From contig NZ_LJCP01000011.1 in NCBI RefSeq assembly GCF_001399755.1, positions 248,001-312,000 of the forward strand: a stretch of 64,000 bases of DNA. The letters are read 5' to 3'. Each line of letters starts with the position of its first letter. Position 1 is the first letter of the stretch. This stretch comes from Thiohalorhabdus denitrificans (GTDB lineage Bacteria > Pseudomonadota > Gammaproteobacteria > Thiohalorhabdales > Thiohalorhabdaceae). Below, piece after piece: positions 1 through 64,000 of the stretch. The position numbers were made by a program, and so were the translations under genes. Below the pieces are notes generated by a model. It saw only the letters and a program-made list of their open reading frames with translations. It was not told the origin of the DNA and did no database searches.

Positions 1-1
1 C

Positions 2-499
2 GCCGTCCGCTGCGACGATCCGGTGGTGATCCTGGAGCACGAGGCCATCTACAACCTCAAGGGCGAGGTGCCGGACGAGGAGTACTTCGCGCCGCTGGAG
101 GGCGCCCGGGTGGTGCGCGAGGGCACCGACGTCACCCTGATCGGCTACCTCATGAGCACCCACTGGAACCTGGCCGCCGCCGACAAGCTGGCGGAGCAGG
201 GCATCTCCGCGGAGGTCATCGACCTGCGCAGCCTCAAGCCCATCGACGCCGACACCCTGCGGACCTCCCTGGCCAAGACGCACAAGGCGGTGATCTGCAC
301 CGAGGACGAGGCCCCGGTGGGCATGAGCGCCGAGATCATGGCCGTCCTCAACGAGCAGTGCTTCTTCGAGCTGGACGCCCCGCCGGTGCGGGTCACCGCC
401 GAGGACGTGCCGATCCCGTACAACCACACCCTCGAGAAGGCCGCGCTGCCCGACGCGGACAAGATCGCGACGGCCACGCAGAAACTGCTGGGGCACTGA
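2..499 (+). CDS. pdhB: Pyruvate dehydrogenase E1 component, beta subunit (5' end outside window)
   Basis: C-terminal 165 residues of the E1-beta subunit, which with E1-alpha decarboxylates pyruvate on thiamine diphosphate and acetylates the E2 lipoyl group. The reading frame is open to the window edge, so the start lies upstream. The visible part holds the family's VIFLEHE-like strand (VVILEHEAIYN, about residue 10) and the C-terminal transketolase domain (DVTLIGYLMS, AEVIDLRSLKPID, PYNHTLEKAALP) typical of the two-subunit E1 form. It ends 2 nt before the E2-E3 gene, so the two are surely co-transcribed. Branched-chain 2-oxoacid E1-beta is close in sequence; the pyruvate call rests on the general pattern. 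Confidence 0.9.
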   Translation, partial: AVRCDDPVVILEHEAIYNLKGEVPDEEYFAPLEGARVVREGTDVTLIGYLMSTHWNLAAADKLAEQGISAEVIDLRSLKPIDADTLRTSLAKTHKAVICTEDEAPVGMSAEIMAVLNEQCFFELDAPPVRVTAEDVPIPYNHTLEKAALPDADKIATATQKLLGH

Positions 500-501
500 C
501 C

Positions 502-3177
502 ATGGCGAGCAGCTACACCATCAAGATGCCGCAGCTCTCGGACACCATGACCGAGGGCGTGCTGGTGGAGTGGGAGAAGCAGCCCGGGGACCACGTGGCG
601 CGCGGCGACGTGGTGGCCCAGGTGGAGACCGACAAGGCCATCATGGACGTGGAGGTCTTCCGCGAGGGCTACCTTTCCGGGCCCATCGCCCCCGTGGACG
701 CCACCGTGCCCGTGGGCGATCCCCTGGCCTACCTGGTGGAGTCCCCTGAGGAGGTGGTCCACGAGGAGGCCGAGGGCGGCGCCCCGGCGGCCCAGGCCGA
801 GGAATCCGCTCCGGCCGGCGAGGAAAAGCCTGCCGAGCCGCAGACCCCCGCCACCGAGCAGCCGGCCGCCGAGGCCCCGCAGCAGGCGGCCGGGCCGCAG
901 GCCCCCGCGCCCCGGCCCAAGGGCAAGAAGGCCACCCCCTACTCCCGCGTCCTGGCGCGGCTGCTGGGTGTGGACCTGGAGCGCCTGACCGGCACCGGCC
1001 CCGAAGGCGAGATCACCGCCAAGGACGTGGAGGCCGCCGCCCCGGCGGGGGCCGCCGCCGGCGGTGAGCCCGCCAGCGGGGCGGTGGCGCCGCGGCGCTC
1101 CATCCCCGGCCACGAGCGGGACATGACCTCCCTGGAGCGGGCGGTGGCGCACAACATGCAGGACGCGCTCACCATGCCGCTGTTCCGGGTGAGCATGCAC
1201 GCCCATCCGGAGCGCCTGCAGCAGGCCGCCAAGTCCATGGGCATCAGCTTCACCATCCTGCTGGCCCGGGCCTGCGGCGAGGCCATCAAGCAGCACCCCG
1301 CCATGAACAACGCCTACCAGTTCGGCGACAAGATCGTCGAGCGCTCCAACGTGGACGTGGGCATCGCCGTGGAGGCGGACAAGGGCGGCCTGGTGGTGCC
1401 CGTGCTGCGCGACGTGAACAACCGCGAGCTGTCCGACCTGGCCACCGGCTGGAAGGACCTGGTGAGTCGCGCCCGTCAGCGCCGCCTCACCCCGGCCGAG
1501 TACGAGCACCCCACCTTCATGCTCTCCAACCTGGGCATGTTCGGCGTGGAACACTTCGACGCCATCCCGGTGCCGGGCGCCAGCGGCATCCTGGCGGTGG
1601 GCTCGGTGACCGAGCAGGGCATGGGCCTGACCCTGTCCTGCGACCACCGCGTCATCAACGGCGCCGACGCCGCCCGCTACCTGGGGGACCTCAAGGCCCT
1701 CATCGAGAACCCGGACGCCTGGCTGGAGGGCGGCTTCCCGCTCATCCCCGAGGGGGACTGGGACGTGGAGGTGGCGGTCATCGGCGGCGGCACCGGCGGC
1801 GAGGACGCCGCCCGCGAGCTGGCCGAGAACGGCCACAAGGTGGCCCTGATCAACGACGGCGAACTGCCCGGCGGCGAATGCCTGTGGCGCGGCTGTATCC
1901 CCTCCAAGGCGTGGCGGGCGAGCGCCAACCGCCTGCGCGACCGCGAGGGCGACAGCCTGCTCGGCGTGGAGGGCACCGACCAGGGCACGCTCAACTGGAA
2001 CGCCCTGGAGGAGCACCGCAAGAACGTGCTCCAGACCCGCGGCGAGATGGCCTACAAGGCGGACAAGGGCCTGAAGATCGATTACCGCCAGGGCCGGGGG
2101 CGGCTCACCGGCGACCACAGCCTCGCCTACACGGACGCCGACGGCAACGAGCAGGAGCTCACCTTCGGCGCCGCCATTATCGCCACCGGGGCGCCGCCCT
2201 TCGTGCCGCCCATCCCGGGCGCCGACAAGGAAGGCGTGGAGACCTCCAACTCCATCTGGTACCTGCCCGAACCGCCGAAGCGCCTGGCCGTCATCGGCGC
2301 CGGCGCCATCGGCCTGGAGATGGCGCAGATCTTCCGCGATTTCGGCGCGGAGGTGACCACCTTCGAGGTGCAGGACCGCGTGCTGCCCGAGGTGGAGGGC
2401 GAGGTGGCCAAGACCCTCACCCAGGTCCTGGAGGGCGAGGAGCGCTTGACCCTGCACCTGGGCGCCAAGGTGGACCAGATCGACGGCGCCGTGGGCGACA
2501 TGACCGTCCACTACACCGACGCCGAGGGCAACGCCGGCACCGTGCAGGTGGACCGGGTGCTGGTGGCCACCGGCAAGCGGCCCAACTTCGAGGGCTTCGG
2601 CCTGGAGGCCGCCGGGGTGGAGACCGACAACGGCTTCATCAAGGTGGACGACCGCTGCCGCACCAGCGTGCCGCACATCTTCGCCGTGGGCGACGTCATC
2701 CCGGGCCTCATGCTGGCGCACACCGCCGCCACCCAGGGCCGCGTGGCCGCCTCCAACCTGCTCGGCGAGCGCGCCCGCTACGACCAGGCCCTGGACTGCG
2801 GCGTGATCTTCACCCGTCCCGAGGCCGCCTTCGCCGGCCTCACCGAGGAGCAGGCCAAGGAGGCCGGCTACGACCCGGTCGCCGCCAAGACCCTGGTGAA
2901 GATCGACGCCATGGCCATGATCGAGGGCGAGGAGGACGGCCTCATCAAGATGGTGGTGGACAAGACCACCCACCGCATCCTGGGCGTCCACATCCTCGCC
3001 GACCACGCCGACAACCTCATCGGCGAGGCGGTCATGATGGTCTCCGGGCGCATGACGGTGGAGCAGGTGGCCGAGGCCATCCATCCCCACCCGACGCAGA
3101 CGGAGATGTTCGGCGACCTGGCCCGGCGGCTGCTGTCCCGCCTCAAGCGGGCGGCGAAGAAGAAGGCCAAGTCCTGA
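502..3177 (+). CDS. Pyruvate dehydrogenase E2-E3 fusion: dihydrolipoamide acetyltransferase joined to dihydrolipoamide dehydrogenase
   Basis: 891-residue protein carrying two enzymes of the complex. Residues 1-80 are a lipoyl domain with the lipoylated Lys45 in ETDKAIM. A Pro/Ala/Glu linker (80-140) leads to a peripheral subunit-binding domain (about 144-178). The acyltransferase domain (about 200-408) has catalytic His382 in DHRVINGAD. After some 10 residues a complete E3 follows (420-891) with an FAD motif (GGGTGG), redox pair Cys460/Cys465 in GGECLWRGCIPSK, and the C-terminal HPHPTQTE catalytic segment. The ATG start gives the normal lipoyl-domain N-terminus. Odd points are the fusion itself, since E2 and E3 are usually separate, and Asn386 where the acyltransferase HxxxDG motif normally has Asp. 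Confidence 0.93.
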   Translation: MASSYTIKMPQLSDTMTEGVLVEWEKQPGDHVARGDVVAQVETDKAIMDVEVFREGYLSGPIAPVDATVPVGDPLAYLVESPEEVVHEEAEGGAPAAQAEESAPAGEEKPAEPQTPATEQPAAEAPQQAAGPQAPAPRPKGKKATPYSRVLARLLGVDLERLTGTGPEGEITAKDVEAAAPAGAAAGGEPASGAVAPRRSIPGHERDMTSLERAVAHNMQDALTMPLFRVSMHAHPERLQQAAKSMGISFTILLARACGEAIKQHPAMNNAYQFGDKIVERSNVDVGIAVEADKGGLVVPVLRDVNNRELSDLATGWKDLVSRARQRRLTPAEYEHPTFMLSNLGMFGVEHFDAIPVPGASGILAVGSVTEQGMGLTLSCDHRVINGADAARYLGDLKALIENPDAWLEGGFPLIPEGDWDVEVAVIGGGTGGEDAARELAENGHKVALINDGELPGGECLWRGCIPSKAWRASANRLRDREGDSLLGVEGTDQGTLNWNALEEHRKNVLQTRGEMAYKADKGLKIDYRQGRGRLTGDHSLAYTDADGNEQELTFGAAIIATGAPPFVPPIPGADKEGVETSNSIWYLPEPPKRLAVIGAGAIGLEMAQIFRDFGAEVTTFEVQDRVLPEVEGEVAKTLTQVLEGEERLTLHLGAKVDQIDGAVGDMTVHYTDAEGNAGTVQVDRVLVATGKRPNFEGFGLEAAGVETDNGFIKVDDRCRTSVPHIFAVGDVIPGLMLAHTAATQGRVAASNLLGERARYDQALDCGVIFTRPEAAFAGLTEEQAKEAGYDPVAAKTLVKIDAMAMIEGEEDGLIKMVVDKTTHRILGVHILADHADNLIGEAVMMVSGRMTVEQVAEAIHPHPTQTEMFGDLARRLLSRLKRAAKKKAKS

Positions 3178-3191
3178 ACGGTACTCGGAGC

Positions 3192-3307
3192 CTGTAGGAG
3201 CGGCGTCCTCGCCGCGACCGGGGCCGGCCGCAGTGGTCCTGCTGTAGGAGGCGGCCGCGATGGCCGTCCGAGCCTGATGGTCGCGGCCGGGACGGCCGCT
3301 CCTACAG
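3192..3307. repeat. REP-type palindromic repeat, double copy
   Basis: Intergenic block starting with TGTAGGAGCGGC and ending with GCCGCTCCTACA, which are reverse complements, with GCGAC/GTCGC cores inside. A second TGTAGGAG start lies in the middle, so this looks like one and a half elements. Members of the same family occur at 7554, 18904, 47781, 51874, 53576 and 56101. Such elements can stabilise or terminate transcripts. Confidence 0.8.
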
Positions 3308-3383
3308 GGCCTTTCTGGCGCCGTATCATCCAGGCCGTTTTGATACCCTGTTCCGACGGACCTACCTGTTGGAGTGCAGCGCG

Positions 3384-3884
3384 ATGACCGACAACCAGAA
3401 GTTCGAGCTGGCCGACTTCCTCAAGCACCAGCACCTGTGCCGGTCCATGACCCTCCAGGAGATCGACAAGCTCCTGGACTTCCTCTCCTACGAGGAGTTC
3501 GACCGCGACGAGGTCATCGCCGACATCGGGCAGGTGGGCGAGAACCTCTACCTGGTGGTCTCCGGGGAGGTGAAGCTGGAGCACCGCGACGCCACCGGAT
3601 CTGAGGTGGAAGCGGGCCGCCTGTTCGAGGGCGAGCTGGCCGGGGAGATGTCCTTCTTTGACCGCCAGCCCCGCAGCGTTCGGATGGGCGCCGGCACCGA
3701 GAAGACGGGGGTCCTGCGCCTGTCCCGGGAGATGTACAAGCGCCTCCGCGTCGAGCACCCCTACCTGGCCGTGAACCTCCTGGAGCACGCCCTCATCAGC
3801 CTCGACCACCTGTTCCGGCGCATCAGCACCGAGTACAGCCAGGTGACCGAGTACATCAGCGGGGGCGGCACCCAGAAGGGCTGA
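3384..3884 (+). CDS. Cyclic nucleotide-binding domain protein without DNA-binding domain
   Basis: 166 residues, essentially one cNMP-binding fold. Residues about 15-140 resemble the effector domain of Crp/Fnr proteins, including the NLYLVVSGEVKLEH strand pair and a phosphate-binding-cassette-like segment (GELAGEMSFFDRQPRSVRM) with the expected Arg. There is no helix-turn-helix, so it is not a Crp-type regulator. It may bind cAMP or c-di-GMP, or be a degenerate stand-alone sensor. ATG at 3384 is preferred over TTG at 3369 because a GGAG lies about 9 nt before it. A strong hairpin follows the gene, so it is probably monocistronic. Confidence 0.75.
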   Translation: MTDNQKFELADFLKHQHLCRSMTLQEIDKLLDFLSYEEFDRDEVIADIGQVGENLYLVVSGEVKLEHRDATGSEVEAGRLFEGELAGEMSFFDRQPRSVRMGAGTEKTGVLRLSREMYKRLRVEHPYLAVNLLEHALISLDHLFRRISTEYSQVTEYISGGGTQKG

Positions 3885-3908
3885 CGCCCAACCCGCCGTG
3901 ATCCCCTG

Positions 3909-3942
3909 GCGGCCCCGGCCCTTCGGCCGGGGCCGCTGCTTT
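3909..3942 (+). terminator. Rho-independent terminator after the cNMP-binding gene
   Basis: Perfect 12-bp GC stem (3909-3920 with 3925-3936) closed by a CTTC loop and followed by a short T-rich tract. Confidence 0.75.
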
Positions 3943-4033
3943 GTGGGCGCGTTTTTGGTACCGTACGGTGTTTCCTTGAGTAAATTGGGGAATACCCTTA
4001 CCAAACGGGCTCATACTAGGGGGATCAAGCGCC

Positions 4034-5557
4034 ATGCCCACCCGGGATCGCCACCACCGCAACCTCCCCGCCGCGCGCGCCCTGGCCGCCCTGGCCGGCG
4101 CCATCACCCTCACCCTGGGCACCGGCACCGCCAGCGCCATGGACACTTTCTTTGTCGGGGCGCGCGGCCAGGGCATGGCCGGCTCGCTCACCGCCGCTGT
4201 GGACGACACCGACGCCCAGTACTACAACCCCGCGGCCTTCGGCTTCTTCGGCCAGCGCACGCCCGGGGGCTACCGTTCCCCTAACGACAACAATCACCTC
4301 GCCCGCAAGGACTTCGGCCTCGGCGTGGACGCCGGGGCCGGCATCCGCATGCACGGGGAGATGGCCCACTACCTGGACACCCTCGCCGACGCCAACCTGG
4401 ACGACCTGACCAACGGCATCGACGACCAGCAGGAGGCCCAGGCCCTCCTGGATCTCACCACCAGCCTCGGCGGCATCGACGACAAGGACAACGCCTTCCT
4501 GGCCGATGTGAACGGCGGGGTGGGGACCCGGGTGGGCAGCTGGGGCCTGGGGGTGCGGGTCCTGGGGCAGTCTTCGGGGCGGGTCACCGAGCTGGACACC
4601 CAGAACCTCGGAATCGACACGGCTGAACTTAATAACGAGATCCAGGGCAACATTACCGACAACACCCGCACCGTGGATCAGCTCCAGGTCTTCACCGACA
4701 GCCAGCATCAGGACCTATCGGACGCCGGCCTGGAGGATCAGACCATCGCCGACCTGGACTACCTGGCGGAGGAGCAGGGCCTGACCAGCGAGGACACGGA
4801 GGGAACCACCCAGGTGCTTGCCGACGTGGCCCAATCCTCGGGGAGCGGGACCGGGACCTCGGTTTCAAACAACCAGACCGTGGTCACCCTGCAAGGCTTC
4901 GGCGTCGCGGAAGTTCCGCTGAGCTACGGTCACGCCATCAACGATCACTGGTCCGTGGGCGGCAACCTGAAGATCATGCGCGGACGGGTCTACGGCAACC
5001 AGGTGCGGGTCTTCGACAACGATTCCGGCGACACCATCGCCAAGACCGACGAGGAGTACAAGGAGACCACCACCGTCGGCGCCGACCTCGGCCTCATGGG
5101 GCGCTACGAGATGGTCAATGTCGGCCTCATGGCCCGCAACCTGAACAGCCCCACCTTCGAGGGCTTCCGCGACTCCGATAACAACCAGAAGTACGAGGAC
5201 GTCACCCTGGATCCGCAGGTGCGCGCCGGCGTCGCCTTCATCCCCCACGAAACCGTGACCCTCGCCGTGGACTACGACATCACCGCCAACGAGACGGTCC
5301 TGCGGGACTACGACACCCAGTTCCTGTCGGGCGGCTTCGAGTGGGACATCCTGCGGGTTCTGGCGCTGCGCGCCGGGGCCTACAAGAACCTAGCGGAGGA
5401 CGACATCGGCGTGGTCTACACCGCCGGCCTGGGGCTGAACCTGTGGGCGGTCCGCGCCGACGTGGCCGCCGCCATGTCCCCCGAGGAAACCACCGTCGAC
5501 GGCGACGAGATCCCCCGGGAGGTGCGCGCCACCGCCGAGGTGACCGTGGACTTCTGA
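4034..5557 (+). CDS. TraF-like outer membrane protein (PF13729 type)
   Basis: 507 residues with a Sec signal peptide (basic start, then a Leu/Ala-rich core ending near TASAMD). The mature protein begins FVGARGQGMAGSLTAAVDDTDAQYYNPAAFGFF, the hallmark start of proteins annotated as conjugal transfer TraF/FadL-like beta-barrels; here it is broken up for quoting but runs from about residue 36. Repeated alternating hydrophobic strands and a final aromatic residue (TVDF) fit an outer membrane barrel. No conjugation genes lie nearby, so a role in conjugation is not supported. The middle (about 180-280) is strongly acidic. ATG at 4034 follows an AGGGGG ribosome-binding site. Confidence 0.75.
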   Translation: MPTRDRHHRNLPAARALAALAGAITLTLGTGTASAMDTFFVGARGQGMAGSLTAAVDDTDAQYYNPAAFGFFGQRTPGGYRSPNDNNHLARKDFGLGVDAGAGIRMHGEMAHYLDTLADANLDDLTNGIDDQQEAQALLDLTTSLGGIDDKDNAFLADVNGGVGTRVGSWGLGVRVLGQSSGRVTELDTQNLGIDTAELNNEIQGNITDNTRTVDQLQVFTDSQHQDLSDAGLEDQTIADLDYLAEEQGLTSEDTEGTTQVLADVAQSSGSGTGTSVSNNQTVVTLQGFGVAEVPLSYGHAINDHWSVGGNLKIMRGRVYGNQVRVFDNDSGDTIAKTDEEYKETTTVGADLGLMGRYEMVNVGLMARNLNSPTFEGFRDSDNNQKYEDVTLDPQVRAGVAFIPHETVTLAVDYDITANETVLRDYDTQFLSGGFEWDILRVLALRAGAYKNLAEDDIGVVYTAGLGLNLWAVRADVAAAMSPEETTVDGDEIPREVRATAEVTVDF

Positions 5558-5585
5558 AGGGCCGGCCGCTGTGCGGTAGAATCGC

Positions 5586-5613
5586 GGGCCCGCCCTTCGG
5601 GGTGGGCCTTTTT
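5586..5613 (+). terminator. Rho-independent terminator after the TraF-like gene
   Basis: GGCCCGCC and GGGTGGGCC pair across a short loop and are followed by five T residues, 29 nt after the TraF-like stop codon. Confidence 0.75.
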
Positions 5614-5636
5614 CCGTCGCCACCGGGAGGGAATGC

Positions 5637-6116
5637 ATGAGCGAGGAGAACGTCACGGAGGGCGTGACCGCCCCCGATTTCGAGCTGGAGGCCACCCGCG
5701 ACGGCAAGGTGCGGCTGTCGGATCTGCGCGGCCGGCCGGTGGTGCTGTACTTCTATCCCCGCGATAACACCCCGGGCTGCACGCAGGAAGGCCAGGAGTT
5801 CCGGGACCTGTACCCGCAATTCCAGGAGCTCGGCGCCGAGGTCCTCGGGGTGTCCCGCGACAGCCTGGCCAGCCACGAGAAATTCGCCGCCAAGCAGGAG
5901 TTTCCGTTCCCCCTGCTCGCCGATCCCGAGGAGGAGGCCTGCGGCGCCTACGGGGTCATGAAGGAAAAGAACATGTACGGCAAGAAGGTCTGGGGCATCG
6001 AGCGCTCCACCTTCGTCATCGACGCCGAGGGGATGATCCGCCACGCCCATCGCAAGGTGAAGGTGGCCGGCCACGCCGAGCAGGTGCTGGAGGAGGTGAA
6101 GGCCCTCGCCGGGTGA
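5637..6116 (+). CDS. bcp: Thioredoxin-dependent peroxiredoxin, BCP/PrxQ family
   Basis: 159-residue peroxiredoxin that reduces hydrogen and organic peroxides in the cytoplasm. The peroxidatic Cys sits in YPRDNTPGCTQEGQEF near residue 47. In typical BCP proteins a second Cys follows five residues later (CTxExCxFRD); here that position is Gln, so the resolving thiol must be elsewhere or come from a partner. A further Cys lies in EEACGAYG. The C-terminal RSTFVIDAEG segment is standard for the family. Length is normal. ATG follows GGGAGGG. Confidence 0.92.
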   Translation: MSEENVTEGVTAPDFELEATRDGKVRLSDLRGRPVVLYFYPRDNTPGCTQEGQEFRDLYPQFQELGAEVLGVSRDSLASHEKFAAKQEFPFPLLADPEEEACGAYGVMKEKNMYGKKVWGIERSTFVIDAEGMIRHAHRKVKVAGHAEQVLEEVKALAG

Positions 6117-6253
6117 GCGGTAACCAACCGGCGAGCCCGCACGCCGCGACGCGCCCGGAGCCCTGCAAGGGCTTCCAGGCGCCAGATGGTTAGGCGAACT
6201 CCCCGCCCTCCGGTACCATTACGCGGAGACCCCCGCAAAAAGAAACGCATCCC

Positions 6254-7486
6254 ATGGATCAGGCAGCCCGACCGGCCGGCCAGGAGGCGGCACCCATTCC
6301 CACCGAAGGACCCACCCGAACCATCCAGCTGGGAGAGACCCGGATCACCCTTCTCGGCACGGCCCACGTTTCCCGGGCCAGTGCCGAGGAGGTGACCGAG
6401 CAGATCCGCAGCGGCCGCTACGACGCGGTGGCCGTGGAGCTGTGCCCCTCCCGCTACCGCACCCTCACCCAGCCCGAGGCGTGGGGGGAAATGGACCTGT
6501 TCCGGGTCATCCGCGAGGGGCGCGCCGGCATGCTCGCCTCCCACCTCGCCCTCACCGCCTATCAGCAGCGGCTGGCGGACCAGCTCGGCGTCGACCCCGG
6601 CGCCGAGATGCGCTCGGCCATCGACGCCGCCGAGGAGGCGGACCTGCCGCTGTGGTGCGTGGACCGCGAGGTGGGCACCACCCTCAAGCGGCTCCTGTGG
6701 GGCGTCCCCTGGACCCAGCGCCTGTCCCTGATGGGCGGCCTCCTGACCAGCTTCCTCAGTCGGGACCGGGTTACCGAGGAGGAGATCGAGCGCCTCAAGG
6801 AGGGCGACTGGCTGGAGAGCACCTTCGGCGAGTTCGCCGAGCGCTCGCCGCTGCTCTACGAGCACCTGGTCCAGGAGCGGGACCGCTACATGGTGGGCCG
6901 TCTGCGCCAGGAGCTGGAGGGGGACGGCCCCCGCCACGTGCTGGTGGTGATCGGCGCCGGCCACCTCGCCGGCATGGCGGAGCGCCTGGAGCATCCCCCG
7001 GAGACCGAGCCCGCCGCGGAGCTCGCCGAGCTGGATCGGCTTCCCCCCAAGAAGCGCTGGCTGCGCGCCATCCCCTGGGTGGTGGTGGCGGCGGTGGTGG
7101 TCGGCTTCGTCATCGGCTTCCAGCGCAGCCCGGAGCTGGGACTGCAGATGGTCGGCGAGTGGGTGCTCATCAACGGCGGGCTCAGCGCCCTGGGCGCCGC
7201 CCTCGCCGGGGCCCATATCCTGACGATCCTGGGCGCCTTCCTGGCCGCGCCGCTCACCTCCCTGAACCCCACCGTGGGGGCCGGCATGGTGGTGGCGGCC
7301 ATCGAGGCCGGCCTGCGCCGGCCCCGAGTGGCCGACTTCACCACCCTCCGCAACCAGGTCACCCACCTGCAGGGCTGGTGGAAAAATCGCGTGGCCCGCA
7401 TCCTGCTGGTGTTCGTGCTCTCCACCCTCGGCTCGGCGGTGGGCACCTACCTGGCCGGTTTCCGCATCATCGGCAAGCTGGTTTAA
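6254..7486 (+). CDS. TraB family protein with C-terminal membrane segments
   Basis: 410 residues. The N-terminal 230 residues match the TraB/PrgY family: TITLLGTAHVSRASAEEV, AVAVELCPSRY, WCVDREV and the terminal GAGHL motif, whose His and Glu residues suggest a metallopeptidase-like site. The C-terminal part has several hydrophobic helices (about 275-400), as in the TIGR00261 membrane form. Its substrate is unknown; the Enterococcus relative limits pheromone activity. It stands alone between the peroxiredoxin gene and a repeat region. Confidence 0.82.
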   Translation: MDQAARPAGQEAAPIPTEGPTRTIQLGETRITLLGTAHVSRASAEEVTEQIRSGRYDAVAVELCPSRYRTLTQPEAWGEMDLFRVIREGRAGMLASHLALTAYQQRLADQLGVDPGAEMRSAIDAAEEADLPLWCVDREVGTTLKRLLWGVPWTQRLSLMGGLLTSFLSRDRVTEEEIERLKEGDWLESTFGEFAERSPLLYEHLVQERDRYMVGRLRQELEGDGPRHVLVVIGAGHLAGMAERLEHPPETEPAAELAELDRLPPKKRWLRAIPWVVVAAVVVGFVIGFQRSPELGLQMVGEWVLINGGLSALGAALAGAHILTILGAFLAAPLTSLNPTVGAGMVVAAIEAGLRRPRVADFTTLRNQVTHLQGWWKNRVARILLVFVLSTLGSAVGTYLAGFRIIGKLV

Positions 7487-7497
7487 AGGAAAAGGGA

Positions 7498-7682
7498 ACC
7501 GCAGAGGCGCGGAGGGCGCGGAGAAAAACATGCCCCGGGGCTAAGAGCGCAGTTGTAGGAGCGGCGTCCTCGCCGCGACCGGTGCCCGAGCCGGCCGGAA
7601 TCGCGGCGTGGACGCCGCTCCTACGAATGGCCACCATCCGGAATCATTCCGTCGTTCTCCGCGGCCTCTGCGTCTCCGCGGT
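7498..7682. repeat. Composite repeat: REP element between arms of a second repeat
   Basis: The inner part (7554-7625) is a REP element, TGTAGGAGCGGC to GCCGCTCCTACG. It is flanked by a second repeat in opposite orientations: 7498-7528, ACCGCAGAGGCGCGGAGGGC followed by GCGGAGAAA, and its reverse complement form at 7655-7682. A diverged copy of the outer repeat lies at 53673-53692 beside another REP element. Confidence 0.7.
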
Positions 7683-8848
7683 CAATCCCCCGCTTCCCGC
7701 ACTCCCACCTCCAAACCATCCCTGAACGGCAAATGTCCGGCCGCCTCCTCGGCGTAGGCCCGGATCTGCGGCGTCTCCCGTTCCAGGAAGTCCCCCACCG
7801 CCTGGCGCAGCCCGGGATGGCGGATCCAGTGGGCGCTGCTGGTGATGGTGGGGACGAAGCCGCGCTTGAGCTTGTGCTCGCCCTGGGCGCCTCCCTCGAA
7901 ACGCTCCAGCCCGTGGGCGATGGCGTAGTCGATGCCGCGGTAGAAGCACACCTCGAAGTGGAGGAAATCGTGCTCTTCCAGGGCGCTCCAGTAGCGGCCG
8001 TACAGGGCGGTGTCCGATCGCAGGTTGAGGGCCCCGGCCACGTACTCCCCGTCCCGATGGGCGGTCACCAGCACGACCCGGTCGCCCAGGGTTCGCCCCA
8101 GTTTTTCGAAGAAGGCCCGGTTCAGGTAGGCGGGGGCGCCGCGCATCTCGGTGGTGATGGCGTAGCCCTCGTGGAAGGCCGCCCACAGCTCCGGGGAAAC
8201 CTCGTGGCCGTGGTGGACGGCGATCTCCAGGCCCGTCTCCGCCGCCCGGCGGCGCTCCTTGCGCGCCTGCTTGCGCTTGGCCGAGGAGAAATCGGCCAGG
8301 AAACCCTCGAAATCGGTGTATCCCCGGTTGTACCAGTGGAACTGCACGTCCCGCCGGCCCAGGTAGCCGGCGGCCTCCAGGGCCCGCTGGTCCGCCGGCC
8401 GCGGAAACAGCCATTGCACCGCCCCGCAGCGGAAGCGGTCGGCGAGCTCCGTGGCGGTTGTAAGCAAGCGCTCGCGCACGGCCTCGCCGTCCCTCCCCTC
8501 CGCCACCAACAGGCGGGCTCCGGTGACCGGGGAGAAGGGCACCGCCGCCACCAGCTTGGGGTAGTAGGGCACCCCGGCGCGCTCCGCGCCCCCCGCCCAG
8601 CCCCAGTCGAAGACGTACTCGCCGAAGGAGTGGTCCTTGAGGTAGAGGGGCGCGGCGCCCACCAGCGTGCCCGCCTCGTCGCGGACCCCGATCGGCGCGG
8701 GGTGCCAGCCGGTACCCGGGCCCACGCAGCCGGTGCGCTCCAGGGCGGACAGGAAGGCATGGGAGAGGAAGGGATCGTCCCCGGCCAGGGCGTCCCATTC
8801 GGCCGCGGGAAAGGAAGCGATGTCGTCGCGGTGCTCGGATTCGTACAT
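7682..8848 (-). CDS. GNAT-fold protein of COG3146 (DUF482)
   Basis: 388 residues resembling the COG3146 family, related to Fem/peptidoglycan-bridge acyltransferases with a doubled GNAT fold. Recognisable stretches are the N-terminal DPFLSHAFLSALERTG, VFDWGWAGGAERAG, the linker SSAKRKQARKERRRA, the C-terminal CFYRGIDYAIAHGLERFEGGAQGEHKLKRGF and the final SAHWIRHP. Members occur mainly in Proteobacteria and their substrate is unproven. It starts at ATG and is followed on the same strand by nothing obvious; the neighbouring acyltransferase lies upstream. Confidence 0.82.
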   Translation of the reverse strand: MYESEHRDDIASFPAAEWDALAGDDPFLSHAFLSALERTGCVGPGTGWHPAPIGVRDEAGTLVGAAPLYLKDHSFGEYVFDWGWAGGAERAGVPYYPKLVAAVPFSPVTGARLLVAEGRDGEAVRERLLTTATELADRFRCGAVQWLFPRPADQRALEAAGYLGRRDVQFHWYNRGYTDFEGFLADFSSAKRKQARKERRRAAETGLEIAVHHGHEVSPELWAAFHEGYAITTEMRGAPAYLNRAFFEKLGRTLGDRVVLVTAHRDGEYVAGALNLRSDTALYGRYWSALEEHDFLHFEVCFYRGIDYAIAHGLERFEGGAQGEHKLKRGFVPTITSSAHWIRHPGLRQAVGDFLERETPQIRAYAEEAAGHLPFRDGLEVGVREAGD

Positions 8849-8922
8849 GGGCTGGCACCGGATGGTGGGGGTGACCGTGGGCGGGGTCTGGGATGGCGGG
8901 GAGGAGGCAGGGAGGCCCGGAA

Positions 8923-9669
8923 CTAGGTGTGCACGGCCTCCCGAATGGGCTCCGGACGGTCCTCCAGCTCCACCATCTGCTCCTCGATCCAGTCACGCAC
9001 GGCCCGGTTCAGCCCCGCGGCGGTGTAGCCCTCGGGCTCGAACGTCGGACCGATGCGCACGGTGATGGTTCCAGGGTGCTTCCGCCAGTCCCCGCGCCCC
9101 CAAAGGCGGCCGGAGTTCAGGGCCACGGGCACCACCGGCGCCCCCGCCGCCACCGCCAGCCGCGCCCCGCCCTGGGCGTACTTGCCGGTCTCGCCGGGCG
9201 CCACCCGGGTGCCCTCGGGGAACACCACCACCCAGCGCCCCGAGGCGAGATGGGCCTGGCCCTTCTCCTCCACCTGGCGCAGGGCCTCCCGGCCCGAGCC
9301 GCGGTCGATACCGATCTCCTCCAGGGCCACCAGGGACCAGCCGTAGAAGGGGATGCGGAACAGGTCCCGCTTCAGCACCCAGGAGAGGTGGGCCGGGAAG
9401 AAGGTGCGGTAGGCGATGGTCTCCCAGGCGGACTGGTGCTTGGAGAGGATCACCGCCGGATAGTCGGGGAGGTTCTCCAGGCCCTCCACGCGGTGGCGGA
9501 TGCCGCAGGTCAGGCGCAGCCAGAAGAGCACGGTCCGGCACCAGCCGCGGGCGATGGCTTCGCGCACGGCGAAGGGCAGCGGCCAGGCCGCCAGCAGGGG
9601 GATGGCGAACAACGGCGTCACCACCCCCAGACCCAGGTAGAACAGCACCGTGCGCACGGCGGTCAGCAC
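8923..9669 (-). CDS. plsC: 1-acyl-sn-glycerol-3-phosphate acyltransferase
   Basis: 248 residues; adds the second acyl chain to lysophosphatidate at the inner membrane. An N-terminal hydrophobic helix (VLFYLGLGVVTPLFAIPLL) is followed by the catalytic SKHQSAWET block (an HX4E version of the usual HX4D), the RIPFYGW block and FPEGTR. The GTG start at 9669 overlaps the end of the gmhB-like gene (GTGCTGA), so the two are translationally coupled. This pairing of gmhB and plsC is common in Proteobacteria. Confidence 0.9.
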   Translation of the reverse strand: MLTAVRTVLFYLGLGVVTPLFAIPLLAAWPLPFAVREAIARGWCRTVLFWLRLTCGIRHRVEGLENLPDYPAVILSKHQSAWETIAYRTFFPAHLSWVLKRDLFRIPFYGWSLVALEEIGIDRGSGREALRQVEEKGQAHLASGRWVVVFPEGTRVAPGETGKYAQGGARLAVAAGAPVVPVALNSGRLWGRGDWRKHPGTITVRIGPTFEPEGYTAAGLNRAVRDWIEEQMVELEDRPEPIREAVHT

Positions 9670-10232
9670 GCCGCCTCCTCCCGGGCCGGGCCCAGCAGGG
9701 CCGCCACGAAGGCCGCCAGATCGTCGTGGACGACGGTGCCCGCCGGCAGCGCACCGGCCTCGGTGGCACCGCCCTTGCCGGTGCGTACCAGCACCGGGGG
9801 TGCGCCGGCGGCGGCGGCCGCCTCCAGGTCCCGGGCGGCGTCGCCCACGAAGGGCATCTCCCCCGGATCGCGGCCGAAATGGACCGCCGCCTGCCGGATC
9901 AGGCCGGGCAGCGGCTTGCGGCAGTCGCAGCGGTTCGCGTCCACGTGCGGGCAGTGGAAGACGGCGTCGATGCGGCCGCCGGCGGCCGCCGCCTCCTCGC
10001 GCATCCGCCCATGGATGGCCTCCAGGGTCTCCGGGGCCAGGATGCCCTTGTTCACGCAGGACTGGTTGGTGAGCACGCCCACCCGCACGCCGGCCCCGTG
10101 CAGCCGCGCCAGGGCCTCCCGGACCCCGGGCAGCCAGACCCACTCCGCCAGGGATTTCACGTAGTCGGTGCGGTCCTCGTTGAGCACGCCGTCGCGATCG
10201 AGCAGGATCACCGGCGGGGTCTCCATCGCCAT
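9663..10232 (-). CDS. gmhB: D-glycero-beta-D-manno-heptose 1,7-bisphosphate 7-phosphatase
   Basis: 189-residue HAD-superfamily phosphatase of the ADP-heptose (lipopolysaccharide core) pathway. The nucleophile motif LLDRDGVLNED lies at about residue 10, the TNQS motif II near 55, and the zinc loop CPHVDANRCDCRKP near 93-106 with four ligands. The motif IV FVGDAARDLEAA is intact. It sits 5 nt after glyS on the same strand and overlaps plsC, so glyQ-glyS-gmhB-plsC form one operon. Confidence 0.93.
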   Translation of the reverse strand: MAMETPPVILLDRDGVLNEDRTDYVKSLAEWVWLPGVREALARLHGAGVRVGVLTNQSCVNKGILAPETLEAIHGRMREEAAAAGGRIDAVFHCPHVDANRCDCRKPLPGLIRQAAVHFGRDPGEMPFVGDAARDLEAAAAAGAPPVLVRTGKGGATEAGALPAGTVVHDDLAAFVAALLGPAREEAAC

Positions 10233-10237
10233 GCCCG

Positions 10238-12424
10238 CTACCCCGGCAGCTTGGACAGGTCGGCCACCCGCAGGAAGGCGGCGTGGATGGTCCCCAGCAG
10301 CGCCAGACGGTTGCGCCGCACGGCGTCGTCCTCGGCCATCACCAGCACGGCGTCGAAGAACCGGTCGGCGGGCTCGCGCAGCTCCGCCAGCGCCAGGAGG
10401 GCCGTGGTGTAGTCGCCGGCCTCCACGGCGGCCTGGAAGCGCGGGCGCACCCCCTCGAAGGCCTCGGCCAGGGCCCGCTCCTCGGCCTCGGTGAGGGCCT
10501 CGGCGTCGTAGCCCTCCGGCACCTCCTCCTCCGCCTTGCGCAGGATGTTGCCGATGCGCTTGTTGGCGGCGATGAGGGCCTCGGCATTGGGGTGGGCCAG
10601 CAGGGCCAGCAGGCCCTTGAGCCGCAGGTGGGCATCAAAGGGGTCGGTGGGACGCAGGCTGAGGATGGCGGCCACCTGGTTCTTATCGGGCCCGGCTACG
10701 GCCCCGGCGCCCTGCTCCGCGGTCACCTGTTCCGCCCCGGCCACCACGTCCCGGTAAACGGGCTGTCCCACCGCCTCGGTGTACATGGGCTCCAGGCGGT
10801 CATTGAGGAAGTCGATGACCGCATTCACCGTCTCCTCCCGGCTCCGCTCCAGCCGGTCGCCGAAGGCCCCGAAGGCCCGCCCCAGCAGGTCCGGGAGATC
10901 CAGATGGATGCCCTTCTCGATGGCCATGCGCTGGACGCCGATGGCGGCCCGGCGCAGGGCGAAGGGATCCTTGGTGCCGGTGGGCTCCAGGCCGATGCCG
11001 AAGCACCCCACCATGGTGTCCAGGCGGTCCGCGATGGCCAGGGCGGTGCCGGTGGCCGTCTCGGGGAGGCGGTCCTTGGCGTGCCCGGGGCGGTACTGCT
11101 CGGCCAGGGCTGCGGCCACCTGGGGATCCTCGCCGTCGGCGGTGGCGTAGTACCCGCCCATGATCCCCTGGAGGTTGTCGAACTCGTCCACCATGTCGGT
11201 GAGCAGGTCGGCCTTGGCCAGCCAGCCGGCGCGCTCGGCCAGGGACGCCACGGAGGGGTCGAAGGCCTCCGTCACCGCCGGGGCCAGCACCGCCAGGCGC
11301 TCCGCCTTGTCGAACAGGGTGCCGAGCTTGGCCTGGAAGACCACGTGCTTGAGGGCGTCCACCCGCTCGGCCAGGGGCCGCTTGCGGTCCTCCGCCCAGA
11401 AGAAGCGGGCGTCCTCCAGACGGGCCCGCAGCACCCGGTCGTGGCCGGCCCGCAGGGCCTCCGGGTCCTTGGAGTCGATGTTGGCCACGCCCACGAAGGT
11501 CGGCAGCAGCCCGCCGTCGCCGTCCTCCACCGGGAAGAACTTCTGGTGCTTCTCCATGGAGGTCACCAGCACCTCCTTGGGCAGCTCCAGGAATTTCTCG
11601 TCGAAGCCGCCGGTGAAGGGCACCGGCCACTCCACCAGGCCGCTCACCTCCTCCAGCAGGCCTTCGATCAGGTCCCCCTGGGGAATACGGCCGCCGGCCC
11701 GCTCGGCCTGGTTGCGGATCTCCGCCTCGATCTGACGGCGCCGCTCGGTGGGGTCCGCCTCCACGAAGGCCTCGTGCAGGAGGCCCCGGTACTCCCCGTC
11801 GTCGGCGGCGTCCAGGTGCACCGGATCGGGGGCGTGGTAGCGGTGGCCCCGGGTGAAACGGTCGCTGCTGATGCCGCCCACCTCGAAGGGCACCACGTCC
11901 TCGCCGAACAGGGCCAGCAACCAGTGGATGGGCCGGGCGAAGCCCCACTCCTGGTCGCCCCAGCGCATGCGCTTGGGCACCGGTAGGCCCTCGATCACCT
12001 GCGGCAGGATCTCGCCCAGCACCTCCATGGCGCCGCGGCCGGTCTGCTGCTCGGTGAAGAACAGGTACTCCCCGCCGTCGGTGGCGCGGCGCTCCAGGTC
12101 CTCCGGCCCCACGCCGAAGCGGCCGGCGAAGCCGGTGGCCGCCTTGGTGGGGTTGCCGGAATCGTCGAAGGCCGCGGACACGGGCGGACCGCGGTGCTCC
12201 ACCTCCCGGTCCGGCTGGCGCTCGGCAACCGCCGGGCAGAACACCGCCAGCCGGCGCGGCGTGGAGTAGGTGCGCGCGGGGCCCTCCCCCAGCAGGTCGT
12301 GCTCGCGCAGGGCCGCCTGCAGGGCGCTCTCCAGCTCCGCCGCCAGGCGGGGCTGCATGCCGGCCGGCAGCTCCTCGACGCCGATCTCCAGCAGCAGGGG
12401 ACGGGTGCTCACTCCCTCACTCAT
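10238..12424 (-). CDS. glyS: Glycyl-tRNA synthetase, beta subunit
   Basis: 728-residue beta chain of the tetrameric bacterial glycyl-tRNA synthetase, needed for tRNA-Gly binding. The N-terminus [20 protein letters not shown], the internal [19 protein letters not shown] and [11 protein letters not shown]-type region, and the C-terminal DALR-like anticodon domain ([21 protein letters not shown]) are typical. ATG at 12424 overlaps the glyQ stop by four bases (ATGA). Length is slightly above the usual 690 residues. Confidence 0.96.
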
Positions 12425-13299
12425 GCCCGCGCCTCCTTCAGGAGCGGATAGCCCAGCTCCTCCCGCCGGTTGAGGTAGCCCTCGGCGCACGCCTTGGCTA
12501 GGTCGCGCACCCGACCGATGTAGCGGGCCCGCTCGGTGACGCTGATGGCGTGGCGGGCGTCGAGCATGTTGAACACGTGCGAGCACTTCAGGCACTGGTC
12601 GTAGGCGGGCAGGGGCGCCCCCGCCTCCACCAGCCGCTTGGACTCCGCCTCGTGGGCGGTGAACTGGTGGAAGAGCAGATCGGTGTCCGCCAGCTCGAAG
12701 TTGTAGCGCGAGAACTCCACCTCGTTCTGGTGGGCGATCTCGCCGTAGGAGAGGTGGTCGTCCCAGGCCAGGTCGTACACCGACTCCACCCCCTGCAGGT
12801 ACATGGCGATGCGCTCCAGCCCGTAGGTGAGCTCGCCGGTCACCGGGGAGCAATCAAAGCCCCCGGCCTGCTGGAAGTAGGTGAACTGGGCGATCTCCAT
12901 GCCGTTCAGCCACACCTCCCAGCCCAGCCCCCAGGCGCCCAGGGTGGGCGACTCCCAGTCGTCCTCCACGAAGCGGATGTCGTGGACCAGCGGATCCACG
13001 CCCATGCGCCGCAGCGACCCCAGGAACAGCTCCTGGATCTCCAGCGGCGAGGGCTTCAGCACCACCTGGAACTGGTAGTAGTACTGGAGGCGGTTGGGGT
13101 TGTCCCCGTAGCGGCCGTCCGTGGGCCGGCGGCTGGGCTGGACGTAGGCGGCCCGCCACGGCTCCGGCCCGAGGGAGCGCAGGAAGGTGGCGGGATGGAA
13201 GGTCCCCGCCCCCACCTCCACATCGTAGGGCTGCTGGATGACGCAGCCCTGTTCGGACCAGTACCGCTCCAGGGCGAAGATCAGCTGCTGGAAGTTCAC
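12421..13299 (-). CDS. glyQ: Glycyl-tRNA synthetase, alpha subunit
   Basis: 292-residue catalytic chain that forms glycyl adenylate. It begins with [21 protein letters not shown] and carries the class II motifs [16 protein letters not shown] and [13 protein letters not shown]. The GTG at 13299 is chosen because it gives the normal N-terminus and an AAGGA site lies about 9 nt before it; longer readings upstream look non-coding. It is the first gene of the glyQ-glyS-gmhB-plsC operon. Confidence 0.96.
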
Positions 13300-13518
13300 C
13301 CGGCTATTTCCTTGCTCGCTTGCAGCGGGGGATGGTGGATTCCGGAAATTCGTTCGGACGCCCATGCCGGGACCGCCATCGGGAAACCAACGGCGAACGG
13401 GGGCATTGCGCCCCTTCCCGGGAGGGAAAAGTTTGCCCCCTGCCCCGTCCCGCGTCAACGCGGGCCCGGGCCCACATGGCGCCCTTTCGGCGCGTTGCGA
13501 CGGGCCGGGCGGGCGACG

Positions 13519-14469
13519 CTACCCCACCGCCCGCCCGGCCCACCACAAGCCCGCCGCCAGCAGGACGCCGAAGGCGAGCAGGGCGTTGATGGTGCGCCGC
13601 ACGGCGGGCTCCAGCAAGACGGGGGTCTCGGCCCAGCGCAGCAGGTCCCGCCAGGCGCGCATGCTGAGCAGCGCGGGCAGCAGGGCCACCAGGGCCGCGC
13701 GGGGGAGCACGCCCCGGACCACCGCCGCCGCCAGCGCGGCGTACGCCAGCAGGGCGAAGCCGCCGTAAAGCCAGCGGGCCCGGCGGGGCCCCAGGCGCAC
13801 CACCCAGTGCCGCTTGCCGGTGGCCGCGTCCGCCCGGTGGTCCGGGAACTGGTTGATGAACAGCAGGTTCAGGGCCAGCAGCCCGTAGGGGATCCCGGTC
13901 AGCAGGGTCTCGGGCACGAAGCCGCCGCGCTGCACCCAGCCCGCCCCCAGGGGGATGAGCACGCCGAAGCCCAGCAGCACCATGGGCTCGCCCAGGCCGC
14001 GCCCGCTCAGGCGCAGGCCGCGCGCCGAATAGGCCCAGCCCACCAGCAGGCCGGCCGCCCCCACCGCCAGCAGCCCCGCGCCCGCCCGGGGCAGCAGGAG
14101 GACCCCCAGCACCGCGGCCGCCGCGAGCAGGATCCAGCCGTAACGGGCCATGGCCACCGGCGACATCACCCCGTTCTGGATGAAGCGACTGCCCCCGGTG
14201 TAGGGGAACAGGCGGTCCGTGTTGCGGCCGTCCGTGCCCGCCAGGGCGTCGTAGTAGTCGTTCAACGCGTTGGCCCCGGCGTGCGCCAGCACGGCGCCGA
14301 GGAGGGTCAACAGGGCCGGGACGGGAGCAATCGGCCCGCGCAGCCCGGCGGCCGCGAGGCCCACCAGTACCGCCAGGGCGCTCGCCGTCAGGAAGGCCGG
14401 CCGGGTGGCCAGCAGGTAGCGGGGCAGCGGGCTGCTCAGCATCTCGGGGCGGGGCTCGGCTGTGGCCAC
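13519..14469 (-). CDS. UbiA/MenA family prenyltransferase
   Basis: 316-residue integral membrane enzyme with about eight hydrophobic helices. The first Asp-rich motif is NDYYDALAGTD near residue 70, which binds the prenyl diphosphate through magnesium; the second region is NQFPDHRADAATGKRHW. The NDYYD form resembles MenA (1,4-dihydroxy-2-naphthoate prenyltransferase) more than UbiA, but no men genes are in the window, so the acceptor is left open. GTG start at 14469, 28 nt after priA on the same strand. Confidence 0.85.
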   Translation of the reverse strand: MATAEPRPEMLSSPLPRYLLATRPAFLTASALAVLVGLAAAGLRGPIAPVPALLTLLGAVLAHAGANALNDYYDALAGTDGRNTDRLFPYTGGSRFIQNGVMSPVAMARYGWILLAAAAVLGVLLLPRAGAGLLAVGAAGLLVGWAYSARGLRLSGRGLGEPMVLLGFGVLIPLGAGWVQRGGFVPETLLTGIPYGLLALNLLFINQFPDHRADAATGKRHWVVRLGPRRARWLYGGFALLAYAALAAAVVRGVLPRAALVALLPALLSMRAWRDLLRWAETPVLLEPAVRRTINALLAFGVLLAAGLWWAGRAVG

Positions 14470-14497
14470 GGCGGTCTCCTACGGGCAGGCGAGGGGT

Positions 14498-16744
14498 TCA
14501 GAACAGGTCCGCCGGGTCCACGTCCAGGGACCAGCGCACGTCCCGACCGGCGCGAAGGCCCTCCAGGGCCGGCGCCCAGGGCGCCAAGGCCCGGTGGAGG
14601 GCCTTGCGGTCGCCGGCGGTGATCAGGAGCTGGGCGCGGTAGCGCCCCTCCAGGCGCTCCACCGGCGCGGGGGCCGGCCCGAGGAAGCGGGTCCCGTCCG
14701 GCCCGGCCTGTTCCCGTCCCAGGTCCCGGGCGGCCTCCAGGAAGGCCTGCGCGGCTTCGGCGGTGCCGGCCTCGGCGCGCAGCAGCGCCAGGGGGGCGAA
14801 AGGCGGCAGCAGGGCGGCCCGGCGCTCGGCCAGCTCCATCTCGGCGAAGGCGGCGTAGTCGTGGGCGCGCAGGGGGCCGAACAGGGCGTGCTCGGGGTGG
14901 TGGGTCTGCACCCACACCCGGCCCGGGCGCTCGGCCCGCCCGGCGCGGCCCGCCACCTGCAGGACCTGCTGGAACAGGCGCTCCCGGGCGCGGAAGTCTG
15001 CGGAGTACAGCCCGCCGTCGGCCGCCACCACCCCCACCAGGGTCACACCGGGGAAATGGTGCCCCTTGACCACCATCTGCGTGCCGACGATGACCTGCGC
15101 CTGGCCGGACTGGATGGCGTCCAGCTTGGCCTCCAGGCTGCCCTTGCGCTGGGTGGTGTCGCGGTCCACCCGCACCACCCGGGCCTCGGGCAGATGGCGA
15201 GCCAGGGCCTGTTCCACCTGCTCCACCCCCTGGCCCACCGTCTGCAGGTCCGGGTTGCCGCAGTGGGCCTCCGGGCACTGAAGGGGCACCGGGGCGTGGT
15301 GGCCGCACAGGTGGCAGAGCAGCAGCCGCCGGCCGCGGTGGAAGGTCATGGGCCGGTCGCAGTGAGGGCATTCCCGGGTCCAGCCGCAGCCCGGGCACAG
15401 CAGCACCGGGGCGAAGCCGCGCCGGTTGAGGAACAGCAGGGCCTGCTCGCCGCGCTCCACGGTGGCGGCCACCTCCCGCAGCAGGGCCGGGGCGAGGCCG
15501 CCGTCCTCGGCCACCCCGCGCATGTCGATCAGGCCGACCTGGGGCAGATCCGCGCCCCCGGCCCGCTCCGGCAGGTGCAGCCGCCGATAGCGGCCCCGCT
15601 CGGCGTTGTACAGGCTCTCCAGGCTGGGGGTGGCCGTGCCCAGGACCACCGGCACCCCCTCCCGCGCGCCCCGCGCCAGGGCCAGATCCCGGCCGTGGTA
15701 GCGGAACCCTTCCTGCTGCTTGAAGCTGGGGTCGTGCTCCTCGTCGAGGATGATCAGCCCCGGCCGCGCCAGGGGGGTGAACACGGCGGAGCGGGTGCCG
15801 ATCACCACCTGGGCCTCACCGGAGCGGGCCGCCTCCCAGCCGGCCAGGCGCTCGCCCTCCGCCAGCCCGGAGTGCAGCACCGCCAGGCGGGGCGTCAGCC
15901 GGCGCCGGAAACGGGCCAGGAGCTGCGGCGTGAGGGCGATCTCCGGAACCAGCACCAGCACCTGCCCGCCCCGCTCCAGAACCGGGGCGATGGCGTGGAA
16001 GTAGACCTCCGTCTTGCCGCTGCCGGTCACCCCTTCCAGCAGGAAGGCGTCGAAGCCCTCCGCGGCCGTGATCCGCTCCACGGCCGCCGCCTGGTGCGGG
16101 TTGAGGTCCGGCCCCGGCTCGGGCTCCACCGCCGGGGCCGCCACCCGGGACCCCGCGCGGGCCTCGATCCAGCCCCGCTCGGCCAAGCGGTCCAGGGGAC
16201 CGCGCAGGTTGGGGGCGATGGTGCGCAGCTCGGCCTCCGACAGCGGCCCGTCCTGCAGGGCCTCCAGCAGGGCCCGCTGGCGGGGGGCGCGGCCCAGGGA
16301 GGCGGGCTCCACCTCCCGGCCTTCCGAAGTGAGGGTCCACAGTCGGGGCGGCTCCGGCGGCTGGCCCCCGCGGCCCAGGGCGCCGGGCAGGGCGGCGTCG
16401 AAGACCTCGCCCTCGGGGTGGTGGTAGTAGCCCGCCGCCCAGCGCAGCAGGCCGAACAGAGGGTCCGGCCACAGGGGATCGGTGTCCAGAACCTCGGCGA
16501 CGCGCTTGAGGCGAGCCGGATCCACCGCCGACCGCTCCTCCACGGCCACCACCACGCCGATGCGCTCCCCGCCGCGAAAGGGCACCCGTACCCGGGTGCC
16601 GGGCCGCGGCGGGGAACCGGATTCCGGGGGCAGGTAGTCGAACAGACGGCGCAACGGCACGGGCACGGCCACCCGCACCACGCCCCCGCCTTCGGGGGCC
16701 GTGCCGGTGGCCGCTTCATCCGACTGGATCGGCAGGGTATTCAT
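14498..16744 (-). CDS. priA: Primosomal protein N', replication restart helicase
   Basis: 748 residues. PriA recognises abandoned replication forks and reloads the replisome. It has the N-terminal 3'-DNA-binding domain (VRVAVPVPLRRLFDYLPP), Walker A GVTGSGKTEVY, DEEHD box, and a cysteine-rich zinc region (CPGCGWTRECPHCDRPM, CHLCGHH) followed by helicase motifs V-VI (VVAADGGLYSADFRARERL and QVAGRAGRAERPG). Length is normal. It is followed by the prenyltransferase gene on the same strand. Confidence 0.96.
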   Translation of the reverse strand: MNTLPIQSDEAATGTAPEGGGVVRVAVPVPLRRLFDYLPPESGSPPRPGTRVRVPFRGGERIGVVVAVEERSAVDPARLKRVAEVLDTDPLWPDPLFGLLRWAAGYYHHPEGEVFDAALPGALGRGGQPPEPPRLWTLTSEGREVEPASLGRAPRQRALLEALQDGPLSEAELRTIAPNLRGPLDRLAERGWIEARAGSRVAAPAVEPEPGPDLNPHQAAAVERITAAEGFDAFLLEGVTGSGKTEVYFHAIAPVLERGGQVLVLVPEIALTPQLLARFRRRLTPRLAVLHSGLAEGERLAGWEAARSGEAQVVIGTRSAVFTPLARPGLIILDEEHDPSFKQQEGFRYHGRDLALARGAREGVPVVLGTATPSLESLYNAERGRYRRLHLPERAGGADLPQVGLIDMRGVAEDGGLAPALLREVAATVERGEQALLFLNRRGFAPVLLCPGCGWTRECPHCDRPMTFHRGRRLLLCHLCGHHAPVPLQCPEAHCGNPDLQTVGQGVEQVEQALARHLPEARVVRVDRDTTQRKGSLEAKLDAIQSGQAQVIVGTQMVVKGHHFPGVTLVGVVAADGGLYSADFRARERLFQQVLQVAGRAGRAERPGRVWVQTHHPEHALFGPLRAHDYAAFAEMELAERRAALLPPFAPLALLRAEAGTAEAAQAFLEAARDLGREQAGPDGTRFLGPAPAPVERLEGRYRAQLLITAGDRKALHRALAPWAPALEGLRAGRDVRWSLDVDPADLF

Positions 16745-16817
16745 GGTAGGCTACCGGGCACCCCGGGCCCGGCTGCCGACCGGGCGACCGTACCGCTTGA
16801 GCGCAGGAGCGTCTGGC

Positions 16818-17405
16818 ATGCCCAAATTTTCTCCCGAGGACCTTGAGATATTCGCCATTCCCGGATTCGAGGAGCGCATGGGGGCCATCCGGGAGCACAT
16901 CCACCCGCGCCTCCAGGAGCTGGGCGAGGAGCTGGCGGAGCCCCTGGCTGCGCACACCGGGGAGCCCATGTTCCCGCACGTGGCCAAGCACGCCCGTCGC
17001 AGCGTGAACCCTCCCGAGGATACCTGGGTGGCCTTCGGTCCCGAAAAGCGCGGCTACAAAAAATACCCCTACGTGGGGGTGGCCATCAGCCGGTTCGGCG
17101 TCCACCCCCAGGTGGTGTGCAAGCAGGAGTCCTGGGAGAACCGGCCCACCATGGCGGACCGCCTGGATGCCCGCCGTCCGGCTTTGCGCCTGGGCAACTT
17201 CCAGGACTGGAAGTTCGCCGACGCCCCCGAGGAGCAGGTGGCCGACGACGCCTTCTGGGATGCGCGCCTGCACAAGATGCGGCTGAAGACGGGCGGCCTG
17301 GACCTCGGCCGCACCATCCATCCGGAGCGGTCGAGCCCGGACGCCCTCCTCGGGGAGCTGGCGGATTTTACCCATCTCTACCGCGTTCTGCGCGGCATGG
17401 AATAG
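16818..17405 (+). CDS. DUF1054 / UPF0637 (YktB-like) protein
   Basis: 195-residue protein with the features of the UPF0637 family best known from Bacillus YktB: GFEERMGAIREHIHPRLQ near the start, the signature PHVAKHARRSVNPPEDTWVAFG, and GYKKYPYVGVAISRFGVHPQ. Its function is unknown. The family is mainly reported from Firmicutes, so its presence in this proteobacterial setting is unusual. ATG at 16818 has an AGGAG 8 nt upstream. It is divergent from priA. Confidence 0.82.
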   Translation: MPKFSPEDLEIFAIPGFEERMGAIREHIHPRLQELGEELAEPLAAHTGEPMFPHVAKHARRSVNPPEDTWVAFGPEKRGYKKYPYVGVAISRFGVHPQVVCKQESWENRPTMADRLDARRPALRLGNFQDWKFADAPEEQVADDAFWDARLHKMRLKTGGLDLGRTIHPERSSPDALLGELADFTHLYRVLRGME

Positions 17406-17502
17406 GCGCCGCATTGAAGAGGGGCCCGGGAGGCGGCAGAATAACCATTCGGTAAACCCGCCTCCCCCGCCCCGTCCCGTCCCCGAACAAGGAAGAACCG
17501 TC

Positions 17503-18879
17503 TTGTCCCACTCCTCCGGCCCCCCTGCCCCGGCCCTCGACGAGATCGTCACCAGCCGCGACCAGCTGGTCCGCTACCTGGAGGCCGGCTCCAAGCCGCG
17601 CACCGAATGGCGCATCGGCACCGAGCACGAGAAGTTCGCCTTCGAGGTGGATACCCTACGCCCCCTCGACTTCGACGGCGAACGGGGGATCGAGAAGGTG
17701 CTGCGGGGGCTGACCCGCTTCGGCTGGCAGCCCACGGAGGAGGACGGCCGGGTCATCGGCCTGAAGCTGGGGAAGGGCTCGGTCACCCTGGAGCCGGGCG
17801 GTCAGGTGGAGCTCTCCGGCGAGCCCCTGGACTCCCTCCACGACACCTGCCGGGAGGTGAACGAGCACCTCAAGGAGGTCAAGGAGGTGGCCGACCCCCT
17901 GGATGTGGCCTTCCTGGGCGTGGGCTTCCAGCCCAAGTGGGCGCTTGCCGACATCCCGCGGATGCCCAAGAAGCGCTACCGCATTATGACCGAGTACATG
18001 CCCACCCGGGGCGGCCACGCGCTGGAGATGATGTACCGCACCGCCACCGTGCAGGCCAACCTGGACTTCGGCTCCGAGGCGGACATGATCCAGAAGTTCC
18101 GGGTGGGCCTGGCCCTGCAGCCTGTCGCCACCGCCCTGTTCGCCAACTCGCCGTTCACCGAGGGCCGGCCCAACGGCTACCTGAGCTACCGCTCCCAGAT
18201 ATGGATGGACACCGACCCGGACCGCTGCGGCGACCTGCCCTTCGTCTTCGAGTCCGGCATGAGCTTCGAGCGCTACGTGGACTACGCCCTGGACGTGCCC
18301 ATGCTGCTGGTGCTGCGCAACGGCGAGGCGGTGGACGCCTCCGGGCAGTCCTTCCGCGATTTCATGGCCGGCAAGCTGCCGGCCCTGCCGGGGGAGCACC
18401 CCACCCTGGAAGACTGGGAGACCCACCTCACCACCCTGTTCCCGGAGGTGCGGCTCAAGCACTTCCTGGAGATGCGCGGGGCTGACGGCGGCCCCTGGAG
18501 CCGGCTGTGCGCCCTGCCCGCCCTGTGGAAGGGCCTGCTCTACGACACGGCGGCCCAGGACGCCGCCTGGGACCTGGTGAAGGACTGGACCGCCGAGCAG
18601 CGCTGGCGCCTGCGCGCCGAGGTGCCGGAGAAGGCCCTGAACGCCGAGATCGGCGGGCGCACGGTGCGCGAGATCGCCCGCGAGGTGCTGACCATCGCCG
18701 AGGACGGCCTGCGCCGCATCGACCGGCGCAACGACAGCAACCAGGACGAGCGCGTCTTCCTCGCCGACCTGTTCGAGGTGGTGGACCAGGGCCGCACCCC
18801 CGCCGAACTGCTGCTCGACGAGTACCACAACAAGTGGCACGGCGATATCGACCCCCTCTTCCGGGAGCATGCCTACTAA
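17503..18879 (+). CDS. gshA: Glutamate-cysteine ligase, plant/alphaproteobacterial type
   Basis: 458 residues; joins glutamate and cysteine in the first step of glutathione synthesis. It belongs to the GCS2/TIGR01436 type: RIGTEHEKFAFEVDT near residue 40, SVTLEPGGQVELSG, FLGVGFQPKW, MPTRGGHALEMMYRTATVQANLDF and the C-terminal SNQDERVFLADLFEVVDQGRTPAELLL. This type differs from E. coli GshA. The TTG at 17503 is used as start because an AAGGAAG lies 7-13 nt before it and no better ATG fits. No gshB is in the window. Confidence 0.92.
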   Translation: MSHSSGPPAPALDEIVTSRDQLVRYLEAGSKPRTEWRIGTEHEKFAFEVDTLRPLDFDGERGIEKVLRGLTRFGWQPTEEDGRVIGLKLGKGSVTLEPGGQVELSGEPLDSLHDTCREVNEHLKEVKEVADPLDVAFLGVGFQPKWALADIPRMPKKRYRIMTEYMPTRGGHALEMMYRTATVQANLDFGSEADMIQKFRVGLALQPVATALFANSPFTEGRPNGYLSYRSQIWMDTDPDRCGDLPFVFESGMSFERYVDYALDVPMLLVLRNGEAVDASGQSFRDFMAGKLPALPGEHPTLEDWETHLTTLFPEVRLKHFLEMRGADGGPWSRLCALPALWKGLLYDTAAQDAAWDLVKDWTAEQRWRLRAEVPEKALNAEIGGRTVREIAREVLTIAEDGLRRIDRRNDSNQDERVFLADLFEVVDQGRTPAELLLDEYHNKWHGDIDPLFREHAY

Positions 18880-18903
18880 AGGATTTCCAGGGCTGGGTTT
18901 CCT

Positions 18904-18976
18904 TGTAGGAGCCCGCTTCAGCGGGTGATCCGTTCCTCCCGGAGCCCTCCATCGCCCGGCGGAGCCGGGCTCCCAC
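18904..18976. repeat. REP-type repeat, CCCGCT variant
   Basis: Begins TGTAGGAGCCCGCTTCAGCG and ends GAGCCGGGCTCCCAC, a relative of the other REP elements with a different stem core. It lies between the convergent gshA and methyltransferase genes and may act as a bidirectional terminator. Confidence 0.65.
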
Positions 18977-18998
18977 GGGAAACCTTCTGCCATCGGGA

Positions 18999-19682
18999 TC
19001 AGGCCCCCACGATGCGCAGCATCTGGTTGACGCCCTTCTGCGACTCGTAGTCCACCTGCACCACCTCGCTGGGATTTCCAGCCTTGTCCAATGCCCGCCG
19101 CACCGGTTCCAGGTGGCGCGACCGGCGGGCGTTCAGGTCCGCCAGGGGAAAGACCCGCACCTCCCGGGCCAAGCCGGCCAGCTCTTTTAGCGCCCCGGCG
19201 TGGAAGGCCTCCTCCAGGTGGTCGCTGTAGAGGAATAGCAGATGCGAGACCAGAGCGAGGTCGAACCGCCTCGCCGCGAAGGGCAGCCCCGGCAGGCTGG
19301 CGGCCACGTAGCGGCCCTCCCGCAGGCCGGCCGGATAGTCGGCCAGGAAGGCCTCCATGGCGGTCCGCCGCAGGGCCACCAGCTCCTCCGGGCTACCGCT
19401 GCGGTCCCAGCGGAACTTCTCCCGGTTGCGCCGGAGCTGGACCACCATCTCCGGCACCACCTCGTCGATGCGTGCGCGGATGGCCCCCGCCGTGAAGGCG
19501 TAGACGGGATCCGCGGAGATTACCCGCCCGCCTTGCCGGGTCAGCTCGGCGTTGAAGACGGCCGGTCCGCCGCCGCAATCCAGGATTGGGCAGGACCGGT
19601 CCGCCTCATCCAGGGCGAACATGTCCACGTACTCCCGGTAGGAGCGGCCGAAGGGAACAATGTCTTGCAGGTCGAAGGCCAC
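18999..19682 (-). CDS. Class I SAM-dependent methyltransferase-like protein
   Basis: 227 residues with a Rossmann methyltransferase pattern: motif I LDCGGGPAVFNAEL near residue 34, an acidic residue at the end of strand 2 (VISADP), and FDLALVSHLLFLYSD as motif IV region. The acceptor cannot be deduced. GTG start at 19682 with AGGAGA upstream. It follows the acetyltransferase gene by 36 nt on the same strand, so the two form an operon downstream of a leader peptide and terminator. Confidence 0.75.
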   Translation of the reverse strand: MAFDLQDIVPFGRSYREYVDMFALDEADRSCPILDCGGGPAVFNAELTRQGGRVISADPVYAFTAGAIRARIDEVVPEMVVQLRRNREKFRWDRSGSPEELVALRRTAMEAFLADYPAGLREGRYVAASLPGLPFAARRFDLALVSHLLFLYSDHLEEAFHAGALKELAGLAREVRVFPLADLNARRSRHLEPVRRALDKAGNPSEVVQVDYESQKGVNQMLRIVGA

Positions 19683-19718
19683 GGGGATTCGTCTCCTGGT
19701 GCCCGTTTATCTCGGTAA

Positions 19719-20195
19719 CTACAGGGCCAGCTTCATTTTGCGGCCGCCCGCTACGGTGAGCCCCTCGCGCTCGTAGAAGGCGTAGGTCCGCTCGAAGGCC
19801 GGCAGCGGCGGGGTGGTGAGCTCCAGTCGCCCCCATTCCCGCTCTCGCCCCAACCGGCGAACCGCATTCAGTAGCTCCCGGCCGACGCCCTGCGAGCGCC
19901 ACTCCGGGCGCACGTAGAATTCCGGGACCAGCCCAAAGGCGCCCCCGGCGTACAGGGCGTGGGCCTCGGTCACGTTGATCAGGCCCAGGGGCCCCACCTC
20001 CCTCTCCTTCCGCGCCAGAAAGGAGCGGTAGGTCCCCGCGCGCAGCCAATCGGCCGTGCGGGCCCGGGTGGCCTCCCGGTCGAAGTGGAAATGGGGCTGG
20101 CCGGTGGCGGTCATGATCTCCCCCAACAGCTCTTCCACACCCGCGGCGATGCACGGGGCGTCCTCCGGCACCGCCTCCCTGATCTCCCAGTCCAT
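19719..20195 (-). CDS. GNAT family N-acetyltransferase
   Basis: 158 residues with a GNAT fold: IREAVPEDAPCIAAGVEELLGEI at the start, LINVTEAHALYAGGAFGLVPEFYVRPEWRSQGVGRELL split over residues 80-120 as the acetyl-CoA site (RSQGVG being the Q/RxxGxG/A loop), and AFYEREGLTVAGGRKM at the end. The substrate is unknown. ATG follows a GGAG site. A Trp-rich leader peptide and terminator lie directly upstream, which suggests attenuation control of this gene and the next. Confidence 0.85.
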   Translation of the reverse strand: MDWEIREAVPEDAPCIAAGVEELLGEIMTATGQPHFHFDREATRARTADWLRAGTYRSFLARKEREVGPLGLINVTEAHALYAGGAFGLVPEFYVRPEWRSQGVGRELLNAVRRLGREREWGRLELTTPPLPAFERTYAFYEREGLTVAGGRKMKLAL

Positions 20196-20218
20196 GGCGC
20201 TCTCCGTTCCAAAGGCAC

Positions 20219-20257
20219 AAAAAAAGCCGCAGGTCCTCGCGTGGGAACCTGCGGCTT
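20219..20257 (-). terminator. Strong terminator hairpin (possible attenuator) before the acetyltransferase gene
   Basis: On the minus strand an 11-bp perfect stem, AAGCCGCAGGT with ACCTGCGGCTT, is followed directly by a run of T residues. It lies 26 nt after the leader peptide stop and about 24 nt before the acetyltransferase ATG. It could end the NAD(P)H oxidoreductase transcript, or serve as an attenuator for the acetyltransferase-methyltransferase operon. Confidence 0.85.
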
Positions 20258-20282
20258 CGCGGATGGTATGCGGGTCAGGCTG

Positions 20283-20387
20283 TCAGCCGGCCGTCACACG
20301 CTCCTTTCCAACGACGCACAGGGTCCCGCCCAGCTCGGCTAGGCGCCACCAGCGGCGTCGAATGGAAACGTGGACGACCGGTTGCAT
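20283..20387 (-). CDS. Putative leader peptide with tandem Trp codons
   Basis: 34-codon ORF starting ATG after an ACGGAAA site. Its centre reads RRRWWRLAELGG: three Arg codons, two adjacent TGG codons and another Arg. It ends 26 nt before a perfect terminator hairpin and sits in an otherwise AT-richer stretch; a weak promoter (TTGTCT at 20431-20426 and CATAAG at 20406-20401, 19 nt apart) lies just upstream. This is the arrangement of trp-type attenuators. No trp gene follows; the downstream genes are an acetyltransferase and a methyltransferase. Translation is not proven, and the peptide could also be a chance ORF. Confidence 0.5.
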   Translation of the reverse strand: MQPVVHVSIRRRWWRLAELGGTLCVVGKERVTAG

Positions 20388-20512
20388 GTTTTTTCCGTGT
20401 CTTATGCTTTCCGGAAGGTACAAACAGACAAAATACGTCCCGGCCCATGCCTTGGCAAGGACCAGAAAGGATCCTGATCTAATGGCCTTTTCACCGGCAG
20501 AAGCCGGTGCCT

Positions 20513-21106
20513 TCAGGTGGCGGCGCTCACCAGCCCGTTCTCCCGGACGTAGCCACCCGCCAGCTCCCGCACCTCGCGGAGCCACTCATCTCGCTGCTCC
20601 GGGGTGCTGCCGGCCACCGGCGCGAAGACGCGGCGTCGGACATCCGCCACCCCGCAGGGCCGGAACACGCCGTCCCGCCAGATGCCCTCCAGGGGATCGT
20701 TCGCGGGCTCCCCCTCCCCGGGGGCATCGGCGGTGTTCAGCACCAGAGCGGCCTCGCCTTGGAGCAGCCCCTGCGGGGGCCAGCCGCCCCCCGGCGGTCG
20801 CTGGTAGGCCACCCCTTCCTGGAACACCAGGTCCAGGTAGCCCTTGAGCATGGCGGGCGGCTGGCCCCACCAGTCGGGATGGATGACGATGTAGCCATCC
20901 GCCTCCTGCAGGTCGCGGACGTAGCGCTTGGTGTGCGGATCGGCGCTCTTGCGGAAGGACAGGACGGGATCGAGCCCGTCGCCGTACGGGTCATGGACCG
21001 CGAAGTCGCCGCCCGCCTCCCGGATGGCCTCCTTGGCGGCCTCGGCCATGGCGGCGTTGAAGCTTTCCGGGCTGGGATGCCCGTAAATGATCAGGATCCG
21101 GCTCAT
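20513..21106 (-). CDS. NAD(P)H-dependent flavodoxin-fold oxidoreductase
   Basis: 197 residues of the flavodoxin-like fold 2 family (KefF/MdaB/YwrO relatives), FMN-dependent quinone or nitro reductases. The start ILIIYGHPSPESFNAAMAEA is the phosphate-binding loop, followed by DGYIVIHPDWWGQPPAMLKGYLDLVF, the signature IHPxWW-P-ML-G segment. No potassium transporter gene lies nearby, so a KefF role is not indicated. ATG at 21106 has AAGGGGGA upstream; the longer reading to 21145 lacks a site. Confidence 0.88.
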   Translation of the reverse strand: MSRILIIYGHPSPESFNAAMAEAAKEAIREAGGDFAVHDPYGDGLDPVLSFRKSADPHTKRYVRDLQEADGYIVIHPDWWGQPPAMLKGYLDLVFQEGVAYQRPPGGGWPPQGLLQGEAALVLNTADAPGEGEPANDPLEGIWRDGVFRPCGVADVRRRVFAPVAGSTPEQRDEWLREVRELAGGYVRENGLVSAAT

Positions 21107-21153
21107 GGACGTCCCCCTTGTCCGTAGCCTTCGGGGATTGTCCACAATACCTT

Positions 21154-22242
21154 TCAGTCTTTTGTCTGGGAACCGAAGAGGCTGAACTGTTCCGCCTCGG
21201 CCCCCGCCTCCTCCAGGTTGCTCACCGTCACGCCCAGCAGGCGCACCGGCCGCTGTCCGGCCTCCGTCCTGCGCAGGAGGCGCCGGGCCCAGGCGGCGAT
21301 CTCCCCGGGGTCGGCGGTGGCCCGCTCCAGGGTCTGGCTGCGGGTCAGTGTCCGGAAGTCGGGGAAGCGCACCTTGGCGGTCACCGTCCGCCCGGACAGG
21401 CCCCGGGCGGCAAGCTGCTCCGCCACGTGGCCGGCCATGGTGGTGAGGCGGCGGTCCATCTCCTCCAGCTCATTGATGTCCTGCTGGAAGGTGTCCTCCA
21501 CCCCCAGGCTCTTGCGCTCGCGGGGCACGCCCACCGGGCGGGGATCGATGCCGCGGGCGAAATCGTGCAGGGTCAGACCGAACTGGCCCAGGGCCTCGGC
21601 GAGCTGCTCCCGGGACCGGTCGCGCAGATCCGCCACGGTGGCGATGCCCATGCCGGCCAGCACCTCCTCGGTGGCGGGGCCCACGCCGTGCAGCTTGCGC
21701 ACCGGCAGCGGCGCCAGGAAGTCCTGGACCCGCTCGGGCCGTACCACGGTGAGGCCGTCCGGCTTGTCCCAGTCACTGGCGATCTTGGCCACGAGGCGGG
21801 AGCTGGAGACCCCGATGCTGACGGTCAGTCCCGTCTCCTCCCGCACCCGCGCGCGGATGGCCTCGGCCACCGCGGTGGCGGAGCCGTAGGGCTCCAGGCG
21901 GTTGGTGACCTCCAGGTAGGCCTCGTCCAGGGAGGCGGGCTCCACCACCTCGGTGAAATCGCGGAAGATGGCCATGATGCGTCGGGACTCGCGCCGGTAG
22001 CGCTCCAGCTCCGGGCGCAAAAAGACGGCATGGGGGCAGAGCCGCTTGGCAGTGGCGGCGGGCTGGGCGGAGTGGATGCCGTATTCGCGGGCGGCGTAGT
22101 TGGCGGTGGAGACCACCCCGCGCCCCTCGGGGTCGCCGCCGATTACCAGGGGCACCTCGCGTAGGTGCGGCTCGTCGCGCATGTGCACCGCGGCGAAGAA
22201 GCTGTCCATGTCGCAGTGGAGGATGCGGCGCTCGGTCTCCAT
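21154..22242 (-). CDS. dinB: DNA polymerase IV (Y family)
   Basis: 362-residue translesion polymerase. The palm motif HCDMDSFFAAVHM lies at residue 9, the YREVPLVIGG-type segment next, SLDEAYLEVTN near residue 103 carries the second metal site, and helix-hairpin-helix residues KLHGVGPATEEVLAGMGI follow. The C-terminal SLFGSQ resembles the beta-clamp binding peptide seen in DinB proteins. Length matches the family. It is a single gene divergent from the DUF488 gene. Confidence 0.95.
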   Translation of the reverse strand: METERRILHCDMDSFFAAVHMRDEPHLREVPLVIGGDPEGRGVVSTANYAAREYGIHSAQPAATAKRLCPHAVFLRPELERYRRESRRIMAIFRDFTEVVEPASLDEAYLEVTNRLEPYGSATAVAEAIRARVREETGLTVSIGVSSSRLVAKIASDWDKPDGLTVVRPERVQDFLAPLPVRKLHGVGPATEEVLAGMGIATVADLRDRSREQLAEALGQFGLTLHDFARGIDPRPVGVPRERKSLGVEDTFQQDINELEEMDRRLTTMAGHVAEQLAARGLSGRTVTAKVRFPDFRTLTRSQTLERATADPGEIAAWARRLLRRTEAGQRPVRLLGVTVSNLEEAGAEAEQFSLFGSQTKD

Positions 22243-22345
22243 GTTCCTACCCGTGGGGACTCGCCCCGGTTCCTTGCCCGGCCCCCGTCGGGCTAGGGTA
22301 TCCTTTTAGCGCGACGATTGCCGGTTTGCCGGCCGGAGGATGCCC

Positions 22346-22705
22346 ATGGGCGAGGTCCGGTTGAAGCGCGTCTACGACGACGCCGAGCCCGCGGACGGCG
22401 AGCGCATCCTGGTGGAGCGTATGTGGCCCCGCGGCATGCGCAAGGAGGACGCCCGGCTCGACCTCTGGCTCAAGGAGGTGGCCCCGAGCCCGGAGCTGCG
22501 CAATTGGTTCGGCCACGACCCGGAGAAGTGGCCGGAGTTCAAGCGCCGCTATCGGGACGAGCTCTCGCAGCGCCCCGACCTGCTGGAGGATCTGCGGCAG
22601 CGGGCCCGTTCCGGTCCGGTCACCCTGCTCTACGCCGCCCGGGACCGCGAGCACAATAGCGCCGTGGCCCTGCGCGAGACCCTGGAGGAAGCCAATTCCC
22701 GCTGA
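22346..22705 (+). CDS. DUF488 family protein (YeaO-like)
   Basis: 119 residues matching the small DUF488/YeaO family: VRLKRVYDDAEPADGERILVERMWPRG at the start, KEVAPSPELRNWFGHDPEKWPEFKRRYRDEL in the middle, VTLLYAARDREHNSAVAL at the end. The function is not established. The ATG at 22346 is preferred because a GGAGGA lies 6 nt before it, whereas that same site overlaps the alternative ATG at 22340. A rimI-like gene follows 22 nt later. Confidence 0.85.
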   Translation: MGEVRLKRVYDDAEPADGERILVERMWPRGMRKEDARLDLWLKEVAPSPELRNWFGHDPEKWPEFKRRYRDELSQRPDLLEDLRQRARSGPVTLLYAARDREHNSAVALRETLEEANSR

Positions 22706-22727
22706 ACAGCCTCAAGGCCCCGCCCCG

Positions 22728-23219
22728 GTGCAGCCGGACCTCGACCGCTGCCGCCTTCGCCCCATGGCGCTCGCCGATCTGCCGGGGGTAGTAGACAACG
22801 AAGGCAGCTGCCACTACTCCGCCTGGACCGCGGACCTGTTCCGGACCAGCCTGACCTCCGGTCAGCGGTGCCGGGTGGTGGAGCTGGACGGCGCCATCGC
22901 CGGCCACGGCGTCCTGAGCGTCACCGGCCCGGAGGCGGAGATCCTGAACCTGTGCATCGGAAACCGCTTCCGGGGTCGGGGCCTGGGGCGGACCCTCCTG
23001 CGCCACCTGCTGGCGGCAGCCCGGGAGGCGGGCGCCGAGGACGTCTTCCTGGAAGTCCGGGTCTCCAACGAGCGGGCCCGCCGCCTCTATGAGGAGGAAG
23101 GTTTCCTGCGCATGGGGAAGCGGCCCGCCTACTACCCGGGGCCCAACGGCCGCGAGGACGGCCTGATCCTGGGCCGCCACATCGGCGAGGCCCTGTTCTC
23201 CGACCCCTGCGGGGCCTGA
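22728..23219 (+). CDS. rimI: Ribosomal protein S18-alanine N-acetyltransferase-like GNAT protein
   Basis: 163 residues with RimI signatures: ILNLCIGNRFRGRGLGRTLL as acetyl-CoA loop, LEVRVSNERARRLYEEEGF, and MGKRPAYYPGPNGREDGLIL near the end. RimI acetylates the N-terminal alanine of ribosomal protein S18. GTG start at 22728. It appears co-transcribed with the DUF488 gene. Close paralogues exist, so the exact substrate is inferred from motif similarity only. Confidence 0.85.
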   Translation: MQPDLDRCRLRPMALADLPGVVDNEGSCHYSAWTADLFRTSLTSGQRCRVVELDGAIAGHGVLSVTGPEAEILNLCIGNRFRGRGLGRTLLRHLLAAAREAGAEDVFLEVRVSNERARRLYEEEGFLRMGKRPAYYPGPNGREDGLILGRHIGEALFSDPCGA

Positions 23220-23270
23220 ACCCCAGGCGGGGCGTGGCCCGTTCCACTCCTGGAGGGACCGACGGCAGGG

Positions 23271-23933
23271 TCAGAGGGTTCCCGTCACCAGCAGATGGCG
23301 ATCGCTCACCGTCTCCACCTCCAGCCCCTCCAGGCCGGCCGCCCGGAGCTGGTCGCCCACCTCCTCGGGGGTGAAGGCGGCGAGCAGCGAATTGTAGAAG
23401 TCGGTGCGCAGCTGCTCGGGCTCGTCGGCGGCGTACTGGTCCACGATGGCCGCGGCCCGCTCCTCGGAATCGGGGCGCTGCAGGTCCATGACGTAGATGG
23501 CGGTGCCCTCGCCGGCCACGCGCTGGATGGTCCGCCACAGGTCGGCGCCGTGGTGAAGGTGGTGCAGCAGGCTGTTGGAGACCACCGCGTGGAAGGGCAT
23601 GGGCGGCGGCTCCAGCTCGCGCAGGCCGCTCTGCACCAGCATCACCCGCGGCTCCTCCTCGGTGCCGGCGACGGCCTCCCGGGCCAGCTCGATCATGGCC
23701 GGGGAGCCGTCCACCGCCTGCACCAGCGCCCCGGGCATGGCCCGGGCCAGGCGCAGGGGGATGTCCCCGGGGCCGCAGCCGAGGTCCAGGACAAAGGGGC
23801 TGCCCCCCAGCCAGGGAAAGCTCTGCTGGAAGCCCTCCACGAACCCCGCGTTCACCTCGGCGAAGTCCGCCTCGGCGTAGGCCCGCGCCTGTCCGGGGTC
23901 GTCCATCAGCTCCGGCTCGGGAATCCGTTCCAT
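23271..23933 (-). CDS. Class I SAM-dependent methyltransferase
   Basis: 220 residues. Motif I VLDLGCGPGDIPLRLARA near residue 48, motif II acidic residue in VQAVDGSPAMIELA, and FHAVVSNSLLHHLHHGADLWRTI as the motif IV/post region are typical of small-molecule methyltransferases of the Methyltransf_25 kind. The acceptor is unknown; it is too short to be the hercynine-forming EgtD (about 320 residues). The ATG at 23933 has AGGGAGG about 10 nt upstream and the stretch before it looks non-coding. Confidence 0.82.
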   Translation of the reverse strand: MERIPEPELMDDPGQARAYAEADFAEVNAGFVEGFQQSFPWLGGSPFVLDLGCGPGDIPLRLARAMPGALVQAVDGSPAMIELAREAVAGTEEEPRVMLVQSGLRELEPPPMPFHAVVSNSLLHHLHHGADLWRTIQRVAGEGTAIYVMDLQRPDSEERAAAIVDQYAADEPEQLRTDFYNSLLAAFTPEEVGDQLRAAGLEGLEVETVSDRHLLVTGTL

Positions 23934-24064
23934 GGCCTTCGGCCTCCCTGTCCGCCCGGTACCGGCGCCCGGACCGGAATGAATGTAAACGGTTTCATGC
24001 GCAATAGCCTTTCCATCTGGTAGGCTTGGTCCCACTATATCGCGTCGCAAAAGGGGAACCCAGC

Positions 24065-24793
24065 ATGCCGCGCATTCGCACCATCTCCACCGCCGGCGCC
24101 CTGCTCCTGTCCGCCGGCTCCGCCCACGCCCTGCCGCTCGCGGACGTGGAAATCGGCGCCCGCTACTGGCAGGCCGATCCCAGCGGGGACGTGACCTACG
24201 ATGGGGGCGGCTTCGACGTCGAGGACGACCTGGACTTCGACAAGGAAGGCACCCCCAACCTGTACGCCCGGGCCGCCATCCCCTTCGTCACCCTGGACGC
24301 CGAGTACACCGACCTGTCCTACGACGGCGAGATCCAACGCTCCGTCGGCCAATGGGGCGGACAGGACATCGTTGCCAACGGCAGCTCCAGCTTCGACGCC
24401 CGCCTCCTGCACGCCGGCGCCATGTTCAGCCTGCCGGTGCCGTTCGTGGACATAGGCCTGGGCCTCGGGGCCACCAACGTGGACGCCGAGGCCGAACTGC
24501 AGACCGATGCCGGCAAGGAAACGGGCAGCGCCAACTTCACCATGCCCGTGGCCAAGGCCGAGGTCCGGGTCGACCTGCCCGCCCTGCCGCTGAACGCCGG
24601 CGTCCGCGCCAACGGCATCGGCTACGACGGCGACAGCTTCCGCGACGTGACCGCGGAGGTGGGCTTCGAGATGGGCCTGCTGCAGGTCCGTGCCGGCTAC
24701 CGCCAGATCGCGGTGGACTACGACGGCGGCGACGACCTCAAGGTGGATTCGGACTTCAGCGGACCGTTCGCCGGGCTGCACCTGGCCTTCTAG
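24065..24793 (+). CDS. TIGR04219-like outer membrane beta-barrel protein
   Basis: 242 residues with a signal peptide cleaved near AHALPLADVE. The mature start VEIGARYWQADPSGDVTYDG, the acidic DVEDDLDFDKEGTPNLYARAAIPF and a C-terminal strand ending in a Phe (GPFAGLHLAF) fit a small outer membrane beta-barrel of the TIGR04219 kind. Its role is unknown. It is followed after 35 nt by the patatin gene on the same strand, so the two may be co-transcribed. Confidence 0.8.
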   Translation: MPRIRTISTAGALLLSAGSAHALPLADVEIGARYWQADPSGDVTYDGGGFDVEDDLDFDKEGTPNLYARAAIPFVTLDAEYTDLSYDGEIQRSVGQWGGQDIVANGSSSFDARLLHAGAMFSLPVPFVDIGLGLGATNVDAEAELQTDAGKETGSANFTMPVAKAEVRVDLPALPLNAGVRANGIGYDGDSFRDVTAEVGFEMGLLQVRAGYRQIAVDYDGGDDLKVDSDFSGPFAGLHLAF

Positions 24794-24828
24794 ACGCCGG
24801 GGCCGGCCCGCGCCGCAAAGGAGGCCGC

Positions 24829-25689
24829 ATGGTCGAGGGGAGCCATCCCGCCGAGGCACCCGGGGTCACCCTCGCCCTCGGCGGCGGGGGCGCCCGGGGC
24901 CTCGCTCACGCCGGTGTCCTGGCCACCCTCGTGGACGCCGGCATCCCGGTGCGGGCCGTGGTGGGCACCAGCATCGGCGCCGAGATCGGCGCCTTCTACT
25001 GCGTGGGCCTCGGTCCCGACCGCATCGAGGACATGGTCCGCGAGATGGACTGGATGGCCACCTTCCGGCTCTTCTGGCCGAGCCTGGAGGGGGGCGCCCT
25101 CACCTCCGGGCGCAACATCGAGGCCTACCTGCGCGAGCGCCTGGGCAACGGGACCTTCGAGGGCTGCGACCCGCCCTTCCGGGCGGTGGCCACGGACATG
25201 CGGACGGGCCAGCAGGTGGTCCTGGACGACGGGGGCCTGGTGGAGGGGGTGCGCGCGAGCATCGCCCTGCCCGGGCTCATCAAGCCCTTCAAGGTGGACG
25301 GTCGCCTGCTGGGCGACGGCGGTCTGGTGAATCCCCTGCCCGTGGATGTGGCCCGGCGGCGATTCGGCGGCCCGGTGGTGGCGGTGGCCGTCCATCCCGG
25401 GGCCCGCGGCGCGGGCGAGCGCGCGGAAGAGCCCGACCCCTTCCAGGAATCCGAGGAGGAGTCGGCGGGGCCCGCCCTCATCGCCAACCTGCAGCGCGCG
25501 GTGCAGATCACCCAGGCCCAGCTGGTGCGCCTGCGCCTCGAGGCCAGCCCGCCCGACCTGACCCTCAAGCCCGTGGTTCCGGGCATGAGCACCCTCGAGT
25601 TCTACCGCGGCGGGGAGGCCCTGGAGGCGGGCCGGAAGGCCGCCATAGAGAACCTGGACCGCATTCGCGCCCTGGCGGAGCCCGCCTGA
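24829..25689 (+). CDS. Patatin-like phospholipase (RssA/YchK type)
   Basis: 286 residues. The oxyanion loop LALGGGGARGLAHAGVL, the nucleophile GTSIGAEIGAFYC (Ser in GxSxG) and the Asp of the catalytic dyad in LLGDGGLVNPLP mark a bacterial patatin, likely an acyl hydrolase. It resembles the RssA/NTE-like family. ATG with AAAGGAGG upstream. Substrate unknown. Confidence 0.88.
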   Translation: MVEGSHPAEAPGVTLALGGGGARGLAHAGVLATLVDAGIPVRAVVGTSIGAEIGAFYCVGLGPDRIEDMVREMDWMATFRLFWPSLEGGALTSGRNIEAYLRERLGNGTFEGCDPPFRAVATDMRTGQQVVLDDGGLVEGVRASIALPGLIKPFKVDGRLLGDGGLVNPLPVDVARRRFGGPVVAVAVHPGARGAGERAEEPDPFQESEEESAGPALIANLQRAVQITQAQLVRLRLEASPPDLTLKPVVPGMSTLEFYRGGEALEAGRKAAIENLDRIRALAEPA

Positions 25690-25748
25690 CCTGCACTAGG
25701 CTTTCCTGAGAACCCCCTTGCGACCCCTCGACCCACGGGAGCGTCCCC

Positions 25749-26459
25749 ATGGTTTTCGATAGCAGTATGGCCACCGCCCGCAACCGCTTCGCGCAGGCGG
25801 GGACGACCATTTCCAAGGCCTTCGAGGAATCCGACCTGGCCACCGGCGAGCAGGTGACGCCGCCGGACCTGGTGGACGCCATCGCCCAGCTCCTGGAGAT
25901 CCTGGAGCGCAACCCGGTGGACGACCCCACCCCGGCCATGCAGGAGGAGGGCGAGGCCGATAAGATCGGCAACCACGCCATGAACTTCCTGCACGACCTG
26001 GGGGTCTATAGCGACCGCCTGGAGCTGCCGGAGACCACCGGCGAGCTGCAGCAGGTGGCCATCGCCGTGGCCATGTGGATGGCCTCCTGGGAGGTGCCCA
26101 TCCAGCACATCGATATGGTGGTCAACGGCCTCGGCCAGCTAGCCAACAAGAGCAGCGACGTGGAGGAGCTGCGCCGCATCCGCTCCATGATGCAGCGGGT
26201 GGTGGACCACGCCAGTCCCGACATCAAGGCCGACCTGGAGACCTCCAACCCCCACCGGGCCTGGCGGATCCTGCTGCTGAACGAGGGCATCGTGGCCGTG
26301 CGCGGCCACGACCCGGAGGGCATCCGCGAGGCCTTCGACCAGCTCCGCGCGCGCCTGCCCGACGACGCCGAGGCCTTCTTCGCCGAGGCGGCCAAGCAGG
26401 TGGAGCAGGGGGGCTTCCCCCCCGAGGTGGCGGAGACGGTGCGCAGCTACACGGGCTAG
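25749..26459 (+). CDS. Hypothetical helical protein
   Basis: 236 residues, not recognised. It is predicted to be mostly alpha-helical, acidic, without membrane segments, signal peptide or Cys. Hydrophobic stretches such as LVDAIAQLLEILERN, QQVAIAVAMWMASWEVPIQHIDMVVNGLGQLA and the final AEAFFAEAAKQVEQGGFPPEVAETV suggest paired helical repeats. Coding is supported by codon use, a clean ATG and a terminator hairpin right after the stop. It may belong with the patatin transcript (59 nt gap). Confidence 0.7.
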   Translation: MVFDSSMATARNRFAQAGTTISKAFEESDLATGEQVTPPDLVDAIAQLLEILERNPVDDPTPAMQEEGEADKIGNHAMNFLHDLGVYSDRLELPETTGELQQVAIAVAMWMASWEVPIQHIDMVVNGLGQLANKSSDVEELRRIRSMMQRVVDHASPDIKADLETSNPHRAWRILLLNEGIVAVRGHDPEGIREAFDQLRARLPDDAEAFFAEAAKQVEQGGFPPEVAETVRSYTG

Positions 26460-26463
26460 GGCC

Positions 26464-26489
26464 CGCCCCGGGCGGACCTGCCCGGGGCG
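26464..26489. terminator. Bidirectional terminator hairpin between convergent genes
   Basis: Perfect 10-bp GC stem, CGCCCCGGGC with GCCCGGGGCG, and a 6-nt loop, placed exactly between the stop codons of the two convergent genes. There is no T-run. Confidence 0.6.
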
Positions 26490-26633
26490 TCAGTTGATGT
26501 CCAGCAGCTGCAGGACGGCGATGGTCACCAGGTAGACGGCGATGATGCGGGTCCCCAGCTTGGGGGGGACGACGAGGGCCGCGATACCGGCGATGAGGGC
26601 CAGCAGCGGCTCGAGCTGGATGTAGATCCCCAC
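26490..26633 (-). CDS. DUF3096 family small membrane protein
   Basis: 47 residues: a short N-terminus and two hydrophobic helices (LEPLLALIAGIAALVVPP and TRIIAVYLVTIAVLQLLDI), the pattern of DUF3096 proteins, which begin xxIxLQPLLALIAGI. Function unknown. GTG start at 26633 follows a GAAGGGA site at good spacing; upstream of that the frame is not protein-like. Confidence 0.75.
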   Translation of the reverse strand: MGIYIQLEPLLALIAGIAALVVPPKLGTRIIAVYLVTIAVLQLLDIN

Positions 26634-26724
26634 TTTTTTGTCCCTTCGGGCTGTGAATGGCGCGCCCGATTCTACGTCACCCACCTGGGACGGGCCACAG
26701 CCCCCGGACAGCAAGGATGCCGAC

Positions 26725-28011
26725 ATGGACAGACAGGTGTTCGCCCAGCGGCGGGAGCGCCTCATGGAGCGCATGGAGGGCGGCGTGGCCATCCTGCCGA
26801 ACGCCGCCGTGAGCTTGCGCAACCGCGACGTGGAATACCCCTTCCGCCCCAACTCGGACTTCCTCTACCTCACCGGCTTCACCGAGCCGGAGGCGGTGGC
26901 GGTGCTGGTGCCCGACCACCCCGAGCACCGCTACCTGCTGTTCGTCCCCCCCAAAGACCCCGCCAAGGAGGTGTGGACGGGCATCCGCGCCGGGGTGGAA
27001 GGCGCCGAGCGGGACTACGGCGCCGACAAGGCCTACTCCCTCGACGAGCTGGACGACGTGCTCCCCGAGCTGCTCGCCGATCGCGAGCGGCTGTACGTGC
27101 ATTTCGGCCGTGAGCCGGAGTTCGACCGCAAGGTCACCGGCTGGCTCAACGCCACCCGCGCCAAGGAGCGCGCCGGCGTGCGCGCCCCCGAGGTGCTGGT
27201 GGACGTGGAGGACCTGATCCACGAGATGCGCCTGATCAAGGGACCGGAGGAGCTGGAGCGCATGCGGGAGGCGGCCCGCATCTCCGCCGAGGCCCACCGG
27301 CGCGCCCAGGAGGTGTGCCGCCCGGGCATGCACGAGTACCAGATCCAGGCGGAGATGGAGTACGTCTTCCATTACAGCGGCGCCGAGCGCCCCGCCTACC
27401 CTTCCATCGTGGCGGGGGGCGCCAACGCCTGCGTGCTCCACTACACGGAGAACCGCGCGCCGCTCAACGACGGCGACCTGCTGCTCATCGACGCCGGCTG
27501 CGAGGTGGAAGGCTACGCCGCCGACATCACCCGCACCTTCCCGGTGGGCGACACGGTCACCGGCGCCCAGCGGCAGGTGTGGGACATCGTGCTCGAGGCC
27601 CAGAAGGCGGCCATCGACCAGGTGCGTCCGGGCCATACCTTCGACGACTACCACCAAGCGGCGCTGCGGGTCCTGGTGCAGGGCATGGTGGACCTGGGCC
27701 TGCTGGAGGGCGAGGTGGACGGCCTCATCGAGCGGGGCGAGTTCCGCGACTTCTACATGCACCGCACCGGCCACTGGCTGGGCCTCGACGTCCACGACGT
27801 GGGCCGCTACAAGGTGGCCGCCGACCACTGGCGGACCCTGGAGCCGGGCATGGTGCTCACCGTGGAGCCGGGGATGTACATCCCGCCCGACGCCGAGGAC
27901 GTGCGCCCGGAGCTGCGCGGCATCGGCGTGCGGCTGGAGGACGACATCCACGTCACCGACGGCGAGCCGGAGAACCTCACCGCCGCCGCGCCCAAGGAGC
28001 TGCCGGGCTAG
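26725..28011 (+). CDS. pepP: Xaa-Pro aminopeptidase
   Basis: 428 residues of the M24B metallopeptidase family that removes N-terminal residues before proline. The N-terminal domain begins VFAQRRERLMERMEGGVAILPNA. The five metal ligands are visible in LLIDAGCEVEGYAADITRTFPV (two Asp), HRTGHWLGLDVHD (His), VLTVEPGMYI (Glu) and GVRLEDDIHV (Glu). ATG at 26725 has an AAGGA upstream. In many gammaproteobacteria pepP precedes ubiH/ubiI, but not here. Confidence 0.95.
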   Translation: MDRQVFAQRRERLMERMEGGVAILPNAAVSLRNRDVEYPFRPNSDFLYLTGFTEPEAVAVLVPDHPEHRYLLFVPPKDPAKEVWTGIRAGVEGAERDYGADKAYSLDELDDVLPELLADRERLYVHFGREPEFDRKVTGWLNATRAKERAGVRAPEVLVDVEDLIHEMRLIKGPEELERMREAARISAEAHRRAQEVCRPGMHEYQIQAEMEYVFHYSGAERPAYPSIVAGGANACVLHYTENRAPLNDGDLLLIDAGCEVEGYAADITRTFPVGDTVTGAQRQVWDIVLEAQKAAIDQVRPGHTFDDYHQAALRVLVQGMVDLGLLEGEVDGLIERGEFRDFYMHRTGHWLGLDVHDVGRYKVAADHWRTLEPGMVLTVEPGMYIPPDAEDVRPELRGIGVRLEDDIHVTDGEPENLTAAAPKELPG

Positions 28012-28160
28012 CTTCCTGTCACAGAGATTCGTAACCCAAATGGGCTCCCCGGGATGCGGGGTACGCCCGAAAGGCGACTGAAGGGATGCCCGCAGGGCAG
28101 GGCCCCTTGGAGCCTGGAGGGCTTGCCCCGCGTCCCGGGTCCGGCCCAAGCGGCCCTTGC

Positions 28161-28186
28161 GGTCGCGGTCACGGACCGCTCCCGCA
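28161..28186. repeat. Half REP element
   Basis: GGTCGCGGTCACGGACCGCT followed by CCCGCA matches the right arm of the REP family; no left arm is seen. It lies between convergent pepP and pntB. Confidence 0.45.
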
Positions 28187-28197
28187 CGGCGACGGCC

Positions 28198-29561
<1,364 letters not shown>

Positions 29562-29565
<4 letters not shown>

Positions 29566-29855
29566 TCGCCGCCCCCCTGGCTGCTCTTGAACATGCGCAG
29601 CATGCGCTCGGTGACCACGTAGCCGCCCACGGCGTTCATGGCGGCAAGCAGCACGGCCACGAAGCCCAGCGCCTGCTCGGCGGGGGTATGGGCGTGGCTC
29701 AGGGCCACCATGGCCCCCACCACGACGATGCCGTGGGCGAAGTTGGCCCCGGACATGAGGGGGGTGTGCAGGGTCTCGGGGACCCGGCTGATGATCTCGT
29801 AGCCGGTGAAGGCGGCGAGGATGAAGATGTAGAGGGCGACGAAGCCTTCGATCAC
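29562..29855 (-). CDS. pntAB: NAD(P) transhydrogenase, alpha subunit part 2 (membrane domain)
   Basis: 97 residues with three hydrophobic helices (FVALYIFILAAFTGYEIISRVP, MSGANFAHGIVVVGAMVALS and LGFVAVLLAAMNAVGGYVV). This is the split form of the PntA C-terminus found in many bacteria, where PntA is two polypeptides. The ATG overlaps the pntAA stop and its own stop overlaps the pntB start, both as ATGA. Confidence 0.94.
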
Positions 29856-30985
29856 GAGGCGCCTCCTTCCACCCGCTCGCGGACGGCGTCGGGCACGATT
29901 TCACCGTTCCGGGTGAGGACGGTCTTGGCCACCACCTCATCCTCCCAGTCCGGCCCCCAGTGCCCCCCGTCCACCAGCAGGTCCAGGAAATTGGCCAGGT
30001 TGCGGGCGTACATCTCGCTTGCGTGCACGGGCAGCTTGCCCGGCACGTTGCGGGGGCCGTGGATCATCACCCCCTCGTGGCGCACCGTCTCGTCGAGCAC
30101 GGTGCACTCGCAGTTGCCGCCGGTCTCGGCGGCGAGGTCCACGATCACCGAGCCGGGGCGCATGGCGGTCACCTCCGCCTCGCGCACCAGCACCGGCGCG
30201 GGCCGGCCCGGTACCGCCGCGGTGGTGATGACCACGTCCATGCCGGCGATCTGCTCGCCGAGCAGCTCCTGCTCCTTGCGCTTCTCCTCATCGGTGAGCT
30301 CGCGGGCGTAGCCCCCCTCGGCGGAGCCGCTCACGTCCAGGTCCAGGAAGGTGGCGCCCAGGGAGGCCGCCTGCTCGCGGGTTTCGGGGCGAACGTCGTA
30401 GGCGAACACCGAGGCCCCCAAGCGGTGGGCGGTGGCGATGGCCTGGAGTCCCGCCACCCCGGCGCCGAGGACCAGCACCTTGGCCGGGCGCACGGTGCCG
30501 GCGGCGGTGGTGAGCATGGGGAAGAAACGGGGGGCCAGATCGGCGGCCAGCAGCGCCGCCTTGTAGCCGGCGATGCTGGCCTGCGAGGAGAGGGCATCCA
30601 TGGACTGGGCCCGGGCGATGCGGGGCACCAGCTCCATGGCGAAGGCGGTGACCCCGCGGTCCCGCAGGCGGGCCACCCGGTCCGGATCGCCCAGGGGATC
30701 CAGGAAGCCGAGCACGGCGGTCTCCGGACCCAGCAGGTCGATCTCCTCCGGCGTGGGCGGCTGCACCCGCAGCAGCACGTCCGCCTCGCGGTACAGGTCG
30801 GCCGGCTCCTCCACCATGCGCACGTCGTGATAGTCCCCGTCGGCGAAGAAGGCCCCCGCCCCGGCGCCCGGCTGCATGCGGACCTCCAGGCCCTTGGCCA
30901 TGAGCTGCGCCGCCACCGCGGGCACCAGCGCCACGCGGCACTCCCCCGCGGCGGTCTCCTTGGGCACTCCCAGCTTCACCGCCAT
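29852..30985 (-). CDS. pntAA: NAD(P) transhydrogenase, alpha subunit part 1 (NAD-binding domain)
   Basis: 377-residue soluble dI domain that binds NAD(H). Signatures are the N-terminal KLGVPKETAAGECRVALVP, the NAD-site VLVLGAGVAGLQAIATAHRLGA, the mobile loop around ARELTDEEKRKEQELL, and MRPGSVIVDLAAETGGNCE. ATG at 30985 is used because it gives the family N-terminus. First gene of the pntAA-AB-B operon, whose product supplies NADPH. Confidence 0.96.
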   Translation of the reverse strand: MAVKLGVPKETAAGECRVALVPAVAAQLMAKGLEVRMQPGAGAGAFFADGDYHDVRMVEEPADLYREADVLLRVQPPTPEEIDLLGPETAVLGFLDPLGDPDRVARLRDRGVTAFAMELVPRIARAQSMDALSSQASIAGYKAALLAADLAPRFFPMLTTAAGTVRPAKVLVLGAGVAGLQAIATAHRLGASVFAYDVRPETREQAASLGATFLDLDVSGSAEGGYARELTDEEKRKEQELLGEQIAGMDVVITTAAVPGRPAPVLVREAEVTAMRPGSVIVDLAAETGGNCECTVLDETVRHEGVMIHGPRNVPGKLPVHASEMYARNLANFLDLLVDGGHWGPDWEDEVVAKTVLTRNGEIVPDAVRERVEGGAS

Positions 30986-31155
30986 CTGGTCTCCCCTGCT
31001 CGGTAGTGATGTCCCTCTCCTCAACTAGGACACCAATGCCCCTGTCCGGTCAAACCGCGCGGGCAACTGTCCGCCGCCGCACTAGGCCGCGCTGGCCAGG
31101 CCCCGCCCGGCCGGGATATACAGGGAAGAGGTCCGGCCCTCGTGTGGAGCGCACC

Positions 31156-31671
31156 ATGTTTCAGAGCCCCAGCCTCCGGAAGGCCCTCCTTGCCGCGGCC
31201 CTGGCGGGCGCGGCCCTCCCGGCCGCCACCCCCAGCCCGGCCCAGGGGCGGGGGACCGCCGGGGCGGGGAGCCTGGCCTGCGGCGGGGACTACAGCTCCC
31301 CGGGCACCTCCTCGGTGTGGACCATCCACAACCTCAGCCCCTCCCGGGCCCTGACCCTGGAGCGGATGCGCCTGTACAGCGCGGGCGGCGAGCGGCTGTA
31401 CGACTCCCGCAACAGCGAGCCCCCGCCCGCCGCGACCCACGTGGAGTTCGGGGTGCTCGGACCCCGCCAGGCGGTGCGCATCCGCACCCAGGAGCTGGGG
31501 GACGCCGACCTGATCCCCCGCTTCGTGGAGAACGCCGAGCGGCCCCTGCTGGCGGTGTTCGATTGGGTCTCCGACTCCGGGGATCCCGTGCCCGTGCCCA
31601 TGGCCGTCCACTCCCGCGTGGGGCCCGGGAACGCCCGCACCGAGACGCCCTGCCGGCACCTCCCGCGCTAG
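31156..31671 (+). CDS. Hypothetical secreted protein
   Basis: 171 residues beginning with a signal peptide (KALLAAALAGAALPAATPSPAQG). The mature part may fold as a small beta-sandwich (SSVWTIHNLSPSRALTLERMRLYSAGG, HVEFGVLGPRQAVRIRTQEL). It has two Cys (SLACGGDY and ETPCRHLP) that could form a disulfide. No family was recognised. Start chosen at 31156 with TGGAG upstream. Its stop overlaps that of the convergent oxidoreductase gene. Confidence 0.6.
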   Translation: MFQSPSLRKALLAAALAGAALPAATPSPAQGRGTAGAGSLACGGDYSSPGTSSVWTIHNLSPSRALTLERMRLYSAGGERLYDSRNSEPPPAATHVEFGVLGPRQAVRIRTQELGDADLIPRFVENAERPLLAVFDWVSDSGDPVPVPMAVHSRVGPGNARTETPCRHLPR

Positions 31672-34600
31672 GCCGTTTCCGACTCCAGCAGGTAGGCCAG
31701 CCACAGGTCGGCCATGAGGTCGGGCAGGCGGTTCTGGGTCTGGCGCGCCCACAGGTTCTCCAGGTCCAGGGCCAGCAGGGGCTGGTCCTGCTCGGCGCAG
31801 GAGAACACGGTCTGGGTGCGGCGCCCCGTCTCCGGATCCACCTGCCACTGCAGGCACTGGGAGCACACCCCCTTGAGCATGCACTGCATGGGGCTGCCGG
31901 CAGTGCCCTGCACCTCCACGTCCTCGGGGAAGTACCGGGCCAGGGTCCCGCCGGCGGAAAGGGCCTGCTGCATGCCGTAAAGCAGGCCCGTGGAGCCCAT
32001 CACCAGCACCTCGTCCACCTCGCCCAGCGGCATGTGGGGCGCGGCCGCCCCACCGAATTCGCCGTCGCCGTAGCGCCGGATCAGGTCCACGGCGTCGCCG
32101 GTGGCCACGCTGAGGTCCTGGGGCCGGCCGGCCGCAATGGGCTCGCCCCCGGCGGCGGCCCAGACGATCTGGTCGGTGGCCGCCTCCAGCTGCTCGCGGT
32201 GGTAGGGCTCGTCCCGGTGCCGGAAGGCGCCGAAATACAGCACGCGGTTGCCCGCCGCGCGCAGCGCGGGTCCCAGGGCCAGCATCACCGCCGCCCCCCA
32301 GCGGCCCGCCACCACCATCACGGTCTTGCCGCTTCCCATCTCCGTGGGCGCCCCGGTGGGCCCCATGAGGACCAGGGGGTCCCCAGGCACCAGGCGGGCC
32401 GATAGGCGCCCGCCGACGCCACCCTTCAGGACGAACAGCCGCATCAGGTCCCCCTCCACGCCGGCCCCGCTCACCGTCTGCAGGGGCACCTGGAGGCGGG
32501 TGTCGGCCACCCTCGGGGCGTGGCGCTCGTAGGTCTGCATGCGGAAGAACTGGCCCGGCCGGAAATTGCGAGCGGCCATGGGGGCGCGCACCCGCAGCTC
32601 CACCACCGCCGGATGGCTGTCGTCCACCGCGGCCACCTCCGGGGCCAGGAGGTACGCCATGCGCTCCTGGAAGGCTTGGAGGGACCGCCGGTCCGCCTCC
32701 GCCGGGCCCTGGTCCTCGAGGGCCGCCATGACGTGGGGATAGGTGCGCAGCCCGGAGGCCACCGCCTTGACCACGCTGCCGGCGAAGCCGGGGTGGGTAT
32801 CCCCCAGGAAGGTCATGAAGCGGCCGTCCGCCGCGTAGGAGGTGAAGGGGCCGAACTCCTCCTCCTTGCAGTGCTCCGGGGTATCCACCGCCTGCAGCTC
32901 GCGGCGGTGGTGGACGTGGGGCCGGTAGTGGTTGTCCTCCAGCTCGGCGGTGCCGGGGTGCTCCCGCTCGTAGATGGTGTTGGGCACGGTGCCGGCGGCC
33001 ACGAAGATGCCCCGGGCGGGCAGCTCGAGGTCCTCCGGCACCGACAGCGGCTTGCCGTCGGCGTCGCGGCGCCGGCGGCATTCCAGGGACTTCACGTGGC
33101 CGTGGTCGTCGAGGACGGCGTGGATGGGCTCCAGGCGCTCCTCGTAGTAGATGCCCTCCTCCAGGGCCTTGCCCACCTCCTCGTGGTTGCGTCGATAGGC
33201 GGGGGACTCGTTCATGGGCCGCCGGTAGGCCACCGTCACCCCGCCCCACTCCCGCAGCAGCGGCAGGAAGTCGGGCTTGCGGCCCTCCCGCTCCGCCCGC
33301 TCGCGCTCGGCCCGCACCGCGCGGCCGTGGGCCAAAAACTCCTCCAGGATGGCGGCGTTCTCGGCGTCCAGCTTCTCCCACAGGGCCGCCTCGCCGTGCA
33401 CGGCGACGAGACGCTCGTGGCGGTCCAGGGCCTTCTCCACCTGCCGGACGTAGTAGGCCTGCAGCTCGGTGGCGGTGTCGATGGCGGTGAGCCCGCCGCC
33501 GATCACCACCGCCGGCAGGCGCACCTGGAGGTTGGCCAGGCTCTCCTGCTTGGCCGCCCCGGTGAGCTGCAGGGCCATGAGGAAGTCGTTGGCTTGGCGC
33601 ATGCCGCGGGCCAGGCTGTTTCCCATGGGGATGACCCGCGGCAGGCCGGCGCCGCTGGCGTTGCAGACGTGGTGGAAGCCCAGGGCCCAGGCGTCCTCCA
33701 GGGTCAGGGTGCCGCCCAGGCGCACCCCGCCGAACACCTGGAAGGTGGGCCGCCGCGCCAGGGTCAGGTAGATGAGCTTGAGGAAGTTCTTGTCCCAGCG
33801 CACGGTGATGCCGTACTCGGCCACACCGCCGAAGCCGTAGTTGACCCGCTCGTCCAGGGACTCCTCCAGCTCGCCGTAATCGCGGATGGGCCCCTTCCGG
33901 AGCGCCTCGGGCAACGGCTCGATCTTCAGGCCGTCCACCCCCACCACCGCGCAGCCCTCCATGGTCAGGTGGTGGGCCACGGTGAAGCCCGCCGGCCCCA
34001 TCCCGGTCACCAGCACCTTGCGACCGTTGTAGGGTTTGGCCACGTACTGCTCGTGGCGCAGCGGGTTCCAGCGGGTAAGCAGGTCGTAGACCTCCACCCC
34101 CCAGGGCAGGTCCAGCACGTCGGTGAGCACCCGCGTCTCGATCTGCGGGATGTCCACGGGCTCCTGCTTCTGGTAGATGCACGACTTCATGCAGTCGTTG
34201 CAGATGCGGTGGCCGGTAGCGGGGACCATGGGGTTGTCCACCATGGCGGCGGCCAGCGGGGCGATGGTGTAGCCCTCCCGCTTGAGCAGGTTCATCTCGG
34301 AGATCTTCTCGTCCAGCGGGCACCCGTGGAGGGTGTTCTCCAGGGCGCTAACCTTGAAGCCCAGCTCCGGCTGGCCCTTCTTCTCCGGGAAGCCCTTGGA
34401 GCAGAAGTCGCCGTCGTGGTCGTGGCAGTAGATGCAGTAGCTGGCCTCGCCCTGGACCTCGCGGGCGGACATGCGCGGATCGGTGAGGGCGAAGCCGTCG
34501 CGGGCCCGGAAGCGTCCCGGGGCCTCCATGGCGCCGGGGGAGCCGTCCGCGGCCCGCTGCACGGGCACCAGGTGGTCGGGGTCCACGCGCTCCGGGGTGC

Positions 34601-35168
34601 GGAAGCCCACCCAGCCGGCGGTGGCCGCCCGCCCCGCCTCGGTCTCCCGGGCGCGCACCGCCCAGGCCGCCAGGCGGTCGAGGGCCTCCTGGTTGGCCCG
34701 GCGATCCGCCAGCAGGGCCGCGGTGAGCTCGCCCACGGCCCGCTCGCGGTCGGTGGCGTCGATGCCGTGGGCCGCGAGCCGCTCGTCCAGCCAGGCATCC
34801 AGCGCCGCGAAGTCCTCGCCCACCCGGCCCCACAGGCGACGGGCCCGTTTCTGCAGGATCTCCTGCTGGAAAGCGAAGACGGGGTTATGGGCCGCGGCGG
34901 CGGCTCCCCTATGGCGGGTGGCCTCCTCGATGCCGAACAGCCCCGCGACGAAGGTCTCCACATGGGGGGCAAGGTCCAGGAGCAGCCGGCTGTACTCTTG
35001 GGCCGGGGGAAGGTCTTCCGCCTCGCGGAAATCCAACAGCCGTCGCACCAGGCCGGGGTCGCGCTCCTCCAGGTGGAGGCGGAAGCGCTCGTCGAGGCGC
35101 CGAAGGCCGGCGGGGTCGCGCAGGTCGGCGTAGGAGAGGCCGTCGAAGCGGATGGGATCTTCGGTCAT
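31668..35168 (-). CDS. Nfn-like fused flavo-iron-sulfur oxidoreductase (GltD-like plus PyrK-like domains)
   Basis: 1166 residues. Residues 1-235 are a helical region of unknown function. Next comes a Cys-rich segment (C245, C248, C256, C283, then C323, C326, C330) like the two [4Fe-4S] sites of GltD/NfnB. The FAD motif GMGPAGFTVAHHL starts near 389 and a second nucleotide motif GGGLTAIDTATEL follows. The C-terminal third resembles PyrK/NfnA: an FAD segment (NFRPGQFFRMQ), NAD part (GPTGAPTEMGSGKTVMVVAGR) and a [2Fe-2S] set C1096, C1102, C1105, C1124. This is the content of both subunits of NADH-dependent ferredoxin:NADP oxidoreductase in one chain. Whether it bifurcates electrons is not known. 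ATG at 35168. It lies next to pntAA-AB-B. Confidence 0.8.
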   Translation of the reverse strand: MTEDPIRFDGLSYADLRDPAGLRRLDERFRLHLEERDPGLVRRLLDFREAEDLPPAQEYSRLLLDLAPHVETFVAGLFGIEEATRHRGAAAAAHNPVFAFQQEILQKRARRLWGRVGEDFAALDAWLDERLAAHGIDATDRERAVGELTAALLADRRANQEALDRLAAWAVRARETEAGRAATAGWVGFRTPERVDPDHLVPVQRAADGSPGAMEAPGRFRARDGFALTDPRMSAREVQGEASYCIYCHDHDGDFCSKGFPEKKGQPELGFKVSALENTLHGCPLDEKISEMNLLKREGYTIAPLAAAMVDNPMVPATGHRICNDCMKSCIYQKQEPVDIPQIETRVLTDVLDLPWGVEVYDLLTRWNPLRHEQYVAKPYNGRKVLVTGMGPAGFTVAHHLTMEGCAVVGVDGLKIEPLPEALRKGPIRDYGELEESLDERVNYGFGGVAEYGITVRWDKNFLKLIYLTLARRPTFQVFGGVRLGGTLTLEDAWALGFHHVCNASGAGLPRVIPMGNSLARGMRQANDFLMALQLTGAAKQESLANLQVRLPAVVIGGGLTAIDTATELQAYYVRQVEKALDRHERLVAVHGEAALWEKLDAENAAILEEFLAHGRAVRAERERAEREGRKPDFLPLLREWGGVTVAYRRPMNESPAYRRNHEEVGKALEEGIYYEERLEPIHAVLDDHGHVKSLECRRRRDADGKPLSVPEDLELPARGIFVAAGTVPNTIYEREHPGTAELEDNHYRPHVHHRRELQAVDTPEHCKEEEFGPFTSYAADGRFMTFLGDTHPGFAGSVVKAVASGLRTYPHVMAALEDQGPAEADRRSLQAFQERMAYLLAPEVAAVDDSHPAVVELRVRAPMAARNFRPGQFFRMQTYERHAPRVADTRLQVPLQTVSGAGVEGDLMRLFVLKGGVGGRLSARLVPGDPLVLMGPTGAPTEMGSGKTVMVVAGRWGAAVMLALGPALRAAGNRVLYFGAFRHRDEPYHREQLEAATDQIVWAAAGGEPIAAGRPQDLSVATGDAVDLIRRYGDGEFGGAAAPHMPLGEVDEVLVMGSTGLLYGMQQALSAGGTLARYFPEDVEVQGTAGSPMQCMLKGVCSQCLQWQVDPETGRRTQTVFSCAEQDQPLLALDLENLWARQTQNRLPDLMADLWLAYLLESETA

Positions 35169-35266
35169 GGAAGCCCTACCCGGATGCTGGGGATAGGTCT
35201 CCCACTTTGGGTCAGGATGGCGGGACAGGGAAGGGGAGCCCCGGACCGGGCTAGCCCGGGGCCGGC

Positions 35267-35881
35267 TCAGGGGAGCGCGGAGCGGTCGATAAGCTCCACG
35301 CCCACCCGGCAGCCGCCCCCGGGCTCCTCCCGGCAGTAAACCGGCAGGCAGCCGTAGACCTGCGGCGGCCCGGAGCCCGGCGCGGGGAGCTCCAGGCGCC
35401 CCACGCGGCCGGAGGCTACGGGGCCCGGGCATTCCAGACCGTAGCCCAGGGCGGAATGATCCAACAGACCTACCGGCAGGGGCGATTCGCCGGGGATTAC
35501 CAAACGGGCCTCACCGACGGCCCGGTGACGCGGCACCAACCGCAGCTCCCAGGGCACCCGCTCCGCCGCCAGGCTCACACGCAGGAGCACCCGACGCAGG
35601 TACCCGGTAACCGCCGGCTCCACGCCCGCCGCCTCCGCGCGCACGATGAGGTGGCTGAGGCACGCCTGCAGGTCGCCGGGGCCTGTTACCGGGCGTCCGG
35701 GCTCGTCGGCTTTTGGGACCGGTGCTCCGTCGGGTTCCAGGTCCAGCATGCCCGCCACATAGGCGGAGGTCCGGGCGAGGTATTCCACCGCCTCGCCACG
35801 GACCCCCCCGTTCCGGGCCGCGCCCACCAGGGTGCGCAGCCGGGCGGCCAGCACCCCGGCGGCTGGTGGTTGCTCCTGCAT
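35267..35881 (-). CDS. Hypothetical protein, possible PilZ-like C-terminus
   Basis: 204 residues, not firmly recognised. The first 120 residues look helical; the end (GRLELPAPGSGPPQVYGCLPVY, then GCRVGVELIDRS) has the strand pattern of PilZ domains, but the Arg-rich c-di-GMP motif is not clear. ATG with a GAGGAG site 5 nt upstream. It is upstream of the large oxidoreductase on the same strand with an 98-nt gap, so co-transcription is possible. Confidence 0.55.
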   Translation of the reverse strand: MQEQPPAAGVLAARLRTLVGAARNGGVRGEAVEYLARTSAYVAGMLDLEPDGAPVPKADEPGRPVTGPGDLQACLSHLIVRAEAAGVEPAVTGYLRRVLLRVSLAAERVPWELRLVPRHRAVGEARLVIPGESPLPVGLLDHSALGYGLECPGPVASGRVGRLELPAPGSGPPQVYGCLPVYCREEPGGGCRVGVELIDRSALP

Positions 35882-36034
35882 CCACGCTCCTCGTCGGGGG
35901 AATTGACACCTTCCCGCCCCCCTACCCAGGGAAGAACGTACACCTTATTGAAATTTTTACGAAACGAAAAAAGGAACAATTGATGCAGGACACCCCCGGA
36001 GAGCCCGGAACACCGCAGCGATCGGGGGGTACCC

Positions 36035-36514
36035 ATGCTCAAAGGAAAACCGGCCTTCTCGCTTCTTACCGCCGTACTGGCCCTGCTGCTCCCTTGCGGC
36101 CTCCTCGCCTCGGGAACCGCCCCGGTCCCCGCCGCCTCCTCGCCTCAATTCCCCGGGCCGTATCCGGGAACGGGGGTCCAAGCAGCGCCGGACCCCTACC
36201 GCCCGGCAGCGGCCACGGCCCGACCGGCCGGAACAGCTCCCTTCGCAGGATCTCAGGGCCCAAGCGCGGGAGCCCTGCACCGGGCGGCCAGGCTTTCCGG
36301 GGATGCCGCCGCTCCGCGCACCAGCCCCCACAGGGATGCCCAGGAGCGGAAGGTCCCCCATGGCGCGGCCGCCCTGGCCACCTCCGGGCACCCCGCCGGG
36401 GCCCTCTCCCTGCTGCGCGGCTGGCTGGACCACACCTTCTTCGACCCCCGCGCTCTGGCCTTGCTGGTGGGCGCCCTGCTCACGCTGCGCTGGGGCGCGT
36501 ACCGCTTTCCCTGA
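36035..36514 (+). CDS. Hypothetical secreted or membrane-anchored Pro/Ala-rich protein
   Basis: 159 residues with an N-terminal signal-like helix (FSLLTAVLALLLPCGLLASG), a long Pro/Ala/Gly-rich low-complexity middle, and one hydrophobic helix at the C-terminus (ALALLVGALLTLRWGAYRF). The layout recalls proteins carrying a C-terminal sorting or anchor helix, but there is no PEP motif. A G-rich site precedes the ATG. No family recognised; it might be a poorly conserved or decaying gene. Confidence 0.45.
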   Translation: MLKGKPAFSLLTAVLALLLPCGLLASGTAPVPAASSPQFPGPYPGTGVQAAPDPYRPAAATARPAGTAPFAGSQGPSAGALHRAARLSGDAAAPRTSPHRDAQERKVPHGAAALATSGHPAGALSLLRGWLDHTFFDPRALALLVGALLTLRWGAYRFP

Positions 36515-36951
36515 TGGGCCCGGAACAGCCCGCTTCCCCGGCCGGCCCGCTCCAGGGCCCGGCCTTGGCGGCTGCGGGGCGAGCCCCTTCCTCTTGGGTC
36601 TGCATCGGCTCATGCCGGCCCCGGTACCCCCCGTCGCCCCCCTACCGGGGGCCGCTGGAGCCGGCCGACCGTCAAGCTGCCTTGCACCCGCGCCCCGAGG
36701 CCACGACCTTGTCGGAAAACTTGGCATGCCCCCCTTCCCCTTTCCCGATGAAATCCCCAATTCATTGTTTATAAGGAATAAATTTTCTGGCATGGAAGAT
36801 GCTTCGCGTCACCATGAGGCAACACTCCTGGTTCGGAGGGCAGCAAAGGGATTCAGCAGGTCCGGCGGGAATGGACCCTGGCCACCCGGAAGCCGGCTAA
36901 AGCGCCCTGACCAGGTCTAGCTCCTGGCTCCCCCCCTTGGCTGGGAGGCCG

Positions 36952-36979
36952 GGCCCCGGAACTTCCGGGGCCTTTTTTT
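36952..36979 (+). terminator. Rho-independent terminator in the gene-poor region
   Basis: GGCCCCGG pairs with CCGGGGCC across a 5-nt loop and is followed by seven T residues. No coding sequence ends close before it on the plus strand; the nearest is 440 nt upstream. Confidence 0.75.
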
Positions 36980-37378
36980 GGGCCCCACCGCCGGCGGGAA
37001 AGGGCCGTTCTGTTGGGCTCGTTACCGGTGCCCCGTGCCGCACGCCGGCCATCCTCCTGCCTTTCCCCCAAACGGCAACCCCCCAGATCGAAACGGTTTT
37101 TCCCCTTCGCCACCGGCCGCCAAACCAGTGACTGGGTGCTCCCCCCTACCAGGGCCACTCCTGGCAAAGTCGGCGAACTTTACACGTTTCCCCGCCTGTC
37201 TCCGCCCTTTCCCTTCCTTCAACCCGGTCCCCTAACGAAAAAAATGAAGGATATGAACCGTTAGTACCGCCGGCCGCCCTTGGCCATGGGCCATGGAGGG
37301 TGTTCCCTGCCTTTACTATCCGCTCCCGAGTGCCGCCCTGCTTTACGAAGTTCCCCGGAATTTCCGGAGGTAACACGC

Positions 37379-37395
37379 TTGGCACAGCGCTTGCC
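37379..37395 (+). promoter_or_regulatory. Sigma-54 (RpoN) promoter of the PEP-CTERM gene
   Basis: TTGGCACAGCGCTTGCC matches the sigma-54 consensus TTGGCACG-N4-TTGC at all but one position, with GG (37381-37382) and GC (37393-37394) exactly 10 bases apart. It lies 66 nt before the PEP-CTERM start codon. Sigma-54 promoters with the PrsK/PrsR system are known to drive PEP-CTERM genes. Confidence 0.8.
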
Positions 37396-37461
37396 GCATA
37401 GAAGGCGCAGGGCCCTGTATGAATCGTTTCACAGGCCTCTCATCAACCAAGGAGCGAAACA

Positions 37462-38421
37462 ATGGCAAGCGCGAAACGGATACGTCTATGCGGCCTCTTC
37501 CTGCTGACGGCTCCCGCCCTGGCCTGGGGGGCGCCCTTCAGCGCCGACCTCCAGCCCCTGAACGACTCGGGGGTAAGCGGGAACGCCGGCATGGAGTTGG
37601 AGGGGGACTCCCTGGACGTGGAGATCAACGCCTCCGGCCTGGAGCCCAATGAAACCCATCCGCAGCATATCCATGGTCCGCCCGACTCGCCGGCCGCCCT
37701 CCCCGGCATGGATGCCGATGCGGACGGTGACGGCTTCATCGAGCTGGAGGAGGCCACCACCACGGTCGGACCAGTAATCCTTCCCTTGACCTCAACCCCC
37801 GACGGGGCTCAGGGGCCTGCTCCCCAGGCGAACCAGGCTCCCCAAGGTGGGCCGGGTCCCCAGAATGCCCAAGGGCCGCAAAACGGGAACGGTCCACAGC
37901 AGGGGGAGCTACCCGAGCAGGCGCAACAGATGGACCAGGAGCAGTTGCAGGAAATGGACCAGGATCAGCAGGCTGATCAGGACCAGGATCAGGAGGGTAA
38001 TGGAAACGGCGGAGAGGGAGGTTTCCCCATCGCTGACGAGGACGGCAACATCAACTTCAGCGCCACCTACGACCTGAGCGACGAGGATATCTTCGGCGAC
38101 GACTTCTCCCGGGACGACCTGCTGCCCATGGAGCAGCGGGCCATCGTCCTGCACGGTCTGAGCACCACCGAGGAGGACGGCGTCGGCACGGAGGGTGAGG
38201 TGGACGGCACCGCCGGCTACAAAGAGGTCCTGCCGGTGGCGGGCGGCGCCATCGTTGCCGAGGCGGATGACGGCGCCGAGCCCACTCCGCCTGCCGAGGG
38301 AGACGGCCCGGGCGCTCCCGATGCGGAGATCCCCGAGCCAGGCGTGCTGAGCCTGCTCGCCATGGGCATGCTCGCCTTCCTGGGCGGCTTCGGCCGCCGC
38401 TTCGGCCGGCTACGCGGCTAA
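37462..38421 (+). CDS. PEP-CTERM protein with CHRD-like domain and EF-hand loop
   Basis: 319 residues. A signal peptide (CGLFLLTAPALAWGA) precedes a domain resembling CHRD/Cu-Zn-SOD-like folds (LDVEINASGLEPNETHPQHIHG), with a perfect EF-hand-type loop DADGDGFIELEE near residue 80. A Gln/Asp/Gly-rich low-complexity insert (about 112-192) splits the domain, which resumes at ADEDGNINFSATYDL and RAIVLHGLSTTEEDG. The end is a classic exosortase signal: PEPGVLSLLAMGMLAFLGGF then Arg-rich. The product is expected at the cell surface or in the exopolysaccharide. No exosortase gene is in the window. Confidence 0.88.
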   Translation: MASAKRIRLCGLFLLTAPALAWGAPFSADLQPLNDSGVSGNAGMELEGDSLDVEINASGLEPNETHPQHIHGPPDSPAALPGMDADADGDGFIELEEATTTVGPVILPLTSTPDGAQGPAPQANQAPQGGPGPQNAQGPQNGNGPQQGELPEQAQQMDQEQLQEMDQDQQADQDQDQEGNGNGGEGGFPIADEDGNINFSATYDLSDEDIFGDDFSRDDLLPMEQRAIVLHGLSTTEEDGVGTEGEVDGTAGYKEVLPVAGGAIVAEADDGAEPTPPAEGDGPGAPDAEIPEPGVLSLLAMGMLAFLGGFGRRFGRLRG

Positions 38422-38475
38422 CCCGCCCGTCCGTTCCTCCGGGGCACGGGCCGGAGGACGGCTTCGACGGCATGG

Positions 38476-38504
38476 CGCCCCGGCGACGATTCGTCGCCGG
38501 GGCG
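38476..38504. terminator. Terminator hairpin between convergent genes
   Basis: Perfect 14-bp stem, CGCCCCGGCGACGA with TCGTCGCCGGGGCG and a single-base centre, between the PEP-CTERM stop and the SHOCT gene stop, followed by TTCT on the plus strand. Confidence 0.7.
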
Positions 38505-38506
38505 TT

Positions 38507-38758
38507 CTACGGTTCCAGGTCCTGCTTTTTCTGCAGGAACTCCTCGCGGTCGATCTCCCCGCGGGCATAGCGCTCCTCCAAGAGCTCCATGGCCCTGGGC
38601 CTGTCTCGCTTAGGGGTATCCGGGCCTTCGCCGGGTCGCCCGGGACCCAGCGCCAGCCATCGGACCAGGGCGGCGATGGCGAGCACCACCAGCACCCAGA
38701 ACAGGATCATGAAAACGCCGCCCAAGCCCCAAAGGCCGTGACCGTCGGACATCCACAT
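38507..38758 (-). CDS. Small membrane protein with SHOCT domain
   Basis: 83 residues: one membrane helix (GGVFMILFWVLVVLAIAALVRWL) and a C-terminal SHOCT motif (AMELLEERYARGEIDREEFLQKKQDL). Such proteins are widespread; SHOCT is thought to mediate oligomerisation. It is followed by the terminator and lies 51 nt after the NfeD-like gene on the same strand. Confidence 0.88.
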   Translation of the reverse strand: MWMSDGHGLWGLGGVFMILFWVLVVLAIAALVRWLALGPGRPGEGPDTPKRDRPRAMELLEERYARGEIDREEFLQKKQDLEP

Positions 38759-38809
38759 ACGCGCCTCCCAATGCGCTGCGTCCCAGCCCGAGCCCCGGGC
38801 GCCCCCGAT

Positions 38810-39202
38810 CTACCGCTCGGGCCGCACCACCAGAGTCAACCCCTCCAGGCCGCAGACGCGGACATACTCCCCGCAGCCGGGCCGGTGGCCGGCCGCCGAA
38901 TCCAGCCGGGCGGACCACAGGGCCCCCTGGAGCCGGATACGCCCCCGGCAATCGCCCTTGCCGCCGCTCTCCCGGAACCCCTCCGCCACCCGGCCCCGGC
39001 AACCGGGCAGGGCCTCCTTGCCCAGCCGCGCCGGGAGATGGCGGTCCAGGAGCCTTACCACCGGCATATCCCCCACCGCCAGGATAACGGCGAGGGCCCC
39101 GGCCAGGCCCCAGGCGCCCCAGAGCAGACCGGCCCCGGCCGCCAGGACCCCCTCGCAGGCCACTACGCCCAGTATCCGAGGGTAAAGATGCCGTTGAGCC
39201 AT
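38810..39202 (-). CDS. NfeD-like membrane protein
   Basis: 130 residues. Two hydrophobic helices (VVACEGVLAAGAGLLWGAWGLAGALAVILAVG region) are followed by a C-terminal OB-fold typical of NfeD: a GRV start, GRIRLQGALWSARLDSAAGH and VRVCGLEGLTLVVRPE. NfeD-like proteins usually pair with SPFH/stomatin proteins; none is seen here. Probably co-transcribed with the SHOCT gene. Confidence 0.75.
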   Translation of the reverse strand: MAQRHLYPRILGVVACEGVLAAGAGLLWGAWGLAGALAVILAVGDMPVVRLLDRHLPARLGKEALPGCRGRVAEGFRESGGKGDCRGRIRLQGALWSARLDSAAGHRPGCGEYVRVCGLEGLTLVVRPER

Positions 39203-39282
39203 GCCGAAACCCGTTTACCATACGTAGGCTCCAGGGCGAGCCGCTGGAGCCAAGCTGCCACCTATCCGGGAGCACAGGGAAG

Positions 39283-39714
39283 ATGCCCGCCACCCGTTGC
39301 CCAGTATGCGCCATGCGCCCCCTTTCCAGTCGCAATGAGCTGGAATTCCGGGGCATGTACTTCGCCTTCTGCTCCCCATCCTGCCAGGAACGCTTCCTGC
39401 AGGACCCGGAGCATTTCCTGAGCCGGCAGGGCGCTCCAAACCGGGCATCCGGCCCCGCCAAGCGGCGGCGCCTGCGGCTGGGCCAGCAACCCTCGCCCGA
39501 CCAGGCCGAAACGCTCCGGGAACTGCTGGAAGGAATGATGGGAGTCCGGACAGTAGGCTTCCGCGGGGACCGCCTGGAAATCACCTACGATCCCGGGCAG
39601 GCCAGCATGGAGGGTCTGGAAAGGGAGCTCATGGAGGCCGGCGACCGGCTGGGCGCCGGATGGGGCGAGCGGCTGCGCCGCGCCTTCGTGCACTTCGAGG
39701 CGGAGGAGGGGTAG
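39283..39714 (+). CDS. YHS-domain protein with HMA-like C-terminus
   Basis: 143 residues. The N-terminal 45 residues form a YHS/TRASH metal-binding domain: TRCPVCAMRPLSS, then FRGMYFAFCSPSCQERFLQDPEHFL, with four Cys. Residues 75-125 resemble the ferredoxin-like fold of HMA domains (MGVRTVGFRGDRLEITYDPGQASMEGLERELMEAG) but lack CxxC. The family accompanies copper or mercury ATPases. It is convergent with the MerR gene, 10 nt apart. Confidence 0.75.
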   Translation: MPATRCPVCAMRPLSSRNELEFRGMYFAFCSPSCQERFLQDPEHFLSRQGAPNRASGPAKRRRLRLGQQPSPDQAETLRELLEGMMGVRTVGFRGDRLEITYDPGQASMEGLERELMEAGDRLGAGWGERLRRAFVHFEAEEG

Positions 39715-39724
39715 GCGCCTCCTC

Positions 39725-40159
39725 CTAGCTCCGCTCGGAGCCCGGGTCCAATTCCCCGGCGATCACCGTCTGGACCAGGTCCCACTCCGAGCTTACCCGC
39801 CCTTCCCGGCACTGCTCCCGCAGCTTCTCCAGCTCCCGGCGAATGATCCGCAGGTCGGCGATGCGGTCGTCCACCTCGCCAAGCTTGGCGGTGGCCAGGC
39901 GCTCCACCTTCCCGCACCCCCTGGAGCCGAAATCCAGCAGCTCCCCCACCTCCCGCAAGGTGAAGCCCATGTACTGGGCCCGCTTGATAAAGAGGATGCG
40001 GTCGACGACCTCCGGGCCGTAGTGGCGCACGCCCCCGGGCGGGCGGGGCGGCTCGGGGAGAAGCCCCTTGCGCTGGTAGTAGCGGATGGTTTCCACGTTG
40101 ACCCCCGCCTTCTGGGCCAAAACCCCTATGGTCATGCGCGGCTGGTGAGCATCGTTCAC
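39725..40159 (-). CDS. MerR family regulator, mercury/metal-type
   Basis: 144 residues. The N-terminal wHTH is standard: TIGVLAQKAGVNVETIRYYQRKGLLPEP. The effector region has Cys in GSRGCGKVERLATAKL, at the place of MerR Cys82, and in REQCREGRVSSEW, near MerR Cys117; the third mercury ligand Cys126 is not present, so mercury specificity is doubtful. The GTG start at 40159 gives the nine extra residues; an internal ATG at 40135 would give the family N-terminus. A MerR-type promoter lies 198 nt upstream. Confidence 0.85.
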   Translation of the reverse strand: MNDAHQPRMTIGVLAQKAGVNVETIRYYQRKGLLPEPPRPPGGVRHYGPEVVDRILFIKRAQYMGFTLREVGELLDFGSRGCGKVERLATAKLGEVDDRIADLRIIRRELEKLREQCREGRVSSEWDLVQTVIAGELDPGSERS

Positions 40160-40357
40160 TGATCGGCCCTACATTACTGGAGCCCCGGGCTCCGGGGATT
40201 GCCGTATGGCCCAGCTGATCCCGCATTCCGCCGGCCGGGGCCGGGCGCACACCGGGCCGGGAGGGGCGGCTGGCCAGCGTCCGGCCCCGGTCCGGACCCG
40301 ATCCGCTTTCCCCGATACAGCATTAGGGACACCCCTGCATAGGCGCAATCGGCGGGC

Positions 40358-40389
40358 AGTTTACGCTCCGTACCGTGATACAGAGTCAA
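40358..40389 (-). promoter_or_regulatory. MerR-type promoter/operator facing the MerR gene
   Basis: On the minus strand TTGACT (40389-40384) and TAAACT (40363-40358) are 20 bp apart, the overlong spacer typical of MerR-family targets. Between them lies a dyad CTCTGTA/TACGGAG like the classical mer operator. It points toward the merR-like gene, so autoregulation is likely. Confidence 0.7.
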
Positions 40390-40512
40390 GGGGCCCTTAG
40401 AACCGAGACAAAAATGGGCGACCAGAAAGGGTGGACCGCTATTTTAAAGACCCCGGGGGTGGGGCCGGGTTCAATCGGCATGACAGGGGGTTGATGAAGG
40501 ACAGGGGGACGG

Positions 40513-40752
40513 CTATCCCGCCAGCCAGCCCTCCACGGCCTTTCGGTCCGGCACGCCTCCGGCGTGAACCACGGTGCCGTCCACCACCACGCCGGGCGTG
40601 GACATGACCCCGTAGCTCATGATGTCGCCGATGTCCTCCACCTTCTGCAGATCGATCTCGGCGCCCTGGTCGGCGGTCACCTGCTCGATGAGCTGGAGGG
40701 TGGTCTGACAGTTGGCGCAACCGGTGCCGAGCACCTTCACTTCCTTGGTCAT
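40513..40752 (-). CDS. Small thioredoxin-fold protein (MTH895 family)
   Basis: 79 residues: KEVKVLGTGCANCQTTLQLIEQ with a CxxC redox site at residues 12-15, then YGVMSTPGVVVDGTVVHAG with the cis-Pro loop. This family (redox-active disulfide protein 2) is found beside ArsP-like permeases and may reduce metalloid substrates or the permease. Last gene of the arsenic operon. Confidence 0.9.
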   Translation of the reverse strand: MTKEVKVLGTGCANCQTTLQLIEQVTADQGAEIDLQKVEDIGDIMSYGVMSTPGVVVDGTVVHAGGVPDRKAVEGWLAG

Positions 40753-40782
40753 GGTCGTTCTCCTGTTCGGTTGGTTGCGGTT

Positions 40783-41142
40783 CTAGCAACAGCTTCCTGG
40801 TTTGGTGGGCTGGGGCTCGCTGCCGCAGCAGCCTCCGGCGGCCGGCTCGGGGTCGCTCTCCGCCTCGGCGCCGCAACAGCCGCCCGTGGTCTCCGCTTTT
40901 TCGGCGGCCGGAGCGGTTCCCAGGGCGCCGTCGAGGTCCTCGTCGGCGCGCCCGGCGGCCTCGTCCCGCACGTGCCGGGCCAGCTCCACCACCGTTCCGA
41001 TCTGGGACTCGGGGATTCCCATATCCCGCAGCCGGTTCAGCTGGCAGCGCGGCTGGGTGGGATGGCCCGCCGCCACGCCGGCCGCGAGGGTGGCCAGGGC
41101 GACGATGGAGGGGTGCAGCTCGGGGGCGTTTTCTTGGCTCAT
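40783..41142 (-). CDS. Small protein with Cys-rich tail of CC pairs
   Basis: 119 residues. The N-terminal 65 residues are helical and may resemble carboxymuconolactone decarboxylase/AhpD-like helices (ALATLAAGVAAGH, IPESQIGTVVELARHVRDEA). The tail is a linker with three CC pairs: GGCCGAE, GGCCGSE and the terminal GSCC. Such vicinal thiols bind As(III) or other soft metals. It has no recognised function. It sits between the permease and thioredoxin genes of the arsenic operon, with a 14-nt gap to the permease, so a metalloid chaperone role is an inference. Confidence 0.7.
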   Translation of the reverse strand: MSQENAPELHPSIVALATLAAGVAAGHPTQPRCQLNRLRDMGIPESQIGTVVELARHVRDEAAGRADEDLDGALGTAPAAEKAETTGGCCGAEAESDPEPAAGGCCGSEPQPTKPGSCC

Positions 41143-41156
41143 CAGTACGGTCTCCT

Positions 41157-42110
41157 TCAGGCAGCCAGGTTGAAGCCCCATCCCACCAGCATGAAGGCGC
41201 CGGCGAGGATGGCGGCGTAGTGCGCCAGGGCCTTCCAGTGCAGGACCTTGCGCAGTATGAGCATCTCGGGAAGCGACAGGGCGGCGATGGCCATCATCAG
41301 GGCGAGCACCGTGCCCACGGCCACGTCCTTGGCCAGCATGGCCTCGGCCACTGGGATGACGCCGGTGGCGTTGGCGTACAGGGGCACGCCGAGGACCACC
41401 GCCGCGGGCACCGTCCACCACTGGCCGCCGGCGAGGTAGGTGCTCACCCACTGCTCGGGCACGAAGCCGTGGAAGGCGGCGCCCACGGCGATGCCGGCCA
41501 ACACCCACTTCCAGATGCGGCCGACGATCTCGCGGACCTCGCCCACGGCGAAGCGGTGGCGGCCTTTGATGCTGGTGTCCACCTCCGGTTGGGCGGTCTC
41601 GCCCATCCGGATCTTCCAGACGTAGTCGGCCACCCAGCGCTCGGGGCGCAGCCGCTCCATGAGGGCGCCGCCGGCGTAGGCCACCACCAGGCCGCTCGCC
41701 ACGTACATGGCGGTGAGCTTCCAGCCCAGGATGCCCAGCAGCAGCACCACCGCCACCTCGTTGATCATGGGGCTGGCGATGAGGAAGGAGAAGGTCACCC
41801 CCAGCGGGATGCCCGCCTCCACGAAACCGATGAACAGCGGCACCGAGGAGCAGGAGCAAAACGGCGTCACCGCCCCCAGCCCCACCGCCAGCGAGCGGGC
41901 CACGCCCTTGGGCTTGCCGCGCACGTACTCGCGCACCCGCTCCGGGCTGATCATGGCCCGCAGCAGGCCCATGACGTAGATCACCGCCACCAGCAGCACG
42001 AAAATCTTGGCGGTGTCCATGACGAAGAATTGCACCGCCGGACCCAGGGACCCCTCGGGGCTTAGGCCCAGCAAGGCGTAGGCGATCCAATCGCCCAGGG
42101 CGGAGAACAT
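41157..42110 (-). CDS. Permease of the DUF318/ArsP type
   Basis: 317 residues with about eight to ten membrane helices. The conserved block TPFCSCSSVPLFIGFVEAGIPLG near residue 85 holds paired Cys thought to take part in organoarsenical binding in ArsP; the second block is VPLYANATGVIPVAEAML. ArsP exports trivalent methylarsenite and aromatic arsenicals. The call to arsenic rests on its operon context. ATG at 42110 has GGAGG at ideal spacing, while a GTG at 42122 overlaps that site. Confidence 0.8.
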   Translation of the reverse strand: MFSALGDWIAYALLGLSPEGSLGPAVQFFVMDTAKIFVLLVAVIYVMGLLRAMISPERVREYVRGKPKGVARSLAVGLGAVTPFCSCSSVPLFIGFVEAGIPLGVTFSFLIASPMINEVAVVLLLGILGWKLTAMYVASGLVVAYAGGALMERLRPERWVADYVWKIRMGETAQPEVDTSIKGRHRFAVGEVREIVGRIWKWVLAGIAVGAAFHGFVPEQWVSTYLAGGQWWTVPAAVVLGVPLYANATGVIPVAEAMLAKDVAVGTVLALMMAIAALSLPEMLILRKVLHWKALAHYAAILAGAFMLVGWGFNLAA

Positions 42111-42219
42111 CGCTACCTCCACAGTGAAGATCGTCGACTCCCGGTGACCGGCCGCGCATCCACCGCGGCGCGGATTCCAGCGGGAGGGCTAGCGGTCCCG
42201 ACCCACCGGGGCCGTTCCC

Positions 42220-42245
42220 GTCGCGGCCACTGGCCGCTCCTACAG
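42220..42245. repeat. Half REP element
   Basis: GTCGCGGCCACTGGCCGCTC followed by CTACAG, the right arm of the REP family, without a left arm. It lies between the arsC and permease genes. Confidence 0.5.
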
Positions 42246-42255
42246 GGAGAAGGCG

Positions 42256-42681
42256 CTACCCGGAGACTTCCTCCCGCAGCCGCCCCACCAGCTCCCGCAC
42301 CCGCCGCTCCACCTCGTCCCGAGTGGCACGGAAGGTATCCATAACCTCTGCTTCGCTGCCAGTGGCCTTGGCCGGGTCCGAAAGCGGCCAGTGCTCCTTG
42401 GCGGTGCCCGGGGGAAGGATGGGGCAGTGCTCGTCGGCGTGGCCGCAGACGGTGACCACCCGGTCGGCCCAGGCCAGCAGCTCATCGTCCAGGCGGGTGG
42501 ACTCCTGGCCGCTGATGTCGACGCCGGCCTCGGCCATGACGGCGATGGCGCGGGGATTCTGGCCGTGGACCTCGATGCCAGCGGAGGCAAAGTTCAGATC
42601 CGGGCCGCCCAGGTGGCGGCCCCAGCCCTCGGCCATCTGGCTGCGGCAAGAGTTGCCGGTGCAGAGAAAGAGGATGTTCAC
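42256..42681 (-). CDS. arsC: Arsenate reductase, thioredoxin-coupled (low-MW phosphatase fold)
   Basis: 141 residues; reduces arsenate to arsenite so that it can be exported or methylated. The phosphatase loop is CTGNSCR (Cys7 to Arg13). Cys79 and Cys86 in VCGHADEHCPILP form the disulfide relay, and Asp in WPLSDPAKATG is the acid catalyst. The Cys pair identifies the pI258/B. subtilis type, which is recycled by thioredoxin. Gap of 9 nt to arsI. Confidence 0.95.
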   Translation of the reverse strand: MNILFLCTGNSCRSQMAEGWGRHLGGPDLNFASAGIEVHGQNPRAIAVMAEAGVDISGQESTRLDDELLAWADRVVTVCGHADEHCPILPPGTAKEHWPLSDPAKATGSEAEVMDTFRATRDEVERRVRELVGRLREEVSG

Positions 42682-42690
42682 GCGGACCCC

Positions 42691-43119
42691 CTAATCGCAG
42701 CAGGAGGAGGCGCCGGTCTCCGGCCCGCAGCAGCCGCCGGCCGGCTCGGTGAACAGCGCCGCCTCGTCCAGGGTGTGGTAGGTCTCCCAGGCGACGCCCT
42801 GCGGGTCGGTGACCCAGTACTTGTCGGAGACGGCGTAGCAGCAGGTGGTGCCCGCCTCCTTGAGGCCCCCCGCATCGGCGGCCCGGGCCCGCTCCTCCAG
42901 CCGGGACAGGCCATCCTCGTCGGCCGCCTGGATGCCCAAGTGGTCGATGCCCGGCGCCCGCCCCCGCGCGGAGATGGCGAAATTCACCGCCGGATCCTCC
43001 AGCTCCCATTTGGCGTAGTCCGGCTTGCTCACCGCCGGCTCCGCGCCGAACAGGCTGCTGTAGAAGACCTTGTTGCGCTCCAGATCATCCACCGCGACGT
43101 GCACATGGAAACGGTTCAT
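42691..43119 (-). CDS. arsI: ArsI/CadI family VOC dioxygenase, likely C-As lyase
   Basis: 142 residues of the vicinal oxygen chelate fold. Metal ligands fit His5 or His7 in FHVHVAVDD, His60 in GIDHLGIQ and Glu112 in VAWETYHT. The As-binding pair is Cys93-Cys94 in GTTCCYAVSDKYWV, matching ArsI C-As lyases that split methylarsenite and aromatic arsenicals. The end carries further CC pairs (GGCCGP and SSCCD). CadI-type cadmium proteins are close, but the arsenic operon supports ArsI. Confidence 0.88.
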   Translation of the reverse strand: MNRFHVHVAVDDLERNKVFYSSLFGAEPAVSKPDYAKWELEDPAVNFAISARGRAPGIDHLGIQAADEDGLSRLEERARAADAGGLKEAGTTCCYAVSDKYWVTDPQGVAWETYHTLDEAALFTEPAGGCCGPETGASSCCD

Positions 43120-43160
43120 GGCCTACTCCTTTGCTTGCTGCTGCACATTCCGATATCGCC

Positions 43161-43178
43161 ATATGCGTTTATCCATAT
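43161..43178 (-). promoter_or_regulatory. ArsR-type operator before arsI
   Basis: ATATGCGTTTATCCATAT, an inverted repeat of ATATG and CATAT arms, is identical to the copy at 44899-44916. It lies 42 nt before the arsI start, implying a second regulated promoter within the arsenic operon. Confidence 0.75.
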
Positions 43179-43221
43179 ATAAAAGGCCGCAGCTTCCTCC
43201 GACCGGCCAGCCACCCCTGCT

Positions 43222-43365
43222 CTAGATGTCCTGGGTGCCAGCCGCCTCCACGAACACCTGAGGCCCGCGGCCGTGGCGCGGCGACCACCGCAGGGCAAGG
43301 ACCCTGCCCCGTTTGGTCACCCCGCGGGCGGCGTCCGGGTGCATGCGCCCCTCCGGGGCGCTCAT
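43222..43365 (-). CDS. Small ORF overlapping the end of acr3
   Basis: 47 codons. Its ATG overlaps the acr3 stop as ATGA, which suggests translational coupling. The product is basic and has no recognised motif (an end reading PQVFVEAAGTQDI). Codon use is like that of neighbours. It ends 43 nt before the internal operator. Could be a real small protein or a chance ORF. Confidence 0.4.
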   Translation of the reverse strand: MSAPEGRMHPDAARGVTKRGRVLALRWSPRHGRGPQVFVEAAGTQDI

Positions 43366-44450
43366 CCGCCCGCGCCCCCGGCCGCCGGGAAGCGGTGGCG
43401 GGTGCGGTTGGCGATCTTCACCAGGGCCAGCATCAAGGGCACCTCCACCAGCACCCCCACCACGGTGGCCAGCGCCGCCCCGGACTGCAGGCCGAACAGG
43501 GCGATGGCCGCCGCCACCGCCAGCTCGAAGAAGTTGCTCGCCCCGATCATGGCCCCCGGCGCGGCCACGTTGTGCGGCACCCGCCACCCCCAGGCCCAGC
43601 CGTAGGCAAGGAAAAAGACCAGGAAGGTCTGCACGGTGAGCGGGATGGCGATCAGGACGATGTGCAGCGGATTGGCCAGGATCACCTCGCCCTGGAAGGC
43701 GAACAGCAGCACCAGGGTGAGGATGAGGCCGGCGGGGGTTACCGCCCCGATACGCGGCATGAAGACATTGTCGAACCACTCCACGCCCCGGCTCCGGATC
43801 AGCGTCACCCGCGCGGCGTAGCCCGCCGCCAGCGGGATGACGATGTAGAGCAGCACCGACAGGGCCACCGTGTCCCAGGGCACGGTGATGTCGGAGATCC
43901 CCAGCAGAAGAACCACGATGGGGGCAAAGGCGAACAGCATGATCAGGTCGTTCACCGCCACCTGCACCAGGGTGTAGGCGGGATCGCCCCGGGTAAGGTA
44001 GCTCCAGACGAAGACCATGGCCGTGCACGGCGCCGCCCCGAGCAGGATGGCCCCGGCCAGGTACTCCCGGGCCAGGGGCGCCGGGATCAGCGGCGCGAAC
44101 AGGACGATCAGGAAGAACCAGGCGATGGCGAACATGGTGAAGGGCTTGATGAGCCAGTTCACCACGGTGGTGATGGCCAACCCCTTGGGCTGGCGGCGCA
44201 CCCCCAGGATGGAGGCGAAGTCGATCTGGACCATCATGGGGAAGATCATGGCCCAGATGAGGATCGCCACCGGGATGGAGACCTGGGCGTACTCGAAGCG
44301 TGACAACGCCGCCGGCACGGCCGGGGCGAGCTGGCCCAGGGCCACGCCGGCGACGATGGCCAGGGCCACCCACACGGAGAGATAGCGCCCGAACAGGCCC
44401 ATGCCCTCGCGGACGTCGGGGGCCTCCAGGGCGGTTTCGCGTTGGCTCAT
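43362..44450 (-). CDS. acr3: Arsenite efflux transporter Acr3
   Basis: 362 residues with ten predicted membrane helices. The essential Cys lies in LGAAPCTAMVFVWSYLTRGDP (Cys142), and the conserved Glu in ASNFFELAVAAAIALFG near the end. It exports arsenite. An N-terminal cytoplasmic stretch of 15 residues precedes helix 1. Acr3 differs from ArsB in sequence. It follows arsR by 40 nt on the same strand. Confidence 0.96.
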   Translation of the reverse strand: MSQRETALEAPDVREGMGLFGRYLSVWVALAIVAGVALGQLAPAVPAALSRFEYAQVSIPVAILIWAMIFPMMVQIDFASILGVRRQPKGLAITTVVNWLIKPFTMFAIAWFFLIVLFAPLIPAPLAREYLAGAILLGAAPCTAMVFVWSYLTRGDPAYTLVQVAVNDLIMLFAFAPIVVLLLGISDITVPWDTVALSVLLYIVIPLAAGYAARVTLIRSRGVEWFDNVFMPRIGAVTPAGLILTLVLLFAFQGEVILANPLHIVLIAIPLTVQTFLVFFLAYGWAWGWRVPHNVAAPGAMIGASNFFELAVAAAIALFGLQSGAALATVVGVLVEVPLMLALVKIANRTRHRFPAAGGAGG

Positions 44451-44490
44451 GGTCAATTCCCGGGCGGTACGCTCGGCTGAAGAAGGCGGA

Positions 44491-44844
44491 TCAGGCGCAG
44501 CAGGCCTTCTCCGGGCGGTCGGGCATGGCCTGCAGGGCGCGACGGTCCTCGGCGAAGGGGGCCCGGTCGGCGCAGGCGGCGGCCCATTCCGCCACGACCC
44601 GGCGCGCCCAATCCGGAAGTTCGGGGTGGAGCATGTAGTGCATCCAGGTGCCGCGCCGATGGGAGGCCACCACTCCGGCGTTGCGGAGCTGGGCCAGGTG
44701 CCGGGAGACCTTGGGCTGGGCCAGGCCCAGCGCATGGGTCAGTTCGCAGACGCACAGCTCGCCCTCGGCCTGCAGCAGGGCGACGCAGCGCAGCCGCGTC
44801 TCGTCCCCCAGGGCACGGAAAAATTCCTCCGCCTGACACGCCAT
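44491..44844 (-). CDS. arsR: Arsenite-responsive repressor ArsR
   Basis: 117 residues, winged helix of the ArsR/SmtB family. The metal site ELCVCELTHALGL has Cys31 and Cys33 (the ELCVCDL motif of E. coli ArsR); the recognition helix is QPKVSRHLAQLRNAGVV. The C-terminus ends EKACCA, an additional Cys pair. ATG at 44844 has GAGGAGG. Two operator copies lie 33-72 nt upstream, so it represses the arsenic operon and itself. Confidence 0.95.
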   Translation of the reverse strand: MACQAEEFFRALGDETRLRCVALLQAEGELCVCELTHALGLAQPKVSRHLAQLRNAGVVASHRRGTWMHYMLHPELPDWARRVVAEWAAACADRAPFAEDRRALQAMPDRPEKACCA

Positions 44845-44876
44845 GACCACCTCCTCGGTTTTGCTGGTCCCAGCGT

Positions 44877-44916
44877 ATATGGATAGCCACATATGTCAAT
44901 ATGCGTTTATCCATAT
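44877..44916 (-). promoter_or_regulatory. Two tandem ArsR-type operators before arsR
   Basis: ATATGGATAGCCACATAT (44877-44894) and ATATGCGTTTATCCATAT (44899-44916; the same motif on the other strand) have centres 22 bp apart, i.e. two helical turns. The second is identical to the site before arsI. The surrounding stretch is markedly AT-rich. Confidence 0.8.
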
Positions 44917-44952
44917 AAAAAGACCACGGCCCTCTTTACGGGTTCCCGGCCT

Positions 44953-45300
44953 TCAGGCCCCGCGCGGACCGAGCAGGATAATCCCGGCCCCGAGCAGGCA
45001 CACCGCCGCCCCGATCCCGTCCCACCGGTCGGGGACCTGCCCCTCCACCCCCCACAGCCACAGCAGGGAGGAGGCGATGTAGACCCCGCCGTAGGCGGCG
45101 TAGGCGCGTCCGGCGAAATCGGTGTCGATGCGGGTCAGCAGGTAGGCGAAGGCGGCGAGGGCCACCAGGCCGGGGAGCAGCCACCAGGCGCTCTTGTCCA
45201 GGCGCAGCCACGCCCAGAAGGCGAAGCAGCCCCCGATCTCGAACAGGGCCGCCCCCAGGTAGAGCCCCAGGGGACGGAGCAAGAGGAAAACGGATTCCAC
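44953..45300 (-). CDS. YnfA/UPF0060 family membrane protein
   Basis: 115 residues with four hydrophobic helices: [23 protein letters not shown] near the start is the family signature (EIxGCYxxWxWLR), followed by [27 protein letters not shown] and a last helix. It resembles small drug transporters, but its role is uncertain. GTG at 45300 has an AAGGGG site. It lies upstream of arsR on the same strand. Confidence 0.88.
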
Positions 45301-45405
45301 GGCACCCCTTTCGCGGACGGTCACCACCCGGTACCCGGAGGTCAAGATTGGGCCGTGCACCCCATCCATATCAGTCGCGGGCGGCCAGCCCACCCACGCA
45401 CGCGC

Positions 45406-46743
45406 TCACTCCTCGTTCAACGCGCAGGTCCGGAACCCAGCCAGCACGTCGCAGCGCCCCGGGGTGAAGAAGTTGCGCCAGGTGTTGCGCAGCATCCGCC
45501 CCCGCGTGGCCCAGGCGCCGCCGCGAAGCACCCGGTTGTCGCCGAACCAGGGCTGGGAGTAGTCCTTGTAGGGATCGGGGCTGAAGCCCGGATAGGGCTC
45601 GAAGGGCGAGGCGGTCCACTCCCAGACGTTGCCGATCATCTGGCGGCAGCCGAAGGCGCTGTCGCCCTCGGGGCAGTCGGCCACGTCCAGGGTCCCGAGA
45701 TAGCGGCCGTCCAGGTTGGCGCGGTCGAAGGTGGGCGACGCCTCGCCCCAGGGGAAGCGGCGCTTGCGCTCGGCGAGCCCGACGCCCGGACCGTCGGGCT
45801 CGCCGGCGGCGGCCGCTTCCCATTCCGCCTCGGTGGGCAGGCGGCGCCCCGCCCAGCGGCAGTAGGCCTCGGCCTCGTGGGCGCTGACGTGGATCACCGG
45901 GGCGTCGGGCGGCAGGGTCCGCCAGGCGTCGAAGTCCCGCACCAGCCAGCGCCCGCCGCCCTCCGGGTGCCAGTAGACGGGGTGGTCGCGCTTCTGGGCC
46001 TGCAGCCACTGCCACCCCGCCTCCGACCACCAGCGCGGCTCCCGGTAGCCGCCATCCTCCACGAAGGCCGCGAACTCGGCGTTGGTGACCGGCGCACGGG
46101 CGATGCGGAAGGGACGCAGGTCCACCCGGTGAGCCCACTTCTCGTTGTCGAACACGAACGGCTCGTCCTCCGCCGCCCCCAGCCAGAAGGTGCCTCCCGG
46201 GACCTCCACGTCGCCCGCCAGGGACCCGGCCCGCGGATGGTCGTCGGTGTCCAGGCCGCCCCCCGTGTCGGCGAAGTCGGGCCGGGGCTGGCCCAGCGTC
46301 TGGCGGGTGTAGGTGAAGGCCTCGTCGTGCATATCCTCGTGGTAGGTGGTGAGCTGGTAGAAGTAGCTGTCCGCCACCGGGGCCGGCTGGCCGCCCAGGG
46401 GCTCGAGGCGGGCCACCAGGGCGTTGTGCACCTCGGTCATGTAGGCGATGGTATCCTCCAGGGGCGGCAGCGGCAGGGTCCAGCGGTCGTCGTGGGGAAT
46501 GGCCGAAGAGTCGTAGAGCTCGTCGGCGTTGGGGATCAGCGGATCCCGGCCGTCCAGATGGCGCAGGATCCAGTGCTCGTGGAACCAGGCCACGTGGCCG
46601 ATCTCCCACAGCATCGGGTTCACGGTGGGCAGCATGGGCTCGGTGAGCTGGGGGCCGTCCAGGCCCTCCACCAACTCGAAGGTGCGCGCCCGGGCGTCCG
46701 CCAGCATGTCCAGCAGGATGTCCGCCTGTACCGGTTGCGTCAT
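45406..46743 (-). CDS. senA: Selenoneine synthase SenA-like (EgtB family)
   Basis: 445 residues. The N-terminal DinB-like helical domain has iron ligands His50 (WEIGHVAWFHEHW) and His135/His139 (TYHEDMHDEAF); the C-terminal formylglycine-generating-enzyme-like domain has LPTEAEWEAA, MIGNVWEWTASPFEPYPGF and RVLRGGAWATR. EgtB homologues form the C-S bond of ergothioneine; SenA homologues form the C-Se bond from hercynine and a selenosugar. It is divergent by 54 nt from a SenB-like gene and close to selD, which favours SenA. No hercynine-forming EgtD is in the window. Confidence 0.85.
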   Translation of the reverse strand: MTQPVQADILLDMLADARARTFELVEGLDGPQLTEPMLPTVNPMLWEIGHVAWFHEHWILRHLDGRDPLIPNADELYDSSAIPHDDRWTLPLPPLEDTIAYMTEVHNALVARLEPLGGQPAPVADSYFYQLTTYHEDMHDEAFTYTRQTLGQPRPDFADTGGGLDTDDHPRAGSLAGDVEVPGGTFWLGAAEDEPFVFDNEKWAHRVDLRPFRIARAPVTNAEFAAFVEDGGYREPRWWSEAGWQWLQAQKRDHPVYWHPEGGGRWLVRDFDAWRTLPPDAPVIHVSAHEAEAYCRWAGRRLPTEAEWEAAAAGEPDGPGVGLAERKRRFPWGEASPTFDRANLDGRYLGTLDVADCPEGDSAFGCRQMIGNVWEWTASPFEPYPGFSPDPYKDYSQPWFGDNRVLRGGAWATRGRMLRNTWRNFFTPGRCDVLAGFRTCALNEE

Positions 46744-46797
46744 GATCGCCTACCTCGCCCTGTCTATGGTGTATCGCTCCGCCACTACGGAGGCCCC

Positions 46798-47757
46798 GTG
46801 CGCATCCGCATGATCACCCCCGCCGCCCGCGGCTCCCGCTCGGGCAACCGCGCCACCGCCGAGCGCTGGGCCCGTTTCCTGCGCGCCGGGGGCCACCGCG
46901 TGGACGTCGCCACGGACTACGCCGACGAGCCCGCCGACGCCATGGTGGCCCTGCACGCCTGGCGCAGCGCGGGGGCCGCCGCCCGCTTCCGGGACCGGCA
47001 TCCGGACCGGCCCCTGGTGGTGGCGCTCACCGGCACCGACCTCTACCGCTTCCAGGCGTCCGATCCCGACACCACCCACCGCACCATGGGCCTGGCCGAC
47101 CGGCTGGTGGCCATCCACGAGGCCGCCGCCGACGACATCCCCGCGCGCTTCCACGACCGCCTTACGGTGATCATCCAGTCGGCCACGCCCCCGCCCGGCC
47201 CCAGGCAGCCCGTGCGGGGGGAATTCCGCGCCCTGGTGGTGGGCCACCTGCGCCACGAGAAGGACCCCTTCCGTCCGGCCCGGGCCGCCCGGCGACTGCC
47301 CCCGGACTCGCGGGTGGTCGTCCACCACTTCGGTCTGGCGCCGGACGCGGAGTGGGCGGAGGCGGCGCGGGCCGAGATGGCGAACAACCCACGCTACCGC
47401 TGGCACGGCGAGATGCCCCGCTGGCGGGTGCGCCGGGCGCTGTCCCGGGCCCATCTGCTTGTCCACTCCTCCCGCATGGAAGGCGGCGCCAACGCCGTGG
47501 GCGAGGCCATCGTCGCCGGGGTCCCGGTGCTGGCCTCGGCCATCCCGGGCAACACCGGCCTGCTCGGCCGCGACTATCCGGGCCGCTTCCCGGTGGAGGA
47601 CACCGCCGCCCTCACCGACCTCCTGCGCCGCGCCGAAGGGGATCCCGATTTCTACGCGACCCTCACCAAGCACTGCCGCCAGCGCGCCCCGCTGTTCGAA
47701 CCGGAGCGCGAGGCGGCGGCCTGGCGGGGGCTGATGAACGAGCTCACGGCCTCCTGA
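46798..47757 (+). CDS. senB: Selenosugar synthase SenB-like glycosyltransferase
   Basis: 319 residues of the glycosyltransferase family TIGR04348. It begins IRMITPAARGSRSGNRATAERWARFL, with ALHAWRSAGAAARF, VVALTGTDLYRF and a GT4-type C-terminal donor site (HLLVHSSRMEGGANAVGEAIVAGVPVLAS, broken here into two blocks around residue 225). SenB joins selenophosphate-derived selenium to a sugar nucleotide. GTG start at 46798 with ACGGAGG; the ATG at 46810 is too far from it. Convergent with selD. Confidence 0.87.
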   Translation: MRIRMITPAARGSRSGNRATAERWARFLRAGGHRVDVATDYADEPADAMVALHAWRSAGAAARFRDRHPDRPLVVALTGTDLYRFQASDPDTTHRTMGLADRLVAIHEAAADDIPARFHDRLTVIIQSATPPPGPRQPVRGEFRALVVGHLRHEKDPFRPARAARRLPPDSRVVVHHFGLAPDAEWAEAARAEMANNPRYRWHGEMPRWRVRRALSRAHLLVHSSRMEGGANAVGEAIVAGVPVLASAIPGNTGLLGRDYPGRFPVEDTAALTDLLRRAEGDPDFYATLTKHCRQRAPLFEPEREAAAWRGLMNELTAS

Positions 47758-47780
47758 CCCTCACCAAGGGAGCTGGCCAT

Positions 47781-47848
47781 TGTGGGAGCGGCCATCGGCC
47801 GCGACGGAGGCGCCCTTGGCCGGTCGCGGCTGGTAGCCGCTCCCACAG
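47781..47848. repeat. REP-type palindromic repeat
   Basis: TGTGGGAGCGGCCATCGGCC to GGTAGCCGCTCCCACA, with GCGAC and GTCGCGG cores, between convergent senB and selD. Confidence 0.8.
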
Positions 47849-47910
47849 GGGCATCCGGGGGGCCGATTTCAGTGTTCTCCGGGCCCGCCGTGGGGATCCC
47901 GGTTCCGGCC

Positions 47911-50259
47911 TCAAGGCGTGACGCCCTGGGTCCAGCGCCGGAAGCCCCCGACCTCCCGGGGATCGGCCCCGACCGCACCGCCCGCGGGTACCACGGTCAC
48001 CGATTCCTCGCCGCCCTCCGCCTCCCGCACCCGGCCGATGGCCGCCGCCTCGGGGTAGCCGGCCTCGCGCAGGGCGGCCAAGCAGTCCGCCGCCGCCTCC
48101 TCCGGCACGCTGGCCAGCAGGCCGCCGGCGGTCTGCGGATCGAACAGCAGCGGGTAGCGCTCGTCGGCACCGGCGGCCTCGGGATTCTTCACCGCGCGCC
48201 GCAACCGCACGTTCTCCGGCTGCAGGGAGCTGAAGACCCCGGCGCGGACGGTCTCCAGGGCGCCGTCGAGCACCGGCAGGTCCTCCAGCCGGACCTCCAC
48301 GTCCACCCCGGAGGGCTTGGTCATCTCCACCAGGTGGCCGAGGACGCCGAAGCCGGTGACGTCGGTGCAGGCGGTGGCACCGTGGGCGAACAGCAACTCG
48401 GCGCCGCGCCGGTTGGAGGTAACCATGGCCTCCAGGGCCTTGGCCACCCAGCGCCCCTTGGCCAGGTGGCGCATGTCCGCGGCGAACAGGGTGCCGGTGC
48501 CCACGGGCTTGGTCAGGATCAGCACGTCGCCCGGCCGCATGCCGCCCTTGCGCAGGATGCGGTCCCGGGCCACCAGGCCGTTGATGGCAAAGCCGAAGGC
48601 CAGCTCGGCGCCCTCCCCGGTATGCCCGCCCACCAGGGCCGTATTGCTGTCCTCGAACACGGACAGGGCGCCGGCCATCATCTGGTAGATCTGCTCCTCC
48701 ACCTTTTCCTCGCGGCCGTAGGGCAGGGTGGCCAGGGCCAGGGCGGACTGCGGATCGGCGCCCATGGCGAAGACATCGCCCAGGCTGTGGTTGGCGGCGA
48801 TCTGCCCGAACACGTAGGGGTCGTCCACCATGGCGCGGAAGAAGTCCACGGTGTGGACCATCACCTGGCCCTCGGGCACCTCCACCACCGCCGCGTCGTC
48901 CGGGGCGTCCAGGCCCAGCAGGATGTCGTCGCGGTCCACCGGGGCCAGGCGCGCCAGGGCGCGGGAGAGCACCGAGCTGCCCACCTTGGCCCCGCAGCCG
49001 CCGCAGCGCATGGCCACCGAGGCGATCTCCTTCAGGGCCTCGGGGCCGCCGGCGATCTCCTCGCGGACCTCGGTCTCCTGGTCCTCCTCCATCTGTGGGA
49101 GGTCGTGGTACTTCGCCATGAAGCGCCGGTCGATCCGGCGCTTCGCGTGCCACAGCCAGTCCCCTTCCACCGCCCAGCGGCCGCGCACCGCCACGGCGTG
49201 GCGGTCGCCGGTGCTGATGATGGCCAGGGCCTCCTGCTGCGGGATGTGGCGCTTGAGGCGCCGGCCCAGCAGGGCCCGGCGCAGGTTGGCCGCCAGGGGC
49301 GGGCCCTGGCGCACGGCGTAGACCCCGGACTTGGGGCGGGGATGGCCCACCATGGAGGCGATGTCGCCGCTGGCGAAGACCTCGGGATGGGAGGTGGACT
49401 GCAGGTGCTCGTTCACCGCCACGAAGCCGGCCTCGTCCGTGGCCAGGCCAGACGCGGCGGGCCACTCCGGGGCGCTCGCGCGGGTCACCCACAAGGGGGC
49501 GTCCGTCTCCAGCTCCCGGCCGTCCTCCAGGTGCAGTCTGCCGCCGGGCCCCACCTCCGCCACCGCGGCCCCGGTATACACCCCGATACCGCGCTCACGC
49601 AGGATGCGGCCGAACCGGGACCGGGCGCGGCGGTTGTGGTCGGGCAGCACGCTGTCCTCGGCGGAGACCAGATCGATTTGCAGGCGGTCGGGGTCGCCGC
49701 CACCGTCGGCCACCGCGCCCCGCAGGGCGTGGCGTACCGAGAGCGCCAGCTCCACCCCGCCGGCCCCCGCGCCCACCACGGTCACGCGGTAGTCCCCGCA
49801 CGCTTCCAGGGCCTCCGCCTTGACCCGCTCCCAGCGCGCCAGCCACCCGTCGATGGGCTTGACCGGGATGGCGTGCTCGGCGGCGCCGGGCACGCTGCCC
49901 GTGTCCGGCCGCGATCCGGTGTCCAGGGACACCAGGTCGTAGGCCACCGGCGGTCGGCCGTGGCAGAGCACCCGGCCCTCCTCCAGGTCCAGACCGGCGG
50001 CCTCGGCGTGGATCAGACGGGCCCCGGCGAAGCGGGCCAGCGGCCGCAGGTCGATGTGGCACTCGTCGTAGGCGTAGTGGCCGGCCACGTAGCCGGGCAG
50101 CATCCCCGAATAGGGGGTGTGGACGTCCCGGACCACGAGGGTCAGCCGCACCCCCGGCTCGGGGCGCATGCCGAACCGCCGCAGGACGGCGATGTGGCTG
50201 TGGCCGCCCCCCACCAGAACCAAATCCTTGAGGACGGGGGCATTGCTGGATCCCTTCAT
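47911..50259 (-). CDS. selD: Selenide, water dikinase SelD fused to a flavin disulfide reductase-like domain
   Basis: 782 residues. The N-terminal 390 residues resemble the TIGR03169/NDH-2-like flavoproteins: VLVGGGHSHIAVLRRFG (FAD), a second motif VVGAGAGGVELAL near 160, and FASGDIASM. The C-terminal part is SelD: catalytic Cys in MRCGGCGAKVG (Cys419 and Cys422), HTVDFFRAMVDDPYVFGQIAANHSLGD, GGHTGEGAEL, TDVTGFGVLGH and LLFDPQTAGGLLASVP. It makes selenophosphate from selenide and ATP. Cys rather than selenocysteine is used. It lies beside senA/senB, so it may serve as the SenC function; sel tRNA genes are not in the window. Confidence 0.93.
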   Translation of the reverse strand: MKGSSNAPVLKDLVLVGGGHSHIAVLRRFGMRPEPGVRLTLVVRDVHTPYSGMLPGYVAGHYAYDECHIDLRPLARFAGARLIHAEAAGLDLEEGRVLCHGRPPVAYDLVSLDTGSRPDTGSVPGAAEHAIPVKPIDGWLARWERVKAEALEACGDYRVTVVGAGAGGVELALSVRHALRGAVADGGGDPDRLQIDLVSAEDSVLPDHNRRARSRFGRILRERGIGVYTGAAVAEVGPGGRLHLEDGRELETDAPLWVTRASAPEWPAASGLATDEAGFVAVNEHLQSTSHPEVFASGDIASMVGHPRPKSGVYAVRQGPPLAANLRRALLGRRLKRHIPQQEALAIISTGDRHAVAVRGRWAVEGDWLWHAKRRIDRRFMAKYHDLPQMEEDQETEVREEIAGGPEALKEIASVAMRCGGCGAKVGSSVLSRALARLAPVDRDDILLGLDAPDDAAVVEVPEGQVMVHTVDFFRAMVDDPYVFGQIAANHSLGDVFAMGADPQSALALATLPYGREEKVEEQIYQMMAGALSVFEDSNTALVGGHTGEGAELAFGFAINGLVARDRILRKGGMRPGDVLILTKPVGTGTLFAADMRHLAKGRWVAKALEAMVTSNRRGAELLFAHGATACTDVTGFGVLGHLVEMTKPSGVDVEVRLEDLPVLDGALETVRAGVFSSLQPENVRLRRAVKNPEAAGADERYPLLFDPQTAGGLLASVPEEAAADCLAALREAGYPEAAAIGRVREAEGGEESVTVVPAGGAVGADPREVGGFRRWTQGVTP

Positions 50260-50356
50260 GGAGCGATCCTAATTTCCTGGACGGGGAATGGGCAGGATAC
50301 ACAGGGAAGTGGCCGAGGATAAAAGGTTTTCGGGATGTGTGGCACCGCTCCGGGCC

Positions 50357-51472
50357 TCACCTCCAGAGCCGCTCGGCGGCGTCCCGGATGGCCGCCAGCT
50401 TGCGCCGCTCGTCCTCCACGGTGACCCGGTTGCCCACCACCGAGGTGGAGAAGCCGCACTGCGGCGACAGGGCCAGGCGCTCCAGGGGCACGTACCGCGC
50501 CGCCTCCCGGACCTGCCCCTCCAGCCACTCCGGGCTTTCCACGCGCGGCGTCTTGGTGGTGACCAGGCCCAGGACCACCGTCTTGTCCTCCGGCACCTCC
50601 GCCAATGGAGCGAAGGAGCCCGACCGCTCGTCGTCGTACTCCAGCAGCAGACGCTGCGCCCGGGTGCCGCGGAAGACGGGTCCGGCAATGGGGTCGTAGC
50701 CGCCCTCCACCAGCCAGCGGCTGCCCTGGTTGCCCCGGCACAGGTGAAAGCCGAAGGTCACCCCCGGGGCGGCGTCCATGACGGCGTTGTCCAGCTCGAT
50801 GCCCCGGGCCAGCCAGTCCCGCCAGCTCCCCCCGCGCGCTTCGTAGAAGGCGCGGGTGCCAGGCTCCAGCAGCAGCGGGTAGTGGGGCGCGTCCAGCTGC
50901 AGGTACCGGGCGCCGAGCCGGGCCAGCTCCGCCACCTCCTCCCGGAGGAGGTCGGTCACATCGGCGAGGAAGGCCTCCAGGGTGGGGTAGGCGCCGGCGG
51001 AGCGCTCGGGGTCCCAGAAGCTGGCGAACAGGCTGGGGCTGGGCAGGGTCACCTTGGGCACCGTCCCCGGCCCCACCCGGGCACGCAGGTAGACCAGCTC
51101 CTCCACCGACAGGAAGCGCCGGCGCCGCAGCCGCCCCTCCACCCCGAGCCGGGTGGGCCGCTCCCGGGACCAGTCCCCGGTCTCCGCGTCCCCCTGCCAG
51201 TTCCCCCACAGGAAGGCGTCCAGATCCCACTCGCCGAACCCCTCCACCGCCTCGGTCATCTGGCTCTGGAAGGAGAGGCGGCGCATCTCGCCGTCGGTGG
51301 CCACGGCCATGCCCGCCTCCTCCTGCAGGCGCACGGCCCCGTCCACCGCGGCGTCCTCCACGGCCTTGAAGGCGGGGGCATCCAGGCGCCCGGCCGCCCG
51401 CTCCTCCCGCGCGCGGAGCAGCTCCGCCGGGCGCAGGAGGCTGCCCACCACGTCCGTATGGGCTGTGATCAT
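50357..51472 (-). CDS. MetE C-terminal-domain-like (cobalamin-independent) methyltransferase
   Basis: 371 residues. It starts THTDVVGSLLRP-like (AHTDVVGSLLRPAELL) and ends with the zinc ligands of MetE-type methyltransferases: His and Cys in GFHLCRGNQGS, Glu in LLLEYDDERSG, and Cys in LSPQCGFSTS. Only the catalytic C-terminal half of MetE is present. Such short forms use substrates other than methyltetrahydrofolate. ATG at 51472 with GGGGAGG. It lies upstream of selD on the same strand, 97 nt away, and could methylate a thiol or selenol; that is inference. Confidence 0.82.
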   Translation of the reverse strand: MITAHTDVVGSLLRPAELLRAREERAAGRLDAPAFKAVEDAAVDGAVRLQEEAGMAVATDGEMRRLSFQSQMTEAVEGFGEWDLDAFLWGNWQGDAETGDWSRERPTRLGVEGRLRRRRFLSVEELVYLRARVGPGTVPKVTLPSPSLFASFWDPERSAGAYPTLEAFLADVTDLLREEVAELARLGARYLQLDAPHYPLLLEPGTRAFYEARGGSWRDWLARGIELDNAVMDAAPGVTFGFHLCRGNQGSRWLVEGGYDPIAGPVFRGTRAQRLLLEYDDERSGSFAPLAEVPEDKTVVLGLVTTKTPRVESPEWLEGQVREAARYVPLERLALSPQCGFSTSVVGNRVTVEDERRKLAAIRDAAERLWR

Positions 51473-51555
51473 GGCCGGCCTCCCCATAGCAAGCGCCCCG
51501 GTCGTCCCCTATTATTAGGGGCCTTGGAAGGGGCTGGGAAGGGCCTGGCCCCGGG

Positions 51556-51783
51556 TCACTCCGCGGCCCGGGGCCAGGCAACCCGGACCAGCCGGATCCC
51601 CAGCAGCACCGGCAAGGCCCCGTGCAGGAAGAGATCGAAGATGTCGATGGGCCGGCTCAGGCTGCCGTCGGCGAGCATCTTGAGCTTCTGCCACAGGTGG
51701 GGCTCCGGCGCGAAGGGCGCCAGCCCCAGCAACAGCGCCCCGAACACCAGCGAGCCCAGCGGTATGCGATCGATCCATTGCAT
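51556..51783 (-). CDS. Small two-helix membrane protein
   Basis: 75 residues. MQWIDRIPLGSLVFGALLLG is a signal-anchor-like helix; PEPHLWQKLKMLADGSLSRPIDIFDLFLHG is a conserved-looking loop; a second helix follows (ALPVLLGIRLVRVAW). Proteins of this kind are sometimes called RND transporter in databases, but no transporter domain is visible. Function unknown. Terminates 84 nt before the MetE-like gene's start on the same strand. Confidence 0.65.
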   Translation of the reverse strand: MQWIDRIPLGSLVFGALLLGLAPFAPEPHLWQKLKMLADGSLSRPIDIFDLFLHGALPVLLGIRLVRVAWPRAAE

Positions 51784-51873
51784 GACGGAGACGGTTTCCT
51801 TGGGTAGACGGTGGCCAGAGCCTAGGGATTCTACCTGCCTGCACGACGGTGCTCGAGAACGCCCAGGCTCCCT

Positions 51874-51943
51874 TGTAGGAGCGGTCCGGGACCTCGACCG
51901 GCGTACCCCGCCAGGCAGGTCGCGGTCTCGGACCGCTCCCACA
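51874..51943. repeat. REP-type palindromic repeat
   Basis: TGTAGGAGCGGTCCGGGACC to GTCTCGGACCGCTCCCACA, with GTCGCGG in the right arm, in the intergenic space before the flavin disulfide reductase gene. Confidence 0.75.
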
Positions 51944-52016
51944 CCGCCCTTTGCGCCCTGGAGGGCACAACCTCAGGGGTTATCCAGCCAGTCCTCACCT
52001 AGCTTTGGCCCCCTAA

Positions 52017-53459
52017 ATGACCGCTCCGCATAGCCCCGAAGAGCGTTTCGACCTGGTGGTCATCGGCGGCGGCTCCGGCGGCCTCTCCGTGGCCAGCGTG
52101 GCCGGCCGGCTCGGCCTGCGGGTGGCGCTGGTAGAGGCGAGTGGCGAGCTGGGCGGCGAATGCCTGCACACCGGCTGCGTACCCTCCAAGGCCCTGCTGC
52201 GCAGCGCCCGGGTGGCGAGCCTCATGCGCCGCGGCCCCGACTTCGGCCTGCTGGCCCAGGCCCCGGAGATCGACATGGGCGCGGTGCGCCGCCGGGTGGG
52301 CGCGGTGGTGGAGCGCCTGCAGGCCCACGACGACCCGGAGCGCTTCCGCGCCTACGGCGTGGAGGTGATCTTCGCCGCCGCCCGCTTCCTGGACCCCCAC
52401 CGGGTGGAAGCGGGCGACCGCGTCCTGCACGGCCGCCGCATCGTCCTGGCCACCGGCTCCGCCCCGGCGGTGCCGAACATCCCGGGCCTGGAGGCGGCCG
52501 GCTACTGGACCAACGAGGACCTGTTCTCGGTGGCGGAGGCGCCGGGGTCCCTAGCCGTGATCGGCGGCGGACCGGTGGGCGTGGAGATGGCCCAGGCGTT
52601 CCGGCGCCTGGGCTGGGCGGTCACACTGCTCCAGGCCGGCGCGCGCCTGCTGCCGGCGGAGGACTCGGAGGCCTCGGCGGTCCTGCGCGCCGCCCTGGAG
52701 GCCGACGGCGTGGCGGTGCGCACGGGGGCCCGGGTGCGGGAAGTCGTCCCGGGCCACGCAGGGGAACGTCATGCCCTGCGCCTCGCCGACGGCACGGAGG
52801 CGCGCGCCGCTCGCCTCCTGGTGGCCACCGGCCGCCAACCCACCACCGCCGGCCTGGATCTGGAGGCCGCCGGGGTGCGGCTCGACGACCACGGCGCGGT
52901 GGCCGTGGACCGGCGCCAGCGCACTAGCGCCCGGCACATCTTCGCGGTGGGCGATGTCTGCGGGCCCTACCAGTACTCCCACTTGGCCAACTACCAGGCG
53001 GGGGTGGTGATCCAGAACGCCGTGTTCCGGCTGCCGGCCAGGGCGGACCTCACCGCCCTGCCGCGGGTCACCTACAGCGACCCGGAGGTGGCCCACGTGG
53101 GCCTCACCGCCGCCGAGGCGGAGCGCCAATTCGGGGACGTGGAGGCCCACCGCGCCGACTTCGCCGACCTGGATCGCGCGCTGGCCGAGGGCGAAGAAAC
53201 CGGCTTCGCCAAGCTGGTGTTCCGGCGCGGGCGGATCATCGGCGCCACCGTGGTCGGCCCCCACGCCGGCGAGCTGCTGCCGCAGCTGACGCAGGCGGTG
53301 CGCGGCCGCCTGAAGCCCAAGGACATCGCGAGCGCCGTCCACGCCTACCCCACGCTGGCCGAGATCGCCAAGCGGGCAGTGGAGAAATACTACGGCGAGC
53401 GGCTCTTCCAGCCGGGAGTCAAGCGGCTGGTTGGCTGGATCAACCGGCTGGTACCTTGA
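52017..53459 (+). CDS. Flavin disulfide reductase of the mercuric reductase/dihydrolipoamide dehydrogenase kind
   Basis: 480 residues. FAD motif LVVIGGGSGGLSVASVAGRLG, redox-active GGECLHTGCVPSKALL with CxxxxC, second dinucleotide motif LAVIGGGPVGVEMAQAFRRLG, FAVGDVCGPYQYSHLANYQ and C-terminal AVHAYPTLAEIAKRAV with the catalytic His. It lacks the N-terminal metal-binding and C-terminal vicinal Cys of MerA, so mercury reduction is unlikely. It lies 286 nt ahead of arsS in the arsenosugar group; such reductases are often found with TVP38 proteins. Confidence 0.86.
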   Translation: MTAPHSPEERFDLVVIGGGSGGLSVASVAGRLGLRVALVEASGELGGECLHTGCVPSKALLRSARVASLMRRGPDFGLLAQAPEIDMGAVRRRVGAVVERLQAHDDPERFRAYGVEVIFAAARFLDPHRVEAGDRVLHGRRIVLATGSAPAVPNIPGLEAAGYWTNEDLFSVAEAPGSLAVIGGGPVGVEMAQAFRRLGWAVTLLQAGARLLPAEDSEASAVLRAALEADGVAVRTGARVREVVPGHAGERHALRLADGTEARAARLLVATGRQPTTAGLDLEAAGVRLDDHGAVAVDRRQRTSARHIFAVGDVCGPYQYSHLANYQAGVVIQNAVFRLPARADLTALPRVTYSDPEVAHVGLTAAEAERQFGDVEAHRADFADLDRALAEGEETGFAKLVFRRGRIIGATVVGPHAGELLPQLTQAVRGRLKPKDIASAVHAYPTLAEIAKRAVEKYYGERLFQPGVKRLVGWINRLVP

Positions 53460-53575
53460 ACCGTTTGAACAGCGGCCCAAGAAATCAAGTATCACCACAG
53501 CCCTCACGAAGGACACAGGGGAAACTCTGGCTAGCCGGCCGGTTCAGATCACCGCGCTTTCCAGGGCAAAGCGCT

Positions 53576-53692
53576 TGTGGGAGCCGCCATTGGCCGCGAC
53601 GAACGCTCCCCCATTCGGCAAGTCGCGGCTGATAGCCGCTCCTACAGGCCGGCTGGCAGGAGCAATGGGCCGTTCTCCGTGCCCTCCGTGGT
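53576..53692. repeat. REP element followed by a copy of the second repeat
   Basis: 53576-53646 is a REP element (TGTGGGAGCCGCCATTGGCC to TAGCCGCTCCTACA). At 53673-53692 TTCTCCGTGCCCTCCGTGGT matches the outer repeat seen at 7655. The same pairing occurs at 7498-7682. Confidence 0.75.
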
Positions 53693-53745
53693 ATACCCCC
53701 GTTTCCGCGCCCGATTGCGGGCTATAGGGATAGAGGAGCCTGACC

Positions 53746-54703
<958 letters not shown>

Positions 54704-54711
<8 letters not shown>

Positions 54712-55411
54712 GTCCGGCACGCCGGAGCTGTCGGTGGTGGTTCCGGCCCTGAACGAGGCGGCCGGCATCGCCGCGGCCCTCGCCCCCCTGCAGGAGTGGC
54801 GGGAGCGCGGCGCCGAGGTGCTGGTGGTGGACGGCGGCAGCGACGACGGCACGCTGGAGGCGGCAGCGCCCTGGGCCGACCGGGTCCTGGAAGGGCCGCA
54901 GGGCCGGGCGCGGCAGATGAATGCGGGAGCGGCCGAGGCCACCGGCCGCGTACTGCTGTTCCTGCACGCCGACACCCGCCCACCGGAGGACGGCGACCGC
55001 CTCCTGCTCGCGGGCCTAGCCCGGAACGGCCGCTCCTGGGGCCGGTTCGACGTGCGCCTGAGCGGCGCCGGCCGCCATCCCCTGCTGCGGGTGGTGGGGA
55101 GCTTGATGAACGCGCGTTCGCGCCTCACCGGCATCGCCACCGGCGACCAGGGCCTGTTCGTGGAGCGGGACGCCTTCGAGGCGGAAGGCGGCTTTCCCGA
55201 GCAGCCGCTGATGGAGGACATCGCCCTGAGCGCCGCCCTCAAGGCCTGCTGCGGGCGCCCCCTGTGCCTGCGGGCACCCATCCGGACCTCCAGCCGGCGC
55301 TGGGAGGACAACGGCGTCCTGCGCACCATCCTGCTCATGTGGGGCCTGCGTCTGCGCTACTGGCTGGGGGCCGATCCGGCCGTGCTCGCCGCACGGTACA
55401 AACAGGGATGA
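54704..55411 (+). CDS. Arsenosugar biosynthesis glycosyltransferase, TIGR04283 type
   Basis: 235 residues of the GT2 fold: LSVVVPALNEAAGIAAAL, VLVVDGGSDDGTLEAAA, GRARQMNAGAAEATGRVLLFLHADTRPP (split over residues 65-95), and TGIATGDQGLFVERDAFEA near 145. These residues match the TIGR04283 family linked to arsenosugar clusters. TTG start at 54704 overlaps the arsS stop; it has only a weak site, so coupling to arsS is likely. Sugar donor and acceptor are unproven. Confidence 0.88.
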
Positions 55412-56094
55412 GGAAGGCGCCTTCGGCTCGGCTGCTGGTGTTCGCCAAGGCCCCCGTTCCGGGGCGGGTCTTCCGGCGGCTGGCGCCCGCCCTGGGCGCG
55501 GGCGACCGGGTGCGGCTGCACATGCGCCTCACCGCCGCCACCCTGGAGCGCCTGGCGGGGGCCGGTCCCTGGCGGACCCGGCTGTACGCCGCGCCGCCCG
55601 CCGGCGCCCCCTTCCTGCGCGCCTGCGCCCGCCGCCACCGCATCCCCCTGCGGCCCCAGCACGGCCGGGACCTGGGGGAGCGCATGCGCCACACCCTCGA
55701 GGAGGCCCTGGCCGGGGGCGGTCCGGCGGTACTGGTGGGTACAGACCTGCCGGAGCGGGGGCCGGAGTCGGTGGCCGCCGCCTTTCGGGCCCTGGCGGAG
55801 GGCGCCGATGCCGTGCTCCAGCCCACCGAGGACGGCGGCTACGGGCTAATCGGGCTCGCCCGTCCCCTGCCGGAGCTGTTCCGGGCCATCCCCTGGGGCA
55901 CGGAACGGGTGGCTGCCGTCAGCCGGGAGCGCCTGCGCGCCGCCGGGGCGGAGTGGCGGGAGCTGCCGGCCACCTGGGACGTGGACCGGCCGGAGGATCT
56001 GGCGCGCCTCGACCCGGCCCTGTTGCGGGGCCTCACTCCGCTGGCCCCACAACAGGGCCAGCCGCCAGAGGCTCTCGACCCGACCAACGGGTAG
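55408..56094 (+). CDS. Arsenosugar biosynthesis glycosyltransferase, TIGR04282 (DUF2064) type
   Basis: 228 residues with a nucleotidyl/glycosyltransferase A fold: LLVFAKAPVPGRVFRRLAP at the start, GRDLGERMRHTLEEAL, VLVGTDLPERGPESVAAAF, LQPTEDGGYGLIGLARPLPELFRAIPWGTERV. Family members read GRVKTRL where this one reads GRVFRRL. ATG overlaps the preceding stop (ATGA). With arsS and the TIGR04283 gene it forms a compact coupled operon. Confidence 0.88.
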   Translation: MRKAPSARLLVFAKAPVPGRVFRRLAPALGAGDRVRLHMRLTAATLERLAGAGPWRTRLYAAPPAGAPFLRACARRHRIPLRPQHGRDLGERMRHTLEEALAGGGPAVLVGTDLPERGPESVAAAFRALAEGADAVLQPTEDGGYGLIGLARPLPELFRAIPWGTERVAAVSRERLRAAGAEWRELPATWDVDRPEDLARLDPALLRGLTPLAPQQGQPPEALDPTNG

Positions 56095-56100
56095 CGCCCC

Positions 56101-56170
56101 TGTGGGAGCGGTCCGTGACCGCGACGCGGTTGCCAATCGCCAGCGGTCGCGACTGATAGCCGCTCCCACA
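56101..56170. repeat. REP-type palindromic repeat
   Basis: TGTGGGAGCGGTCCGTGACC to ACTGATAGCCGCTCCCACA with GCGAC and GTCGCGAC cores, directly after the glycosyltransferase operon and before the convergent regulator gene. Confidence 0.8.
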
Positions 56171-56244
56171 ATCCGATTCAGGCTCTATCCGGGCCGGCCA
56201 GCGTATCCGACAGACGGGTACCCAGAGAGGGCCCAACGGCCCTC

Positions 56245-56922
56245 CTACTTCGTTTCCCCCTCCCCGGAATCCTCCTCCACCGGATGGCCCCCGGCCTTCC
56301 ACTCCGGGTAGCCGTACTCCAGCCGCCGTGCCTCGTAGCCCCGCTCGCGCAGGCGCGCCACCGCCTCGTAGGCCAGCACGCAGTAGGGGCCGCGGCAGTA
56401 GGCCACCACCTCCTGGTCCGGGGGCAGACCCTCCAATCGGGACTCCAGATCCTCCAGGGGGACGTTCACGGCGCCGGGCAGGTGGCCCTCGGCGTACTCC
56501 TCCTCGGGGCGGACATCCAGCACCGTAACCCCGCCGTCCCGGGCCCGGCTGAGGAGCTCCTCGGCCGCCAGGGGGTCCATGCGGTCCTTGGTGGCCAGGT
56601 TGGAGGCGATCAGCCGCTCCACCTCCGCCAGGTTGTTCTCCGCCACCTTGCGCAGGGCGTCCAGCAGCTCCACCACCTCGTCCCCCGCTACGCGGTAGTA
56701 GACGTAGAGCCCCTCCTTGCGGGTGGTCACCAGCCCGGCCTGGCGCAGCTGCTGGAGGTGCTGGGAGGCGTTGGCCACGCTCAGCCCCGAGACCCGCGCC
56801 AGCGCCTCCACGCTGCGGTCGCCCTGGGCCAGGTACTCCAGCAGCTCCAGCCGGTTGGCGTTGGAGAGCGCCTTGCCCACGCGGGCGAACTGCTCGGCGA
56901 GCGCGTGCTTGAAGTCACTCAT
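56245..56922 (-). CDS. ArsR-type regulator fused to a rhodanese domain
   Basis: 225 residues. Residues 1-90 are an ArsR wHTH (ALSNANRLELLEYLAQ, VEALARVSGLSVANASQHLQQLRQAGLV). Residues 115-220 form a rhodanese domain (VTVLDVRPEEEYAEGHLPGAVNVPLED) with active-site Cys176 and a second Cys181 in VAYCRGPYCVLAYEA. The wHTH part has no Cys, so it cannot sense arsenite as ArsR does; persulfide on the rhodanese Cys is a likelier signal. It is divergent from the sterol desaturase-like gene and shares its promoter region. Confidence 0.9.
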   Translation of the reverse strand: MSDFKHALAEQFARVGKALSNANRLELLEYLAQGDRSVEALARVSGLSVANASQHLQQLRQAGLVTTRKEGLYVYYRVAGDEVVELLDALRKVAENNLAEVERLIASNLATKDRMDPLAAEELLSRARDGGVTVLDVRPEEEYAEGHLPGAVNVPLEDLESRLEGLPPDQEVVAYCRGPYCVLAYEAVARLRERGYEARRLEYGYPEWKAGGHPVEEDSGEGETK

Positions 56923-56948
56923 GGTGCATCCACTATTTGAATGATCAA

Positions 56949-56958
56949 TTGAACATTG
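56949..56958. promoter_or_regulatory. Putative operator in the shared promoter of the ArsR-rhodanese regulator
   Basis: TTGAACATTG, reverse complement CAATGTTCAA, in an AT-rich stretch between divergent genes; TTGAATGATCAA just before it forms a short dyad. The same 10-mer occurs at 61062-61071 ahead of the TauE gene, and the similarity extends beyond it. Confidence 0.5.
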
Positions 56959-57014
56959 TACTCTATAGCTCGTTCAGCCCTGAACCCGAACCAGACCTAT
57001 GGCGGAGGTTCCCC

Positions 57015-57884
57015 ATGACGGTTTCGGAATTGCTGCTCGCCTACGAGCCCCAGATCCGCCTCGGCTTCTTCCTGGGTGTCCTCGGCGTCATGCTGTTCTC
57101 AGAGGCTGCGGTACCCCGCCGGCCCCGCAGCCAGCCGCGCTGGGTGCGCTGGCTCAACAACCTGGGCCTGGTGGTCCTCAACACCGTCCTGCTGCGCCTG
57201 CTGTTTCCCGCCGCGGCCGTGGGCGCCGCCCTGTACGCCGAGAGCCAGGGCTGGGGCCTGTTCAACCAGTGGGCCCTGCCGGGCGTCCTGGTGCTGGTGC
57301 TCAGCGTGGTGATCCTGGACCTGATCGTCTACCTCCAGCACGTCATGTTCCACGCCGTGCCGGCGCTGTGGCGGCTGCACCGGGTCCACCACGCCGACCT
57401 GGACTTCGATACCACCACCGGCCTGCGCTTCCATCCCGTCGAGATCGTGCTGTCCATGGTCCTCAAGCTGGGGGCGGTGGTGGCGCTGGGGGCCTCGCCC
57501 GCCGGCGTGCTGGTCTTCGAGGTACTGCTCAACGCCACCGCCCTGTTCAACCACGGCAACCTGCGGCTGCCCACCGGCGTGGACCGGGTCCTGCGCTGGA
57601 TCGTGGTGACGCCGGACATGCACCGCGTGCACCACTCCCTGGAGGGCGACGAGACCAACAGCAACTTCGGCTTCAACCTGCCCTGGTGGGACCGCCTGCT
57701 GGGCACCTACCGGGACCAGCCGCGCGCCGGCCACGAGGGCATGACCATCGGCATCCATAGCGTGCGCGATCCGCGAGCCGCGGAGTGGCTCGACGGCATG
57801 CTCATCGGCATCCCGTTCCGCGGCGGCACCCCGGAATACCCCATCAACCAGCGTTTCCAGGAGAAGACCGATGGCACCGCCTAA
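57015..57884 (+). CDS. Sterol desaturase/fatty acid hydroxylase superfamily protein
   Basis: 289 residues with four or more membrane helices and the diiron His clusters QHVMFHAVPALWRLHRVHHADLDF (in two blocks near residue 115), HGNLRLP and DMHRVHHSLEGDETNSNFGF. Substrate unknown; family members hydroxylate or desaturate lipids. ATG at 57015 has GGAGG; upstream codons look non-coding. It overlaps the TVP38-rhodanese gene by 14 nt, so it belongs to the sulfur/arsenic operon. Confidence 0.88.
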   Translation: MTVSELLLAYEPQIRLGFFLGVLGVMLFSEAAVPRRPRSQPRWVRWLNNLGLVVLNTVLLRLLFPAAAVGAALYAESQGWGLFNQWALPGVLVLVLSVVILDLIVYLQHVMFHAVPALWRLHRVHHADLDFDTTTGLRFHPVEIVLSMVLKLGAVVALGASPAGVLVFEVLLNATALFNHGNLRLPTGVDRVLRWIVVTPDMHRVHHSLEGDETNSNFGFNLPWWDRLLGTYRDQPRAGHEGMTIGIHSVRDPRAAEWLDGMLIGIPFRGGTPEYPINQRFQEKTDGTA

Positions 57885-58881
57885 GTGGCTGCGCTGGCTG
57901 CTCGGCGGCCTGCTGCTCCTGGCCGTCGCCGCCGCCCTATTCTACCGCGACCGGATAGACCCCGCCGATGTGGAGGCGTGGATCCAGGGCACCGGGGGCC
58001 TGGCCCCCCTGCTGTTCCTCGCCCTGTACACCCTTGGGGCGGTGCTCTTCCTGCCCGGCTCCGTGCTGACCCTGGCCGGCGGCGCCCTGTTCGGGCCCGT
58101 GCTGGGCACGGCGGTGAACCTGGCCGGGGCCACCATCGGCGGCACCCTGGCCTTCCTCATCGCCCGCTACCTGGCCTCCGACTGGGTGGCCGAGCGCGCC
58201 GGTGGCCGTCTGAAGCAGCTCAAGGAGGGCGTGGAGGCGGAGGGCTGGCGCTTCGTGGCCTTCACCCGGCTGGTGCCCATCTTCCCCTACAACCTGCTCA
58301 ACTACGCCCTGGGCCTCACCCGCATCCCGGTACTGCCCTACGTGGTCGCCACCCTGGTGTGCATGGCCCCGGGGGCCGCCGCCTACACCTACCTCGGCTA
58401 CGTGGGCCGCGAGGCGGCCACCGGCGCCGAGGGGCTGATCCAGAAGGGCCTGCTGGGGCTGGGACTGCTGGCCCTGGCGGCCTTCCTGCCCCGACTGGTG
58501 GCCCGGCTGCGGCGACGGCCCATGCTGGATGTGGACGAGGTCCACCGCCGCCTGGAGGCAGGCGATGATCTGTTGGTGGTGGACGTACGCTCCCCCGCCG
58601 AGCTCTCCGGGGAGCTGGGTCGCATCCCCGACGCGATCAATATCCCCGTGGACGAGCTGCCACGGCGCCTCGACGAGCTGGCCGACGCCGCGGAGCGCCC
58701 CCTGGCCCTGTTCTGCAAGACCGACCGCCGCTCGGCCAAGGCCGCCGACCTCCTCGCCCGCAACGGCTTCGCCGACGTCCACGTGGTCCGCGGTGGCATG
58801 ACGGCCTGGAACGAAGCGGGCCTGCCCGTGGCCGAGGGTGCCGGACCTAATGACAGTCAACCACAGGAGGCCACCGGATGA
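57871..58881 (+). CDS. TVP38/TMEM64 membrane protein fused to a rhodanese domain
   Basis: 336 residues. Residues 1-215 are a TVP38/DedA-like membrane protein: helix near the start, YTLGAVLFLPGSVLTLAGGALFGPVLGTAVNLAGA (in parts, residues 50-85), GWRFVAFTRLVPIFPYNLLNYALGLT. Residues 220-325 are a rhodanese domain (LLVVDVRSPAELSGELGRIPDAINIPVDEL) with Cys in ALFCKTDRRSAKAADLLARNG. This suggests sulfur handling at the inner face of the membrane. It overlaps both neighbours. Confidence 0.9.
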   Translation: MAPPKWLRWLLGGLLLLAVAAALFYRDRIDPADVEAWIQGTGGLAPLLFLALYTLGAVLFLPGSVLTLAGGALFGPVLGTAVNLAGATIGGTLAFLIARYLASDWVAERAGGRLKQLKEGVEAEGWRFVAFTRLVPIFPYNLLNYALGLTRIPVLPYVVATLVCMAPGAAAYTYLGYVGREAATGAEGLIQKGLLGLGLLALAAFLPRLVARLRRRPMLDVDEVHRRLEAGDDLLVVDVRSPAELSGELGRIPDAINIPVDELPRRLDELADAAERPLALFCKTDRRSAKAADLLARNGFADVHVVRGGMTAWNEAGLPVAEGAGPNDSQPQEATG

Positions 58882-59216
58882 GCACTACCCTGGTGATCCT
58901 GCAGACGGATCCCGCCACCGATCCTGACGCCGCCGGTGAGGGCCTGCGCTTCGCCGGTGCGGCCCTCGCCGAGGGCCACGACGTGCGGATCCATCTCCTG
59001 CGCGGCGCGGCCGCCCTCGCCGGGCGCGACGCCTACCCCGAGCAGGGCGAGCTGATGGAGGAGCTCATGGAGGCGGACCTGGCCGTCTCCGCCTGCGGCA
59101 AGGCCCTGGACGGGGCCGGCCTTGCCGACGCCGACCTGCGGCCCGGCATCGAGCGCGGCTCTATGAAGGCCCTGGCCGGCTGGGCGGCCGCCAGCGACAC
59201 CGTCCTCACCTTCTGA
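58878..59216 (+). CDS. DsrE/DsrF-like small sulfurtransferase
   Basis: 112 residues: TLVILQTDPATDPDAAGEGLRFAGAALAEGHDVRIHLL at the start (a Rossmann-like DsrE fold) and a conserved Cys in LAVSACGKALDGAGLADADL. DsrE-type proteins carry sulfane sulfur on this Cys. ATG overlaps the preceding stop (ATGA). It is followed after 32 nt by arsM. Confidence 0.85.
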   Translation: MSTTLVILQTDPATDPDAAGEGLRFAGAALAEGHDVRIHLLRGAAALAGRDAYPEQGELMEELMEADLAVSACGKALDGAGLADADLRPGIERGSMKALAGWAAASDTVLTF

Positions 59217-59248
59217 TCCCGGCCGATAACTGCCACGAGGAGACCGCG

Positions 59249-60364
59249 ATGAGCGCCCACGATCCCGTCATGGACCGTTACTCCCGGGGAGCCCAGGCCG
59301 TGGAGCCGGCGCTGTGCTGCCCCACCGACTACGACCCCGCCCTGCTGGAGGCCCTGCCCGCCGAGATCCTGGAGAAGGACTACGGCTGCGGCGACCCCTC
59401 CCGCTATGTGTGCGAAGGCGACACGGTGCTGGACCTGGGCGCCGGCGGCGGCAAGATCTGCTACATGGCCGCCCAGCTGATTGGGCCCGAGGGCCGGGTG
59501 ATCGGCGTGGACGCCAATGACGACATGCTGGCCCTGGCCCGCAAGTACCAGCCGGAGATGGCCGAGCGCCTGGGCGGCGACCGGGTGGAATTCCGCAAGG
59601 GCCGCATCGAGGACCTGGGACTGGACCTGGAGGCCCAGGATCGCCGCCTGGCCGAGCACCCGGTAGGCACCAGCGCCGATCTGGCCGACCTGGAGGCGTG
59701 GCGGGAACGCCAACGCGCCGAGGCGCCGCTGGTGGCCGCCGATTCGGTGGACCTGGTGGTCTCCAACTGCGTCCTCAACCTGGTGCGCGATACCGACAAG
59801 GAGCAGCTGGTGCGGGAGATCCACCGGGTGCTGCGCCCGGGCGGACGGGTGGCCGTCTCCGACATCGTCAGCGACGAGCCGGTGCCGGAGTCCCTGAAGG
59901 CGGACCCGGAGCTGTGGAGCGGCTGCATCAGCGGCGCCTTCCAGGAGGAGGACTTCGCCGCCGCCTTCGCCCGCGCCGGCTTCGCCGCCATCCGCTACGA
60001 CAAATGGGACGCCGAGCCCTGGCAGGTGGTGGAGGGCATCGAATTCCGCTCCGTCACCCTCACCGCGGTGAAGCCCGAGACCGGGCCCTGCCTGGATTAC
60101 GGCCACGCGGTGGTCTACCGGGGACCCTTCGCCAGCGTCACCGACGACGAGGGCCACATCTTCCCGCGGGGGGCGCGCATGGCGGTCTGCGAGCGCACCT
60201 TCCGCCACCTTACGGAGGGTCCCCAGGCCGCCGACTTCATCGGCATTGCGCCCGCCGAGAATGGCGAGCCGGCCACCTTCTGCGCCCCGCCGGGCACCCG
60301 GCGTGCCCCCGCCGAGACCAAGGGCGGCGGCCACGCCGGGGGTGGAGGCGGCTCCTGCTGCTAG
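59249..60364 (+). CDS. arsM: Arsenite methyltransferase ArsM
   Basis: 371 residues. SAM site VLDLGAGGGKICYMAAQL; arsenic-related Cys at 23/24 (ALCCPTDYD), 47, 71, 174 (VVSNCVLNL) and 226 (LWSGCISGAF), the last two matching conserved ArsM positions. The C-terminal extension includes SVTDDEGHIFPRGARMAVCERT and ends GGGGGSCC, a vicinal pair. ArsM turns arsenite into methylated forms, the substrate for ArsS. It belongs to the arsenosugar-associated subfamily. AGGAG site before ATG. Confidence 0.93.
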   Translation: MSAHDPVMDRYSRGAQAVEPALCCPTDYDPALLEALPAEILEKDYGCGDPSRYVCEGDTVLDLGAGGGKICYMAAQLIGPEGRVIGVDANDDMLALARKYQPEMAERLGGDRVEFRKGRIEDLGLDLEAQDRRLAEHPVGTSADLADLEAWRERQRAEAPLVAADSVDLVVSNCVLNLVRDTDKEQLVREIHRVLRPGGRVAVSDIVSDEPVPESLKADPELWSGCISGAFQEEDFAAAFARAGFAAIRYDKWDAEPWQVVEGIEFRSVTLTAVKPETGPCLDYGHAVVYRGPFASVTDDEGHIFPRGARMAVCERTFRHLTEGPQAADFIGIAPAENGEPATFCAPPGTRRAPAETKGGGHAGGGGGSCC

Positions 60365-60398
60365 CCCGCCCCTTGCCCCAACCCGCAAAGGAAGCCCC

Positions 60399-60854
60399 AT
60401 GAACCGCAACATGCTCCGTCACGCCCTCCCCGCCGCCCTCCTCCTGGGCGCGCTCGGCCTGGCCACGCCGGCCCAGGCCGGCGACGACGCCGTGGAGGCC
60501 GCGCTGGGCGACCACTTCGCCTTCGAGTCCTACAGCGGAGGCGGCGTGCGTCCCGAGCAGATCACCCCCGACCTCTGGGAGCGCTTCGTGGTGATCGACA
60601 CCCGCGACGCCGGTCAGTACGAGGAGGACCACATCCCCGGCGCCGAGCACATTGAATGGCGCCAGGTCCTCAACGAGCGGGACCGGATCCCCGAGGACGA
60701 GCCGGTGCTCCTGTACTGCAACACCTCCAGCCTCTCCGCCCAGGCGGCTCTGGCGCTCCGCATGACGGGCTACGACAACGTCAAGATCCTGGCCGGCGGC
60801 TTCGACGCCTGGAAGGCCAAGGGCGGCTTCGAGGCCTACAAACAGGCGGAGTGA
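60399..60854 (+). CDS. Exported rhodanese-like protein
   Basis: 151 residues. Signal peptide (LPAALLLGALGLATPAQAGD, cleaved near AQA). Rhodanese fold: FVVIDTRDAGQYEEDHIPGAEHIEW and active-site loop LLYCNTSSLSAQAALALRMTGYDNVKILAGGFDAW with Cys near residue 108. Periplasmic sulfur transfer is inferred. AAAGGA site. The stop overlaps the start of the degenerate ORF that follows. Confidence 0.87.
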   Translation: MNRNMLRHALPAALLLGALGLATPAQAGDDAVEAALGDHFAFESYSGGGVRPEQITPDLWERFVVIDTRDAGQYEEDHIPGAEHIEWRQVLNERDRIPEDEPVLLYCNTSSLSAQAALALRMTGYDNVKILAGGFDAWKAKGGFEAYKQAE

Positions 60855-61003
60855 GCAACCCCCTGCGGAGGCGCTCCCCCTGCCCACGGCGGCGGGAGCG
60901 GGCGGCCGGGGCCGTGCGACTGTCCGTGGGTCACTCCACTACCCGCGGGGACGTGGAGCGGGCCGCCACGGCCCTGGTCCTCGCCCACGCGGAGCTGACG
61001 TAA
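60851..61003 (+). pseudogene. Remnant of a cysteine desulfurase C-terminus
   Basis: A 50-codon ORF whose end reads GAVRLSVGHSTTRGDVERAA, close to the C-terminal VRLSLGRxTTxEDVD pattern of class V aminotransferase-type cysteine desulfurases. No pyridoxal-phosphate domain precedes it; the first 20 codons are Arg-rich. It therefore looks like the debris of a deleted gene, retaining its natural stop. Confidence 0.55.
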
Positions 61004-61061
61004 GGAATCGACGCCAACCAACCGCAAGCGGAGCGACCGGAGCGGAAGGTTGCGCGCGGCC

Positions 61062-61071
61062 CAATGTTCAA
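61062..61071. promoter_or_regulatory. Putative operator before the TauE/SafE gene
   Basis: CAATGTTCAA, 43 nt before the exporter ATG, is identical to the reverse complement of 56949-56958. Sequences after it (CTAGTCTTTTGAGTATTTGA) still match the other site at about half the positions. Confidence 0.5.
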
Positions 61072-61113
61072 CTAGTCTTTTGAGTATTTGATAGTCCCAA
61101 CCCGAGTTCCGCC

Positions 61114-61902
61114 ATGTCCCTTTCCGCCATCATCGCCGGTCTGGCCACCGGCATCGTCCTGGGCATCTTCGGCAGCGGCGGCTCCATCATCACCACGCCC
61201 GCCCTGCTGTACCTGCTGCATGTGGAGCCCAAGTCCGCCATCGCCATGAGCCTGGGCATCGTGGCCATCACCGCCACCCTCGCCGCCGCCCAGCATTATC
61301 GTAAGGGCAACGTAAACCCCAAGGTCACCCTGGTGTTCGGGGCCTTCGGCATCCTCGGCACCTATGCGGGCGCCCGGCTGGGTGTCTTCACCCCGGTAGT
61401 GATCCAGCTCGGCATCTTCGCCCTGGTGATGTACGCCGCGGCCTGGCGCATGCTTCGCCCCGCCCAGCCCCGCCAGCAGCACCAATCCGTCGGTGCAGCG
61501 TCGGTGGAGGAAGGCGCCTTGGAGAACATCCGTTACGGACATATCGCCGTCCACGGCGTGGCCGTCGGCGTCCTGACCGGACTGGTGGGGGTCGGCGGCG
61601 GCTTCCTCATCGTGCCCGCCCTGGTGCTGCTGTCGGGGCTGGGCATGAAGCAGGCGGTGGGGACCTCCCTGGCCATCGTGGCGATCAAGTCCTACGCAGG
61701 CTTTTTCGGCTACGCCGGCGACGTGCCCATCGACTACCAGCTCATGGGCGTGTTCACCGCCGTGGCCATCGCCGGCAGCTTCGCCGGCACCTGGATCGGC
61801 CACCGCATCTCCAGCGGCAGCCTCAAGAAGGGCTTCGCCGTATTCCTGCTGCTGGTGGCCACCTACATCCTCTACGACCAATTGGCAGCCGGCATGGCCT
61901 GA
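61114..61902 (+). CDS. Sulfite exporter TauE/SafE family permease
   Basis: 262 residues with about eight helices and the two-fold repeat of the family: GIVLGIFGSGGSIITTPALLYLL near the start and GVLTGLVGVGGGFLIVPALVLLSGL in the second half. Proteins of this family export sulfite, sulfoacetate, thiosulfate or other anions. The insert at 125-150 (QPRQQHQSVGAASVEEG) is cytoplasmic. ATG with an AT-rich promoter upstream. Confidence 0.9.
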   Translation: MSLSAIIAGLATGIVLGIFGSGGSIITTPALLYLLHVEPKSAIAMSLGIVAITATLAAAQHYRKGNVNPKVTLVFGAFGILGTYAGARLGVFTPVVIQLGIFALVMYAAAWRMLRPAQPRQQHQSVGAASVEEGALENIRYGHIAVHGVAVGVLTGLVGVGGGFLIVPALVLLSGLGMKQAVGTSLAIVAIKSYAGFFGYAGDVPIDYQLMGVFTAVAIAGSFAGTWIGHRISSGSLKKGFAVFLLLVATYILYDQLAAGMA

Positions 61903-61932
61903 TGGCCGCCAGACCCGGCTTGCAACGACATC

Positions 61933-61959
61933 GGGCCCGGATCCTCCCGATCCGGGCCC
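61933..61959. terminator. Hairpin between convergent permease and copper chaperone genes
   Basis: GGGCCCGGATC pairs perfectly with GATCCGGGCCC across a CTCCC loop. No T-run; probably a bidirectional terminator. Confidence 0.6.
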
Positions 61960-61984
61960 CATCCGCTCGGCCGTCTGGCGGGAC

Positions 61985-62188
61985 TTAAGCCACCTCGGCC
62001 TGGTAGCCCTCCTCGGCCACGGCCTTCAGCAGGGCGGAGGGATCCGCCGTTCCCGTCACCTCGGCCTTGCCCTCCTCGAGGGAGACCTCGGCGCGTTCCA
62101 CGCCCTCCACCTCCTCCAGGGCCTCCTTCACGGCGTTGACGCAGTGGCCGCAGGTCATGCCCGTCACCTTCAGGGTGGTACCCGCCAT
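61985..62188 (-). CDS. copZ: Copper chaperone, HMA domain
   Basis: 67 residues: TTLKVTGMTCGHCVNAVKEAL with the GMTCGHC copper site, and YQAEVA at the end, a single ferredoxin-like HMA domain. It hands Cu(I) to CopA. Of the two ATGs, 62188 fits the AGGAG site better than 62194, which lies right behind it. Same strand as copA and after it. Confidence 0.92.
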   Translation of the reverse strand: MAGTTLKVTGMTCGHCVNAVKEALEEVEGVERAEVSLEEGKAEVTGTADPSALLKAVAEEGYQAEVA

Positions 62189-62223
62189 TGTCATGCTCCT
62201 TTGGTTCGTCTCATTGGTGGTAA

Positions 62224-64000
<1,777 letters not shown>

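Follow-up and report, generated by a model that had tools for sequence, protein, structure and literature searches.

We describe a leader in Thiohalorhabdus denitrificans that we read, at a probability of about 0.68, as a ribosome-mediated transcription attenuator placed ahead of a GNAT-family acetyltransferase gene and a SAM-dependent methyltransferase gene. Textbook accounts link Trp-codon attenuators to trp genes, and trp operon attenuators with the leader peptide trpL are familiar from E. coli, rhizobia, and Corynebacterium and Streptomyces. The leader described here, which lies in a 64,000-nucleotide stretch of DNA analyzed as a whole (the window), is by its target genes not a trp operon attenuator. 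Our reading is based on the computed parts of the leader, the conservation of those parts, the mutually exclusive structures that they form, and covariation. The parts and the two downstream genes all lie on the minus strand of the window, as follows.

20430-20458, minus strand: predicted sigma-70-like promoter, TTGCCA-17 nt-TATTTT, from a pattern scan
20283-20387, minus strand: leader ORF of 34 codons, ATG at 20387 to TGA at 20283, MQPVVHVSIRRRWWRLAELGGTLCVVGKERVTAG (starts MQPVVHVSIRRRWWRLAELGG)
20343-20360, minus strand: candidate control codons R10 R11 R12 W13 W14 R15 (CGA CGC CGC TGG TGG CGC), identical in DNA in the congener
20351-20346, minus strand: tandem Trp codons
20349-20360, minus strand: region 1, the anti-antiterminator arm, which overlaps the control codons and forms pairs with region 2 in each of the two species
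20312-20327, minus strand: region 2, GGGACCCUGUGCGUCG, the partner of region 1 or region 3, from folding
20262-20299, minus strand: 38-nt invariant block, which folds into a hairpin (20299-20266) within the loop of the antiterminator, from the consensus and stalled-ribosome folds
20244-20257, minus strand: region 3, the terminator 5' arm, common to the antiterminator, from folding
20217-20238, minus strand: region 4, the terminator 3' arm and T run, kept in the congener
19719-20195, minus strand: GNAT-family acetyltransferase, 158 aa, the first gene 3' of the attenuator (Pfam Acetyltransf_1, E 4.3e-8)
18999-19682, minus strand: SAM-dependent methyltransferase, 227 aa, the second gene (Methyltransf_11 and fold matches)

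The original prediction placed RRRWWR at the center of a 34-codon ORF, a perfect 11-bp terminator hairpin beyond it, and an acetyltransferase and a methyltransferase gene just downstream, and the measured layout bears this out; the gap from ORF to hairpin, given there as 26 nt, is 24-25 nt from the stop codon to the terminator stem. The intrinsic terminator (20258-20223, minus strand) has the stem AAGCCGCAGGT/ACCTGCGGCTT with 11 perfect base pairs, or 14 pairs with G-U included, a loop of 8, and then a T run. It stands between the promoter and the GNAT gene, an arrangement kept in the congener, and the GNAT start codon follows only ~23 nt 3' of the T run, so that transcription of the GNAT gene from the leader promoter would need read-through. 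On the other side of the methyltransferase gene, a plus-strand gene whose product appears glutamate-cysteine-ligase-like converges on it and ends at 18879; the controlled unit should therefore comprise two genes.

In the consensus fold of the two species, one hairpin (region 1:2) spans the control codons, a second is that of the conserved block, and the third is the terminator. Region 2 resembles the terminator 3' arm. To mimic a stalled ribosome, the 5' part of the RNA was masked and the RNA was ended at region 3, before region 4; in both species, region 2 then paired with region 3 and enclosed the block hairpin. The attenuation layout that had been proposed from the sequence thus acquires its antiterminator, a region 2:3 helix that is exclusive with the terminator and with the region 1:2 helix, and that carries compensatory changes in the second species; the control codons, as in known attenuators, overlap region 1.

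A codon-by-codon scan of ribosome positions puts the probability of region 2:3 pairing at 0.78 to 0.80 for codons 5 to 17 in the window and at 0.84 to 0.94 for codons 3 to 18 in the congener. The probability has dropped to 0 once the ribosome reaches codons 21-22; without a ribosome it is 0.000 and 0.003 in the two species. We used E. coli trpL, its sequence confirmed against E. coli genomes, as a positive control, and a similar scan gave 0.62 to 0.64 from L7 to R12, with 0.62 at its Trp codons, and 0 at the stop. The computed profile is thus shared by both species and E. coli trpL: a ribosome at the control codons yields the antiterminator, and a ribosome at the stop yields the terminator. 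Among 300 dinucleotide-shuffled leaders for each species, 1 and 2 matched the gain in pairing, and none in either set matched the difference between stalled and free states. All of these folds are thermodynamic and were computed on truncated RNAs; they are not kinetic models. A full-length transcript favors the terminator over other structures, as it should if the switch works by timing. The whole transcript folds far more stably than its shuffles (z = -4.25; z = -3.88 in the congener).

In the alignment, the antiterminator helices of the two species fall on the same columns (63-74 with 136-148), and five pairs differ between them: A-U to G-C with both sides changed, G-C to G-U, C-G to U-G, U-G to C-G, plus a position mismatched in the window but paired in the congener. 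The changes in region 2 also remain pairable with region 1, where the region 1:2 helix and its apical stem show G-C to G-U, G-U to G-C, U-G to U-A, and a two-sided A-U to G-C. This covariation amounts to few events, as it comes from two sequences, and none in the core helices goes against the model. Swapping region 2 against region 3 between the species was uninformative in one direction.

Three genomes of the order were compared, including the congeners G001 and G002, the latter 82% complete. In G001 the element sits at the orthologous place, with the same upstream oxidoreductase and dinB and the same downstream methyltransferase. Its promoter reads TTGCAA-17 nt-TATTTT (L013:1438-1466), with hexamers and spacing kept, as read by eye since the aligner misplaced the region. 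Its leader ORF is MQPVLSVSIRRRWWRLAEPGGDLRVVRKGV, in which IRRRWWRLAE is identical and the ORF end is shortened by a 1-nt deletion, and its terminator lies at the same place with a longer stem. The peptide core and the terminator are thus both kept in a relative, and loss of the WW codons did not appear there. From the leader ATG to the terminator the two species are 86% identical, compared with 60-75% at the third codon positions of four neighboring genes. Within this segment, the 38-nt block GTGTGACGGCCGGCTGACAGCCTGACCCGCATACCATC (20262-20299, minus strand) is 100% identical in G001; this is explained in part by its own hairpin and by the other pairing open to it, with the long hairpin's 5' arm, but pairing alone would not require, and hardly explains, complete invariance over 38 nt. 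The methyltransferase is intact in G001 (78% amino acid identity), whereas of the GNAT gene only a 3' remnant is left, beside an intact attenuator (L013:1585-1690, L034:10583-10850), so that the terminator stands ~267 nt from the methyltransferase gene, compared with 536 nt in the window. The leader segment is absent from the 82% complete G002, in which the region is rearranged after dinB.

These comparisons bear directly on the simplest alternative, that an intergenic terminator happens to lie beside a random short ORF with WW. Such ORFs are indeed common, and the 64-kb window holds 22 of them; just one of the 22, the leader ORF, has a strong hairpin with T5 within 120 nt. Orthologous conservation above the neutral level, the compensatory changes, and the shuffle tests leave the chance explanation largely refuted and, in our estimate, very improbable.

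Translation of the leader is the less certain side of the attenuator. The predicted ribosome-binding site of the leader ORF is weak (-3.5 and -5.8 kcal/mol). Outside IRRRWWRLAE, substitutions show little third-position bias and the end of the frame shifts between the two species, which makes for modest coding evidence as judged from the sequences. Such drift outside the core would suit a leader peptide of no importance in itself; it is no evidence for translation. These points count against the attenuator reading, as do its reliance on two sequences with the segment absent from a third congeneric genome, downstream genes without a known Trp link, and the loss of the GNAT gene in G001. We infer translation of the leader ORF, the Trp signal, and a physiological purpose as parts of the model.

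Under the attenuator reading, RNA polymerase would start near position 20423 and make the leader. If a ribosome read the leader ORF smoothly, or if none were loaded, region 2 would be covered or paired with region 1; with region 2 unavailable, the terminator (3:4) would form and a leader RNA of ~205 nt would be released. A ribosome stalled at RRRWWR would cover region 1; the two Trp codons are the likeliest site of such a stall, under a shortage of charged tRNA-Trp. Region 2 could then pair with region 3 around the block hairpin, the terminator would be blocked, and the GNAT-methyltransferase operon would be transcribed. A shortage of tryptophan, or possibly of arginine, would thus probably switch the operon on.

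Which amino acid is sensed is not singled out by structure alone, as any stall at about codons 5-17 opens the antiterminator, and the control codons in this permissive stretch comprise four Arg and two Trp. We favor tryptophan because tandem Trp is less likely by chance: at local composition, the probability of WW in any 13 residues is 0.0018, compared with 0.036 for at least four Arg in 13, Arg making up 10% of residues locally. We favor it also because tandem Trp is a known signature of trp attenuators, including WWR in E. coli trpL. The same attenuator could instead respond to arginine supply or to slow reading of CGA-CGC-CGC. Its first Arg codon is an invariant CGA, a rare codon that fills 5 of the 296 Arg positions in the genes sampled, and Arg codons in the leader orf34 control Salmonella speF (PMC6386406); yet a cluster of Arg is the easier one to meet by chance, and CGC is the commonest Arg codon. 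We consider an arginine signal unlikely.

Any early stall opens the antiterminator, and the attenuator might sense ribosome-stalling antibiotics and control detoxifying enzymes, a role for which an acetyltransferase and a methyltransferase downstream are plausible. Drug-responsive ribosome-mediated attenuators are known, for example those of BmrC/BmrD (PMC4191407) and VmlR (PMC9226507). The GNAT is otherwise generic and weakly similar to AAC(3)-XI; as an aminoglycoside acetyltransferase it fails, at 25.5 bits against a family cut-off of 300, and is no recognized resistance enzyme. An antibiotic sensor would also leave the conserved WW unaccounted for, and the congener has lost the GNAT gene but kept the leader. 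Such a sensor seems to us a poor prospect, less probable than an arginine signal.

The genes under the leader were predicted not to be trp genes, and the trp clusters do lie on contigs other than that of the attenuator. We found no match to TrpR in the genus, and no WW leader with a terminator at the species' own trpEGDC and trpF-trpB-trpA clusters (L033 and L079) or at the congener's trpE region. Together with the leader's own promoter and strong terminator, its survival of GNAT decay, and the 38-nt invariant block, these absences lend some credit to a stand-alone small RNA (or peptide) gene whose main role is in trans and not in cis at the GNAT operon. A precedent exists in rnTrpL and peTrpL, which act in trans in S. 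meliloti (PMC7298713). The methyltransferase nevertheless still lies downstream in the congener, a conserved antiterminator would be purposeless in a pure small RNA, and at the trp gene starts tested, duplex energies were no outliers against 29 controls, in what was a crude test. On this evidence a purely trans-acting gene is improbable, on a par with the arginine signal. If the leader is an attenuator, either the operon is linked to Trp supply through a need not apparent in these data, or the 205-nt leader, once released, has a second role in trans. More speculatively, in a genus that lacks TrpR and has no Trp attenuator at the trp clusters examined, this leader, the one Trp-codon attenuator that we found, could be the cell's sensor of Trp starvation at a nonbiosynthetic locus. 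It would switch the methyltransferase in cis, and its released 205-nt RNA, with the 38-nt block, would act in trans on other genes, among them perhaps the trp operons; we regard this proposal as doubtful.

The leader works like ribosome-mediated attenuators of the trp/his type, and every testable architectural feature of that type was found. Support is good for this mechanism class and modest for the signal. With trp operon attenuators it has in common a promoter, a short ORF with tandem UGG, regions 1:2, 2:3, and 3:4, and an intrinsic terminator before the first gene, and with E. coli trpL the WWR motif and a similar folding profile. Unlike a trp operon attenuator, it precedes a GNAT gene and a methyltransferase gene, with no genes of trp biosynthesis, transport, or tRNA-Trp under its control, and unlike trpL it has a longer ORF (34 codons, ending past region 2), a conserved hairpin enclosed by the antiterminator helix, and no Rfam match. 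Even Trp attenuators beyond biosynthesis, such as that of trpS in Streptomyces, still concern Trp (PMC1262725).

Other known leaders are partial likenesses. The Sinorhizobium meliloti system shares a released attenuator RNA, a Trp-containing leader ORF (Trp-rich in rnTrpL), and possible action in trans; rnTrpL, however, precedes trpE(G) and has trpDC mRNA and multidrug efflux genes as known targets (PMC7298713), whereas the present leader precedes GNAT/methyltransferase and a trans role for it would be by analogy. The Salmonella speF leader orf34 is likewise a short leader ORF in which consecutive Arg codons time the progress of the ribosome (PMC6386406), but it acts via Rho, RNase G, and translation, has no known sequence relation to ours, and has no reported tandem Trp control. 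In the BmrCD and VmlR attenuators, a stalled ribosome likewise opens an antiterminator before genes outside amino acid synthesis; these differ in coming from Bacillus, in having resistance genes downstream, and in that no tandem Trp control codons are claimed for them.

Relatives of the leader appear confined to the genus. An RNA model, R1, run over 369 genomes of the class and 398 of the phylum recovered only the two congeners and two weak matches, of which L041 is a transposase reading frame and L042 an unrelated terminator; no homologue appeared outside the genus. A DNA search of 56 relatives gave only short random matches outside the genus, and the leader peptide, searched against plasmids, gave only chance matches. 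Upstream of methyltransferase homologues in other taxa there was no comparable WW leader with a terminator (L050 has one WW ORF without a strong terminator), and no such leader precedes GNAT homologues of 45-49% identity. Rfam gave no match at gathering score and no trp leader family even at E values up to 10; the near-matches BcKCsr2, P17, Xoo2, and STnc40 fell far below their gathering scores and were driven by the terminator. In the congener, the segment L013:1498-1671 scored 24.7 bits against the Burkholderia small RNA BcKCsr2 (cut-off 40) and 22.8 bits against the Pseudomonas small RNA P17 (cut-off 45), mostly over the terminator. Our searches of the open-access literature turned up no Trp-codon attenuator reported ahead of a GNAT/methyltransferase pair.

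If our reading is true, a conserved attenuator wired to an acetyltransferase/methyltransferase pair would mean that amino acid starvation switches can be recruited to other functions, and the claim is directly testable through its three-state architecture (1:2, 2:3, 3:4) with compensatory changes. It would also offer a handle on the function of the uncharacterized methyltransferase, whose structure is a small, generic class I fold with no clue to its substrate. Methyltransf_11 was matched in all 6 of 6 homologues of this protein (best E 7.3e-5), its fold matches are methyltransferases, and its relatives come from cyanobacteria, actinobacteria, and others. A second copy of the family (51% identity) lies elsewhere in the genome, at L061 (G000:C7:146068-146736), without an upstream WW leader. 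At the other end of the locus, the upstream neighbor is a gene for a flavodoxin-fold NAD(P)H oxidoreductase, which ends at 20513. Directly 3' of it lies a GC-rich hairpin without a T run (20485-20512, minus strand; CACCGGCTTCTGCCGGTG), which may insulate the leader promoter from the oxidoreductase gene.
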